NCBI GenBank assembly: GCA_014905825.1 | Contig: JACGCN010000008.1 | Span: 248,001 to 312,000, forward strand | DNA length: 64,000 nt | Direction of reading: 5' to 3' | Source of the DNA: Lyophyllum atratum | Lineage: Eukaryota; Basidiomycota; Agaricomycetes; Agaricales; Lyophyllaceae | Shown here: piece by piece, positions 1-64,000 of the stretch | Layout: each line of letters opens with the position of its first letter | Numbering within the stretch: the stretch's first letter is position 1 | Made by a program: the position numbers and the translations under genes | Notes under the pieces: generated by a model | Database searches by the model: none | Told to the model about the DNA's origin: nothing | The model's input: the letters and a program-made list of their open reading frames with translations, nothing else

Positions 1-1056
1 TGACCCAATCCTTATGCCGTGGAAGCGCAGGATTTCCATCCCAAGCTGCTTGGCAATGGCGTTGAGACGCCTCGTGAAGGTGGTGCGAGTCAGCGGCCGC
101 TGCGATTTGCCGTGACGATAGGCGAAAAGATGAGTTCTGTCGTCGAGGTCATTAACACGAAGGTGGTGAGCTAGCGCTTCCTCCGGGTCGCATGGTCCTT
201 CCTGTCGTGCGAAGTAGAGTTCTTCCCCTTCAGGGGATACCTTTGTGCGGGGAACGAAGAGGATAGTGACCTGATGGCCTTGTCGATCCTGTCCGCTACG
301 CACGTCGCTCCGCTTAATGTGGATGGCCGGGTCGAAGGCATCGAGGTTCCCAAGCACAAACTCGCCCAAGCGCGCTGTTGTGAAGAAAGCGCACTTGAAG
401 CACGCACCAATGGAAGCGTCGATGGGGTCGCTGGGGTCGAGGCGTGAACACAGTCTCGTCATGAGATCCAGTGTGAATGGCTCCCTTTTCGCGCGCCTCG
501 ATCCTGGTGGCGCCAGCCTCTTTGCACCATCCAAAGCCGCCTGGACTTCGGTAGGAGTCATGGTCCAGGGCGCACCGTGAAGGGTGTGCCATGCCTGTAC
601 TCCGTACAGATTGTTGGCCAAAGCTGTCCCCGAGTACGACCCCGCACACGCAGCCAGAAAAGATAACACCAGGTTTGAATGTGCTGGGCACCGCTCTGAG
701 TCAGGTACACCGCGCGTATCGCAGAATACATGGTACACAAGCAAACCCGAGCCATATGTCTCCCTCGTGCCATGTGACCACGATGCAGAGATGACGTTGA
801 GGACCCGCGCCAGGTCCTCCACGGTCATGGCGTGATTGGCGTTGAGCTGACGCGCTACGACTGGTGTCCACAGTAGGAGGCGATCCTTCGCGAGGCAGTG
901 AGGTCGGAGAGAGGATGGTAGAGGCGCCAAATCAGCCTTGTAAGGTCGGGGGCGTCCCACCGTCAGCGGTGACGGTAAAGCCGCACCAAACCTTGGTACA
1001 CCGTTAAGCACTCCAATCGACGTCGTCGATGGACCGCTCCTCCCTGAACCTCTCAT
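1..1056 (-). CDS. Tyrosine recombinase of DIRS-like element (partial, C-terminus beyond window)
   Basis: An uninterrupted minus-strand frame enters from the window edge, with its first ATG at 1056. It overlaps the last ~50 bases of the RT-RNase H frame in another frame, as is usual in DIRS elements. The visible protein (~350 aa) has an N-terminal SAM-like part followed by the catalytic fold. I see the first catalytic Arg in a TTARLGEF-type motif and, just before the window edge, a HxxR motif in FHGIRIGS. The nucleophilic Tyr must lie outside the window. The role is strand exchange to integrate the circular cDNA. No stop or frameshift is visible in this part. Confidence 0.8.
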   Translation of the reverse strand, partial: MRGSGRSGPSTTSIGVLNGVPRFGAALPSPLTVGRPRPYKADLAPLPSSLRPHCLAKDRLLLWTPVVARQLNANHAMTVEDLARVLNVISASWSHGTRETYGSGLLVYHVFCDTRGVPDSERCPAHSNLVLSFLAACAGSYSGTALANNLYGVQAWHTLHGAPWTMTPTEVQAALDGAKRLAPPGSRRAKREPFTLDLMTRLCSRLDPSDPIDASIGACFKCAFFTTARLGEFVLGNLDAFDPAIHIKRSDVRSGQDRQGHQVTILFVPRTKVSPEGEELYFARQEGPCDPEEALAHHLRVNDLDDRTHLFAYRHGKSQRPLTRTTFTRRLNAIAKQLGMEILRFHGIRIGS

Positions 1057-3493
1057 TGTTGAAGTGTTCACGTGCGCGAGCGTCCTGGAGGGAGGTGTTG
1101 ATGACCCGGGCTGCGGCTGGTGGGTACCTACCCTCTCGCAAAAGCCGAAGCTCTGTGGGAGTGTATGGCCTGGTTGCATCGACGAGGAAGCGGTCAAGCC
1201 CCTCTGGTAGTCCCAGCGGTGGGAGGAGAAGGTGCTGGGAAGGGAATTTTCCTCGAGAGGGGGCATCTGCTGGATTGTAGGCGCTTGGGACATAGGCTGA
1301 ATGAAACTTCCCAGTTCTGCTCTCGCCCTCGAGGAAGCCGTGGAGGCGACGAAATACGCTGTTGACGGCCGAGTTGCGGCTCCGCCCGTTCCACCATCCC
1401 TCAACCACTCCTTGGTTATCCCCATAGACTCTGTGGTGGTCCTCTGGATCGCTGGTGGCAACGAGGGCGTGGATGAGGAGCTCGAATCCGATGGCTTCCG
1501 CCCACTGTATATCGCGCTTCCCATCGAGGGTCTGCCAACCTGGCACCAAGCGCCATGCACGCCAGAACCCCCCAATGACGATGGCGACACCGATTCCAGA
1601 ACTGGCGTCGGAAAAGGCGCCAACATCGGAGAGGAGGACCGGCCGAGGGATGGGGCGCTGCTGAGCTGATCGGAGTGTAGCCGACCACCAGTCAAGGTCC
1701 GGTGATAGTCCTCGAGGTGGGTGGTGCGGAACGAAAGGACGGTCACCACCCCCTCGGAGCATGGTCTCCAGGCTGGTGAGGTACACTCGTCCTGCAGGGT
1801 AGACCAGTGAGGCATGAAGGAGCTTGCCGTAGAGCTTCTGAACATCCTGGAGGTCGTGAGTGGGGCGTGCACGCCACTCCTCAATTGCCGCCAAGTATTT
1901 CTCCACCTTCCCTTCTCCCAAGGAAATCGAGAGACCCTCGAGATCCCATGACAGGCCAATGAACGTGTTGATCGACGCGAATGGCTTGTCCTTTGACTTC
2001 TCCCACGGGATCCCCAGGAGATCGGAGGTGCGGTCCACATCCTCAAGGTTGTAGGTGAACTGGGCGTCGTGTGAGGAGCGGGGAGACGCGGCGGAGAGAT
2101 CCTGGAGGGGAAATCTGCAGTCCTCGTCGAACTCCTCCAAAGTGCCGTCATCAAATATGGTGCCACCGTACCAAAGGCGGCCCCCTGAGCGGTGTTCACC
2201 TCGGGCGACGATGTCACTATGCCATTGGCGCCGGAGCTCGTTGTATGCGGGGAGGTGCTGGCGAGGGATGCGGAGGAAAAGGTGATCGTCAACCCATTTG
2301 GAGAGGGGACCCATCCCTCGGTAGCGCATAATGTCGAGGCCAGCATCCGCGGGGCATCCATAACCACCCGATGAGGGAGAAGCCCCGAAGCAGAGGCTTG
2401 TGTCGACGCAGAATTCGTCGTCCCCCACACGCGCCACTGCCGCCGGCCACTGCGACGGGTGGAGGGGAATGGTGCGGTATGCTTCCGCCACGTCCCGAAC
2501 TGCTGCCTGCGAGCCAGGTGGCAACCTAGAGATGAGCAGGCATATGACAGAGAATGTTCCCCACGTGCATGGGAAATCGTTCGAGTTGGTGAAGGAGTTA
2601 ATAGAGGGATTGGGGAAGGTAGAGGAAGGAGAGTGCGGAAAGGAGAGATTCTGGATGATACGGAATTTCCCCGGTTTGTTGGGCTTGGGTATAATGGAGA
2701 AAGGGGAAGTTTGGAAGGGGCCGATTGCGTCCTCGAGCTGCTTGCGGGAGAATGGACCAATGTACCTTCCTTTTGAGATTTCGGCGTCCACAATGGCGCG
2801 AAATTCGTTGGCGAACTCAACGACTGTGGAGCTATTAGGTGGGGACTGTGTGTCGAAGATGGAAGGGAAATTAAACTTAAAACCGAATCTGAAACCTCTA
2901 GGGAGGTGGGGATACTTTTCGAGGAGTCCGGCTTCCCATAACTGAGAGTGCCAGATGTCCGGGGGGTAGGGGCACGTCGCTTTACACCTTCTGAGCGCGA
3001 CGGCACTCCTGAGCTCCATGAGAGTTGGATCCACAGCCCGAACAGAAGTGCTTGGCATCGTGGTGAGAGGCTGAGCAGCTCTCCTCCCGTTGCCAGTCCT
3101 GGCATACTGGGCGCCCGTCGCGCATGGTGAGCACCCTGTTGAGACGGCAGGCAAGAGTGTCGAAGCGGTCGTCCCAGGTGCGTTGAGCTTCGCACCTGAT
3201 GATTGGATGCGGATGGCGGCCGAGGCAGACGGCGCAGGCTGCCAGCGTCCTTCTCCCTGCGCCTCGACGAAAACCCCCTTCCCTCGACGGAAAGGAACGG
3301 CCTCGCTCGTCGCGACCGGTCTCCCTGCCTTCACCTCTGCGGCCCCGGCTGTCATCCCGGCGGCGCGGGGGGGTGATGGAGCGGCGACGGTGCGAGTCTG
3401 AAAAACTCCGCCGTGGTGACCTGGAGCGACGTGCGCGGCCACGCTGCTCGCGTCCAGCCTGTGTAGCAGCGAGTTCTGCCATTTGCTTCTCAA
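1004..3493 (-). CDS. Reverse transcriptase-RNase H polyprotein of DIRS-like element
   Basis: This open frame of about 829 codons has no ATG at its 5' edge (the leftmost possible start codon is TTG), so it is probably reached by frameshifting from gag, whose tail overlaps it by ~500 bases. The N-terminal third is low-complexity and likely untranslated or linker. The RT part shows RDVAEAYRTIPLHP (first catalytic Asp) and SKWVDDHLF (the xxDD motif, here VDD). The RNase H part shows Asp in FSDASSG, Glu in QWAEAIGFE, Asp in VYGDNQG and a closing AYNPADAPSRG. These domains copy the RNA into DNA and degrade the template. All catalytic residues appear to be present. Confidence 0.85.
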   Translation of the reverse strand: MRSKWQNSLLHRLDASSVAAHVAPGHHGGVFQTRTVAAPSPPRAAGMTAGAAEVKAGRPVATSEAVPFRRGKGVFVEAQGEGRWQPAPSASAAIRIQSSGAKLNAPGTTASTLLPAVSTGCSPCATGAQYARTGNGRRAAQPLTTMPSTSVRAVDPTLMELRSAVALRRCKATCPYPPDIWHSQLWEAGLLEKYPHLPRGFRFGFKFNFPSIFDTQSPPNSSTVVEFANEFRAIVDAEISKGRYIGPFSRKQLEDAIGPFQTSPFSIIPKPNKPGKFRIIQNLSFPHSPSSTFPNPSINSFTNSNDFPCTWGTFSVICLLISRLPPGSQAAVRDVAEAYRTIPLHPSQWPAAVARVGDDEFCVDTSLCFGASPSSGGYGCPADAGLDIMRYRGMGPLSKWVDDHLFLRIPRQHLPAYNELRRQWHSDIVARGEHRSGGRLWYGGTIFDDGTLEEFDEDCRFPLQDLSAASPRSSHDAQFTYNLEDVDRTSDLLGIPWEKSKDKPFASINTFIGLSWDLEGLSISLGEGKVEKYLAAIEEWRARPTHDLQDVQKLYGKLLHASLVYPAGRVYLTSLETMLRGGGDRPFVPHHPPRGLSPDLDWWSATLRSAQQRPIPRPVLLSDVGAFSDASSGIGVAIVIGGFWRAWRLVPGWQTLDGKRDIQWAEAIGFELLIHALVATSDPEDHHRVYGDNQGVVEGWWNGRSRNSAVNSVFRRLHGFLEGESRTGKFHSAYVPSAYNPADAPSRGKFPSQHLLLPPLGLPEGLDRFLVDATRPYTPTELRLLREGRYPPAAARVINTSLQDARAREHFNNERFREERSIDDVDWSA

Positions 3494-3499
3494 ACTGAG
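2982..3499 (-). CDS. C-terminal gag segment: Arg/Ser-rich region and Cys/His cluster
   Basis: This frame runs out of the hAT target duplication at 3500-3507. An ATG exists at 3482, but the frame is open upstream (FEKQ precedes it), so it is best read as the severed tail of the gag protein whose N-terminal part lies at 5150-6135. It starts with an Arg/Ser/Asp-rich stretch suited to nucleic-acid binding. It ends in a Cys/His cluster with CAVC, CQDW, SCSASHHDAKHFC and SGCGSNSHGAQEC, which resembles zinc-binding knuckles. It overlaps the RT frame. Because of the 1.3-kb insertion it cannot be translated in one piece with the N-terminal half unless the insertion is removed. Confidence 0.65.
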
Positions 3500-3507
3500 C
3501 CCGTTAC
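3500..3507. repeat. Left target-site duplication of the hAT element
   Basis: The sequence CCCGTTAC directly abuts the left TIR and is repeated exactly at 4823-4830, next to the right TIR. Confidence 0.88.
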
Positions 3508-4822
3508 TAGGCTTTCAAAGTCCGGTTGGGTCCGGTTTTCGGCCCTTTTTTGCCGCAACCGCAACCGCAACCGGTTGGCAAACTTACAGGGGACGTACAA
3601 CTGACAACCGAACCGTGCAGGACCGGTCGGTATCAGTCGCATCCACTCACACAACCGGTCTGAACCGGTTGCGACTCGACCTGGTTGCAACCAGTCGCAG
3701 CCGGTTGTGACCGGTTTCGACCGACGAGTAGTGCAAAAATAACTTAGGAAAAACATGTATTAGAAGGTAACTAATACATGTATTAGAAGGTAACTAATAC
3801 ATTGTAAAGTAACTACTACAATGAAAGGAACTATTACAGAGGAAAGTAAGCTTGCATTGTAGTAGAGTGACGGATGGGTGAAGTTCCGTCCAATGGTATG
3901 GGCCGCCTGACATCGCGACGGTTGGGTGACGTTAGCGAGGGCGGGGGACGTGGTGGGCAGCATGCACATCATGGTGGCGGTCGTGTGCGGGCAGCGTCGG
4001 GCGGCATCGTGTGACGTGGCAGCCAAGCGATGTTGCAGTCGAGTGATGTGGCGGTTGGCGCGGGTTGTGGACCGTGTGGGGCGGTGTGAGGCGACGTGGC
4101 GGCGTTGGCAGGGGTTGGGGGTTGTAATGGGGTTGTGAGCGAACAGCGACCGCCTGGGCGGATAACAGCGTGGCCGGACTTGGAGTTGGGGGTCGTCGGC
4201 TGATGTGGCTGTCAACGACGTGGTGGTAGGCCGTGTCAGGCGACGGGATGGCGTGCAGAGACGCTGTGGCTCCTCCAGGTGATCAGCGATGAATCGATGA
4301 CGGGTGGTGGGTACGAGAACGCACCTCGCGGCTCTCCCCCAGCTGGGGTCTGCCCTGGTTGCTTCCCCAGCTATTCCTTCCGTGTCTGTCCATCTGGGGC
4401 CGCCACAGCGGCCGTGCGAAGTGTCGTCGATGCGCAGTTGGCGCTGTTGTCGAGTGTACCGCTGCCGTGGACGAGACGGCGGTGGTGGTGCTGGTAGTCG
4501 ATGCGCAGTTGGCGCTGTTGTCGAGTGTACCGCTGCCGTGGACGAGACGGCGGTGGTGGTGCTGGTAGTCGTGGTGGAAGGGAGTCAACAACAACGGCCA
4601 ACAATGTCGTTGCTTGTTGACATGTGGTGTGCGACTCATGGTCGGTTCGGACCGGTCACGACTGGTCCTGGCCGGTTGTGGCAGGCCGGCGATTTCCGAG
4701 CAACCGCAACCGCTGGCCTCGAAAATCTGCCACAACCGCGACTGCAAGTCCGGTTGTTTGCGGTTGCGGTCCGGTCTTTTTCCGGTCTTTTCCGGTTGGT
4801 GCAACTGGACCTCGAAAGCCTA
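3508..4822. mobile_element. Non-autonomous hAT-type element (MITE-like) with 8-bp target duplication
   Basis: The two ends are imperfect inverted repeats starting TAGGCTTTC (TAGGCTTTCAAAGTCCGGTTG at the left; TAGGCTTTCGAGGTCCAGTTG when the right end is read inward). They are flanked by identical 8-bp copies CCCGTTAC at 3500-3507 and 4823-4830. An 8-bp duplication with TAGGG-like TIRs is typical of the hAT superfamily. The subterminal regions are packed with CCGGTT/AACCGG motifs in both orientations, which are plausible transposase-binding sites. No transposase frame is present; the ORFs inside are low-complexity GC-rich readings. Insertion was into the gag gene of the DIRS-like element. Confidence 0.88.
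4426..4567. repeat. Two tandem 71-bp repeats inside the hAT element
   Basis: Two essentially identical copies lie at 4426-4496 and 4497-4567, each beginning GTCGATGCGCAG and ending in a GGTGGTGGTG run. A second small tandem repeat (about 23 bp, twice, built on TGTATTAGAAGGTAACTAAT) lies near 3755-3805 in the AT-rich part of the same element. Confidence 0.8.
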
Positions 4823-4830
4823 CCCGTTAC
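4823..4830. repeat. Right target-site duplication of the hAT element
   Basis: This exact copy of CCCGTTAC matches the duplication at 3500-3507. Confidence 0.88.
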
Positions 4831-5142
4831 GCATAAAGATACGTGTGCATAAAGATGCAACAGGGAGGGGGTTCGTCAAGCCACATGAAGATGGGGCCGC
4901 ATGAAGATGCAACGAAGGCCAACCGCATAAAGATACGGGCACATGAAGATGTGAGGGGCAGAAAACCGCATAAAGATACGGCCGCATGAAGATGCGTAGA
5001 GTATAAACCGCATAAAGATACGGCCGCATGAAGATGCGTAGAGTATAAACCGCATAAAGATACGGCCGCATGAAGATGCGTAGAGTATAAGCCGCATGAA
5101 GATGCAGGTGTCGCAGGTGGGCCGCATGAAGATACGGGTGTC
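4830..5142. repeat. 42-bp minisatellite built on CGCATRAAGATRCG
   Basis: The core CGCATGAAGATGCG or CGCATAAAGATACG recurs about fourteen times. Three clean 42-bp periods start at 4981, 5023 and 5065, and more degenerate units lie either side. Because 42 is a multiple of three, the gag-side reading frame stays open through the array on the minus strand, giving a repeating IFMR/YLYA peptide. The array sits directly between the hAT right target duplication and the intact part of gag, so it probably expanded after or together with the insertion. Confidence 0.8.
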
Positions 5143-5149
5143 GCATTTG

Positions 5150-6135
5150 CGGTGGTAATTTGACGAAAGAAGGACAGGATATAGAGGGGGAGGTAAAGCC
5201 ATCTGTGAGTATTGTGTAAAGAATAGATGAGATAGGCTACGCACGAGGTATGTTCTCTCTGCGTCCTTCCTCGCCCTATCTTCCTTTGCCACCGCGTCAA
5301 CCGCCGCGCGGATCAGTCTCTCGCTAAGGGTACCTATGTCCCAGGCACCTCCCGGTGTGTCGATGGCTGAGTGCCACAATCGGCGCTGCTCCGATAGGTA
5401 GCGCAAGAGACCCAGCCTGTCGAGAGGGTCCTTCGTGGAGCGCAGCGGGTGCATCTGCAACCTCGTGAATAGGTTGGTCATCATTACCTGTCGCTGGCGC
5501 GTCCAACCGGCAGCGTGGATAGCGTCGAGGAACCGCGGAACCGCGATTTGAACCTCTTCCCACGTCAGATTCCTGTCGTCCACGGCAGAGCGCGCCTCCC
5601 TAGATGCCGCTGCTGAGACCCAAGTTGCACGGCCTTCCTTGTCAAAGGTCTGAACCATGGCGCTCTCGTCCAAGGTCGCGGAGTTCTTTAGCGCGTGATC
5701 GAGGCCGTCGTTGGTGAAATACCAGAGCTCGACATAGTTCCCCTTTTGGAGCCGAGTGGTCGCGTACGCCGATAAGATCTCGGGCGGTGTGCTGGGCGGA
5801 GGAACCTCGGGGATCTCGATGTACTTCGCCCTGTGCTTCTTGCGCTCCTCGGCGCGCGAGGTTTCATCCTCGTGACTCCTCACCTCCTCTTGGCGTGCCT
5901 GCGTCGCCTGCATTTGGCGTTCCGCCTCCGCGGCCGCCGCCTCTTCTGCCTCCACCTGACGAGCCCACATCGTCCTTTCGACCGCGTTGCTAGCGTTCCA
6001 GGCCTGAGTCAGCATCACAGTCGCCACCACGTCGTCGATCCCGTCTCGGATGAGAGCTTCTCTTGCACCACGGTAATCTTCTGATGCGAAGTCGGGGCAT
6101 ACCGCCTCGTTGGGGTCGTTCCTGATGACGGGCAT
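5150..6135 (-). CDS. gag-like protein, N-terminal part, of DIRS-like element
   Basis: The frame starts with ATG at 6135 (MPVIRNDPNEAV) and has a Glu/Ala/Arg-rich coiled-coil stretch (residues ~60-105), then a globular part with the ELWYFTNDGLD motif and a Trp-rich region (WEEVQIAVPRFLDAIHAAGW). I recall this architecture as common in agaricomycete elements, where it sits upstream of RT and recombinase frames. A candidate intron (GTGCGT..CACAG) lies at about 5197-5244. Beyond it the frame runs on into the 42-bp minisatellite, and the true gag tail is now displaced to 2982-3499. The start is supported by the clean ATG and the lack of upstream coding signal. Confidence 0.65.
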
Positions 6136-6140
6136 GGCCA

Positions 6141-6679
6141 GAAAAACTTTGTAAAGCAGGTAGATAGATGTAGATATGCAAAAAGTAATCGTAGTGTACG
6201 ATTTCGCGTGAATGAGTGAGCTTTCCTGAGGTGGCGGGCAGCAAAGCGGGTGCCCGCCACCGACGCTTACTCAGCACGTAGACCCTCTTTTCGGATCACC
6301 CTCGTTCCTCGGGTTCTCCCGTATACCTGCTGGACCAATACCGTTACAAACAAACACAGCCCGCTGCTTGCTCCTCGTACAGCCGGCGGATTAGAATAGT
6401 GCAGCAGGTTGTGTTGATGCAGTGCAACAGTTCAATTCAACTGTCCTCGAAACCTCTTGATAGTTGATTTTCACTAACTTCTGAACGTCTCATTTGAGAC
6501 GTCTTAAGTGACTAAATAAAAATCATCGAGCAAGAATTGAACCCTCACAGTCAGCGCAGCAGAGTACCACGGGGTTATGTGAGAGCGTCAATCCATTAGA
6601 CTATAGCATCCTTGAGAACAACCCAAGTGTCACTTTTAAATCCACTATTTCCCTGTATTAAGGAGATGGCGGATGTCCA
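6141..6679. other. Non-coding stretch between the two elements, with one tRNA-like sequence
   Basis: No coding frame is convincing here. Around 6521-6612 (minus) there is a tRNA-like sequence with an A-box-like TAGTCTAATGG, a B-box-like GGTTCAATTC and a following T-run. Its acceptor and T stems pair poorly, so it is either a decayed intron-containing tRNA or a tRNA-derived fragment. The rest probably contains the unread right end of the DIRS-like element. Confidence 0.45.
6521..6612 (-). tRNA. Degenerate tRNA-like sequence
   Basis: Minus-strand internal promoter boxes are visible (TAGTCTAATGG; GGTTCAATTC), and CTCAC/GTGAG could form an anticodon stem around an intron. The acceptor stem is poor. 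A tRNA pseudogene or a SINE head are both possible. Confidence 0.3.
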
Positions 6680-6714
6680 TTTTTGACCATCCCGACATTT
6701 GGTGAAGATAGTCA

Positions 6715-7015
6715 TTCTGCGCCATCTCTTAGTAATTCAAGACAGTTGTTTCGAGCCATCTCAGAGGGACGCAAGATAGTAATTCTGCACCATCCTCTCT
6801 CGACCTAAGGTAGTAATTCTGAGCCATCCTCTCGTAACTAAAATAGTAATTCCGAGCTATCCATTTGTGACCCGAGACAGTGATTCTGAGCCATCTCAGA
6901 CTTGCTGAAGCCAGTTATTCTGAACTGTCCTGTTGTCATTCTAGATGGTTATCCTGAGACACTTCAGAGTGATTTAAGAGTCTTTTACTGAGCCGTCATA
7001 AGAGTGATTATGAGC
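6715..7015 (-). repeat. Left subterminal array of ~34-bp repeats (degenerate)
   Basis: About eight or nine units of 33-34 bp are marked by AGTAATTCTGAGCCATCCTC and variants. Read on the minus strand the unit becomes GAGGATGGCTCAGAATTACT, which aligns with the GGAGGATGGTGAAATTCAAC unit of the right-hand array. Both arrays share the 34-bp period. Confidence 0.75.
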
Positions 7016-7037
7016 GTCCAAAAACAAGTCATTGATT

Positions 7038-8979
7038 TTAGGCATTCCATGCAACAGTTACGTCCTCTAATCCTTTTCCCTCATCCAACTGATTGTACTT
7101 CTCCACCAAAAACTCCACCGTCTTCCTGATCAATTTCTTGGAGAATTTTGCCCCATCTGCCCTGACACTGCCCCGATAAAAATCCTTCAAATTGAGCCCA
7201 AACTTGTCGCGCAAAGCTTGAATAATGAAAAGACGGTCCCGGGGAGTCAAAATCTCCTCCTTGCTGAAACCCTCGGTGACCATGGTGCGTCCAATAATCT
7301 CAGACACCGTCCAAGTCTTCCAAATAATGAAGCCCAACAGAGCATCATCTTCACGGCATCCACAGCTGAGGCACTTTTCTTCAGTATCGTGTTTATCCTG
7401 TTCCTTACCCTTATCCCTTTTTTTTTGATTGGCCGAGCGCTGTGATATCACCCCTTCAATTGAATTCCGGCCATCAGGCATTCCGTTCCACCGTTTTGTA
7501 ACCTTGTCCTTGTGAGTATGGTAAATGCAAAAGATGTTCTGACGGTTGGTTGTCAGGACCTCAAGTGCAAGGTCACATGAAGTGGTGGCGGCCTCCGGGA
7601 GAAAATCACGTTCAGTCCGAATTTTGTTCTTGAACTGGTCATTTAGAGCTTGGCCCGGAAGCCAATTTTCCAATTCCTGAAGGCCTTTTTCTGGACAAGT
7701 ATTTAGAAATATGTTCTCGTTTACCCGCAATACTCACCTCTTTCAGATTTCCGATTAAGGTCCTCTAGTGTTTCACGTATAGAAGTGTCTAGGCCTGATA
7801 TCAGAAGACAATATCTCAGATCAAAATACACATATGACTTACCTGTGCCTTTTTCTGCAGCTTTCTCTTTTTCAGAGCCCATGCCATCGACAAAGGATGT
7901 GCTGATTTCTAGCAGCTGATATCAGCTCCTAACGTCTAAAATGATAGTTGTTTTCCTTACTTGCACCTTTTCTGTGAGTTTTCTCCTTTTTGGAAGTGCC
8001 CACATCATCTCGTGAATCAATTGGATGTTCTGACAAGCTTTCGCTAGCCTTCCGTTTCAAATTTGGCGTATTACCGTCAGAATCTAAGCAGAGTTTTAAA
8101 GATCAGATCGGAAACAAATTATAGCAATGAGCAATTACCTTTGTTGACCAAGTTTTCTTCCCCGGTATTCTCATGTGGCGCAGTTATAGGCTTGGAGGGT
8201 TGAAGCTCAAGGTCACTAAGACGGACTGTGGTGATTACTACGCATGATTAGCTCCGTCAGTAGATCGTAGTAAAGGTAGCGCACGCTGTGATTTGTCCTC
8301 CTCAGTGATCAATCTCATCTCGTCTTTTTCACCTTCTACCTCCGCAGTAGCAAGGTCAACATTCATCATATCCATTGCGTCACTTGAAGGAGCAGGAGAC
8401 AAAGGGCTGGATGGCTCTGAATCATGGCCTTGATCAATGTTCCCATCTATCGTCACTGGCACATTATCGGTGTGGCGCTGCCTGTTTGCGAATATCTCTG
8501 CCATCGCAGACTCCTGTTGTGCCAAAGCACGCTGGGCCCAAGCTTTTTTGGCTTTCTGCTGCTCCTCACCCATAGCATTTCTTGCCTCCCTGTAGTCTTC
8601 GGCCATTGAAATCCTCTCAAGATTCCTTTGAACAGCATCAATATCTTTCTGGATACCATGCTTTACCATTTCGGCTGCCTTTGCTTCTGCTCGGGCAACC
8701 TCTTCATCTACTGCTCAGACACTGAGATAGTTGGTTGGTATAGGAAGTAAAATTGTGACGGACCTTTCTTCCCATTTCCCCGCTTTGCTTTACGGTTTTC
8801 AAGGATTGTATTAGCTTTTTTCAAAGCAGCTTGACGGCGATTCTCCTGATGACTCAGTTCTTCTTGTAGTTTTTCAATTTCTAAAATCACTGATTGTAAT
8901 ATATCTGTTATAGAGAAACAAGTGACCTACTCAAACGCAGAGAAACTGCAGTATTTTCTTGTTGAAGTGACGAAGACAT
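7038..8979 (-). CDS. Coiled-coil cargo protein of the KDZ element, function unknown
   Basis: Splicing gives a protein starting MSSSLQQENTAV (ATG at 8979). It has a long Glu/Lys/Ala-rich coiled coil (IEKLQEELSHQENRRQ... and KDIDAVQRNLERIS...), an acidic Ser/Pro-rich middle, a Lys-rich segment (KRKASESLSEHP), and a C-terminal globular part with a small Cys motif (EKCLSCGCREDD) ending VTVAWNA. Introns are short with good signals, for example GTAGGT..CAATCAG near 8885-8925 and GTGAGT..GTCCAG near 7690-7735; the exons between 7740 and 8240 are less certain. It lies just downstream of the TET/JBP gene on the same strand, 62 bases away. I do not recognise the family. A nuclear partner of the transposase or dioxygenase is only a guess. 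Confidence 0.6.
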
Positions 8980-9002
8980 TGAGAAATTGTATCAGTGTCT
9001 GA

Positions 9003-9030
9003 AGGGAGATGGTACAATTCAACTATGGCC
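9003..9030 (+). repeat. Solitary copy of the terminal 34-bp repeat between two cargo genes
   Basis: The stretch GAGATGGTACAATTCAACTA lies between the end of the TET/JBP gene (9041) and the start codon of the coiled-coil gene (8979). It closely resembles the GAGGATGGTGAAATTCAACTA unit that fills the right terminal array. Confidence 0.55.
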
Positions 9031-9040
9031 CATCTAAAAA

Positions 9041-10449
9041 TTACTCCAATCCATCATCAACATCAGCCTTCTCATTTCGCTTCAATCCTATGTCCTGGGC
9101 AAATGAGCGAACTGCCGGTGAGATGAATCTGTCATTCCGATTGGAATATCCTGGCGCCGAAATGCCAAGTCTCGTGATCACAGCATGCCGCATGAAGTGT
9201 GCATAGCAGACTCGATTTCCTCTTCCCCATTCCTCGACCTCATGCAATAAGAGATTTCCGCATAGCAGAATTGCAGTGCCAGGACCATAGGTGAATTCTG
9301 CTCCCAGCTCTGGGACCTTGAGCTTTGCTGTCTGGTAATTCCCACAAGCGATCAATAAATCATACCATGTGTACGATCCGTTTCGGTCACGATGCTCCCT
9401 GGTGATCCGATTAGAGATCACAGCTATCCCCGTGAAAGCGGACTCCCATTTCCCCGCGTACGGCGCTGTATCCTTCCGTTCCCGGATTCTAGCCAAAGCC
9501 TTCATGCCAGCATCATGAAGTTCAGGGTGTGCCACAGCAAGGATGCTGTTGCAAAACTTTGAAGTCTCAGCAATCGCTTCCATCCACTCTACGACGCCTC
9601 GATCAATGTTGTTGCGAATGGACAATGAAGTCACCAGGTGTGCGCGTGGGTTATTCTATGATAGAAATTGTTCATCTGATCCGAACTGAGGTTAATCAAC
9701 TTACTCCATGTCCTTGAGCAAACCATCCAGGGGAAAAGTCTCTCGATCCGCATGGAAGAGAATTAGGACCAGTGTGAGGAACAAAGTCGTTTGGGTTATT
9801 TCGGGATCCACGTTTTGATTTGGAGCATTTTGGAACATCCTCCAAGATATCTTTCAAATGGCTTGTTGCCATGTACAGCTCATTCTATTTATAGTCAATA
9901 ATTGCACATGTTTCTGAGTTGTGGACTCACATGCTGACGTGGAGAGAGGATGCCTGGTAGGTACCATATCAGTATATTTCCTGCCATGTCCACTACAGTG
10001 CATGGCTCCGAAATGGTCCCCAACGTTGGATTTTTCGCCAAAATATCACTGATGCGACCTGGTGACTTCAGGCCACTAACATCACAACCAATGTAGACTA
10101 TTCAAAATGTTGGGAAACAAGATAGCTCAAGCATCAAAGTAATCGTACCAGGGTTGAGAAACGCAGCAGTTGTAATCTTGATTAAATCTGTTTTTTCTTG
10201 TTCAAGCATTGGGCGAGCACGTCGTGTAGATCCGGACGGTGCCTTAAAAATGGGCCTAGACTTCAAATCAGAGTTGCAAGGCTATTAGAGTTCAGATGTG
10301 ACATACATGCCCGACACCGCTATCAAATTCAGCCTCTTTTGAAAGGCCATTTGAACCACTTCAGACAGTGGCTTTACTTCTGGCACTGGCTTTCTGGGCC
10401 GTTTTTCGCGTCCGCGGACTCTGCGCCTCCCTGAAGAGGTTTTCACCAT
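9041..10449 (-). CDS. TET/JBP-family 2-oxoglutarate/Fe(II) dioxygenase
   Basis: Five exons give a protein of about 400 aa, starting MVKTSSGRRR (ATG at 10449) and ending DVDDGLE. TET/JBP enzymes oxidise 5-methylcytosine or thymine in DNA and act in the nucleus. The double-stranded beta-helix lies in the last exon: the HxD iron-binding motif is in REHRDRNGSYTWYD (His near residue 287), the distal His is in NLLLHEVEEWGRG (near 337), and the 2-oxoglutarate-binding Arg follows in NRVCYAHF. The N-terminus is basic. Splice sites are good (GTATGT..CTAG; GTACGA..ATAG; GTGAGT..ATAG; GTAAGT..ATAG). All key residues are present and no frameshift is visible. Residence in a KDZ element matches the known fungal association. 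The substrate cannot be read from the sequence. Confidence 0.87.
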
Positions 10450-10879
10450 CTTCACACAAGATGTGCCTGTTCACGTTGCTTGTGACGCGACGGAAGAGCA
10501 GCGGCGTGGTTCAACTTTTTTTTGTTCACGTGGTAGTGGCGTGGGAATTCCTCGAGCCAGACTCTTGGACATGTGCAAAACTACGCAGTAGACTCAGACT
10601 CGCGGAGGAGAACAAAGCATAGACATAATGTATTGAGCTAAGTAAAATACATCAATAAATTTAGTCGGTACACACTGTTGTATGGCGTCCTCGTCCTTGA
10701 GGAATAGCGGAGCACGTTCAGCACGCCATGGAACTGGGGTTGTCAGTAGTTATAATAAAATAATAACACCATCAAGAGTTGAACGCTGGACCTTGCGCAA
10801 GTGATGACTAATCCACAAGTCGTTGGGCAACTCAAACCGCTAGGCCATGGGGCTGTTATCATTCTGCTTTACTGAAGAC
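10450..10879. other. TET/JBP upstream region with one tRNA-like sequence
   Basis: This is the promoter side of the dioxygenase gene. It is AT-rich and holds no convincing coding frame. A minus-strand tRNA-like sequence lies at 10770-10855. Confidence 0.5.
10770..10855 (-). tRNA. Degenerate tRNA-like sequence
   Basis: On the minus strand there is GCCCCATGGCCTAGCGG (A-box-like TGGCCTAGCGG) and GCGTTCAACTC (B-box-like). A possible anticodon arm GACT..TTGTGG..AGTC is imperfect, and the acceptor arm does not pair well. It is probably a tRNA pseudogene or the head of a SINE. Confidence 0.35.
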
Positions 10880-11815
10880 TACTGATTATGTTCGACAACG
10901 GACCCGTGCATGATGGTTATTGTGTTCGTTGTTGTTTGTTCCTCAACCTCCACCACCACCACCGTCGCCCCCCCCCCCGCTGTGTGCCCTCGGCGCTGCC
11001 GGCCAGTGCGCACCCCACGACGCCCAGGACGCCTCCCACGCCCCCTCAGGACCCCCGTGACCGTCGGAGACAACGAGAAGGGAAGGAAAGGCAGAGGAGG
11101 TAACCCAGGGCAGACCCCAGTTGGGGGAGAGCCGCGAGGTGCGCCCTCGCACCCCTCCCCGCTGCCACCACTGACCCCCCGGCATACAGCACGACCACAG
11201 GGGGCAACGACAACGGCCCCTGCGAGTCCGACCCGTCCACCCCGGCGCCACGTCACACGCCAAACGACGCGACTACCACCGCCACGTCGCGGCACGACGC
11301 CCTCGCCCGCCCGCTCCCTGCTGCCACCACTGACCCCCCGGCATACAGCACGACCACCGACGGACCGCACGCCCCTGCGAGCCCGCCCGCTCCCCGGCGC
11401 CACGTCACACGCCAAACGACGCGACTACCACCGCCACGTCGCGGCACGACGCCCTCGCCCGCCCGCTCCCCGCTGCCACCACTGACCCCCCGGCATACAG
11501 CACGACCACCGACGGACCGCACGCCCCTGCGAGCCCGCCCGCTCCCCGGCGCCACGTCACACGCCAAACGACGCGACTACCACCGCCACGTCGCGGCACG
11601 ACACCCTCGCCCGCCCGCTCCCCGCTCCGCCCCCACGTCGCCTTAGCCACGCGACACCGCATGCCCGCAACCACCACCGCCGCCATGTCACCCACCCACA
11701 TGCGAGGTGGGGTCGCCCGTGCCTCCAGCCGCGCATTCGTGCGCGGCCTTTCATTATTACTTTTAACTAGTCAATATCAATGTATTAGATAGTTTTGAAC
11801 AATACATTTCGTTTA
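10880..11815. mobile_element. GC-rich segment related to the hAT MITE interior
   Basis: This is a sharply GC-rich island in an AT-rich element. It contains CAGACCCCAGTTGGGGGAGA and the following GCCGCGAGGTGCG (11111-11143), which is the inverse of the stretch at 4319-4355 in the hAT MITE. The AT-rich tail near 11760-11810 (CTAATACATTG.., TAATGAAAGG on the minus strand) resembles 3770-3830. I could not find the TAGGCTTTC termini or a target duplication, so this is a truncated or divergent relative. The ORFs read here are low-complexity. Confidence 0.5.
11161..11640. repeat. Three tandem ~152-bp GC-rich repeats
   Basis: The marker CGTCACACGCCAAACGACGC occurs at 11251, 11403 and 11555, a period of 152 bp. 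The marker CTGCCACCACTGACCCCCCG occurs at 11162, 11321 and 11473. The third unit is truncated on its right. Confidence 0.8.
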
Positions 11816-12248
11816 TAATTCATGTTGCATGTTCATTTGGAGTCCTAACCTGACGTTAACCTCGATCAACCGGCAACTGCTACGAATTCTACTGTTCACA
11901 TCTCCTCGCGTGGGACGGGGCCCGAGCTTGTGTCTAAGAATAGATGGGCTTGGCATCTTTCGACATGGCAACGCGCACGTTGGCTGTGTTTGCCTCGGAA
12001 CTTTCCGGCCTGTATAAAGGATGAGCATGTTCAACTTCGATCCTTGATGCCCTTTTCCCTCCTCCCATCCATTGCGATGTTGCGGAAGATTCCGCCCTTG
12101 ACATTCTTGTCCTTCCTCGCCAGATGGACATAGAGTGTTTTTGGGTGAGAACCGAGGTGGCTCCTCGAGTTCTTTGAGTTGAATGCATGTTGCGTGGCCT
12201 TGGTATTGGGATTTCGGGTATCCTTTGGGTTGTGGGCTCCCTTGCATA

Positions 12249-12412
12249 TCAGTGCGCCTGGCTTCAGAGAGAGTCAGGGCCTGCCCCGATCTGAGAGTCG
12301 GGGATGAGTGCGTTTTTTTTGTAGTTGTTGGACTGATTACCTGCACGTAAGGGCGCCTGGCTTCAGAGAGAGCCAGGGCCTGCCCCGATCAGAGAGTTGG
12401 GGATAGGTGCAT
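12249..12412. repeat. Pair of direct repeats, ~57 bp, ~102 bp apart
   Basis: GCGCCTGGCTTCAGAGAGAG and the following CAGGGCCTGCCCCGATC occur twice, starting near 12251 and 12353. No coding function is seen in 11816-12480. Confidence 0.7.
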
Positions 12413-12489
12413 GGTTCTTGGTTTGGCTTCGACATTGCTGCTTGGCAGGAAACTCTGAGCTAGCGTCAGCCTCACCAATCAGGTTTTAT

Positions 12490-12880
12490 CTTCATGCCGG
12501 TTATCATGGTGAGTGTAGCTATGCACGCCATGTACGTACTCACCAATTTCATAGGTCATATTCTTTCATTCTCGTTATTATCATGCCGGTTATCATGGTG
12601 AGTCTAGCTATGCACGCCATGTACGTACTCACCAATTTCATAGGTCATATTCATGTTTTTCATTCTCGTTATCATGGTGAGTATGGCCTTGCATGCCATA
12701 TACCTACTCACGTCTTTCATAGGTTATATTCATTTTCTCTATTACAGTGAGTGTAGTCTTCCGAGCGATGCATGTACTTAGCAATTTTATAGGTCACATT
12801 TAGGTTTTTTTTGTGGTGGTGAGTATCTCCTTCTACCCCATGCACTTGCTGATGGCTTATTAGGTTATTTCGAATTTTCC
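12490..12880. repeat. Imperfect ~70-90-bp tandem repeats with recurring GTGAGT
   Basis: About five units are seen. Each carries ATCATGGTGAGTRTRGC followed by ATGCACGCCATGTACGTACT, CACC AATTTCATAGGTCATATT and a T-rich tail, decaying from left to right. The units stop before 12900. From 12880 to 13400 I see no gene, only AT-rich sequence. Confidence 0.65.
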
Positions 12881-13419
12881 CTATAACATAGTACGTTTTC
12901 TTTTATTATATGGGCGGAAGCTGATTTATTTTCTACGTTTCACAGGAATAGAGTGCTGGTAGTCAGGTATGTCTTTCTCCGTTTTCCTTTCTGTTACTTA
13001 TCAATTGCTTTATCTAGTCCCTCGATGATCCACTGCACCATTTCTTTGATTTTCTTTCGTTACGTAGACTTCTTTCGGACAGTACTTGTTTGCTGGTGGG
13101 GGCCCACATCAGCTTGCATTTGCTGCGCCACCTTTTTCTTCATACAATACCTAGCAGTTTCAGTTAGTTTATTTGTTAAGTCATACAAGTTTGTTGTTAA
13201 CTTAGTTTAGAGCCCAGTGTCTTGGATTAAAGATAATTTTTCGCTTTTTGAAGTGGCTAACCCTAACCCTAAGACGTTCAAATCAGGAAATTTACTGGGA
13301 GATAGCTTGATTAGGCAGTTATTTTCATTACACATGATTGGTACCTATAACAGGAAATTTTCGATAACAATCGCGTCAAGGCGATAGCCATCACACCAAT
13401 CGATGGGGCAAAAGTTTCT

Positions 13420-13428
13420 TATAAAAAG
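13420..13428 (+). promoter_or_regulatory. TATA box of the H3-mimic/PHD gene
   Basis: TATAAAAAG lies about 55 bases before the ATG at 13476, a normal spacing for a fungal TATA promoter with a short leader. Confidence 0.5.
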
Positions 13429-13475
13429 ACCATCTACCTTACAGTAATCTACCCCATCTTCCACATCCTCTTCAC

Positions 13476-15071
13476 ATGGCCAGAACCAAGAACACTGCTA
13501 GAAAAGTTATGGGCGGACCTGCCGAAAAATGTGATCTGGATGCCGACACTGCCACGGAGGTTGAGAATACCCTTCCTTCTCCTATTGCTGTTCCAGCTAG
13601 CAAGAGTGATGATACTGCCAACAACGTAAGTCTGTCTATTTTTTATAACAAACTGAAAAGCTCAAACATATTCAAGTTTTGCACCATCTGTCTCAATGGT
13701 GGAGATCTATTCATTTGTTCCTGCAGACGCACGGTATGCGCCCAGAACTGCCTACCTGGAGTAGACTTCTATGCGAACCTTGGCGATTTCACGTGTCCTG
13801 CGTGCTTTAAGAATAAAAACTCTGAAGAACCCTACAAGGTTATCTAGTCAATTTTCTCGATATTTTATGCTGACGTTCTGAATAGCCATTTTCGCAGTTG
13901 GATCAGCTGTTCGCTGTCCCTCTTACGCTAAACACTCGATCTCTGTTTCCATATATGGCCTCAGATTCTATGGTCATTCTGTCTCTTCGCCTGGAGGGCT
14001 CTTCTGCCATCTCTAGTGCTTCCAGTATTATTTACGCCCATCTATTCGATTATTTCGATCAGAAGGGGCCCATGCCTGATCTCGAGCTCATTGAGATTGT
14101 CTTTAATCTCAGTACCAAAAGCTCAAGGTCCAAGTATACGACAGATCTCGCGGCTATTCTTCCTCAACTGGCACGGTAAGTACAATTTAGCCTTAGTCAG
14201 ACTCAATTTTTCAAAATTGGTTGGACAGATTCAAACGTTTTCTAGTCTTTGTCGTTGGTCACTCGACTCCTGATACCGGAGACATCTGGATCAAGCCAGG
14301 ACCTAACCCTGCAGCTGCGAGTCCGGAGCAGGTAAATGTTATGCCTTGTTATATGCTACATATTTCTGATAGATCTATAGTTCTTCAACTGCATGTTCTC
14401 GCCAGCACTTTTAGCCCATATCAAACGTGATCCGGCAGCTAGTCTTTTCCTGATGCTTTGCGGTGGTCCGTTTCTGCATAAAGAAAGCTTCAAAGAGATT
14501 TTCGATTTTGTCACGCCGTGAGATTCAAGTCTACCTTTTGCATACATTATTCCAATCTAATTTACTGCCTAGTAATTTCTGGCTTACATGGGGCTTTACA
14601 AAAGCCGAATTCCATCCATCTATTGCTCATACCTTCTTGATGAAGGTCGCGGTTAGAATCTATATCAACCGTCAACCAGCTGTCCTGGATGATCTACTTC
14701 AAGGGGAGACAGACCTTGGTGCACATGCTGAAGGGGTTATCTGCTTTGTTGGAGCCAACATCAATCTCGTCGTCCATTACACCTGGCACCATGATTTCTT
14801 GCGGCCAAATGGGCAGAAGATCCCAGTCAGTTGTGAGAAGTGCTTCCGCATCAAGCATTGGGAAAAGGTCTCGACTTCAAAAAACGAACTTGTACTGCAA
14901 TGCAAATCTTGCAAATCGCAATCGACAATTCACTGCCCCCCACTGGAAGGCGCATTCAGTGTGTCCAAACATGCTAAGGGAGGTCATTCAACTGGGGCTT
15001 GGCAGGTGCAATACTTGAACAGCGATTCCGAGGTTGTGTCCAAAGGAGTCGCCATTCGTTATCCCTTGTAA
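13476..15071 (+). CDS. Histone H3-tail mimic with PHD-like zinc finger, KDZ cargo
   Basis: The protein starts MARTKNTARKVMGG. Without the Met this matches the H3 tail ARTKQTARKSTGG at 10 of 13 positions, keeping Arg2, Lys4, Arg8 and Lys9 but replacing Ser10 by Val. About residues 50-100 hold a PHD-like cysteine pattern (CTICLNGGDLFIC, CSCRRTVCAQNC, FTCPAC). Later exons form an uncharacterised globular region, and the last exon has a zinc-ribbon-like CEKC..CKSC. Introns with good signals lie near 13626 (GTAAGT), 14176 (GTAAGT), 14332 (GTAAAT) and 14517 (GTGAGA..CCTAG); the one near 13840-13894 starts with a weaker GTTATC. The gene converges on the next minus-strand gene. A chromatin role is inferred from the motifs only. 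Confidence 0.7.
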
Positions 15072-15290
15072 TTTGGACTATTATATCTTTACCATGAGCA
15101 CTACATCATCGGTCATTCAACTGATCTGCTTCAGAATACCACGTCACTCATGTTGTTACTTCTTGTAGAATTTTCGTCCCTATAATGTATCATGACATTC
15201 AACTGTTCACTATAGTCCATCATGACATTTAACTGTTGAGATACAAGTTCATAACATCAACTGTTGAGATACAAGTTTCTGGTCCTCAAA

Positions 15291-16696
15291 TCAATCTGTT
15301 TCATCTCCTGCCCCTTCCAGCTGTTTGATCTTTGCCTGTAAATCAGCAATGACAGACGCATGTGCAATTATTTCGGCATCTTTGTCTGCCATAACCTTTT
15401 GTGTCTCCTCCTGTAAGCTTTCCTTCTCTGCAATTGCGATTTGGAGCTCTTTAGCAATTTCTAAAGCTTCATTCCGTTTTGCTGCAAGAAGCCCAGATGT
15501 AAGAACTTGGAATTGATTAAGAATCTTTGCAGTATCTGCTTTGGCATCTCGTCTGAGCCGAGGGGAAGTATAGTGTGTGGCTGTAGATGCGCCTGTAGGC
15601 TGCTGCACTGCCAACACCATCCACAAATCACACTCTTCTGAAAGCCTTTCGCACTAGCAAGTGCAAGATATTCAGTTGTCAGTTTTGTTGAGAAAAATTC
15701 ATTAACACTGACACGCGAAACAAGCCCTTGAATCTCACGATTAAATCGTGCACTGACTTCAGATACTTTTGTCAGCTTGGGACGTAATGGCTTTGCACGA
15801 GGAATCACTGTCCCAAATTTTAGCAAGCTCTAAGGTCAGATATACGTCTCAAATGCTAGCTCACAATATTCCTGATTTCCACGTTTTACGCCAGCAACAA
15901 ATCCATGAGCGGCAGACTTTTGAGAGATTCTCAGACGCTTTGAAGAACCTGATGCTAGTAATGCCTCTTTATCCTGGCAAGCAGCAGGTGTTGAAAGTAC
16001 AGATTGGGAGCCAGCATCTGGTTCGGACGGTCCAGGTGTAAAAGTGGATTGTGACATTGGCTCGGAGCCGATATCTGATTCAGATGGTCCAAGTGTAAAA
16101 CGATAAAGAGATGTTGAAGACGCAAATTGACTTTGAGCGATTAACTGAGGATCAATTACAGGCTATGTTATAAATTTCTTCAGTATTGACCAGACTTGAT
16201 ATCACTCAGATCAGCTCGTACCTGAGGCTGAGATGGCGTCGGTGTTGTTAGATTTGGCAGGATTCCCGACCCTCCTAAAGGGGTCGAGAGAGTATACTGG
16301 ACCTGCTGAGACACTGTATTATTCTGTAGAGATGGAAGAGCAAAAGGATCTAGGTCTGCATTCTAGTAAAAATATAGTCAGTAATTTTTTCTTTTCATTT
16401 CTATGTTCTGCTCACCGGCTGTGCAGATTCACTTCCTATCTGGGGTTCTTGAGAACTGTTATTATTTGCATAGGATCCTTCTTGCTCCTGTATATCATTG
16501 TTAGGCGCATCTTTAAAAGTAGTAAAAAACGTACTCTTGACTTTAAAAAAGTCCTTCCTTTGACTGTATGAATGCATTCATCCCGCAATGGTCGATCTGG
16601 GCACTTATTGCATCTCGGAGGCTGGCGTGACACTGTGGGCCTCTTGAGAGGTGTGTGCTTCGCAGTTGGTTTACTTTGCCTGCGATCAGATGCCAT
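15291..16696 (-). CDS. Coiled-coil cargo protein with N-terminal Cys motif, function unknown
   Basis: The model starts MASDRRQSKPT (ATG at 16696). A basic N-terminus carries a short CNKCPDRPLRDEC motif, then comes a Gln/Asn/Ser/Pro-rich region with two copies of a LGPSESDIGSEP-like repeat (GPSESDIGSEP; GPSEPDAGSQS), a basic patch (KRLRISQK), and a C-terminal coiled coil of about 80 residues ending KQLEGAGDETD. Introns: GTACGT..ATACAG, GTGAGC..ACTAG, GTACGA..CATAG, GTGAGC..GACAG and one near 15600-15640. It is divergent from the KDZ transposase (185 bases between starts), suggesting a shared promoter. I know no matching family. A DNA- or chromatin-bound accessory protein is a possible role, not shown. 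Confidence 0.6.
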
Positions 16697-16880
16697 GAAA
16701 GTGTTGAGAATAATAAATCTCTTTTTATATCAATTACATTGTATTTGCTGCAAACAAAAGACGGTACATGAGAGATATACTGGTGAGGCTATAAATAAAT
16801 TTTTGGGCTTGGCGTAGCACAGGTTGACTATGATCCGACCAAGCATCAACTCAAACCGACACCCTTTATCCCTTTTCTCG
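16697..16880. promoter_or_regulatory. Shared divergent promoter of coiled-coil gene and KDZ transposase
   Basis: This 184-bp AT-rich gap separates two opposite start codons. A TATAAATAAA motif near 16790 suits the transposase, with the start chosen at 16881. The alternative in-frame ATG at 16830 would leave a very short leader. Confidence 0.5.
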
Positions 16881-19800
16881 ATGGATATCACACTGGATAA
16901 TCCTGCAACTTCTTCTAGCCTTGAAATCACACTTGATACTCCACCCAGCTCACCTCCTTTGCTATCACTTGATGACCCCACTGGACACTGTGATTCACAA
17001 AAGCGCTTACTGGAAGATATGGAACTTTTGATACCAAACCATGCGTCTCCTCAAAAAAGACAGCGTACTCGATTTCATGTTCAAAACAATCAGCTCAAGC
17101 GAGCACGCGTCAGGAAGCCAAGGCATGGAAACAGTGATCAAGAGGATTCTGTTCTGTCTACTACTGCTCAAAGTCCCATCGGATTTTGGACTGATGATAT
17201 GCATATGGCCTCCAACCCACAAGAATTTGACTCTGGATTACAAAATGATGTCCCTTCCTCTAATACTGGTTATTTGGCCTTTGTCGAAGCAGTATTTTGC
17301 AATGTTGCTGGTTTTTTCTGCCTTAAAAGAGATATATTCGTTGTGCAAGGGTGGAATGGCAGTCAAGGCAGAGCTACGGTGCGTAAATTCCAAAGGATGT
17401 TTTGACTGTTCTAACTTTGAATCAGAAAGAGTGGTATCACTTGCAGCTTGATAGGTCTTCACCGAAACTGGAACCTGTATGCTTATGCCCTATTGCTAAG
17501 CTGCTTGGAGAATGTGTCCACCAGGACTTCTTCAATGAGTTCGAAGTAGAAAACCCAGCAAGTTATGAAGGACAAAAGGATGGTACGGGAACTACATTGT
17601 TTCATTTGGAATACACTTCTGATTTCGAACATAGATGTCATCCTTTTTTGCAGAGATCTCAGGGAGACAGACTCAGTCAATCTTTTCTCTGTGGCGTCGG
17701 CCAAAAATCCTCATTTAGTCAAGTCAAGAAAGATTGTTGCCTATACAGGAGATGATAGAGGTACTGGATGCTGGACGTGTACAGCAGACAGCGGAAACTC
17801 TTGCGGTCATATATATCGAGCAAAGAATACTTTCCAGCAATTGTTGAAGGCAGATCCAAGTGCCAAGGATGACAGCGCAAGCAAAAATACACCTGCAGGT
17901 GCGAATTACATTCTAGATTGTACAACAAGTGCATTGATCACTTATAACTAGTTGCTGCTCATCGGGCCAATGTCCAGCAAATCCAGCCCGTCTCATATCT
18001 TCCAATTGCTATACCCACTTGGGCTGCCATTGATAGTGATGTGGAGTTATATCCCCAACCACTGCCCATTACAAAAAGCCCTGAAATCATCCCTCTCAGC
18101 CCATCCTCCCGATGTGCATGTGGTATTCTCTTTGATCCAGCTAAACCAACTGTGACAAAGAACTGTCTGCTCTATTCTCTCACCGAGCCTCTTGTATGCT
18201 CAATTCAACTACAAAAGTGCCAAAAATGCAATACCCGAGGCAATCGCTACATTGGTCCGGATTCTCGCCAGCTGGGAATTTTCAACTACAACAACCGACT
18301 TCTCTTTGCACATGACCTGTTGGACGAGTATACTATGGAGTACACCTCATCGGAGACTCCTTTTGTGGCATGGGTCCATGTCGTGTCACGGAGATATGCC
18401 AAGTACGCACAAGGGGCCACTTTTGTGGATGAAGGAACCTTCCGAAAAGTTTGGTTCGACTATGCACGGCTAGTCAATTTTAGCAATGACATGGCTTGTC
18501 CCAAATGTGGACCATGTCCTTCCGACGTTATCTGGGATGGGATCACATTGGGGTTCAATCAGAAACATCTTCTTCCCACCTTGTACCCACCAACCACACT
18601 CCACCCCAATTCGATTGAGCGCCGCTGCTCATATCCTAAAAAGCAAACATTGGTGTTAAACAAGGACTGCAGAAAGCTTCTGCAAAGTATCACTACTGGG
18701 CCATCATTGGTCCATGATGACAGCACAGGAAATGTTGAGGAGAGTGAAGACTCCGATGCAAGTGGTGCTGAAGAAGCCTCCTTGGAGTCAGCCAAGCAGC
18801 TCAAGAATATTCTTCAGCGAGTTCAAAAAATTCCGGAACTGGAGCAGCTATTAACAGCTGAGAACACATCATTGGCATCCTTGTTCACAAGATATAGTGG
18901 TTCGGCAGTCATCCTGGCCAAAATTGACTGCCCTAGACCTTACCGCAAGTTTTTTCAGCAGGTAAATTTCTGGTTGTATATCAATAAAGCTCTAATTGTG
19001 TCTTTCAGATTTCAACAAGTGACTCCATCCTGCAAATAGTCAATCGTCCTGCCCTTCGATTACTTCAGGAATTTATTGCAAACCCAAGGAGAGAAGTAAT
19101 GGAAAACCTCCTGGGCATTCCATGTCTCTACCACGTTATTCAGTTTGAATATGCGAAGGGCAGCTTATTACCTAAAGAGTTATTAGGTGTTCTACAATGG
19201 ATTGCCCAACGCACAATGGAGGTGCTAGATCGTCTACTGAATTATCCGGTGCCACCAGAAGACCCTTCTGCCAATGGGGCAGATAATGGCTGGGAAAAAG
19301 TGCGCCACAGCATTTCTTAGGTTTTATAAATGACGCTGACAGCAACTCTAGAGTGGATGCTATTATAGTATGCCTCAAATAAGGCATCGCCCAAAATATC
19401 CAAATCTCAAGCATGAAAATCGAGCTGAACCACTAAACCGTGGTGGAAAGTGCCAAAAGTATTATGGGGAATATGGCCAAAACAGGCTTACTGGAGGCAT
19501 CATGTGTGCTTGGTGTACCCATAGCATCTGCTATGGCTACCACTGCATTCCACAGAGTGAAGGGCGGAATGATGTATTCTCTGCTATGGTTACGCGCTGG
19601 CCAAATCCCCCAAAGAGAGTCATCTATGACTTTGCTTGTCAACTTGGCCCATACTGCAGAACAAGGGAACCAGAATTCTTTGCCGATACACAGTTCCTAA
19701 TTGACGACTTTCATGCCACTGGTCATACCCGATGTTCGGAAGCAGCCTTTCTTCGAACATATGCAGAGACCCAACCTCTCCTTGGAAGGATCAATCCAAG

Positions 19801-19948
19801 TGCTGCTGAATGTGGAAATGGTGGATTAGGAAGGATACGGAAATCAGTCAGCTATATGGGACAGGAGAGAGCAATAATATTTACCAAGGTTTTTCTCTCA
19901 GTTTGGAATCGGTCTAAAATACAAAGGATGTATCGTCATCAAAAGTAG
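16881..19948 (+). CDS. KDZ-type (Kyakuja-Dileera-Zisupton) DNA transposase
   Basis: Seven or so exons give about 900 aa starting MDITLDNPATSS. Cysteine clusters typical of fungal KDZ proteins follow in order: CLCPIAKLLGECVHQDFF, a SWIM-like GCWTCTADSGNSCGH, RCACGILFD, KCQKCNTRGNRYIG and CPKCGPCPSDVIWDGITLGF. The C-terminal catalytic half has YGEYGQNRLTGGIMCAWCTH, VIYDFACQLGPYC, DDFHATGHTRC and NPSAAECGNGGLGRIRKSVS. The conserved Asp/Glu residues lie in these blocks. Clean introns include GTGCGT..ATCAG at 17380, GTTATG..TTGCAG at ~17564, GTGCGA..ACTAG at 17901 and GTAAAT..TTCAG at 18961; the junction near 19305-19370 is uncertain. The reading frame appears intact. The enzyme would cut and move the surrounding element. 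Confidence 0.85.
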
Positions 19949-20010
19949 AAATATACATGTTGGAGTGGCTGGGACAGTAAAATTGAATTGGCCTCTGCAT
20001 GCCTGCATAC

Positions 20011-21790
20011 GGAGGATGGTGAAATTCAACTATCTAGTGCAACTATCTCCCAGATACAGTGGATGGTGAAATTCAACTATCCTCTACAGACGGAGGATGG
20101 TGAAATTCAACTATCCCCTACACACGGAGGATGGTGAAATTCAACTATCCCCTACGTACGGAGGATGGTGAAATTCAACTATCTAGTGCAACTATCTCCT
20201 ACGTACGGAGGATGGTGAAATTCAACTATCCCCTACGTACGGAGGATGGTGAAATTCAACTATCCCCTACACACGGAGGATGGTGAAATTCAACTATCCC
20301 CTACGTACGGAGGATGGTGAAATTCAACTAAATTCAACTATCTCCTACGTACGGAGGATGGTGAAATTCAACTATCCCCTACACACGGAGGATGGTGAAA
20401 TTCAACTATCCTCTACGTACGGAGGATGGTGAAATTCAACTATCCCCTACACATGGAGGATGGTGAAATTCAACTATCCTCTACGTACGGAGGATGGTGA
20501 AATTCAACTATCCCCTACACACGGAGGATGGTGAAATTCAACTATCTAGTGCAACTATCTCCTACGTACGGAGGATGGTGAAATTCAACTATCCCCTACA
20601 CACGGAGGATGGTGAAATTCAACTATCCTCTACGTACGGAGGATGGTGAAATTCAACTATCCCCTACGTACGGAGGATGGTGAAATTCAACTATCTAGTG
20701 CAACTATCTCCCAGATACAGTGGATGGTGAAATTCAACTATCCCCTACGTACGGAGGATGGTGAAATTCAACTATCCCCTACAGACGGAGGATGGTGAAA
20801 TTCAACTATCCCCTACGTACGGAGGATGGTGAAATTCAACTATCCCCTACACACGGAGGATGGTGAAATTCAACTATCCCCTACGTACGGAGGATGGTGA
20901 AATTCAACTAAATTCAACTATCCCCTATGTACGGAGGATGGTGAAATTCAACTATCTCCTACGTACGGAGGATGGTGAAATTCAACTATCCCCTACACAC
21001 GGAGGATGGTGAAATTCAACTATCCCCTACACACGGAGGATGGTGAAATTCAACTATCCCCTACACACGGAGGATGGTGAAATTCAACTATCCTCTACGT
21101 ACGGAGGATGGTGAAATTCAACTATCCCCTACGTACGGAGGATGGTGAAATTCAACTATCTAGTGCAACTATCTCCCAGATACAGTGGATGGTGAAATTC
21201 AACTATCCCCTACGTACGGAGGATGGTGAAATTCAACTATCCCCTACAGACGGAGGATGGTGAAATTCAACTATCCCCTACGTACGGAGGATGGTGAAAT
21301 TCAACTATCCCCTACAGACGGAGGATGGTGAAATTCAACTATCCCCTATGTACGGAGGATGGTGAAATTCAACTATCCCCTACACACGGAGGATGGTGAA
21401 ATTCAACTATCCCCTACGTACGGAGGATGGTGAAATTCAACTAAATTCAACTATCCCCTACGTACGGAGGATGGTGAAATTCAACTATCTCCTACGTACG
21501 GAGGATGGTGAAATTCAACTATCCCCTACACACGGAGGATGGTGAAATTCAACTATCCCCTACACACGGAGGATGGTGAAATTCAACTATCCCCTACACA
21601 CGGAGGATGGTGAAATTCAACTATCTAGTGCAACTATCTCCTACGTATGGAGGATGGTGAAATTCAACTATCTAGTGCAACTATCTCCTACGTGCGGAGG
21701 ATGGTGAAATTCAACCATCTCCTACAGATGGAGGATGGTGAAATTCAACCATCTCCTCCATACAGAGGATAGTTGAGTCAAACTATCTCC
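20011..21790 (+). repeat. Right terminal array of 34-bp repeats, ~50 copies, with higher-order structure
   Basis: The core GGAGGATGGTGAAATTCAAC is followed by TATCCCCTA and a variable hexamer (ACGTAC, ACACAC or ACAGAC), giving a 34-bp period. A variant block with CTAGTGCAACTATCTCCCAG occurs near 20033, 20694 and 21157, and an AACTAAATTCAACTA junction near 20325, 20900 and 21435, so blocks of roughly 460-660 bp have themselves been duplicated. Units become degenerate after 21640. No coding frame is meant here. Confidence 0.95.
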
Positions 21791-22840
21791 CACCACTATT
21801 GACAGCATTTAATTTCAATATGAAGGACAGTTAAATTGAACTATCCAATCAGAGCAGATTAGACGTCATAGCCAAACTGGAGATGGGTAAATTGAACTAT
21901 TATTAGGGTGTGAAGACGGTGAAAACAAATCGTCCTTTGTTGGCATTTGTGGCAGAGTGTATGGTTATGATGCAGCAGGCCGTATCATGTTTATGCAGCC
22001 CGCTGTATGTGTCTCTAACATTATTCAACTTTTCCCTACACCGGTTCTCCGAAAACATCAGTTGTGGTGCGGTTTCGAGTGCGGTTCACTCAGCCACTGC
22101 GACTTTTGCAGGATTGCAAATTGACTGGACAAAGAAATAAAAGCGATGGACAGTCAGTTGGAATATCGAGCGCAGCGCGAGACATAAACGCGGCACTTGG
22201 TGGCGCTACTAAGTTCTGCATTTTCGTGGCTCACCACTCGATCTCCCTGTTTCATTCATCCCATTTCGTATATCTTCGTTCTATTACCACTTGCTTACCA
22301 TTTCACACCTTCCTTATTCGATTTCTATTTTAGTTATACAATGTACCTAATCAATAGTCGATAATGCAGCACCTCGCGCGATTGCGAGGGTCAACGTGAG
22401 CGCTGCGGGCCCGCTCATTCTAACGTGGATGGCAGCCCATCAGGATTGATCGGATACGCGCAACGCTCAAATCTGCTCAAATCCACGCGCGTAAGTTCAG
22501 CTCGACGAAGTGTTAATCGCACAGGCGCATTTCCCGATTCTGTAGCTATGCCTTATGGCCTCAACCAATGGATTACTCCTTGCCTTGAGACTGCCAGATT
22601 GGACCCTTGAAACTCACATCTCACTCGTCTTTAAGATATAAAAAATCGGTCTTGTAGAAATTACCTCTTCATCGAAAGGAGCATTGCTACAGGAGGAGTG
22701 AAAAAGACTGATCAATATTGACCCGCACGGTACGGCTCAGTGAACTGCATCATTGGTCACTGTGAATGCTCAGTGAACTGCATCATTGGTCACTGTGAAT
22801 AATTGTCGGGTCATCAACGTTCAACATCGATAATCTCGTC
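21791..22840. other. Right end of KDZ element and flank; no gene seen
   Basis: Degenerate relatives of the 34-bp unit (AGTTAAATTGAACTATCC; GGGTAAATTGAACTATT) continue to about 21905 and mark the probable element end. The remainder has no supported coding frame. A perfect tandem duplication of ~33 bp (CTCAGTGAACTGCATCATTG...) lies at 22735-22800. Confidence 0.6.
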
Positions 22841-23092
22841 GTGATAGAGCGCCTGGCTGCGACGACTAGCTACAGAAGCTATCGTAGGTGTTACATGACT
22901 AGATATGCAATCTCAGATATGTATGAGAAATTGTGCGCGGCTGCAGACGCATGTATCCTGAAGGAGAAACCCCTACCAACTGTTTTGCGCTGGGCATATC
23001 TCGAGATTAGTGCCCTATCTTTACCAGGGTGATGGACATGACTGCCTCATATCATTCAAGGCTTGGCCCATGTCCTCTTGTCCTAATCTAAT

Positions 23093-24484
23093 TTAGTCAT
23101 GCCGAAACGACGAAATGGGAAACGGACGTACTTCTTCGAACAAATATCGTAGGTTCTGCATGCCTTCGCGTGCAGCACTGAGGGTGTTGACAACTACCTC
23201 GCCAACGGACTCGTCCGGCTTTCGCAGTGGCCAGCGCGCACTGGCAACGGGGATGTTATCCCTGACCTCGTACCAGTGTTCAAGCGCTGTTTGTGCCGTT
23301 GGGCGCTTCCGAAAATCTCGCGTCATCATGATACCAATCAGGCTGTCCAAGAATTCAAGTCCGAGGTATTTCTAAATGAGCGTGAGGCGTGCGCAACCGT
23401 TGAAACATGGGGCAACGTACTTTCTTGAACTGCTTCAGAATGACGTTTCCCACCGTGAATACATCGAGCTTATAGTGATCAAAGGGTATATGAGTCGTGG
23501 CGAGCTCAGGTGGATCGTTGTCACGTCCACCAAGACCTTTTATGATGGGCGAACCGCCAGGTGAGAAACGGACTGCGTTGTCAAAGTCAATAATATAGTA
23601 TCGGACAGGATGGTCAATTCGCGAAAGTGGTCTTAGATGCTCGTAGCCGTTCGGAGCGTAGCATTTCGTTGCAAAATGCCATCCTTGTGGAATGATAGGA
23701 CTGGCATCCATCATTATATTGATGGTGGTAAGATCCCTGTGCGGCATTGTCAATTTGGCTACAATGAAAATGCAACAAGGAAATCGTACGCATGGGCGAC
23801 AAGGTGGCTGTGCATGAAAGCCATACCCTGCAAAGCGTCGTTTGTAAAATGCAACCTGTACCACCAGCTTGGCACGCACCTCCAATATTTGTGTAACAAA
23901 ATCCACGACCTCCCCACGCGCTCCAAAATCGGGGTTATTGAAAGCTCGAAGAACCGGCATGACCATGTAACTGACTTCCGGATCTTCTGGGTCTCGAAAG
24001 TCATCCAATACCGGAGCGCAGTGATTTTTCGAGTCCTGATGAGACGCCAGGTATCGTGCAATAGCCACCTCGTCCGTGATCTTGGTGATCCTCTTGATAC
24101 AGACATGATGGTCATCTTGTAATCTTCGAGCGTCGAGAACCATGTAAACCTGACTTGTCAGAGAAAATTCAGACGTCGTAGAATCAAGGCAAGAAAAGGC
24201 CGCTCAACCACTATTCCGTGCGCATCCTCACAATAAACGGGATTCTTTTCCGCCCCTGGCATCTTCCATGAAGCAGTCCACTGCGGATGGTAGCGTGGAC
24301 GTAGTTGGTACCCCTTCTCCATGAGAAAATAGTATCGATTGCGCCATGGCTCTTCCCATGCCTTGAGTTTCGCGGGGTAAGCGTAGTTGCTTATGAGCTC
24401 CCAGACGGATGGTGGAGACTTCCTGCCTGATCCTGACGGTAGCAGAGGATGGCTAATCTGCGTTGGAGATGAGAGGGATGACAT
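23093..24484 (-). CDS. Fungal protein-kinase-like protein, copy 1
   Basis: Five or six exons give about 380 aa from ATG 24484 (MSSLSSPTQISH). The N-terminal part has the GYQLRPRYHPQW block common in agaricomycete kinase-like families. The catalytic domain has the ATP-binding Lys in VCIKRITK, a catalytic loop read across an intron as VAH-A-DLTTINIMM (HAD instead of HRD, Asp and Asn kept) and a metal-binding YYIIDFDNAVRF (DFD instead of DFG). The C-terminal lobe carries FRKRPTAQ. Introns: GTGGTT..GTCAG (63 nt), GTGCGT..TTGCAG, GTACGA..CACAG and GTACGT..TTTAG. A last intron near 23150 could change the extreme C-terminus. Function is unknown; phosphotransfer is possible because Lys, Asp and Asp are kept. 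Confidence 0.75.
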
Positions 24485-24791
24485 GCAGTAGGAAGTGTGC
24501 TATATCCGTGATGATACTCAGAACGAAGAAGCCGAAACGTATCCGACATATCGATGCCAGATCCAAACCAAGTCGGAACATGCCTCGAGGCGCACCGGTG
24601 ACCTGATCCAATCTCATTCATCATCTAATCACCATCAGCGGAACTCCGAACATGACCGTTACGCCCACTCAACGGTGGGGACGTCGATACCAAGACCCCT
24701 CTACCATGAGGCTTTTGCAGGGAATATTTAATGGTACAACTGACATAAAGCCCCTCCTTTCTACCAGAATTCGCATTTTCCTCGCCTCACC
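24485..24791. promoter_or_regulatory. Divergent promoter of module 1
   Basis: This 307-bp gap lies between kinase and membrane-protein starts. A block before the plus-strand ATG (ATGAGGCTTTT, a TTTAA/TATAACTGA-like stretch, GCATTTTCCTCGCCTCA) is conserved in all three modules. Confidence 0.6.
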
Positions 24792-25818
24792 ATGGACCAG
24801 TCATCGAATATCTTCGCCTACATCACTGGGACAATTGCTCTCTTTGGTAGCATTACCTCCATGGTCTTTTACTGTCGCAACTATTTCCCAAGTGTGCGGA
24901 TGATAGTTTTACAAGAAGTTTATAAAGGGACGAAAGAATACTACGAAATAGTACGAGGGGAAGGCCTCGTTCCGCACTCATACGCCGAACATGTCGAGGT
25001 CGATCTCAAGGAGTCCGTCCTCTGTCATTCTCAAGAATGATGGAATATAATTTTGATCCCTTACACAGGCTGGAGCACGCGATGATTACACTTCGAGAGG
25101 CTACGTGGAAGTGTAGGACCTCAGTTCAGGAGATCATTGCGGCTTTTCAAGGCTTGTCCACAATGATTGGGAGGGTCATCTCACAAGTTGAAGACTTACG
25201 AGATGGAGTTATTGTGCGCGCTCATATCACTCAACTTTGTTGAAGCCGCCAGCTCATTGTCCATATATATCAGACGGTTAGCGAGGAGCAAAGGAGAGCT
25301 CGGAGGCAGGTGGATCCTACCACACAAGACGATTCCGGTTCCTGCGTCCCGATAGTCGCCATCAACGGTTCAGGTATGGCTTCTATGCATTGCAGACTCC
25401 TGTGCTCACAAAAACATTGCCAGCTTGCGAGCCTGCTGCCCATGGCAGCAGCATTTTGTCGTTTTTACCAGTCATAAATATTCCCAGCATACCAGGCTAT
25501 GAAGCGCGATCGCTTGTGACAGGTGAGAGAACCATTAATGAGGCAGCTCGACCAGCCCTGAAATCCGATCCTTCATAAGGTCTTCTGTCATATGGCGATA
25601 GGGAAAATGTCCAGGTGTCTACGCTGCAGCCTACCTCTGGCTCTGACACGGCAAGCACAGCAGAAACTCTCGTCGACAGGTCCTCTGCTATGAGAGCCCT
25701 TCCCATTTGGCTTTCCTTCAAACGATGGGGGTGGCTCATGACGAAGGCGAAGCCTGGGGACGTCGAATCCGGTCCGATCCAGGACGATGTTGTTTCCAAT
25801 AGTGCCGTCGCCACTTGA
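24792..25818 (+). CDS. Small membrane-anchored coiled-coil protein, copy 1
   Basis: The protein starts MDQSSNIFAYITG with one hydrophobic segment (residues ~8-27, IFAYITGTIALFGSITSMVF), then an amphipathic region (VRMIVLQEVYKGTKEYYEIV), a helical exon 2 (EHAMITLREATWK..IIAAFQGLSTMIGRV), an Arg/Glu-rich exon 3, and a C-terminal exon ending VVSNSAVAT. Introns that keep the frame open in all three copies: GTCCGT..ACACAG near 25015-25068, GTGCGC..TTGAAG near 25217-25248, GTATGG..TGCCAG near 25372-25424, GTGAGA..CATAAG near 25524-25579. It is divergent from the kinase gene. I know no family. Conservation of the pair suggests a kinase partner or membrane anchor, which is inference. Confidence 0.65.
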
Positions 25819-27049
25819 GGCTGCCAGCGGTGCTGATAACTTATGTTCTCGAGTTCCTTTGCTTGTACCATGCCATGCCTCTGCTTGTCTTCACCTCGTT
25901 GCGCTGTGTTTATCGATTCTACGGACATCGCATTCCTCTCCCTGTTTCAAACGATGTCCTCTTTGGATAAGCGACGCTTTTCCGCAGCCTTATACCCGTC
26001 GATCCGTGCGTATATATTCTCATCGCCCTTGGGCATGTGAAAGGTGTTCAGGACTTTGTTAGTTTCCAGAACAGTAAATGACGAATGGGAGCTGCCGCTG
26101 CTGCTCATGTCCGTTGCTTATGGGCGGCAGGGTTCCAGTCAATTGGTCTTGTTCGACCTGGAAACCTGATGCCGAACACTCGTCGGTGAGTCCTCATCCC
26201 CTTGTGGACTTAGGTGGACCCATAACTGAAATTCGGACATGTCACCCTAGAGGCTTGCACCCTCGTGTCCTTGTGTCACGCTGGAAGTCGCGTAGTGCAT
26301 CACTCCGTTCTACCCCGAAGCGAGGACGCCGATCAATGATTTCACCCCCTTCTGTGGACGTTGCTTCAAAGATTCTCATCAAGGCATCATCCGAATCGAC
26401 CCATCAATACAAGGCATCTAGCTCAGAGGATCACACCCCGGTCATTTATATTCTGTGCTTTCCACGGCATTTCAAACTCAACCAGATATCATAGGAGAAG
26501 CGGCTTGTCGCGTGCTGTGATCTGCTCTTCGTAGTCCCCGGCTTGTAGGGCTGCTCTGTCTGTCTGGCTTGTGATATCGCCACCCAGGCACTGTTGCAGC
26601 CGGAGGATCGAGTAGAAGGCTATATATCGCCCATATTTATGTCTTTGTAGGGTCTTTCCTGCAATTATATCGAATATACAGTTATGCTCTCTGTGTGTTT
26701 CCTTCACCGTCAAATGAAGAGTAAAGTATAACACCTCCCAGGCAGTGAACTTGACTCTAATCCTCATGCATCGCTCTCCACGTCCCATGCTAGCATTATC
26801 TACGTTACGAGGACATATCGCCTCTCCCAGATCCCCCGAATAGCTGGTATGTTAATCTGTGTCTTTATGTTGGACATAACGCACCCCAATATTAGAGACC
26901 TCCATCTTCCTCCCATCCTTGTGCATTTAGCCCTTTTTCCGACATGACTTGGTCCGCCGACACGAAATTGTATGGATACTTCCTTGTGTCGGTTTAGAGG
27001 ATGATGTTCGTTAACGCGGTGGTCGATCGTGCTTGGGTCCATTGTGAAT
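25819..27049. other. Distal part of module 1, no supported gene
   Basis: A stretch reading KRRFSAALYPSIRAYIFS on the plus strand (about 25965-26020) is recognisable in all three modules (near 30227 and 34500) but has no clear gene structure. It may be the 3' UTR of the preceding gene or a decayed exon. The remainder to 27049 is non-coding as far as I can see. Confidence 0.5.
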
Positions 27050-27432
27050 GATGAATGATTGGGGGGTCATCAAGATCGACATTTTCGTCCTGACAGAGCT
27101 CACGGCTGCAACGCTTATCTACGAGTACTATCGTGCTTTACATAACCGGATATGCAATCTCAGACCAGCGCACGGGGAATCGTGCGCGGCTGCTGGTACA
27201 TGTACGAGTAAACGAGAAACCGCTAACCATTGGGTTGCCCTGATCATATCTCAAACTCAGCGCTCTTTATGAAGGTGGTAACCTCGACTACTTCATGTCA
27301 TTCAGGGGTTGGCCCATCTTCTGTTGTCCTGGACAAATTTAGTTATGGCGAAACAACGAAATGGCCAACACACTCACTTCTTCGAAGAGATATCGTAGGC
27401 TGTGCATGCCTTCGCGTGCAGCAGTGAGGGTG

Positions 27433-28730
27433 TTAACAACTACCCTCGCCAACGGACTCGTCCGGCTTTCGCAGTGGCCAGCGCGCACTGGCAACGGGGA
27501 CGCTATCTCTAACCTTATACCAATATTCAAGCGTCGCTTGTGCCGTTGGGCGCTTTCGAAAATCTCGCGTCATCATGACGCTAATTAGGCTGTCCAAGAA
27601 TTCAAGCCCGAGGTATTTCTAATTGAGTGTGAGCTGGGGCCAACTGTTATAACATGGGGCAACGTACTTTCCTGAACTCCTTTAAAATGACATTTCCCAC
27701 CGTGAATACGTCGAGCTTATAGTGGTCGAATGGTAGATGTGTCGTGGAGAGTTCAGGAGGATCGCTGTCACGTCCACCAAGACCTCTTACGATGGGCGAC
27801 TCGCCGGGTGAGAAACGGACTGCGTTGTCAAAGTCAATAATATAGTATCGGACAGGATGGTCGATTCGCGGAAGTGGCCTGAGATGTCCGTATCCGTTCG
27901 GCGCGAAGCAAGGACTTGCGAAATGCCATCCTTGCGGAATAATAGGGCTGGCGTCCATCATTATATTCACAGTAGTAAGATCCCTGAGCCAGGTCATCAG
28001 TGGAGCGAACACGAAGGTGGAGGAAGTCGTACCCATGAGCCACGAAGTGGCTATGCAAGAAAGCCATGCCCTAAAAAGTCTTGTTTGGAAGATGTTCTAC
28101 TCAGGTCATGAACTGGGTACACACCTCCAATATCTGTGTAATGAAATCCACAACCTCCCCGCGTGCTCCAAAATCTGGGTCATTGAAATCTCGAAGAAGC
28201 GGCGTGACCATATAGCTAACTTGTGGGTCTTCTGGGTCTTGAAAGTCGTCTAACACGGGAACACAGTGGTTTCTTGAATCCTGACGGGATGCCAGGTATC
28301 GTGCAATCGCCACCTCGTCCGTGATCTTCGTGATCCTCTTGATACACACCTGCCTGTCATCTTGTAGTCTCCGGGCGTCGAGGACCATGTAAACCTAACT
28401 TGTCAGGATAAATTAAGACCCCGTAGAATTCGATGGAAGAAAAGGCCTCTCAACTACTATGTCGTGCGCATCCTCACAATACGTGGGGTTCTTTTTCGTC
28501 CCCGGAATCCTCCACGAAGCAGTCCACTGAGGGTGGTAGCGTGGACGGAGTTGGTATCCCTTCTCCATTAGAAACTCGTATCGATCGCGCCATGGCTCTT
28601 CCCATGCCTTGAGCTTCGCGGGGTAAGCGTAGTTGGTTATGAGCTCCCAGGCTGACGGCGGAGAGTTCCTGCCTGAGCCTGCCGGTAGCAGAGTATGGAT
28701 AGTCTGTGTTGGAGATGAGTGGGATGACAT
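27433..28730 (-). CDS. Fungal protein-kinase-like protein, copy 2, C-terminally frameshifted
   Basis: It has the same exon layout as copies 1 and 3, starting MSSHSSPTQTIH at 28730. The catalytic-loop junction reads VAH-G-DLTTVNIMM (HGD), and the activation segment again has DFD. An extra base in the C run at 27443-27445 (ACCCTCGCC where copies 1 and 3 have ACCTCGCC) shifts the frame and ends the protein at GEGSC, about 35 residues early. This falls after the kinase fold, so activity may survive. The original C-terminal frame can still be seen downstream. Confidence 0.7.
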
Positions 28731-29049
28731 GCAATATGAAGGGTGCTATATCTGTGATACTCCGAACAAAGGAAGGCGGAACATAGCGATGGCAGATCCA
28801 AACCAAGTTTGGGCAAGCCTCGAGGCATACCAGTGAACCTAATCTAATCTCAATCTAATCTATCATCAGTGGCATCACCTGAACGTGACGCTGTCACGCA
28901 CTGCCAACCACTCAACGGGGATGCCAAATTAACATAACTACCAACGCCCCCTAACGCCCCCCGACCATGAGGCTTTTCTAGTGATTTAAACATATAACTG
29001 ACATGAAGTCCCACCTTCCTCCCAGAAATCGCATTTTCCTCGCCTCACC
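28731..29049. promoter_or_regulatory. Divergent promoter of module 2
   Basis: This 319-bp intergenic region contains the same conserved ATGAGGCTTTT / TATAACTGACATGAAG / CCTCGCCTCACC block as modules 1 and 3. Confidence 0.6.
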
Positions 29050-30079
29050 ATGGATCAACCATCGAATACCTTCGCTTACATCACTGGAGCAATTGCCCTC
29101 TTTGGTAGCCTCACATCCGTGGTCCTTTACTGTCGCAACTATTTCCCAAGTGTGCAGATGACAGTTTTACAAGAAGTCTACCAAGAAACGAAAGAATACT
29201 ACGAGATAGTACGACGGGAAGGCCTCGTGCCGCCCTCATACGCCGAACACGTCGAAGTTGATCTGAAGGAGTACGTCCCCTGTCGTTCTTAAGGATAGTG
29301 GAATATAGTTAAATTACCCACACCAGGCTAGAGTACGCGATGATTAGCCTTCTTGAGGCTACATGGAAGTGTAAGACCTCCTTACAGGAGATTACTGCGG
29401 CTTTCCAAGGCTTGTCCACAACCATCGCGAGGGTCGTCTCGAAAGTTAAACGGTTACGGGATAAGATTGTTGTACGCACACGCATCTCTTAACTGTCTTG
29501 AAGCCGCCAACTTATTGTCCCTATCTATCAGACAGTTAGCGAGGAGCAAAGGAGAGCTCGGAGGCAGGTCACGGTGGATTCCTGCATGCAAGACAATTCC
29601 GGTTCCGGCGTCCCGATGATAACCGTTCATGGTTTAGGTATGGCTTCTATCCGTTGCAGGCTCATATGCTCACACGATGATCGCCAGCTTGCGACTCTGT
29701 CGTCAGTGGCGGCATCTTGTCGTTTTTACCAGCCATAAACGTCCCGAGCAGACCCGGCTGCGAAGCACGATCGCTTGTGACAGGTAAGCGAACCGTTAAC
29801 CAGGCAGCTCGACATACATTGAAATCCGGTTTCTCATAAGGTTTTCTGTCATATGGCCATGGGGGAAATGACCAGGTGTCTGCGCCGCACCCTGCCTCTG
29901 GTTCTGACCCGGCAAGCACAACAGAAACTCTTGTCGGCCCGTCCTCTGGTTTGAGAGCCGTTCGCCTCTGGCTGCCCTTTAAACGATGGGGTTGGTCCAT
30001 GACAAAGGCGAAGCCTGGAGATGTCGAGTCATGTTCTATCCAGGACGATGGCGTCGCCAATAGTGACGTCGCCGCTTGA
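29050..30079 (+). CDS. Small membrane-anchored coiled-coil protein, copy 2
   Basis: It is colinear with copy 1: MDQPSNTFAYITG, a hydrophobic segment (FAYITGAIALFGSLTSVVLY), a Glu/Tyr-rich helix, and the terminal exon ending DDGVANSDVAA. The first donor is GTACGT, a better site than the GTCCGT of copy 1. The second exon (EYAMISLLEATWKC..) is conserved. In the third intron region (29465-29510) the acceptor TTGAAG is kept. It is divergent from kinase copy 2. No domain is recognised beyond the membrane segment and helices. Confidence 0.6.
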
Positions 30080-31360
30080 GTCTGCCGACGGTGCTGATAA
30101 CTCATGTTCCCGCATATCCTTTGCTTATACCATGCCATGCCTCTGCTTGTCTCCTCCTCGTTGCTCTGTGTATCGATTGTACCGACATCGCATTTTTCTC
30201 ACTATACCAAATCATGTCGTCTTTCGATAAGCGACGCTTTTCTCACAGCCTTATACCCCTCGATCTGTGCGTATATATTCTCATAGCCTTTTGGCACGTA
30301 AACGGTGTGCATTACTGAGTGAGTTTTCAGGAGATTAAATTATGAGCGGGAGCTGCCGCTGCTGCTCGCCTCCGTTCCTTATGGGCGGCAGGGTTCCATC
30401 CAATTGGCAATTCTTTTGTTCAACCTGGAAGCCTGATGCGGAACATTCCTCTGTGGGTCCTCATCCCTGCCTCATCCCCTTGTGGACTTAGATGGACCCA
30501 CATCTGAAATTCGGACATGTCATCCCAGAGACTTATCCTCGTGTCGTCGAGCCATGCTGGAAGTTGCACAATACATCCGAGTGCATCACTCCGTTCTATC
30601 CAGGAAACGAGGACGCTCAGTGATTGCACAACATTCTGATAGCTGTTGCTTCAAAGACCATCATCGATTCGTTGATCTGACGGCTTCTACCCTAGACTAC
30701 CCCCGCGGGTCTCCGTTCTATCACGCTTTGCACAGCATTGTGAACTCGACCAGGTTTTATGAGAGAAGCGGCTTGTCGGCTCCGATCTGCTCTTCGTGGT
30801 CCTCGCCTTGTAGGGCTTGTTTGTCTGGTTTGTGGTATCGCCACCCAGGCATTGTTGCAGCCGGAGGATTGAGTAGGAGGCATATGTCGCCCATGTTCAT
30901 GTCCTTGCAGGATCTATTATTTGATTATAATAAATATCCAGTCATGCCCTTCCTGTATATTTCTTACCGTCAAACGAAGACTAAAACATAGCACAGAGTT
31001 CTAGGCAGGGCTTAACCTTTCAAACTTGACTCTAGTCCTCATGCATATTGTGCGCAAGATTAGCTCTTGCACCGCTCTCCATGTCCGATGTTATCATTAT
31101 TTGGATTATGAAGGCATATCGCCTCTCGCAGATCCCCAGGACAGCTGGAATCTGTGTTATCATCTTAGACACGATGCCCCAAAACATCAGAGCCCCCCAT
31201 CTGACCCCCGTCGTTGTTCATTTGTGGCTTATTTTCCACTGTATTACTTGCTCTCCGACACGACGTTGTATATTTTTCCGTGTATGTTTATAGCATGATG
31301 TTCGTCGACGCTCATGCGTGGTGATCGATCGTAGCTCTGACTTGTTGCTTGTAGGTCATT
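30080..31360. other. Distal part of module 2, no supported gene
   Basis: It is homologous to 25819-27049. It keeps the KRRFSHSL block near 30227 and the GCCACCCAGGCATTGTTGCA marker near 30840. No gene model can be supported. Confidence 0.5.
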
Positions 31361-31658
31361 ATGAATAGTATTGTCGGGATAATCAACATCGACGAGCTCA
31401 TCGTGATAGAACTGCTGGCTGCAACGGCTAGATATGAGGACTATCGTAGAAGTGATATGACCAGGTATGCAATCTCGGATATGCGTTGCGAAACGTCTTG
31501 CTCGGCTGTTGGTACATGTACGAGTAAACGAGAAACTGCTAACAACTGTGTTGCGCTGAACATATCTCACTATCAGCGCTCACTCTTTATAAGGATGATG
31601 GACATGACTACCGCATGTCATTCAGGGTTTGACCCATGTTCTCTTGTCCTAATCGAAT

Positions 31659-33051
31659 TCAATCATGGCGAAATAACGAAAAGGGCAACGGACGTACTTC
31701 TTCGAAGAGATATCGTAGGTTGTGCACGCCTTCGCGTGCAGCAGTGAAGGTGTTGACAACTACCTCGCCAACGGACTCGTCCGGCTTTCGCAGCGGCCAG
31801 CGCGCACTGGCGACAGGGATGCTATCTCTGACCTTGTACCAGTATACAAGCGCTGCTTGTGCCGTTGGGCGCTTCCTAAAATCTCGCGTCATCATGATGC
31901 TAATTAGGCTGTCCAAGAATTCAAGTCCGAGGTATTTCTGATTAGGCGTGAGGTGCGGCCAACTGTCAGAACATGGGGTGACGTACTTTCCTGAACTCCT
32001 TCAAAATGACGTTCCCCACCGTGAATACGTCGAGCTTATAGTGATCAAAGGGTATATGAGTCGTGGAGAGCTCAGGTGGATCGCTGTCACGACCACCAAG
32101 ACCTTTTACGATGGGCGAGTCGCCAGGTGAGAATCGGACTGCGTTGTCAAAGTCAATAATATAGTATCGGACAGGATGGTCAATTCGCGGAAGTGGCCTT
32201 AAATGCTCGTAGCCGTTCGGAGCGAAGGACCTCGATGCAAAATGCCATCCTCCTGGAATGATAGGTCTGGCATCCATCATTATATTAGCGGTGGTAAGGT
32301 CACTGAGCGGCGTCGTCAATTGGGCTACGATGAAAACGCAGCAAGGAAATCGTACGCATGAGCGACAAGGTGGCTGTGTATGAAAGCCATACCCTGGAAA
32401 AGGTCGTTCGAAAACTGCAATATGTACGACGAGCTTAGAACGCACCTCCAGTATTTGTGTAACGAAATCCACGACCTCCCCTCGTGCTCCAAATTCGGGG
32501 TTATTGAAAGCTCGAAGAAGCGGCATGACCATATAGCTGACTGCTGGACTTTCTGGGTCTTGAAAGTCATCCAATACCGGAGCGCAGTGGTTTTTCGAGT
32601 CCTGATGAGATGCCAGGTATCGCGCAATAGCCACCTCGTCCGTAACCTTGGTGATCCTCTTAATACAAACCTGACGGTCGTCTTGTAGTCTCCGAGCGTC
32701 CAGAACCATGTAAACCTGACTTGTCAGAGAAATTTCAGACCTAGTAGAATCCGATGGAATGGAAGGCCTCTCAACTACTATGTCGTGCGCATCCTCACAA
32801 TACACGGGGTTCTTTTCCATCCCTGGCATCTTCCATGAAGCAGTCCACTGCGGATGGTAGCGTGGGCGGAGTTGGTATCCCTTCTCCATTACAAATTCGT
32901 ATCGATCGCGCCATGGCTCTTCCCACTTCTTGAGTTCCGCAGAGTAAGCGTAGTTGGTTATCACCTCCCAAACTGACGGCGGAGACTTCCTGTCTGAACC
33001 TGAAGGTAGCAGAGGGTGGCTAATCCGCGCTGGAGATGAGGGGGATGACAT
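31659..33051 (-). CDS. Fungal protein-kinase-like protein, copy 3
   Basis: The start at 33051 (MSSPSSPARISH) is homologous to the starts of copies 1 and 2; the frame is open further upstream but that part is not conserved. Retained features: GYQLRPRYHPQW, VCIKRITK, the spliced catalytic loop VAH-A-DLTTANIMM, and IDFDNAVRF. The frame also stays open without splicing the first introns, so raw ORFs look longer than the spliced protein. The C-terminal exon (KYLGLEFLDSLISIMMTRDFRKRP..) is intact and ends SLFRHD. This and copy 1 appear to be the intact copies. Confidence 0.75.
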
Positions 33052-33350
33052 GAGTGGTGCTATATCTGTGATGATACTCAGCACAAGAGAAGCCCAAACA
33101 TAGCGATGCCAGATCCAAACCAAGTCGAAACTGCCTCGAGGCACACCCGGGCCGGTCCCTGCTCTCCTCGAGTGTTATCTAATCAATCACCACCATCAGC
33201 CACATTCGGACTTCAGGCACTCACTGACCGGGACCGTGGACGCCATAACCAGCAACGCGCCACTACCATGAGGCTTTTGGAAGGTTTTAAACTTATAACT
33301 GAGATGAAGCCCCGCCTTCTGACCAGAAATCCCATTTTCCTCGCCTCATC
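33052..33350. promoter_or_regulatory. Divergent promoter of module 3
   Basis: This 299-bp gap carries the conserved ATGAGGCTTTT / TTTAAACTTATAACTGA / TTTTCCTCGCCTCATC block just before the plus-strand ATG. Confidence 0.6.
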
Positions 33351-34361
33351 ATGGATGAGCCATCGAATATCTTCGCCTACATCACTGGGGCAATTGCACT
33401 ATTTGGTAGCTTGACCTCTGTGGTCTTTTACTGTCGCAACTATTTCCCAAGTGTGCGGATGATAGTTTTACAAGAAACCTACCAAGAAACGAAAGAATAC
33501 TACGAAACAGTACGACGGGAAGGCCTCGTGCCGCACTCATACGCCGAACATTTCGAGGTTGATCTGAAGGAGTACGTCCTCTGTCTCTCTCGAGAATAAT
33601 GGAATATGACTGAAAACACTCATACAGACTAGAATGCGCGATTATTAGCCTTCGAGAGGCCACATGGAGGTGTAGGACCTCCTTTCAGGAGATTATTGCG
33701 GCTTTCCAAGGCTTGTCTGCAACGATTACGAGGGTCGTCGTCAAGGTTGAAGACTTAAGAGATGGAGTTATTGTAAGCGCTCATGTCACTTAAATGTGTT
33801 CGCCAGCTCATTGTGCATGTATATCAGACAGTTAGCGAAGAGCAAAGGAGAGCTCGGAGGCAGGTAGATCCCAGCACACAAGACGATTCCAGTTCCGCCC
33901 TCCCGATGATCGCCGTCAACGGTTCAGGTATGGCTTCTATCCAATGCAAACTCATGTGCTCACACGATCGTTGCCAGCTTGCGAGTCTGTTCCCAACGAC
34001 GGCATTCTGTCGTTCTTACCAGCTATTAATGTTCCGAAAATACCAGCCTACGAAGGGCGATCGCTAGTGACAGGTGAGCAAACCATTAAACATGCAGCTC
34101 GACGTACACCTCAAATTCCATTCTTCATAAGGTTTTCTGTCATATGGCCACAGCGAAAATGTCCAGCTGTCTACGCTGCAGCCTGCCTCTGATTCTGACA
34201 CGGCAAGCACAACAGAAACTCTCGTCAACAGGTCCTCCGGTTGGAGGTCCCTTCGCGTTTGGCTACGAATGCGGTGGTCTATGACGAAGGCGAAGCCTGC
34301 AGATGTCGAATCAGGTTCTATCAAAGACGATAGTGTTCTTAATACTGACGTCGCCACTTGA
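33351..34361 (+). CDS. Small membrane-anchored coiled-coil protein, copy 3
   Basis: It is colinear with copies 1 and 2: MDEPSNIFAYITG, a hydrophobic segment, then VRMIVLQETYQETKEYYETV. Donor GTACGT and acceptor ACAG bound intron 1. The Arg-rich exon (RRARRQVDPSTQDDS) is conserved, and the terminal exon ends SVLNTDVAT. It lacks a few residues of the aromatic/basic FKRWGW block present in the others. It is divergent from kinase copy 3. Function unknown. Confidence 0.6.
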
Positions 34362-35487
34362 GGCTGGCAACTCACGTTCCCGCTTTTCTTTTGCTTGTAC
34401 CATGCCATGGCTTTGCTTGTCTCCTCCTCATTGCACTGTTTTCATCGACTCCACGGACATCGCATGCTCTCCCTAATTTAAATGATCTCCTTTTTCAATA
34501 CGCGACGCCTTCTTCCCAGCCTGATACCTGTCGATCCGTGCGTATATATTCTCATAGCCTTTGGGCACGTAAAAGGTGTGCATTACTTTGTTAGTTTGGA
34601 AAAGTAGATGATGAATAAGAGCCGCTGCTGCTCGCCTCCCTTGCCGATGCTTATGCATCGCGTATGGGCGGCATGTTTCCAGCTAATAGGTCAACAACCC
34701 TTTTGTTTAATCTGAAGCCTGATATGGAACACTTCTCGGTGGGTCCTTGTTCCCTTGTGGACTTGGTGGACACACAACTGAAATTCGGACATGTCACCCT
34801 AGCAGCTTGCATCCTCGTGTTGTTTAAGCGACGTTGAAAGATGCACAGTGCATCGCTCGTTTCCATACGGAAACTGAGGACGGTCAAGGAATTCACATCA
34901 TTCTGATATCCACTGCATTTAGAATTCGATCAGATTTCATAGTAGAAGCGGCTTGTCGCGGGTTGTGATATGTTCTTCACATTCCTTGGTTTGTGGGCTG
35001 CCCTATCTGGCTTGTGATATCGCCACTCAGGCACTGTTGCAGCCTAATAGTAAAAAGGGAGAACACGACGCAGTGCGCTTCATTAAGTAAGGTCATGTAA
35101 GGCCTGGACCTGAGCTACAAGATGTCATGGATGTCTCCAAGCATAGAGCTCGGTATTGTAAGAAAGAAAAGATAATCGGTGTGTAGAAATGGTCGGATGT
35201 TCATCTCGCATCCAACCGCTCAGGTCATTCACGATCATGATCTGGTGCTGCCACAATCTACATTATACATACTCTCTGAGCTCGCACTTTGTTGAGATGA
35301 TAGGTGGCAGAGTAGAGTTATGATTCCCTAATTCCAGATAGTGGATGTTTACACTGATCGAGACACCCCGTTTTAATTTATGCATTCGGTGTGTTACGAC
35401 AGGTGGTATAGAACAGAACTGCAATGATAAGAGACATGACTGGAAGCAAAGGACACAACACGACGAGAGACAGCAATAGCAACGACT
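34362..35487. other. Distal part of module 3 and unique flank, no gene
   Basis: The module homology ends at about 35043 (GCACTGTTGCAGCC). From there to 35487 there is unique AT-rich sequence in which I see no gene. Confidence 0.55.
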
Positions 35488-36381
35488 AATAGTGATACAT
35501 GAAAAAGACCAGATGTTCTAAGAAGACCGCCTCGAAAAACGATGAGCTTCCAAGCCAGTGCACCTACTGTGATTTTTGAGAATTAATATCAGCGGGATGT
35601 TTGAAAGATCAAATAGACTTACCGCGATGTATGGCACGAGAGTGAGGGTGTCGCCTTGCGGGGTGTGCGTCGGGATGTTGACAAACACATCATTCGAGAG
35701 GTGTTCTTGTTTGATACGGAGCCTAGTGCCTGCTTGCACGACATATGTCTCCCATTGCGCGTCGGGCTTATGCCCATCCCGGATGGTAGCGGCATACGAG
35801 GCCTCCAGGGAACTCTGGATCTCCTTCGACTGCGCCGCGACTGCGTCCAACGACGCCTCAATGGACCGTACCTCGGCCCCTGTCATCTCGCAGTATATTT
35901 TGATCCCAGGCGGAGTGGGCATGTATTGGCCTTGGCGGTCCACGAAGTCGAAGCTGTAGCAGTGGATGCTTTTTAAACTGTCGCCCCAGATGCGGAGCCA
36001 CACCCTGCTGTTCAGCTTTGTGTACTGCACCGACTCGCCGTGGCCAGGTTTTGCCTAGTAGTCAGAATATATTGTCAGCTGTGGTTCATAGTATTCGTAG
36101 ATGACTCACCCCGAGCCGAATAGGCTCACGGCGGGCAGTCTCCCGCTCATAAACGGCATATGCTTCTCTGGTGGTTGCTTCCCCTGCTTGTAGGACAATC
36201 ATAGCGATCTCGACAGAGCCGAACTCTTCTTCGCAACGCATTCTGTAGTGAGGCTCAGACATGCCGGTGCGTTTCGCCTCAGACTTCGCCCACATTGTGA
36301 CTTCGCGCCTCTCTGCGATGTTGGCGCCGGATCCGGAGGTCGAAGTGGTCGTTGAGGTTGCAGAGGCGTGGCGGTAGCTCA
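35488..36381 (-). CDS. Hypothetical protein, three exons
   Basis: It starts MSYRHASATSTTTS at 36381, with a Ser/Thr-rich N-terminus, then a helical region (ERREVTMWAKSEAKRTGMSEPHYRMRCEEEFG). After an intron (GTGAGT..CTACTAG, ~36058-36111) comes a beta-rich-looking segment (TKLNSRVWLRIWGDSLKSIH) and a helical Ala/Ser-rich part (SIEASLDAVAAQSKEIQSSLEAS). A further intron (GTAAGT..CACAGTAG) near 35565-35621 leads to a short last exon ending FMYHY. I do not recognise the family. The gene stands alone between the kinase modules and a gene-poor region. Confidence 0.55.
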
Positions 36382-39300
36382 TGATGTGCGTGGAATGCGA
36401 GAAGAGGAAGTGGATGTTATCAGAAATGCGAGAACAGGTGGATTCTATAAGTACTTTGTTGGACAATTTAATAACATTTGTCAACCCCAGATCCGCCACT
36501 CATCGCGCGGTTCACCTCTGCGTCGGCAGGGGTCTAGGCTTTTCGTACCTTGAAACCCGCCAGGTCGGTGCGCAGCCCTGGCAGGGCTGGCAAGCTCTAC
36601 CTGTCCAAGCAGCAGCTTCTGGTGTCGCTCCTGTTATCCTATTACGTCACGGCCTTCCGGTTTTCCACTTTCAAGGATATCCCATGATCACCAGATGGTG
36701 ACGAGACATCCCCTCCCCGGACAACAGCCTCAGGGATTTCTTTACGTTCCGCATCATCGCCAAGACTCCTATTCCGGACCTATGGTGCCCGTTCCCAACA
36801 GACAGCCGAAGCTTTCGATTTTTACACTTTTTCCATTCGTCTTACGCATCTCAAAATCTACAGTATTGTGGAAAGACACTCCTTGGATAGCATCGAAAAT
36901 CACCAGAACCCTCTGTGCCATATCGAAGGTATCGGGCACTGACCAAGACCAGAGGTCAAAAAGTTCACTGTCTGCCAGATTGCTACGCTGGCGTAGTGCA
37001 ACAGCGCTGCTGGTGAGTTTGGCGAGCCGAAGAAGACAAGTAAAAGAAAAATAAGGAAACTTTTTTTTTGGGCCATAACGTGTTCTGGGACCTCAAACTT
37101 CGCGGATTTGAGACCCGATTTTTGGGTTTTGCCCGGGCTTGCTTTGAGGGAAGCTTCCAGAGGCCTTCCTCGATGCGTCTTCTGCAAATCAAACGTGCGG
37201 ACGAGACCTTGAGCGCGACACATGGATCCTACAATAAGACCCATGTAGAAGATGGCATGCCGAACCAGATGTACGCTTCCATGTTTGTCCGAGGGTTCAG
37301 CATTCCAATCCACGTACATACAGGGTGAGCTCAACACACCCAGCCTGTGCAGGTAAATAGATGCCGCGCTGGCAATACTGTCGAAGAGGTCCTCGCGGTG
37401 TCCCAAGGCCTTCTGGGAAGGCCGACAGGGTCTCGAGGGAGATTGAGAACCTGCGTGCGGACGTGTTTCTCGACCCCTGTAGGATGTTCTGTACTTACCT
37501 TTCTTGTGTCATGTAGGATGTCGAGCTAGAAAAGCAAGCGTGTTCGGGGCCAGGTGCGGCCGACGATTGGATGCTCAAGGCCGCTATGATTCGGAGCGGA
37601 TCACCCCTCTCATTCTAGATTGCAGCGACGGGTCGATTTCGACCAGATCTGAAAGAACCGCCCTTGATTAGTCTCATACCAAAACCGTCCACGTCCACCG
37701 TGAGAGGGGCTTAGTTGAGCCTACGTCCTTGATATGGGATGCCGGTGATGAGTGTTCACACCTGGCTACGTTCCGTGGACCGTGGGTCAGAGTTAGGAGT
37801 CAATAAACGGTGTATCAGCTATGCATCGTGCCTGGAGGACTTTGAAGACACGGCTTACGTAGCGATGGACGTTGAGGGCTGCTAATTCTTGCAGCGAGGA
37901 GAAACAAGCTCGTCATAAGGCAAGACGCCAGATTGATAATCGTAGTACGAGTCTCCTTGACTGAGAAGTCAGGTTATCGTAGTATGGTACGAGCTGCTGT
38001 TGAATATGATTGACTTTCATCTTGAAAAGCTGAGGTGTGTGCGTGCTTAGTTTGCAAATTTCAGGTCGAGCCATCGAATATCATTCAAAGGGATAGCACT
38101 CGCTAAAACTACATAAGCGGAACAGAAAGACGCACCTGCGGTTTATTTGAGCGGTATTATGAGTGATGAGAGGTCTAGGAAGGAAGGCGTGTTAGCTGAA
38201 GAGCGTCGGAAAGGTAATAACGGTGTAAAGCAATGGGCCCTCAGACACAAAAATTTGTCCTTCATGAAGGTCGGACATATGCTTGTCATTTGATTATAAC
38301 TCATCGTTGGGTAGAACAGAATCCGAATAGACTCCGAGAAAGGAACGTGAGCTCACCATTGATGGGTGGTCAAATATTCCGGCGGCTCCTTCATTCCGTC
38401 CATTGGAATTTCCGAGCCAGTCCAACGCGTTCAAGGACTGGAGGCAGAGACCAGAATGCACGTATATGGAAGATGTCTTCATAGACGGTGTTGACATCTC
38501 GACCCTATCCATACGACAGCTAAGAAAGGAATGTTTTAGCTGGAGGTCTCTAAAAAGTGATTGGAACACGAGAAAAAGGAAGAGTAAAAGGCTCAGTTGG
38601 TGATGCATGTTACGAGAGTGGATCATCGAATGAACGTCACCGACTCGGTAAATGGAAAAATATCATCATAGCCAGTGAAGGGATGCGAATACTCACGTAT
38701 TATATGGAGAGTAACATGTTGGCGGCGGAGAGGCGAGGTCGAGGAGGACATACACGGAGGAGTTGGATACCGCTAAGCGAAGAAAATTGCGTGTGGTTGA
38801 ATTACAAGCTCCGATTCAAAGCGGAGGTCAGCTGTACAGTTCCTTCCTATAAAAACCTCCACGACCTCCTGCGAATCAGTGACACGTTCCTCAGCAATAT
38901 CTGCCTTGGTGAGCCTCCATTTTCTTCTCTTTGTCGTCGCAGATGCGTCGTATTGTATGATGTTAAATTCAGTTCTGCTTCCGAACGAGAGCAATCAACC
39001 TCTTGTGGACAACCTTTTTTACCAAAAAAACTTTTCTGATTCCTTTTATCCATACTTGCATTCACGCGATTGCTAACATTGTACATCTCTCCAGATATCA
39101 ATCGTACGCACGCAGCGGAAGGGGTGGCCGACGTAGCTGTGAGTTGATTTACCTGCGTCCTTTTGTTCCTTTCCTGCGAGACGAAAACAAGTTCATCCAT
39201 TCGTTGATTGCCGCGCTCGCTGTTCGGACTTCGCGGTCCCTTTCATCTCGGTGGGGGCTGTGCGTGCTTGTTCCGTTCTGGGGCAGGTGTGCCGGGCCAG

Positions 39301-39756
39301 TTGTTCGCAACAAGACGTGGCAGATGAAAATACCGGCTTCTCTGACTTTTCTTCATGTTGTCTCCTATTTCCGCAAATGCAACGTTGCTCATGTAAACTT
39401 TTCCAGATTCTTTTCAATGCTGAGTGCGGTGTCGGAGGTTGCTGCTTCCCAGTGTTTAATAGTCTCCCGTAATGTAGCTTATCATGTATGTGGTTGCCTG
39501 TACCAGTGTCTTGCAATCGAATCTCCCTGTCCTTCATGCAAATCCCGTTCAGCCTGAATTTTTCTGTGAGGAACTTGAACGCTCGTTGTGCGTTTTGCTT
39601 TCAACGTCGATGCACACGACGACCTCGACGGTGCTGACAGTGACGTTGAAAAAATTCTGGCGTCATCACGTGACCTGTATACGTATGGCCGCATCTGGAC
39701 AAAACGTTTGAGATTGATCGACGTCCACAACGCCCATATCCTAGTCCCTCGCCGCC
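36382..39756. other. Gene-poor stretch upstream of SIN3
   Basis: Several open frames exist (for example 36900-37406 minus, 38557-39039 plus), but none has recognisable motifs, splice support or paralogs in the window. I see no repeat array or RNA gene. The last 300-500 bases are presumably the SIN3 promoter. A decayed element remnant is possible but unproven. Confidence 0.5.
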
Positions 39757-42700
39757 ATGGACATCGACCAAATGGCCGTTGACATCAAGCCAAACGACGA
39801 GAAAACGATTTCTCCCACTATTCCGGAGGTCTCTGCAGTGCCAGCTCCAACTGAGCCCGCCGGTGCCGCTCCGGCGTCTGTCACCACGGGGCCTGCAGTT
39901 GAGGAGCAGGAAACAGGAGCTCCGACAAATGGAGTGATTGGCGAAGCGCAGGAAACAAAGGAACAAGTGGACCAAACACCTGCTGTGGCACCCGAAGAAC
40001 CTCCTGTGACTTCCGAGCCGATATCTGAGCCAGCTGTTCAACCTCCAACTACACCGATAATCATTGACGAGATGCCAGCACTTGCTGGACCTTCGCACCG
40101 TTTGGAAAGACCACCGCCACCGGAGATGCAGAGCTATGGACCCGGACCCCTCGACCGCCCTCTCAACGTCACGGATGCGCTTGGCTACCTAGACGCCGTT
40201 AAGGTGCAGTTCTCGGACCAGCCAAACGTCTATAACCAATTTTTGGATATCATGAAGGAATTCAAGAACGAACTGTGAGTACGGCATGTTTGGGCTCGAC
40301 ACATGAACTCGTGCACACGGGTCTGCTTCTGCCTCGCGTTGACAGCGTGTTCTGACCCTGTGGAATTGCTTTGCAGAATTGATACCCCGGGCGTCATCAA
40401 GCGCGTATCGCATCTATTCAACGGTCATGGGGCTCTTATACAAGGATTCAACACGTTTCTGCCGGTTGGCTATCGCATCGAGTGTAGCGTTGATGCCTAC
40501 GACACAGGCTACATTACTGTGACCACGCCAGGCGGCACGAAGATTCAGACTACGAACAACGGACCTGGAAGTGGTCCCATCGTTTGGTCATATGTTCCAG
40601 TTGGAACTGATGTACGTCTTCAAGAACCGCCCTCTCGCTCAGGCCCTGGTCCGTGCATTTGCCCCTCAACCGCAAACTTGTCACTAAATTGCAGCTCTGA
40701 TCCACAAACAGCGTACCCGCTCACACTAATACCGGATCCACATTTTCAACCTGTCAACGGCCAAGCCATCGAACCAGCTGTGCAATACGTACAGAAAATC
40801 AAGCAACGTTGCGATGCCGAGACATATCGCCAGTTCCTGGATATCCTGGCGCAGTACCATTCGAAGCCCGATACGATCGATGAGGTAATCTAATCGCTTC
40901 TCCATCATCTTCGCCGCGCGATAACGCCGCTAACCTTGTCTTTTTGCCTTTTCATTCGCAGGAAGAGGTCTCAAAACAGATTGCCCGCCTATTCAAGGAC
41001 GCTCCTGACTTGCGCTCGGATTTCAGGATTTTCATGCCTGAAAGGAGCCAGTCGAATCTCGATGATCCGTCGTTGGTGGGCCCTGGGCCTGGCGAGGGCC
41101 GCACGAGGACTGGAACGCCCTCCGCGGATGCTAAAGGGAAGCGAAAGCTTGACAGTGTGGCAAACGCAGTGAGCAGTGGATCGAATTTGCCGCAGAAGAG
41201 GAAGAGGAGGGTTGTTGAAAAGGACCGTGAGCGAGAGGTGATCCCCGTCCGCCCGACCGCTAGCAGTAGCAGCAAGGTGTGTTTACTATGCTTCTATCCC
41301 CCGCTCCGTCGGCTGATACGAGTGTTGGCAAGGTAAAGAAAGTCAAGCATGCCGTTGGCCAGGATCTGACTCCCTCGTCATACAACAAGCCCATTGCACC
41401 CCCATCTCCTCCCCGCCGACCCATGCAGCTTCCTCCACCAACGAAAGTGGCTCCTGTGAACGACGACTCGCAGTTTTTCGATAATGTTAGGCGTGTCCTC
41501 GACAACCGGGAAACATACAACGAGTTCCTCAAGGTCGTCAACCTCTTCACGCAGGATTTCATCGATTCGGCGAGGTTGATCAAGGAGAGCCGCAACTTTC
41601 TGGGAGATGGAGAGCTCATGAAACAGTTCAAGGGTATATTGGGATGGAGTGAGAGGAAGGAGCGAGATACCTTCGAGGCGGATATGGAGAAGACGCAACA
41701 GAGCTGGACACGGCCGTCTGTTATAGGCTTGGCGAGTCGCCCGACGCAAGCAGAGCTTAATGTGAAGTATGGGAGTTATCGTCGTTTGCCAGCTGCGGTA
41801 TGTCGCTCTGACGTTTTCAATTCGGATTTGTTGGCTTATATGCTGCTTTTATGCTTGTAGGAGGTTAACGTTACGTGCTCTGGACGCGACGAAATGTGCC
41901 GGTCGGTGCTGAATGATGAATGGGTGTCCCACCCTACATGGTCGAGCGAGGACTCGGGATTCATCTCTCATAAAAAGAACATTTACGAGGAAGCGTTGCA
42001 TCGGAGTGAAGAGGAGCGGCACGAGTACGACTTCCACATCGAGGCTATCACTCGGACGATCACCATGCTCGAGCCCGTCAGTAACAAGATGGTGCTGATG
42101 AGCCAGGACGACAGGAGCGGGTTCAAGCTAAAGCCGAATCTGGGCGGGACTTGGAGGCCAATTCATACGCGGGTGGTGAAGAAGATCTATGGCCGCGAGG
42201 CGGGACTGGATGTCATACAGGCGATGCAGGAGACGCCGACCGTGGCGATACCAGTGGTGTTGCAGAGGCTGAAGCAAAAGGAGGAGGAGTGGAAAAGGGC
42301 GCAGAGGGAGTGGAACAAGGTCTGGAGGGAGGTGGACGCACGGAATTATACCAAGAGCCTGGACCATCAGGGGATATACTTCAAGGCGGCGGATAAGAAG
42401 GCGAACACGGTGAAGTCGTTCGTGAACCAGATCGAGGCGGCGCGGGAGGAGCAGATGGCAAAGCGGGCGTCGTTGATCGATCCGCTTTTTGCGAGGACGA
42501 GGCCGAGGCACCAGCTGGAATTTGTCGTGGATGATGTGACGGTGCTGCAGGATGTGCTGAAATTGACGTTCTCGTTCCTCGACCGGACGCAGGCGCAGAT
42601 CAATTTCCTGGAGCGGAAACGGATAGAGGGGTTCCTCAGGACGTTCATCCCGCTGTTCTTCATGCTGGACCCCGTGGCGTTCAACTCGTGTTTCACGGTC

Positions 42701-44232
42701 GTGCAGGAGACCTTCGACAGCGATATGAGCGACGACCTGGGTAGCGTTGCTGATGATGCTGAGCTCTCATCGATGGCGAGTGGGAGCTCGCGGCGGAATC
42801 GCAAAGGTGGCAACGGGATATCCTCTGGTGGCGATCTGAGGAAGAAGTTGCTGAAGAGCGAGCAGGCCAAGTCGACGAACCGGAAAACGAGAGCACAGGA
42901 GGCTGCTTCACCGACTGTTTCACGGCTGGCGTCGCCTGTGCTAGCCGACGAGGAAACAGCGGCGGATGCATCCGCGCACAATCGACGATTGTCTAGGAGG
43001 AACATATTCTTTACTAATACTGTGTTTTATGCGCTTTTGCGGTTGATTGAGGTATGGAGTCACCCTCTCAATAGGTGGCATGTTTTCACTGACTGACCGA
43101 CCCATCACTAGGTGTTATACACACGTTTGAGCTTGTTCAAGGCGATTGGCGCCAAATTGGCTGCTGCGGGTCCTTCACGATCGAACCCACTTGCTGCAGA
43201 GTTGGCACTACCACCTGCAATCGACGCTACGAATCTGGGTGACCGGGGCGCTGCGGCAGAACATTACTACGACTTGCTGCTAGAGTCTCTGGAGCGGTTG
43301 TTCGACAACGAAATTGAACAACACGCCTTTGAAGACCAGATGAGGTTCATGTTTGGAACCAAGGTTTGTAGTTCTCCGTGCTGGGTTATGCTACTCGCTA
43401 ACGCCGTGCGTGGCAGGAGGCTTACAAGACCTTCACGATCGATAAAGTAATAGGTGCGATCATCAAGCAGGTAACGTTTTTCCATTTGAATCGTATATTA
43501 TCTCGGTTCTGATTATAGCCTTAGGCTCAAGCGGTGTTTGCAGACCCCAAAAGCCAAGATATTCTTGAGATTCTCAAGAAGGAAAGGTCACTTGTGTCGC
43601 CAACTACACAAGACCAGATCAACAGTAGACGAAACGCCGAAAAGGTTTTGGGACCAGACGAGAACCTGTTCCGCATTGATTGGGTACGCGCTCCTGCTGC
43701 ATATTAGGTCCTGTCATTGAACGTGTTCCAGCTCCCGGAATCTCGAACGATGACTGTCCAGTTGATTGGCAAAGATGACTCGAGCTTTGATGATTCAGAG
43801 GTCTTGACTGGAAGGTGGCAGTCTTATATCGAGTCCTTCGTCTCAGTATGTTTTCTTTCGTGATAAGAGGTGCTTTTCATTGAATTTGTGTTCATTAGGG
43901 CGACACGACGGAGGGTGTATCACCTTCCAAAATCAAGCCGCCATTTCTGCGCAGGTTCGTTGATCTCTCCAAAACCTGCCTTGTTATATTCATGTCTATG
44001 GTGTAGGAATCTACCACCTGGTGTGCGCGATGCGCAACCAAATGTCGCAACGCGAGATGGCCTCGAAATCAAGATCTGCGTCCGAACGTATCGATTATTC
44101 TTTGTCTCCAACACCGAAGACTTCCTCTGGAAGATTTCGACGAGAGAGGAGACGAGAAAAGCCGCGACACACCTCCAGGCGCGAGAAAAGCTTCGGAAGA
44201 AGTGGCAGGAGAGTATGAGGAACGATGTATAG
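39757..44232 (+). CDS. SIN3: SIN3 transcriptional corepressor
   Basis: This multi-exon gene (about 1,200 aa) encodes the scaffold of the SIN3-RPD3 histone deacetylase complex. It begins [11 protein letters not shown], with a Pro/Glu-rich N-terminus. PAH1 spans an exon junction ([20 protein letters not shown] / [20 protein letters not shown]). PAH2 follows ([20 protein letters not shown] / [17 protein letters not shown]), then PAH3 ([20 protein letters not shown] / [12 protein letters not shown]). The HDAC-interaction region contains SYRRLPA and [19 protein letters not shown]. The C-terminal region has [33 protein letters not shown] and a closing [11 protein letters not shown]. Exons are joined by short introns, for example GTGAGT..TTGCAG at 40275-40376. 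The frame is intact, with all three PAH blocks and the HID present. Confidence 0.93.
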
Positions 44233-44462
44233 ACGACTGGAGGTTATTTATGGTGTATTTTGTGTTTATTGTTGTATTTGTTACTGGTGACTGGGCACCT
44301 CATCAGGTGTTCTCGGAGGTCTTCCTCGTTCCCAGCAATTAATTCGAGGGCACACGCGGGTTTACCTGATCTGGGTTTTGATTTCTCAGAAGGGGATGAA
44401 CATCTGACATATTATCTGACGAACAGGTTTGGACTCTCCACACACATTTGTCACTTTCGTCC

Positions 44463-46309
44463 ATGGCGCCCTTCACATCTCTCTTCATCGATGGCCAATG
44501 GGTTCCTTCCAGTACTAATGCAACATTCGACGTCGTGAATCCAGCTTCCGGAGAAGTTGTGGGGCAATCGGCGTCGGCGTCCAGCGGGGATTGCAAAGCA
44601 GCGGTCGATGCTGCGGCCAAGGCGTTTGAGACTTGGGAGCACTCTAGTCTGGCTGAGAGACGGGCCGTGCTGATCAAAGCTGCAGAACTGGTAGCGACGG
44701 ATAGGTACAAGGCGAAGATTACGGAGACGACGCAGACGGAGACTGCTGCGATGGATTATTGGTGTAATTTCAATTGGTATGTTGCGAATAACACGCTGCT
44801 CACTGCGGCGGGCCTGGTGAACGAGTTGGGAGGGCAGACCTTGCCTTCGGCTGTCCCGGGAGCGAAGCTTGAGGTTCATCGAAGGGCGATGGGGGTCATG
44901 TACGTTGCGTTCGATTCTTCTTGGTTTCTCCATGAATGTCGATGTTGTATTTCACATATAACTACAGATTGTCGATTGCGCCGTGGAACGCCCCTTTTAC
45001 TCTCACTCTCCGCGCCATCGCCATTCCGATCATCTGTGGCAATACGGTTGTCCTCAAGTCCTCCGAGTACAGCCCTCGAAGCCAGGCTGTCGCTGTTGAG
45101 CTTCTCCACGAGGCAGGGCTCCCCAAGGGCGTGTTGAATTATGTGTCGATGTCGAGGGAGGCGGCGCCGGCTTTCACGGCGGAGCTTATCGCTCACCCGA
45201 AGGTTCGGAAGATCAATGTGAGGCCCGGGTTCATGCCGCGTTTGGCGTTTTCCTGACTGGCTGGTCTGAATCGTGTAGTTCACAGGAAGCGATCGGGTGG
45301 GACGGATAATTGCTGTAGAGGCTGCGAAGCATCTCAAGCCATGTATCTTGGAGCTGGGTGGAAAGGCACCAGTGGTTGTCCGTGCATTTTTTTCCTACTC
45401 ATTATACATCTATCAAATGGTTGTGGATAGGTCCTCGAAGACGCCGACATAGACGAAGCGGCTAAGGCGATCGTCTCCGGTGCCATGGCTCACTCCGGCC
45501 AGGTGTGCATGTCAAGCGAGCGCATCATCGTGCAGAGAGGCGCTGCGAAGCGCCTCATTTCCGCCGTCCGCGCGCTCTGCAAGGGGCTCACAGCCGGCGA
45601 CCCCGAGGTGGATCCACAGGTGAAACTAGGTCCGCTGTTCACGGCCGCGTCAGCAGAGAACGTCGTGGCGGCAATCCGGGAGGCGGTGGATGCGGGTGCG
45701 TACCTGAACTTGGGGAACTTGAGGAGGGAGGGTGCGGTTGTGCAGCCGCATTTGGTGTCTGGCGTGAAGCCTGGGATGAAGCTGTGGGACAGGGAGTCGT
45801 TCGGGCCTGGTGCGTGATTTTGTTGATTTTGGTGGAGGAAGTGTGGAGAGTGAGAGGTGTGCTGATTGTGGATGGTTTCTATTTTCTACTAGTGGCGGCG
45901 TTCGCGCTGGTGGATACTATTGATGAGGCTATCGACTTGGCGAATGATTCGGAATATTCGCTGACGTCTTCTTTGTGGACGAGCAATATGTATTTGGCGA
46001 ATAGCGTCGCGGCGCGCATTCGTGCAGGTACGATCCTCCGTTCTCAGTTCCCCGACTCCCGATTAAATGCTGATGGTGCTGGTAGGGTTCGTCAATATCA
46101 ATGGCTCCACTGTCCATTCTGAACCTCTTGCTGGGGCAAGGGGTCTTGGGTAAGTCTCTCATGTTCGCCACCGGTTTGGCTGGAACGCGCTAACGTCCCT
46201 TGTGTGTAGGGGCGCCTCTGGATATGGTCGGTTTGATATTGACGGCTTTACGGACCTGCGGGTTGTCGTTACCCACCCGCCGGGAAGGAAATATCCTCTT
46301 ACTGGATAG
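44463..46309 (+). CDS. NAD(P)-dependent aldehyde dehydrogenase
   Basis: It oxidises an aldehyde to the acid, probably in the cytosol (no targeting signal seen). The start at 44463 gives [17 protein letters not shown], the usual ALDH opening; an in-frame ATG 15 bases upstream is less typical. Motifs: [19 protein letters not shown] (cofactor pocket), [12 protein letters not shown] across an intron, the catalytic Glu in LELGGKAPV, the catalytic Cys in [13 protein letters not shown], and a [13 protein letters not shown] block. The last exons give [11 protein letters not shown] and [14 protein letters not shown]. About eight exons, ~480 aa. The NGSTV/GGxxxSGYGR ending resembles the salicylaldehyde/vanillin dehydrogenase group, but the substrate is unknown. 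Its last two exons are repeated downstream. Confidence 0.9.
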
Positions 46310-46483
46310 GCTGAAGCTCTCCGCGATTACCACAACTTCCTGCCAGTCGTTCGGTTGAATACATGAGACCCGCACGCTGGTTTGGGCTGACTCGTTCTTG
46401 AGTTACTTGGGAATATATATGTAGACTTTGACAACCAAAAACATTGATGTTGGGATGAAGCCAGCGAGCATATGGAAATTAAA

Positions 46484-46520
46484 ATTAAGCAACCAAAAGG
46501 GCCTGGCTGCGATGGGACTC
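46484..46520 (-). pseudogene. Truncated 3' end of a tRNA-Pro copy at duplication junction
   Basis: The first duplication unit ends AAAAGGGCCTGGCTGCGATGG, the counterpart of AAAAAGGGCCTAACTGGGAA in the real tRNA 3' end, and then breaks into the second ALDH-tail copy. Confidence 0.6.
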
Positions 46521-46532
46521 TGATGGTGCTGG

Positions 46533-46764
46533 TAGGGTTCGTCAATATCAATGGCTCGACTATCCATTCTGAACCTCTTGCTGGTGCGAGGGGTCTTGGG
46601 TAAGGCTTATATAAATGTTCGCTACTGTTTTGGTTGGGGTGCGCTGACGTCCGTTGTGTGTAGGGGCGCCTCTGGGTATGGTCGATTTGATGTTGATGGG
46701 TTTACGGACTTGCGTGTTGTTGTTACGCATCCGCCGGGAAGGAAGTATCCTCTTACTGGATAGC
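46533..46764 (+). pseudogene. Duplicated last two exons of the aldehyde dehydrogenase
   Basis: The segment repeats the [18 protein letters not shown] exon, an intron and the [16 protein letters not shown] exon, ending KYPLTG and a stop. Both open frames and splice signals are kept, with mostly silent or conservative changes. It has no upstream exons of its own, so it is a pseudo-copy unless it serves as an alternative 3' end. Confidence 0.8.
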
Positions 46765-46979
46765 GGGATAGCTGTCCTTGATTAGCAGAAGTTTTCGTCA
46801 GATGTTGGATTGATATATGAATTCCGTGATTCTGGGTTGTCTTGATTTCTTCCTGAGTCATTTGGGGACAGATTTTTTTTTTAGAACAGTGAGGGCACGA
46901 AAAACATAGAGGTTGGTCTGAATAGCTGTTGAGACTGAAGCAAGCAAGCATATGGAAATTAAGACGAAACAACAAAAAA

Positions 46980-47083
46980 GGGCCTAACTGGGAATTGAAC
47001 CCAGGACCACCTCCAAGCGCGACGAGTCAACGCGGAATCCGCTAAATCCCGAAGGAGGTATCATGCTACTAGACCATTAGGCC
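46980..47083 (-). tRNA. tRNA-Pro (anticodon CGG) with intron
   Basis: On the minus strand the acceptor stem GGCCTAA pairs with TTAGGCC, the A box is TGGTCTAGTAG, the anticodon stem is ACCTCC/GGAGGT with the loop TTCGGGA (anticodon CGG), and the T arm is CTGGGTTCAATTCCCAG. An intron of about 32 nt lies one base 3' of the anticodon. A T-run (TTTTTT on the minus strand) ends the gene. Confidence 0.88.
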
Positions 47084-47229
47084 GATACAAGTGGTGCTTG
47101 CCTTGCGCCTATCATGCTGCTACCAAGACTCGAATGTCGACAATGGTCAACATGATTATCGAACAAGTAGAGCAATTATTATAGATCCTGATTGGGCGTT
47201 CTGGGGAGATACAAATACATGAAAATCTT

Positions 47230-48542
47230 CTAAACTTGAAGTTTCATAACCCTCAGCCCGCGCCGGCGGAGCCGACTATCCCCCTCTCCAAAGTCCGCAA
47301 ATAACCAATTGAGCGTCGCAGCAAGCCGGATCCCACCCTGCGCCAACAATTTCTCAATGATCAGCCTCTCGCTGATCACACCCGCATACTCCGGCGTATC
47401 GAGCTGCAGGAGGGGAGCGTCCGAAGCGTAGTCGTCTTCGTCGGAGTGAATGCGCGAGGCATTGTGATAGGGAGGCTCGTCGAGCGCCTTGGGCCATACG
47501 ATGTCGCAGTTGAGCGCGTGGATGGGCTCGGCCCAGTGGTACGGGCATAGGACGTCGTCGTCGGTCTCGTCTTTGATGCTTCCGCCCCTGATTATGCGCG
47601 TGAATGTTGAGATGAGGGCGTGCCAGAGGCCGCTGGGGGTAAGTAGTGAGGTCGTGGTGAAGGAGGACGGGGAAGGGGAAGGGCAGGAGACCCAGGTGGG
47701 GAGTTCGTGTGCCCATTGGGAGAGGACGCCTTCCCACATGATGCGCCGGATGTAGGAGTCGTAGATGGTGCCGCGGAGGGAGCGTTCGATGAGGGGGAGG
47801 GGAGGGGAAGGGTGTAGTTGGAGGGCGTTTCGCGGATGGCTTTGGCGATGAGGAGGCCGTCCCATAGGGAATGGAGGTCTGAGAATATGTTCGGGTTAAT
47901 TCAAGTATGGGTATGGGTATATAGGAGGAGGACGCACTGGTAGTCCGCCCGCCGAATCGGACCTTCTGGGAATTCCCTCCTCGATCCCGACCGGTGAGAT
48001 GTAATGGCATGTGCAGGTCACCCAAGAAGTGTACGAGGAACTTCAGAGCCTCGTTCGCTGTACCGTCTGATACCGATGCATCCATGGTGTAGTCCTCCAG
48101 GATGTCCGTGACGTTCCGTACCGCACCCAAGACGTTATGCTGCTTCGCCCCCGCCCAGCCCCTGTTCCCCGGGAACACGCACGTCTGGGAGGGATGGTCG
48201 TCCAGGGCACCTACGTAATGCAGAGGCGCGGACCACCGCATGCCGTAGCGCACGCGGTCGGCCCAGGCGGCGATGGGCGCTAGGTGGCATGGCGGCTGGG
48301 AGGGGTCGGGGGAGGTGAAGTTGAGGATGGCGCAGAGGGCGGGGAAGACTGTGGGGTGGAGGTGGATCTGGGCTATTGTGGCTACTATCTCGTGGCCTGT
48401 GGGGAGGGGAGGTGCGTTAGTGGGGTGGTGAGGTGAGGAGGTTGTGGGAGGGGACGTGCCTGCGGCGCCCCATGCGAGGACGCTGGTGGGTAAAGTGAGA
48501 CTGGCTGCTGTTAAGAGCAGTGTGAAGGGAGGGGGACGCATG
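47230..48542 (-). CDS. Secreted S1/P1-type zinc nuclease, probable frameshift
   Basis: It cleaves single-stranded nucleic acids outside the cell. The start at 48542 gives a signal peptide (MRPPPFTLLLTAASLTLP..VLA) followed directly by the mature N-terminal Trp in AWGAAGHEIVATIA, as required for zinc binding. Other ligands are visible: Asp in AAWADRVRY, His in LHYVGALDD, His in QHNVLGAV, and HFLGDLHMPLH. The introns are GTACGT..CCACAG near 48410 and GTGCGT..CTCAG near 47882-47939. After LHSLWDGLLIAKAIRETPSNYTLPLP the expected continuation (LIERSLRGTIYDSYIRRIMW) is in another frame, with the shift inside the C/T-rich run at about 47795-47812. This is either an error or an inactivating indel. 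All downstream motifs remain readable. Confidence 0.85.
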
Positions 48543-48810
48543 ATGTTGAGGGAGGATGGAGACGCTAGTTCATGCTTTATATACGGACAGCCTCGCCCCT
48601 TGGCGCGATAAGGACAAAAGGAATAAGACGTCACGCCGTCACGCGTTTCTACGGACGCGTCGACAATTGGCACACACGTGCTGGCCTTCCCTTCCAACAC
48701 CCTTCAAGCCAGCTCCACAAGTACTATTAGTATCACAATTGCAGCCCGTACATGTTTATTCCAGATACATCGATACAAGAATTCCCATAACTCCAACACA
48801 TAGAGCGAAA

Positions 48811-51800
48811 CTAATAGTAATCGGCGTCAAACTCCTCTGTCTCGCCCCTGAGCACCGCCAAAGCCTTTGCCAGCTTTTCAGCAAAGGCTTTGTTCGCCTC
48901 GCATTCCGCCGTCAGTTGCGCAGCCGCTTCATCGGGGTCGACCTCCTCCACATCTTCTTCCAATGACTTAGGGAGTGCCGTTCGCGCAGCAAGCGCCAGT
49001 GCTTTCGTTCGTGCATCTTCAACCAGCTTCACAGCTCCACCTTCAAGCAGCGCAGGCAGGACAGAAGGTATCCGCAACAACGCCAGATACGCTGCCAAAT
49101 TCGCGGCAGCCGCGACCACCTATGGTACACCTTGAGCAACACTATCAGGAAAGGAATAAGAACGAAACCACGTACCGAAATCTGCTCCGACCTAAGCCTC
49201 GCCAACGTAAACTCCACACCCCCCGCATCAACCACAAAGCCAGGGCCCACCTCCGGCGCCTCTAAAAGCCGTCTCAGCGCATATATGTACCCCCACGTCG
49301 CCTCATGTTTCTCCACATCCTCCGCCCCGAGAAGCTCCCCAAGCTGGTGGGTCAGAACAGGCCGGGCCACGTCCGACTGTGCAAGTGTATGCAGCACACC
49401 AACCAACTCCGATTGGTCGTCAAACGAGGACGGGAACTCCCCCATGGCTCTTAAGAGCGACAGGATAGCACCAGAGGGAAGGACCAGCTCGACGACATGG
49501 GCAGGGAGGAACGCACGGACCACGTACAAGAGCTGGCTGTACGGCGCTCCGTCCTTCAAGAACAACTCGGCGATTCGGGGGAGGAGCGACTCGGAAACGG
49601 CCTGGGCGGGTATGGGGTCGGCGGCGACGAGGGTGGTGAGGGTTTTGAGTGGGACTTCCCATTTGGCAGGGACGGTCGAGTTGATTAGAGTTGCTGCGGC
49701 GGGGATGGCGCCTGCGTCGATGACGCACTGTCTGACGGCGGGGGAGGCAGTAGAAAGGAGGGCGAAGCGCGTCCAGAGTTCCAGCTCGCTCATGCGCGGG
49801 GTGTACTTCTTCCCCTTCCCCTTCTTCCCCTTCTTCCCTTTCTTCTTGCCCTCTGGCTCCTCGGACACCTGCTCAGCGGGCGGCGGAGTGAGCTTATCGA
49901 TATACGAACGGAGCAGCTCCGTCAACTTCGGTTCCCCGGGCGTGCAGATGTGGGCGAGGATGGCAACGGTGGCGTCGCAGAAATACTCGGGATCGTCGAA
50001 TATCTTGAGGGCCCTATCCAACAAGGCCCCAGATTCCTGGAGGCGCTTGATACCCTCCGGATGCCCCTTGGCCAGCATCCCGAGCGCACTCATAGCCTGC
50101 ATGGCATCGAAGACGTCGTCGGGGTTAGCCGCGTTCGCGAGCGCGATTTGCACGGCCTTGTCGGTTGTGAAGAACAGCTCCCGGAGGGTGAGAGCGTGGG
50201 CCTCGTCATTCGTGTGTTGTTCGACCAGGGAGGCGTAGATGGTGAGGGCTTGACGGCGGTAGTAGAAGCGCTCGTCTTCTTCGTCCTCGAGGCTCGTGAT
50301 GACAAGGAGCCATGGCCCCAATCCCGCTTCACGCAGCCCAGCGGCCAAGGCGGGGCTGTAGACCACCCATGTTGCGATGCTATTGAGGGAAGGCGGGGTG
50401 GGGAGAGCTAGTTGGTGTTTGAAGGCGGCGACGAGGGGTTCGCTGTCTTGGGGGCAGAAGGAGAGGAGCTTGGTCAGGGTCTCGAGGACCTCGTACTCGT
50501 CCTCCATCTCCCGTGATCTGAGGACAAGGGGGCTGATGAGGGGAGACGAGTGTGGGGCGATGGCGGGGAGGGATTTGTTGATGCACTCAAGAACGAGTTT
50601 TGTGATGCTGGAGAGAGAGCGGTCAGTATCGATGCAACGAGCGTCGGAGAGGATGCACACCTCGTGCACATGTTCTGTGATGCGCCGACCTTGGCCGTAT
50701 ATTCCTTCGTAGCCTTCTCGAACGCCTCATCATCTAACTTGTCCCGTTCCTGATCAGGCGCCAGCTTCGCCTCAGGATCCAAGTTGTACGGAACCAGGTG
50801 CAGGAGTCCAACCAGGTGCTCTACCGTCTTCTCAGTCCCGAACGCACTCCATCCGAGCAGCCAGCTCTGGTCCTCGTCCCTCGCAAGCAGCCTCAGGGTG
50901 TACGCAACAGGATCGAGCGACGCCTTGGTCTGGTCCGCAAGCAGCGAAGCCAGCACCCGGGGGAGCACCTCGCTCTTCCGCCCTTCCTCGAGGTCAGCCG
51001 AGTCGGCGCACAAGATAACACGCAGCCCTTCCACCGCAGCTTGGCGTCGGGGCGCATCGGATCCCTCTTCCTGCGCCAGGAGCTCGAACGCCCGGGGGAG
51101 CGCACCCGCGAGATACGCAGCCTCCCCGAGGCGCCGCCGCTGCCGCCCCGCGTGCCTGCTGCTATAGTACCCACACAGCGCGGGGAAGAAGAGGACGTCC
51201 GCGTCTGGGACGAGGCGCTCCAGCTCTGTCTTGACGAGATCGAACCCGCGCTGGTAGCCCCAACAGAATTGGCACAGGAGATACAAGGCCGCCTCTTTCG
51301 CCGCGGTCTGTTTGAGGATGAGGCTGAGGGTGTAGGCGACGAGCGAGGGGGTGATGAGGGCGTCTTTGCGGGGGGTGGGCGGCGGAGGTTTGGAAGGGTC
51401 GTACGACCATGATTCCGTGCCCGATTCTTCGAGGAGGATGGCGGCGAGGAGGTTCGCGGCGCCGGCGCTGGCGGGGGAGGGGGAGTGGAAGAGGGCGAGG
51501 ATGCGGGGGAGGATGGTGGGGGCCATGAGGGCGGTGGCGACGTTGTCGCGCTGGGCATCGCGGGAGGGGGTGTAGGAGTCAAGGAGGCGGGCGAGGACGG
51601 AGAGGGCGAGGGGAGGGTCCGTAGGGCTGGAGCCTTCGGCGACGTCGAGGAGGGGAGCGATGGGGTCGCGGTGGAGGAGGTGATAGCCGACGGTCTGATC
51701 TTCTTCCATCAGTTTGTCGAGGACGGTCTATTTGTAGTGGAGGTTAGCAACATGAGGGGGAGATATGTGGAACAAGGACCGACCAAAGCAGAGGTACACT

Positions 51801-53151
51801 GTTCACCGCCGTTTTTCACGGCTCCCAAGAGCATATCGCACATCCCGCCCTCGAGTGCAGCCGTCCGGATATCCATGAAGGTGTCTTTGAGACCAGATAG
51901 AGACTTCAACTTCGCCTCGAGTGGCACTGCTTCGTCCGTCCATGTAGCCTTGAAAGCCTCCTTGATGAATACATTCTCGTTCCCCTCCCCAAGCTTGTTC
52001 AGGAGCCAGTCCGGACCCGTGCCCACCGTGCCAGGCGGCTTATGCGCCAGGGAGAGCACGAGCGCGTGGAGCGCCTTGGAGTCCTCTGTGAACCCGGTCC
52101 GCACCTCGTCCTCGGAGGCTGTACCGTGCAGGAAGTTTGTGGCTTCGAGTACGACCTCGCCCGAGTCATCACTGAGGCGCTGTATGACGGCACAGGTGAT
52201 GGCTAGGGTAGTCGGGGAGGGGCTGGAGGACGGGGTGTCAAGAGTTTGCGCTTGGACGTGAGGGTAGAGCTGAGTGAAGCAGCTTAGGACGGCGAGACGG
52301 GTCTTGGAGTCGGGGGAGTGGAGGGCCTGGAGGGTGAGGTCGTAGGCACCTGCTTTGGTGAGCAGCTGCATGCAGTGATCGCGCCCGTAGATGAATGCGT
52401 TCTCGTAGATCTCGATCCCGGCGAGGATGGTCGGGGGAGTGGGGGCGGGGCCGTAGATGTGGGTGGTGAGGGAGGCTATGATGGCCTCATGGGTGGAGGG
52501 GTCTTCGTCTGCGAGGAGTTCGAGCGCGTTGAGGACGTAGTAGCGGTCGAGGCTTTCACTGGAGATGAGGTAGGGGATGATGGCGTTGACGTGGAGTGCG
52601 AGGAGAGCACGGGATTCGGGGGTGAGAGAGAAGAGGCCGCAGATGAGCTCGAGGAAAGAGACTTTGATGGCACCTGAGGTGTCGGTGAGGGGTGGCAAGG
52701 AGAGAACGGAGAGGATGCGGAAAAGCTCTGGGGCAAGGGGAGACAGGTGGGCTGAAGCGAAGGAGGGATCTTCGTAAGACAGTAAGGCGAGCTTGCTGAC
52801 GGCCTGGGGATGCGTTAATCGGGGAAGTGGTCAAAAGGGATAGGGTAGAATTACCTCGTTCTTCTGTTCTTCATTGCCAGATTCTAGATCTTTGAGAAGG
52901 GTGGGAACGATAGCAGGATCGGCGGGGGCCTTGGGCTCTTCAGCCTCTGCAGTTTCCTCCACGGCGTCGGCACCCTCGTCTGGAATAGCATCGTCCTCGT
53001 CCTCATCACTGTCGTTGACAATGTTGGAAGCGTCGTCGCTATCTTGATTATCAGATGAAGACTCGGGGACGTCAACAACTTCCTCCTGCCCCGAATCAGA
53101 AGGCAGCTCTGAGGTTGCTCCGTCTGCATGTTGAGCTGAGGACTCGGACAT
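48811..53151 (-). CDS. Large ARM/HEAT-like helical repeat protein with acidic N-terminus
   Basis: About 1,350 aa over five exons, starting MSESSAQHADG at 53151 and ending EEFDADYY. The first ~80 residues are acidic and disordered (DEDEDDAIPDEGADAVEE). The rest is almost entirely short amphipathic helices with Leu/Ala spacing, for example LLALHVNAIIPYLISSESLD, VYSPALAAGLREAGLGPWLL and MQAMSALGMLAKGHPEGIKR, as in Armadillo or UNC-45/SMAP-type repeats. A Lys/Gly-rich loop (KKKGKKGKKGKGKK) interrupts the second half. It probably is a cytosolic scaffold or chaperone-like protein. I cannot assign the family. Introns are short; the one near 50590-50670 is the least certain. Confidence 0.75.
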
Positions 53152-56063
53152 GGCAATGAGATAAAAAGTTTCGATTAATCCAATAGCGCCTCTTTCGCTT
53201 TTATACAAGATGCTAAGGCGCAGGTTACAGGCACAAGGGCAACACGCCAGAACCACCGCATTTTCGAGACCTGAACCTGACTGGATCGAGGGGGCGCCAA
53301 GGATTTAATCGACTTTTCGACGTTAGAACGCATACTTATTGGTGGGCCTGAGGTGCGAGTCCTGTGCGGAATCGATGACCAGATGCGTCGACGTTGGATA
53401 TGCGCTGTCCTTTTGGAGCGGAGAAGTGTTCCGTTTGACGAGAAAGTCACGCCAAGGATTCATACCAAGTATCACAGAGGAGCCCTGGGTGAACCCAAGC
53501 CGCGATACCTGTAGGAAATGGACGTGATAAGACGCTTCTCTTGATTCGATGAGTGACAAGAATGAATCGCACCCTGCGATGGTCACCATCTGCATAAAAG
53601 CCCACGCATCTGCCCAGACGATAACCGTTGCATGGGGGTGGGCTGGGCATGAGGGCTGTGTATACGAGCATCGGAGGGTGGGCCTATTTAATGCACAGGC
53701 TGACCCCACTCGATGTGCAAACTCTTCTTTGGGACGTTGTAATCAAGTGCCCATCCAGTAACAACCTGCGCATAAATTGAGTCTGAAAGCATTCAGAAGG
53801 CTCTGTATTAAGCTTCACAAGGTTTTCGGTCTCGTTCGCGTAGACCACGAGCTTGCCTACAATGGGGGATACAACGCCATTCTCTCTATGCTTTTCGACC
53901 CATTGGACCAGTTCTTAGTGTCCTGCACGACGCAATATCCCGGATCTGAAGATAGGTCCGACTCGATGATATAGAGTACTGCCACTTGCGACTCCTAGTT
54001 ACCTCCAGGAAGAAGAACGAGGCAATTCGTGCATGTTCGAGGGTGGATGCGTTTTGGTGGTGTTGGATGACGTGCCGCCGATTCCCTACTTCCACTGGCT
54101 CTCCTGGACTCGTCTGGCGCGTAGACCACTCCTCGCAGCGCCTGTCGATGAGGCACCGGCTATGAGGGCGGCTGCGCCTCGCAGAAGACACGCAGGGATG
54201 GCGGTATACTCGCCTGTGGCAGCACAGCGCTGGGAACTGTGCGTCGCCGCACTTGGGGAGAAGAGCAACTCGGGCATACCGTTTGCTGCGCCCTATCGCG
54301 GTAGGGGGGGTCTTACACATTGCTATTGTGGTATACACGATATATGTGCATGTCTTGCAGGGAAGCAGCGACGAACATCGCTGCTGCCCGTCGTCAACGG
54401 CGACGACAGCGACGAGGCGCTGCATCGGGCGATTCGGCCGACGGCCGTGACTCACCATGGCTGCAAAATTTGGGGGGTCCCGAGCGACGTTTCCGTCGCC
54501 GAATATTTTTCCCGGTGACGATGTGGCGGCCCGCAACGTACGGCTGTGGCTACGGCTGGGCGGTTTCTCTGCTTGCATATGACGTTCTTGAGGTCTTTTA
54601 TGCCGAGCTAATATATTTATACCAGGGGAAGATGCCCCCGAGATAGCTGAAGTATCTCTATGCATCTACATATCTGCATGCGTATTCTTGAGAAGAGCTT
54701 ACGATGCGTCGTGCTTGAAGTCCTGGATCACGGGGAGTTATGTCTGACAAGTGGGGAACCGCTGTCGGACTCCCACAGGGTTTTATCCGTGCTGTCCTGC
54801 CAAATTGGCCGGGGATTCTGCATATGTTTTGTGGTCGTTTTCACACTCTCTGGTGGGTACGTGTGTACTGCGGGTTTGTGAAGTAGTTATCGCGTCAACT
54901 TTGGTACATAACTTACATAAGTAGCAACCGTGGTGAACTGGTTGTTCCAACTGGGGACCTTGCCAGTATAATATACTCCTCCTCCTCCTCCATGGAATGG
55001 TCAACGGAGAGCAGTGGCTGTGCTGATCTCACGGTCACGCAGTCGCGATCACCGCGCACCCATTGCCTAGAACCACGACCTCGTTAGGGTCGAGAGACAG
55101 GCTGCTGGAGGAAGGCAGGCGCGGCAACGCGCTTCAGCAATCAGCGCCATTCAAAAATGGAACACGGACGAGATTTGCGACTGGCAGCAACGGAGTACGA
55201 ATTCATATGAACAATTCATACGTCTCTAGACGTCTCTGCTCGGATCCGGAGAACGTCAGGCGTTTTGATCGTGACATACAAACAATCCATGCAGGCCTTG
55301 TAAAGCATTGCTTGCATATACTGCAGCTGCCATCGGTTCAGTTACTAAGACTGAAGAATTGGTATGCGCTGCGTTTTCCTCTCGCAAGCTCCAACTAACA
55401 AGGGATCATACTATCAGGTACGGAAACTTTGTATACACCAGGTGGTTCCGGGAAGGCCACGTATTTCATACATGGAGGGGTGAATGCTGTGGGGCGGATG
55501 CATATGGCAAGATATGCGGGACATCGTCCTCAGGAGTCCTCAGGCCTTTACGCGGTAAGCAACCTCGGACCCGTCAACGATTTTCCATATCGAAGTATAC
55601 ATATGGTCTTCTTCGTCCCACATGCATATGTGCATCTACGGATGCTGTCGGTTTTCTATTCTCGCCAACTTAGCAACCTGCGCAACTTCTTTCATGACAG
55701 ATTCGTATGGCATTGATAGTAGGCGTGTGTGCATTGACTGGGCGCCAAATTGAATTCGAGGTCATTTGATTCAATGTTCAACGGACTTCTTGAAAGTTGA
55801 CCACGACAGCCCAGAAGCGAAGATTTCTCCGAACCATCACCACCGCATGTTGAGTTGACAAGAATCGCAGATCACCGACGCTCGTATGCTCAGCGTGTAT
55901 TTACAGCTTGTAGATCCGAATTGATGCCCAAACTTTCCATACGGTATTACGTGTAGAAGGAGGTCACCGATACACCTCATTTCTGCATAAAAAGCAGGAA
56001 ACTCAACCATGGCTTTCCTCACTCGTTTGAGCCATTAAAGTCCTTCATCCCTGTCCCATCAAA
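53152..56063. other. Intergenic region without a supported gene
   Basis: The frames present (for example 53886-54665 minus, 54033-54518 plus) overlap each other and look like random readings of GC-balanced sequence. I see no splice-supported gene, tRNA or repeat array. Both ends should hold the promoters of the flanking genes. Confidence 0.5.
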
Positions 56064-56900
56064 ATGTTCCGCGTTGCCGCTTTCGCTCTTCTCGCCTGCG
56101 TAACCTCTTCGCTTGCGTTGATTCACGGTGTAGACTCTTCTCAACTCGTCCCCACCGCGACCTTTACCAAAGCTAAGGGCGAAGGCTTTGTCAAGGCCGT
56201 CATTCGCGGTTACCAGGAGGCTTGCAGTGTAGGCGGTCGCGTCGACCCCAACTTTGTCTCCACCTACAACAACGCGCGTGCTGCAGGCATCACCAACATC
56301 GATACATACTGGTACCCATGCACTGGCTCAGGCAACGCCTGCAAGTCCTTCGCCACCCAGATCTCGGAACTCGGCGCTACCTTCAACGCCCATTCCATGC
56401 AGATTGGCACGATTTGGCTTGATATGGAGAAGGACACGGTTTGCAACACCGTTAGTAGCCATCTTGGATATTCTATTTCTCGTGATCACTGAAGTATATG
56501 ATTGCAGTGGAACTGGGGATCAGCCGGTAACCTGAGTAAGGCAAAGGAAATGGTTGCGGCGATGAAAGCCTCAGGCTACAAATTCGGCATTTACAGCAGC
56601 CCTGGAGGTAAATCATTTTTTTTAATTCAAGAGTAGCTGATTGTTAACACTGCGTGCTCAGAATGGGTGTCAATTTTCGGCTCATCCGGTGTCGTACTTG
56701 ATACTAGCTACCCTCTGTGGTACGCTAACTGGAACAACGACGAGACTCTCACCTTCGGCTCCAGGTTTGGAGGGTAAGTCGCATCCCTTGCTGATGCGAC
56801 CGCTCGCTGAATATCAGACAGATGGACCTCTATTGTTGGACACCAATACACCGATCAATCCGCGTCAGGATACTTCGACCTCAACGTGTTCGCAAGCTAA
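56064..56900 (+). CDS. Secreted GH25 lysozyme (muramidase)
   Basis: Glycoside hydrolase family 25 enzymes cut the beta-1,4 link in bacterial peptidoglycan. A signal peptide (MFRVAAFALLACVTSSLA) precedes LIHGVDSSQLV, whose Asp is the first catalytic-site residue. Then come YWYPCTG and IWLDMEKD, giving the DxE catalytic pair, FGIYSSPGEW, PLWYANWN and GHQYTDQSASGYFDLNVFAS at the C-terminus. Four exons, about 215 aa, joined by GTTAGT..TTGCAG, GTAAAT..CTCAG and GTAAGT..AGACAG introns. Length and motif order fit the compact eukaryotic GH25 group. Likely roles are bacterial feeding or defence. Confidence 0.88.
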
Positions 56901-57454
56901 ACTTGAGGGTCTTGGAAGGGGAACGAGCGTCCGCGGTTGTAAAGTTTTCATGGAATGTAGCAGCGTTTATAAACTTCTACTGCGTCAATATCAACTGTCA
57001 ACTGATGTTCAACACCTATCAAAATCGGTGTAGGGTGTTTTCTGACGTAAGAGCTCCATTTGAGGGGATTTGTCTCGTGTTGCATAGATGCGTCAGAGAG
57101 ATGAGGTACTATTACTTGTTGGATCTAACCAGCTTCATCTCCCCCCCGTCTCGCATATCCAGGGGATCGCACTCAAGTACGTGTCCAAGCTCGTGGTCTG
57201 CGGCTTGAGCATGGTTGTCCTCCGTGCGGTCTGCAATCCCTATACGTTCAGCCCTCGTCGCCTCGCTCAAAGAATTAGACGCGTGTATCAATATTTATCC
57301 CCTGCTCGTACCCCAGGCCGAACTCTAGCTCACAGCTCCGAGCATTCCATGATAACAAGCTTTATTTGGATCCAGGCGCAGTCCCGTATATACATAAATA
57401 AGAATAAGATAGATGAACCACTCGGTGTATGATTGGATAGGTAGATGGACTATG

Positions 57455-57790
57455 AAGATAAATAGAGATAGAGAGAGGGAGAGATGAAGATAAATAGAGA
57501 CAGAGAGAGGGAGAGATGAAGATAAATAGAGATAGAGATAGAGATAGAGAGAGGGAGAAATGAAGATAAATAGAGATAGAGATATAGAGAGAGAGAGAGA
57601 GGGAGAGATAAAGATAAATATAGAGAGAGAGAGAAAGAGAGAGAGGAGAGAGAGGGAGAGATGAAGATAAATAGAGATATAGATAGAGAGAGAGGGAGAT
57701 GAAGATAAATAGAGATGGATAGAGAGAAGGAGAGAGAAAGAGAGATAGAAAGAGACAGAGACAGAGGGAAAGAGACAGATCGACAGAAAA
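57455..57790. repeat. GA-rich microsatellite/minisatellite
   Basis: Irregular repeats of GAGAGGGAGAGATGAAGATA and AATAGAGATAGAGA occupy the stretch. The long Leu/Ser-rich frames on the minus strand are artefacts of it. Between 56901 and 57455 I see no gene. Confidence 0.9.
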
Positions 57791-57891
57791 AGAGAAAAGG
57801 AGAAAAGACACATCCCATCCGCCCCTCCTCAATCAAGCACCAACTCCCCTCAATCAAACCCCTCCTCAACCCCCCCCCCCGCTCCGCCGCC

Positions 57892-60800
57892 TTAAACCGA
57901 CACCACGTTATCCGCCTCCTCCATGCTATAATCCGGGTTCTCCCGGCGCACTTTGTCTCTCTGGTCTTCCGTCCATTGTTCGTAGGTCTTGCGTGGAGGT
58001 GGGGGTGGGGGCGGGTGTGGGTGTGGGTGTGGATGTGGGGGTGGGGGTGGGTTTGGGCACGGGAGGCAGGAAAGGCAGAGAAGGCAAGGAAGGCAAGGAC
58101 GGCGGGGCAGTCACGACGATGACGGGCACCGCGGCGACGACCGAAGTAGCGGCCGCACGAGAAGAACTTGAAGAAGTAGCAGCGCGCCGATTAACCTTGC
58201 GGGGACCAGAAACAGGAGGCTATAATCCCACCACATACAATCAACAAGACGTCCAACGGGAAAAGAAAAGAAACTGACCTTGGGCAGTGCCCCCCGAACC
58301 CGATCCACCTCAGGCTTGACGCGCTCCTTCCCCTTCCCCTTCCCCTTCCCCTTTCCCTGGCGCGTAGCCTCGGTCGTGGCAGCATCGGATACCGAGCCCG
58401 CCGAAGTAGTCGTGGCACGAGAAGAAGTAGCAGCGCGCTTAACCTTGCTGGGACCAGAAACAGGAGGCTACACATACACCGCACACAATCAATAAAACGT
58501 CCAACGGGAAAAGAAAAGAAAAGAAACATACCTTGGGCAGTGCCCCCCGAACCAGATCCACAGCAGGCTCAACGCGCTCCTTCCCCTTCCCCTTCCCCTT
58601 CAGTGCACCCCGCCCCCCACCCCGACTCGTAAACGCAGCCCACTGCCTGCCCGTCTCCTCAACACGCACCCTCATCGCGCCGCGCATCTGCACCTCCTCC
58701 ACGGCCCTCATTTCCTCCTCCATCATCCGCGCCAACTCCCCCAGGTACGGGCCTGCTAATATCGCACCACCCAAGTCTTGATCTTCAGATTCTTGCTCTG
58801 CGTCGGGGGTGTCGGGTGTGGATTCGTCGATGATGAAGGGGATGGGCCGACCGAGGGGTGTATCATCGATGATGAGGCTGTAATCCTCCAGCCCCGCTTC
58901 GATGGCGTCCCCGTCTTGAATGTCCTCGGGCTCCCACCGGAGCTCATGCACATCCTCTTCGGTGTGGTGCTCTGCGTCGGCGCCACTGATAAAACTCGCC
59001 AACCCCGCTTCGACCTCCTCCCCACCCCGCACCCCCTCATCATCCCACGACAGCCCCTCCCCAACCTCATCCACATCGAGGGGAGGCAGGTACTCCGACA
59101 TCTCATCCTCTCCACCCCTCGCCGGGGCCTGCGGCTGCTCCAGGACCTCAGGGAACATCGCGACGAACTCGGCCCACTCCTCCTCCGACACCCGCAAATC
59201 TTTCTGGTTCTGGTCGATGCCCAACCACCCGCGACTGTCCATGTCCATCTCCTCCCCGGCCCTTACCTCCCGCGGGAGCCACACCCCGTCTTCGTCGGGG
59301 GCGAACACCATTTGGGGGTGGATGCGGGAGGAGGAGGCGTCGGGGCGGAAGGAGAAGGCGTCGTGGGAGGTGGAGGTGGAGGTGGAGGGTGGGAGGGGGC
59401 GTGCGGGGGAGGAGATGAAGGAGAGGGAGAGGGCGGTGGTGAAGGATGCGGATGAGGTGCAGGCTATGGAAGGGTCGAAGGGCGGGAGAAGGGGGTCGGA
59501 GGAGGAGGAGTCTTCCTCTTCATCTTCCTCGAGGATGGGGCTGAGGATGGTGGACATAAGAACAGATGGCCCAGCGTCCGCTTCTCCTAGATCCTCGACA
59601 CTGACCGTCCTGCTACCGTCGGATCCGTCGTCTTGTTCGGGTGTCTCTTCTTCCCCTTCCTCCTCTTCGTCGACATTGGCTTCAACAATCTCTGGAAGGA
59701 CGCCAGTAGGTGCAGAGACACGGAGGGGCACGTCCACCACCCGCTTCATTACCACCCCCAGCGCCACGAGACCCATCACAGCACGCAGGACAGTCCCCCA
59801 CTCAATAGGCACCCAAGCACCCAAGGCGACCAAGCGCATCCTCACTGCAGCTACTGCCTCCCTTGCATCCGACCATACACCACGCTCCGGGACGAACGCC
59901 CTAACGGCGTCCCCAAGAGCTGATATATATCCGGATGCCCGACGGCGCCACGTTCGTCCACGCACCGCCCTGTCCCCAGCCTCGGGGAAGTACGCCCTAA
60001 TGGCGTCTGCGAGAGGCTGGGGGAGGTTCAACGGCTGGTGTGGGCACATCGGCGCCGCGGGAACAGATGAGGCCGCGAGCTCAGGCAGATCCTCCATACC
60101 GTGCACGACGAACGGAGCGCCCCATGCGTAGTCCCGCATATCCATCGTGTGCCCGGTGACCTCGACCTCGTTGAGGAGGTCGAGGAGTTGTCTTAGGAGC
60201 CCTTGGAGCTCGGCGAGGCGGGGGTTGGCGCGGAGGTGGGGAGAGAGGGAGGTGTAGAGGAGTCTGAGGAGGAGGACTGTGTAGAGTATGGCGAGGGAGA
60301 GGTCGGGCCTGAATTCGAAGGGCGGGGGCGGGGGAGGAGGGTCTTCGGCTTCTGAGCCAGGTGAAGGAGGGTCGGAGTCGGGATCGGGATCGGGATCGCC
60401 ACTGTCCTCGTTGTCAGCCTCGTTGTCAGTCTCATCGCCAGCTCCATTGTCTTGAGCAACGGGGGGAGGAGGCGGCGGGGGTGGATCGGGCGGGGTCGGA
60501 TTTGGCGGAGGGCGGTTGATACGCGCCGATCTGCGCTTGCCGCGGGTGTAGATTGTACCTGTAGAATAGTGGGTGTCAGCCGCTTACGAGATGATGAGAA
60601 GAGCAGGTGAAGGTACCAGCGCCGAGGACTATCCCGGCCATAACGCATGCGACGGACATGTACAACAGAATTGGCGATCCGTTTCCTGCGTCGATGGGCG
60701 AGGTCGACGAGGGAGTGCATGGAACGAAGGGGCGGGTCGGGGGCGGGGGAGGGGTTTGGAGGCTTGTATGATGGGCGGAGGAGAGAGCGGGGGTGGTGAA

Positions 60801-60998
60801 GAGGTACTGGACGGTGACGGTGGTGATGGCGAGGAGACCGGTGAGCGTCTCACGCTGCATACTGAACAACCCACCCTTACGCGACGGAGTACTGGTAGAA
60901 GGTGTCTTTACATTCTGGACTGCTGTGCGTAGCCTTCGGCTCGAAAGCCTTAGGGATCTACGGGTGTGTTTGCGGGTGAAGAACTTTGTGAAATGCAT
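57892..60998 (-). CDS. Membrane protein with acidic/Pro-rich domain and duplicated C-terminal exons
   Basis: It starts MHFTKFFTRKHTRR at 60998, with a basic N-terminus, one hydrophobic segment near residues 50-70, a second (ILLYMSVACVMAGIVLGAG), then a Pro/Asp-rich exon with LSLAILYTVLLLRLLYTSL and later TVLRAVMGLVALGVV hydrophobic stretches, and a long acidic tail (EEEEGEEETPEQDDG). The tail ends in a Lys/Gly-rich motif and VRGALPK. Two further exons repeat PPVSGPxKVxR and GKGKGKERVKPEVDRVRGALPK. The final exon could end at 57926, or, with a GTGACT..CGCAAG intron, in a frame reading TYEQWTEDQRDKVRRENPDY and stopping at 57892, which looks more protein-like. Family unknown. Confidence 0.6.
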
Positions 60999-61740
60999 TT
61001 CGGCTGGTGGGATGATGGGGGTTGGGGCGAAGAGCTGATTCTGGGTGCGAGGGCATTCTTATAGAGCTCGCGGCTGACTGCATTTTGAGATTGGCTGGCG
61101 GCTGGCAAGGCGCGATGAGATTCAAGAACATCGTGGCTGGCAGAAGAAACGCGACACGTCACGTCATGGTCACAGCAGTGTGCGGTTTAAAAATAGCATC
61201 CACTCATCATGTTCTCGTTTATTATGGTCATCGAGGCAAAATATGATCAACGGATGTATTCCCAGCAAGTGTTCACGATTACCGCCCCGCAGGTGATACC
61301 ACCAAGGCAAACGACACGACTTCCTTTAGCAATCATTCAACAGGGGTCCTACTAAGGTCTTCCGAGCTTAGTACTCCTTGTAGGGGACACACCACAGGCT
61401 ACCGGACGGCATGTTAGTCACAATGATCTGCGAATGCCAGGGGTCTGCCTCATGTAGAAGAGCCTGTTCATATCAGAGTTCGGGCATAAAACTTTGTGTA
61501 CGTGAGTAAGTATCTTTCCTTACCTTCAAATTCTTGTTCCGATGACAAACGAATACATCATAACCCAGGCTGGGATGTACTACTACCAGAGTTACGACTC
61601 TCGCTGCTGCGAACTAGTACTATCCGACGTTTCTGCCCCACAGCCACCGCGGTACGTCTTCAACTTTTCCTATCTTGCAATGGCTATCGACTGAGCCGTT
61701 TTCCTCAGCTGAATCGTCATTAGAGCGCAACGCATACATG
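60999..61740. other. Intergenic, no gene seen
   Basis: This is the upstream region of the preceding minus-strand gene. No coding frame, repeat or RNA gene could be supported. Confidence 0.5.
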
Positions 61741-61746
61741 TAACAG

Positions 61747-61851
61747 GACCAGATGGTGTATGGGCAACACACCTGCAATACATGCCGTGAATGTAGAGCA
61801 TTAACCTCGACGTATTACGCAGAAGAGCCCTGTTCGATTCGGGGTCTGGTT
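61747..61851 (+). tRNA. tRNA-like repeat 1
   Basis: Acceptor GACCAGA pairs with TCTGGTT, the D stem is GTGT/ACAC, and the T arm is CCCTG-TTCGATT-CGGGG. The anticodon arm (CTGC..GCAG) would contain a ~40-nt insertion, and position 33 is not U. It is probably a tRNA-derived repeat rather than a working tRNA. Confidence 0.5.
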
Positions 61852-62177
61852 ACCATTCGTTTCTTCTGGTACAGCCTCTAGTTTTTCCTTGAAGAATTTC
61901 TTGCGACCACAAGCGACGGTCGCTGCTCCGTCGGCACCACGACAGACTCGACCGAATGAAAAAGTCAATGAATGTATGTATCGAGTATGTTGTATCCTAA
62001 TCGCGCGGTGGACCATTAGGCGGCGTGCTGATATCGTAGGCGAGGTCTGTTCGAACGAGGCCTTATCCACCTATCCACCGATATCAGTCGGACAACACGG
62101 CGAGTGTCTAACTGTTCTGTTCCTCGGCCGTCCATTGACGTTTTCCCCTTGTGTATCCATGCAGTACTTGATAATGT

Positions 62178-62260
62178 GGCCAGATGGTGTACTGGAAATC
62201 CATCCTCCTACGCTACCGCATAGTCGGGCACAGGAGCCCTGTTCGACCCAGGGTGTGGTC
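62178..62260 (+). tRNA. tRNA-like repeat 2
   Basis: GGCCAGATGGTGTACTGG (A-box-like) is followed by AGCCCTGTTCGACCCAGGG, a good T arm. The acceptor stem is imperfect. Downstream, 62262-62420 is a tail repeated after copy 4. Confidence 0.45.
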
Positions 62261-62487
62261 ACTGTCATCCAATCCCGAATCGTTGTTTTTGATGCTAAGT
62301 GTTACCACAGCCCACAAGAATTAGTACGACCCACCCAACCTAGCGCAATCCTTTATATTGTGCGCAGGTCGACTCACCCCCGGAGCCCCACATAAGCCGT
62401 CCTCGCACTTTTTCGATATGTCCAAGTCTATCCTAAGCCCTGGCGGCTTTTCCATATCGTACCTCTACCACCAAGCCACACCAACAT

Positions 62488-62583
62488 GACTGGATAGTGT
62501 ACTGGCAACACATCTGTGCAGAGTGCCCATAGTCCCACACAATGCATCACACAGAAGATCCCTGTTCGAATCAGGGTCCAGTC
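62488..62583 (+). tRNA. tRNA-like repeat 3 (best folded)
   Basis: Acceptor GACTGGA pairs perfectly with TCCAGTC, the D stem is GTGT/ACAC, the anticodon stem is TCTGTG/CACAGA around a long insert, and the T arm CCCTG-TTCGAAT-CAGGG is perfect. The anticodon cannot be assigned with U33. Confidence 0.55.
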
Positions 62584-62627
62584 ACTGCATAATCCCAGAA
62601 CGTTGTTTTTGCTGCTAAATGACAGCA

Positions 62628-62719
62628 TACCAGGATGGTGTACAGGAAACCTACGTACAACCTCTTCTATGCTACCACATAGTTGGGCACAGGAGCCCTG
62701 TTCGACTCAGGGTCTGGTC
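62628..62719 (+). tRNA. tRNA-like repeat 4
   Basis: ACCAGGATGGTGTACAGG and AGCCCTGTTCGACTCAGGGT resemble copy 2. The D arm is decayed. It is followed by a diverged copy of the same tail seen after copy 2 (GTGTTACCACAACCCACAAG.., near 62818-62935). Confidence 0.45.
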
Positions 62720-62940
62720 ACTGCCACCAATCCCAGAAACTGTTTTGATGTTAAGTCTTGTTTACTATGTTTACTAATGTGGTAACTACCTCCGCTACAT
62801 TTGTAACTTCTTGTTAAGTGTTACCACAACCCACAAGAATTAGTATGACCAACCCAGTCAGGCGCATACCTTTTATATTGTACATAGGTCGACCCACCCC
62901 CAGAACCCCACATAAGCTGTCCTCTCCCTTTTCCGAGATC

Positions 62941-63293
62941 TATTTATAGATTGAGGTTATACCTTTTTATTTGGGTGGAAAAGTTTTGCGAATTTTTGAA
63001 ATCTATTTATAGGTGGACGCAAAAAAGCTTAATTTTTAGAAGCATTGTCACGTGAGCACATGTGACTCTATAGTCCATACTATTGTTTATGTAATGCAAT
63101 GCTTTCCATTTCATGTGGAGAAATTAACAGGCGACAGGTTACGTGTAATACAGACATTGTATACAACAAGCGGCGAAGCAGACCATATATGTCCAATTGA
63201 CGAGTGGATGAAATATTTTGTGCGATACCATATATGTCCAATTGACGAGTGGATGAAATAATTTGTAGGATATATACCAGCCCTCATCAAGCC
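62941..63293. repeat. AT-rich spacer with a 43-bp tandem duplication
   Basis: ATATGTCCAATTGACGAGTG plus the following GATGAAATA occurs twice in a row, at about 63187 and 63230. No gene is seen. The duplication lies just downstream of the next minus-strand gene. Confidence 0.75.
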
Positions 63294-63839
63294 TCATTCG
63301 TCGGAGAAATAACCCTCGATTTCCTCAATTTCCAACACTACGTCGACGTTGCATTGTGGTCGTAATTGGCCTGGGGAGGGGGTGTGGAACCGAACGCCCA
63401 TGTTCCCGATGCAAAACCTAAGCTCTGCAACTTCGCAACCACCGCCGTCTACAACTATCTGTGCCAAGACCATGGTCCATACGGAGGAGGCATAAATGTC
63501 TACTTCCATCCAGTTGTCCATCCGCAACAGTGTTACGAGCACAGTCGGCAAGTGAGCTTCATGGATCTGTATTTGCAATTTCTTGCATCGGATGTCGACA
63601 TCCCATCCCTCAGGGCCTTCTACAATGTGGATGTCCGCCCTGCCCCCTACTCCTTCCACTGTCTGTATGAGACGTGAGACTGAGAAAAGAGTCAATTCCG
63701 CAATCTTTATAACTTTATAACGGTCCGCTGTCATATTCGACCCATTAATTGTTGGCTTTGCCTGTGATTGACGCTGAAACATAAACTTACCACCATCGGG
63801 ATGTGTAGTAGCTGTGAAGGAATCAACAGATGTTGGCAT
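63294..63839 (-). CDS. Hypothetical protein
   Basis: An open frame of 181 codons from ATG 63839 (MPTSVDSFTAT) to GYFSDE. A possible small intron (GTAAGT..TCACAG) near 63760-63790 would remove about ten residues; without it the frame is also open. The middle alternates hydrophobic and charged residues (ELTLFSVSRLIQTVEGV, ADIHIVEGPEGWDVDIR), suggesting a small alpha/beta fold. I see no Cys/His cluster, signal peptide or membrane segment, and I do not recognise the family. Confidence 0.5.
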   Translation of the reverse strand: MPTSVDSFTATTHPDGGKFMFQRQSQAKPTINGSNMTADRYKVIKIAELTLFSVSRLIQTVEGVGGRADIHIVEGPEGWDVDIRCKKLQIQIHEAHLPTVLVTLLRMDNWMEVDIYASSVWTMVLAQIVVDGGGCEVAELRFCIGNMGVRFHTPSPGQLRPQCNVDVVLEIEEIEGYFSDE

Positions 63840-64000
63840 CGCGTTCGATTGCGTGAAATCCTGGCGTGGCTTGGGAACCTGTTTGTTCCTGACGGCGCCT
63901 GATTTATATTAATTGACGGAGTGCTCCGTTCACGATCCCTACCCTGTCTACGTCGTCATCCTTACTCGCTTGTATCCCTCTATCGTTCTGGTGCCCTGCT

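Follow-up and report, generated by a model that had tools for sequence, protein, structure and literature searches.

Transposons that combine KDZ and TET genes are known in fungi, and in other systems, such as En/Spm and Ac, transposons carry repeated secondary transposase sites. For the fungal KDZ/TET transposons, we know of no account of how the transposase finds the ends of its element or how TET is aimed. The KDZ name is said to originate from Iyer et al. in 2014. Among described elements, the TET+ KDZ transposons of Agaricomycetes, Kyakuja and Zisupton, combine a KDZ transposase with a CcTet-related TET/JBP protein, as does the locus presented here (Kojima, 2025, PMC12730594), and an 8-bp target duplication has been reported for Zisupton and one Dileera family (PMC12730594). 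Of the terms 'subterminal', 'minisatellite', 'repeat array' and 'tandem', the first three are absent (0 occurrences) from the available main text of that paper and the last is confined to a reference; no H3-like or PHD protein was noticed in the available parts of the paper.

The locus lies in a stretch of 64,000 nucleotides from Lyophyllum atratum (GCA_014905825.1, contig JACGCN010000008.1, positions 248,001 to 312,000), hereafter the window, in which a KDZ-type DNA transposon spans 6320-22042 (15,723 bp, 15.7 kb). Its edges are marked by the following features:

6312-6319, no strand: left copy of the target-site duplication, GGTTCTCC, with an identical 8 bp at 22043-22050
6320-6366, plus strand: 47-bp terminal inverted repeat at the left end, imperfect (27/47 against the reverse complement of 21996-22042)
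21996-22042, minus strand: right imperfect terminal inverted repeat, where the element ends in ...CCCTACACC
22043-22050, no strand: right copy of the target-site duplication, GGTTCTCC, matching the left copy

The 27/47 identity of the terminal inverted repeats was reached by none of 20,000 random pairs, the termini are CG..CC, and the left edge is common to three further copies of the element elsewhere in the genome (C46, C63 and C108). An undivided target had been proposed as a means of defining the duplication, and insert-free copies of the repeat into which the element had jumped (the host repeat) did so for the 8 bp: in all four other host-repeat copies that were read, GGTTCTCC is followed directly by GAAAACATCA. 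Three of the four element copies are cleanly flanked by 8-bp duplications (GGTTCTCC, ACGTACAC and CGAAGCAT); the fourth has an ambiguous junction, where GTTTTCTG stands at either edge and the right one has 6 additional bases. One candidate empty-site allele, at C77:445751, was rejected, as its match to the right flank does not start until 22062 and the left flank had no match within the 4,143 bases examined. The initial annotation had described a ~15-kb element bounded by repeat arrays at 6680-21900. A single KDZ element is indeed present, but the arrays are subterminal, within the imperfect inverted repeats and the 8-bp duplications, and the true ends at 6320 and 22042 lie 360 bp and 142 bp further out. 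The arrays are ruled out as termini, since the copies and the undivided target place the ends outside them. The proposed search for other copies recovered further ones with the same ends, and their boundaries fall outside that interval, not well inside it. The 8-bp duplication is shared with the Zisupton/Dileera type (PMC12730594, available parts). Kyakuja, in contrast, is described there as lacking inverted repeats and as having CA..TG ends and duplications of 7 bp, so that duplication length, ends and inverted repeats (8 bp, CG..CC and 27/47 here) all place the element outside it.

The following gene regions and ORFs were recognised within these boundaries:

7038-9655, minus strand: region of the TET/JBP dioxygenase gene, with ORFs at 7038-7733, 8238-8714 and 9041-9655
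13476-13841, plus strand: first exon (P0001) with an H3-tail-like N-terminus and a PHD finger, probably continuing in ORFs to ~15071
15291-16162, minus strand: two ORFs (15291-15653 and 15836-16162), open in the window, with 96-98% DNA identity in the C108 copy
16818-19948, plus strand: region of the KDZ transposase gene, with the CxC4 domain at 17948-19039 and the KDZ domain at 19352-19948

The CxC4 cysteine cluster of the transposase matches PF18717 (E 1.7e-44), and its KDZ domain matches PF18758 (E 4.3e-6) at 27.0 bits, just above the cut-off of 26.6, and at 26.1 bits, under that cut-off, in a genome-wide scan. PF12851 was found in ORF 9041-9655 (E 7.7e-16), and the TET/JBP protein matches CcTet in the PDB (E 9e-18). 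ORFs 7038-7733 and 8238-8714, in which Pfam gave no match, were assigned to the same gene by assumption; the former is 66-80% identical to its counterpart in a related family (C89). The enzyme is predicted to erase DNA methylation and, with its gene inside the boundaries, the element is a TET+ transposon.

Head-to-head with the TET/JBP gene lies the H3-like/PHD gene. The N-terminus of P0001 (MARTKNTARK...GG) is H3-like and is followed by a PHD finger; phmmer searches of the PDB gave the CHD4 PHD (E 0.004) and the histone H3 N-terminus (E 0.087). Against H3 residues 1-23, 12 of 23 positions are identical, with 9 the best of 100,000 shuffles. The pattern ARxK..TA.K..G directly follows the start Met, and 12 of the 23 H3 positions are common to three versions, although the third was found with a pattern fixing six of these shared positions. 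The genome contains two further, diverged versions with the H3-like start and the PHD finger retained, and the homologous exons on C63 show 42, 32 and 37% identity; another PHD homologue is located on C64 at 186.4 kb. Each of the seven starts of the three H3-like types has a TET/JBP match no more than 6 kb away, versus none of eight canonical H3 starts. Pfam assigned no family to P0001 or to L068/L072 and only weak RING/PHD matches, under the cut-off, to the C63 version; the C13 finger alone did find PHDs with phmmer. A comparison of the exon with a large protein set gave one candidate homologue and none that scored, and structure prediction of the exon alone was unusable (mean pLDDT 36). Judged by its sequence, the protein resembles a histone H3 mimic, and no account of a transposon-encoded H3-tail mimic was found in the available portion of the open-licence PMC literature searched.

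The repeat arrays and two single palindromes lie between these genes and the inverted repeats:

6425-6446, no strand: left tip palindrome CAACAGTTCAATTCAACTGTCC, 20/22 to GGAYRGTTSAATTSAACYRTCC
6707-7011, no strand: degenerate left array of 9 units (period 34 bp), placed ~27 bp past the stop of minus-strand ORF 7038-7733
20001-21790, no strand: right array, about 49 (about 50) units, period 34 bp with 44/47-bp variants
21825-21846, no strand: right tip palindrome GGACAGTTAAATTGAACTATCC, 21/22

Each right-array unit consists of a 22-bp near-palindrome and a 12-bp spacer. TRF gives a period of 34, and the 47 spacings between 48 exact-motif units are 34 bp (37), 47 bp (7) or 44 bp (3); a looser scan gives 51 units, two of them the tip sites outside the right array. 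TRF and the motif scan thus recover, at about 20,001-21,790, the ~50 units of 34-bp period first noted there. The palindrome occurs at 15/22 or better in 53 places in the right array, 34 of these at 20/22, versus 14 matches, all at 15, in the 48,261 bp outside the element. The two tips hold 9 matches, whereas 200 shuffled palindromes averaged 0.41 there and never gave more than 4, a control that is partly circular because the motif was drawn by eye from the same sites. At the left tip, the palindrome is also present at 20/22 in C63 and C108 and at 18/22 in the related C89 family; for the right-tip palindrome, a diverged remnant elsewhere (L053) has 22/22. Across the whole genome, 77 of 78 exact matches to the spaced core fall within five elements of the lineage, and the reversed pattern has 4 matches.

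At the left end, nine units in 34-bp register at about 6707-7011 confirm the degenerate array described earlier, with an autocorrelation at lag 34 of 0.51 versus 0.30 in one control stretch. That the same 34-bp repeat stands at both ends holds in part: both arrays have the 34-bp period and their profiles are related (best cyclic match 15.5, a score that 20 of 5000 column permutations attain), but the similarity is modest, and the strongest DNA alignment of left and right is found at 6429-6488 (61 bp, 69%, E 2.7e-4), not within the left array. The absence of alignment that would have refuted the initial annotation did not occur, but the arrays themselves align weakly, the best matches to the right array within the left one having E 0.038 and occurring in both orientations. 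Three of the nine left units reach 15/22 of the palindrome, the left dyad score is weak (4.0 of 10 versus 6.9), and hexamer enrichment is absent from the left array (P 0.26). With a strict weight matrix of the right array, the left region had a top score of 0.96 bits on its minus strand, where 200 shuffles did not exceed -12, and of -20 on its plus strand, where shuffles did not exceed -4. The opposite orientation proposed for the arrays was not borne out, as direct profile alignment gives 15.5 and inverted 13.7; orientation cannot be established because the right unit is nearly palindromic and the palindrome also lies near each tip. A foldback hairpin was rejected, the two arrays being too unlike to pair along their whole length.

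The reading we favour, at a probability of roughly 0.6, is that of a TET-carrying cut-and-paste KDZ transposon whose subterminal array is a multimerised form of a 22-bp palindromic site, also present near each tip and putatively protein-bound. A protein encoded by the element would bind the palindrome, probably as a dimer, and the best candidate would be the KDZ transposase, with its CxC4 zinc cluster making the contact, or else an accessory protein. The lone palindromes at the tips could serve as core recognition sites and the arrays as a high-occupancy loading platform that would grow and shrink by unequal exchange. The data show the boundaries, the duplicated and the undivided target, the inverted repeats, the palindromes, the differing array sizes and, in a related family, a 34-bp array with a similar core; that a protein, putatively the transposase, contacts the DNA and that this affects transposition, we infer. 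Counting for this reading are the four copies with their duplications, the palindromes at the tips and in the right array, the near-confinement of the core to this lineage and, as given below, the C89 array, the varying unit counts, the dyad motif at three more distant KDZ loci and the pN/pS value. Counting against it are the modest left-right similarity, the weak dyad signal of the left array, the dispensability of long arrays at least for persistence, two more distant KDZ loci with no dyad enrichment, the position of both arrays behind gene 3' ends and one 18/22 site inside the element, at 9007.

By analogy with VANC in VANDAL21, the arrays may instead recruit an element regulator, either TET/JBP directly or through the H3-like/PHD protein, and so keep the element unmethylated. 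This alternative, which is compatible with the favoured reading, seems rather unlikely, although the element does encode both a TET/JBP protein close to CcTet and an H3-tail-like/PHD protein, the arrays adjoin gene 3' ends and not promoters, and VANC-target tandem repeats turn over between related elements (PMC5735166, available text), as do the arrays here. Palindromes near both tips, beside the inverted repeats, fit transposase recognition at least equally well, and dyad-rich 3' regions also occur at more distant KDZ loci that may lack TET. Five such loci have 63-66% amino acid identity to the corresponding KDZ exon. At three of them (L025, L029 and L038), the DNA directly 3' of the KDZ exon contains 12-13 copies of a different dyad motif, ATATGG/CCATAT, more than in the highest of 300 Markov controls (7-10); L025 probably represents one family and L029 and L038 another, and no dyad enrichment was seen at L030 and L031. 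A wider reading, possible but tentative, is a targeted anti-silencing transposon in which proteins would sit on the arrays, TET/JBP would erase cytosine methylation and the H3-mimic protein, with its H3-reader-like PHD finger, would divert or recruit host chromatin machinery. These three components would be inherited and work together, and the array motif would diversify in step with its binding protein across KDZ lineages.

All four copies of the element (window, C46, C63 and C108) contain a TET_JBP match; wherever the C46 copy was compared with the window, identity was 100% (rounded), and pN/pS between the window and C108 is 0.40 over ten ORFs. Their arrays hold 51, 35, 17 and 28 units, tip sites included (window 51, C63 17), and window positions 6553-7027 are deleted in C108. 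Long arrays are thus dispensable at least for persistence, as C108 has no left array and C63 only 17 right units. Such variation of 17-51 units, together with higher-order duplications (465-bp steps between repeated matches and multi-unit TRF periods) and a left array that is decayed here and missing in C108, would be expected of a neutral minisatellite, a functionless array seeded by slippage at the tip palindromes. We consider this improbable, since the motif is restricted to these elements, and a 34-bp period and similar core recur in two families despite divergent spacers. In the second family, on C89, the left tip is 82% identical to that of the window over 74 bp, and the left end, where the array was seen (the right end of this element was not found), holds 32 units with 34 bp in 23 of 31 spacings. 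Its core is GATAG-N9-ACCRTCC, its spacer differs from that of the window, and its profile outscores 5000 of 5000 permutations when matched to the left array of the window and 4993 of 5000 when matched to the right one. Core columns also carry more information than spacer columns in five arrays (window right, window left, C46, C63 and C108), C89 excepted (1.50 versus 1.48), although units were chosen by their core, which favours core information. Finally, the arrays might be 3' UTR, terminator or insulator DNA of two outward-facing genes, a role conceivable because both follow gene 3' ends (~27 bp from the stop at 7038, ~50 bp past the transposase stop at 19948, and ~75 bp from the homologue of ORF 7038-7733 in C89) but very improbable, since a palindrome of variable copy number makes an odd terminator and the single palindromes sit further out, closer to the inverted repeats.

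A 22-bp palindrome in up to about 50 copies, together with another dyad in some other KDZ relatives, offers a concrete, testable site. A transposon-encoded H3-tail mimic with a PHD finger, retained beside TET/JBP by two or three diverged families, would, if true, represent a mobile-element route to histone readers or writers of which no description was found in the literature searched. From its sequence, the element looks equipped for capture by its own proteins and for escape from silencing.

No account of subterminal tandem arrays in KDZ elements was found in the available portion of the open-licence PMC literature searched, and the words 'tandem' and 'subterminal' are absent from the available text on Cryptococcus KDZ1-KDZ3 (PMC12810828). 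Those elements likewise have a KDZ domain, inverted repeats and 8-bp (4-8 bp) target duplications, but their inverted repeats are 139-241 bp long and they carry CxC1, whereas the window element carries CxC4. VANDAL21, a MuDR-type plant element (as cited in the available text of PMC12730594), also combines tandem short-motif arrays that turn over between related copies with anti-silencing cargo, but its motif is YAGTATTAY, in introns and upstream regions (PMC5735166, available text), in contrast to the 22-bp palindrome here, and the VANC/VANDAL likeness is limited to an analogy of tandem target motifs. Galileo likewise has variable tandem repeats, within its inverted repeats, that have been proposed as secondary transposase-binding sites; it belongs to another superfamily, and its group F has repeats of about 210 bp in none to three copies (PMC3573991, available text), compared with 17-51 copies of a 34-bp palindromic unit in the element described here.

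The KDZ-type transposon of the window has its left edge at 6320/6321 and its right edge at 22042, both common to further copies on three contigs (C46, C63 and C108), and the flanks outside both edges differ among the four. The same flank, GGTTCTCC, stands on both sides of the window element, as do ACGTACAC at the C46 copy and CGAAGCAT at the C63 copy; in C108, GTTTTCTG adjoins the left edge and returns at the right edge only after six extra bases, so this copy is not a clean example of target duplication. The 47-bp ends of the element match as inverted repeats at 27 positions, which none of 20,000 random pairs reached. Shared edges, target duplication and inverted repeats therefore place the interval 6680-21900, which the initial annotation took to be bounded by its arrays, inside the element and make the arrays subterminal. 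Its expectation of further copies with identical ends was borne out by C46, C63 and C108. The principal features are as follows.

6425 (palindrome near the left tip)
about 6707-7011 (left 34-bp array)
toward the left array, minus strand (TET/JBP dioxygenase gene)
13476-13841, plus strand (H3-like/PHD ORF, starting MARTKNTARKVMGGPAEK, followed by a cysteine-rich finger)
ending at 19948, beside the right array, plus strand (CxC4+KDZ transposase gene)
about 20,001-21,790 (right 34-bp array)
21825 (palindrome near the right tip)

The element was inserted into a repeat, other matches of which reach the insertion point in at least 12 long and at least three short (143-bp) cases, these being lower bounds from 40 of 123 candidates scored. 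All four other places of this host repeat that were read (three long, one short) carry the undivided target, ...CTCGGGTTCTCC joined directly to GAAAACATCA, followed by divergence. The left flank (window 4823-6319) belongs to this host repeat, and the insertion point lies 10 bp before the end of its common sequence. On the other side, C77:445751-446893 and C130:270062-271200 share 85-90% identity from 20 bp right of the element; the C77 region may represent a segmental duplication or the second haplotype.

Arrays with a 34-bp period are found near both ends, as had been proposed. The right array has period 34 at 20040-21625, with overlapping arrays up to 21770 (TRF), and 48 units by exact-motif count, whose 47 spacings are 34 bp (37 times), 47 bp (seven) or 44 bp (three). 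The left array holds nine units in a 34-bp register, with a lag-34 autocorrelation of 0.51 compared to 0.30 in one control stretch. The proposed kinship of the two arrays finds support in their profile match, equalled or exceeded by 20 of 5000 column permutations, but not in the left array's own DNA alignment, which is weak whichever the orientation (E 0.038); aligned as DNA, the right array matches best with the left tip (6429-6488, E 2.7e-4). The similarity is real but modest. The proposed opposite orientation could not be confirmed: direct profile alignment scored 15.5 and inverted 13.7, and a unit that almost equals its reverse complement has no readable orientation.

The units of the right array vary around a dyad-symmetric sequence of 22 bp. 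Its pattern, GGAYRGTTSAATTSAACYRTCC, was compiled by eye from sites in the array, at the tips and in the related family. It is matched at 20/22 near the left tip, at 21/22 near the right tip and 53 times at 15/22 or better in the right array. The 12.9-kb interior has seven such matches (one of 18/22 at 9007, six of 15), and the 48,261 bp outside the element have 14, none above 15. The two tips together gave nine matches compared to at most four for shuffled palindromes, a control that is partly circular because the motif was taken from these same sites. Dyad symmetry is far weaker in the left array than in the right one (best dyad scores 4.0 and 6.9 of 10). A right-end-like remnant at C130:454.7 kb has one 22/22 copy.

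Across the genome (64.76 Mb, 151 contigs; the window is C130:248001-312000), the spaced core was matched 78 times, compared to four for the reversed control, and 77 of these fall in five places, namely the four element copies and contig C89. Judged by sequence, C89 carries a related family: its left tip is 82% identical over 74 bp and internal pieces are 72-75% identical, plus an 84% repeat piece. Its left end has a large array of 32 units, broken up by about 3.7 kb, in which 34 bp accounts for 23 of the 31 spacings; the core is GATAG-N9-ACCRTCC, with a changed spacer. The right end of the C89 element was not found. Large 59-bp-period arrays in both orientations lie beside it (loci L055 7601-10000 and L056 1-513). 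Including tip sites, the window, C46, C63 and C108 copies hold 51, 35, 17 and 28 units. Array size thus changes faster than sequence, since C46 and the window differ in unit number despite 100% (rounded) identity in the stretches compared.

Among five more distant KDZ loci of about 3.5 kb each, three (L025, L029 and L038) carry 12-13 occurrences of ATATGG/CCATAT in the stretch directly after the KDZ exon, exceeding all 300 Markov controls, and the motif is not enriched in the same test at L030 and L031. L029 and L038 apparently form one family. In two ATATGG...CCATAT pairs of L029, the starts of the two hexamers are separated by 16 bp, which gives the same 22-bp layout as in the window palindrome, a resemblance that is suggestive only.

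Several structural differences were also seen. The C108 copy (C108:1091951-1104900) lacks both the left array and some 1.9 kb from the transposase region, and about 3.7 kb is inserted at the start of that region in C63 (C63:145970-149632). A 152-bp tandem array lies at window 11155-11626, within a GC-rich stretch (66%) of an otherwise AT-richer element, and a piece of 73-85 bp next to it has counterparts in C89 and C72 at 84-85%.

Histone H3 reads ARTKQTARKSTGGKAPR after Met. In phmmer searches against solved structures, residues 61-110 of the H3-like/PHD ORF matched a CHD4-based PHD finger (E 0.004), with weaker further PHD matches such as PHF21A (0.078), and residues 2-23 matched histone H3 (E 0.087, weak alone). 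In C63, a diverged version at 140.9-144.3 kb replaces the segment corresponding to window 11.8-15.1 kb (approximately); its three ORFs share 42, 32 and 37% of amino acids with the window, compared to 96-99% identity for the rest of the element. This version (C63:142582) starts MARRKNTAKKTTGGPAPK; its reading frame is broken by a single stop, where an intron may lie. The swap suggests recombination between families. Genome-wide, MARxKxTAxK has 17 matches and the control none.

Matches to MARxKxTAxK by type
8: canonical ARTKQTARK starts
2: MARTKMTARK starts (C75:681979, C80:296009)
4: window or C63 sequences
3: MARSKHTATK starts (C13:611959, C64:3111937, C119:633284)

The MARTKMTARK starts, an H3 variant or another mimic, sit 4.6 kb from canonical H3 starts on two mirrored contigs, which hints at an assembly that includes both haplotypes. 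The C13 and C64 MARSKHTATK starts read further as MARSKHTATKATGEPAPR, and in C13 a PHD finger follows shortly after in another frame (CHD4 E 2.4e-6, PHF21A 2e-5, AIRE 1.6e-4). A PHD finger was observed in three versions, those of the window, of C63 and of C13. A1, R2, K4, T6, A7, K9, G12, A15 and L20 are common to H3 and all three versions, six of these nine being fixed by the search pattern for the MARSKHTATK family.

An independent TET_JBP scan of the genome gave 18 matches, 14 above cut-off. All seven H3-like starts (window, C63 and MARSKHTATK types) lie 3.2-5.6 kb from one and are divergent from it by strand, compared to none of eight canonical H3 starts and neither MARTKMTARK start with a match nearby; stretches reaching 6 kb to each side of the TET matches make up 0.33% of the genome. 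As four of the seven starts are copies of one element, only two or three families are independent. At an eighth TET match, the best of all (C64:191471), a homologue of the PHD finger lies at a distance of 4.9 kb (E 1.2e-4). The remaining ten of the 18, each scoring lower (at most 46 bits), had no H3-like/PHD neighbour in these searches. KDZ-family matches number 109 genome-wide (exons, not elements). Summed over ten ORFs, window and C108 differ by pS 0.051 and pN 0.020, with no excess of silent change in two of the ten.

The element's proteins, most likely the transposase, probably bind the palindrome as dimers, with tip sites marking the element ends and arrays raising local protein concentration. 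The PHD fingers of CHD4, PHF21A and AIRE are H3 readers. The H3-like tail keeps K4 and K9 and is joined to a finger like these, a pairing that points to a possible role in decoying or recruiting the chromatin factors of the host, or in binding to itself. The window TET/JBP is close to CcTet, placed in Coprinopsis cinerea in PMC12730594, where transposon TET enzymes are proposed to remove silencing marks (Kojima).

KDZ and TET+KDZ elements are already known kinds. What did not appear in the open-licence literature searched is the combination seen here, in which a KDZ element bears both a large palindromic array and, adjacent to TET, an H3-like/PHD gene. Repeated secondary transposase sites are known in other superfamilies, as proposed for Galileo (PMC3573991), and VANDAL21 is a known case in which tandem target arrays are linked to anti-silencing (PMC5735166).
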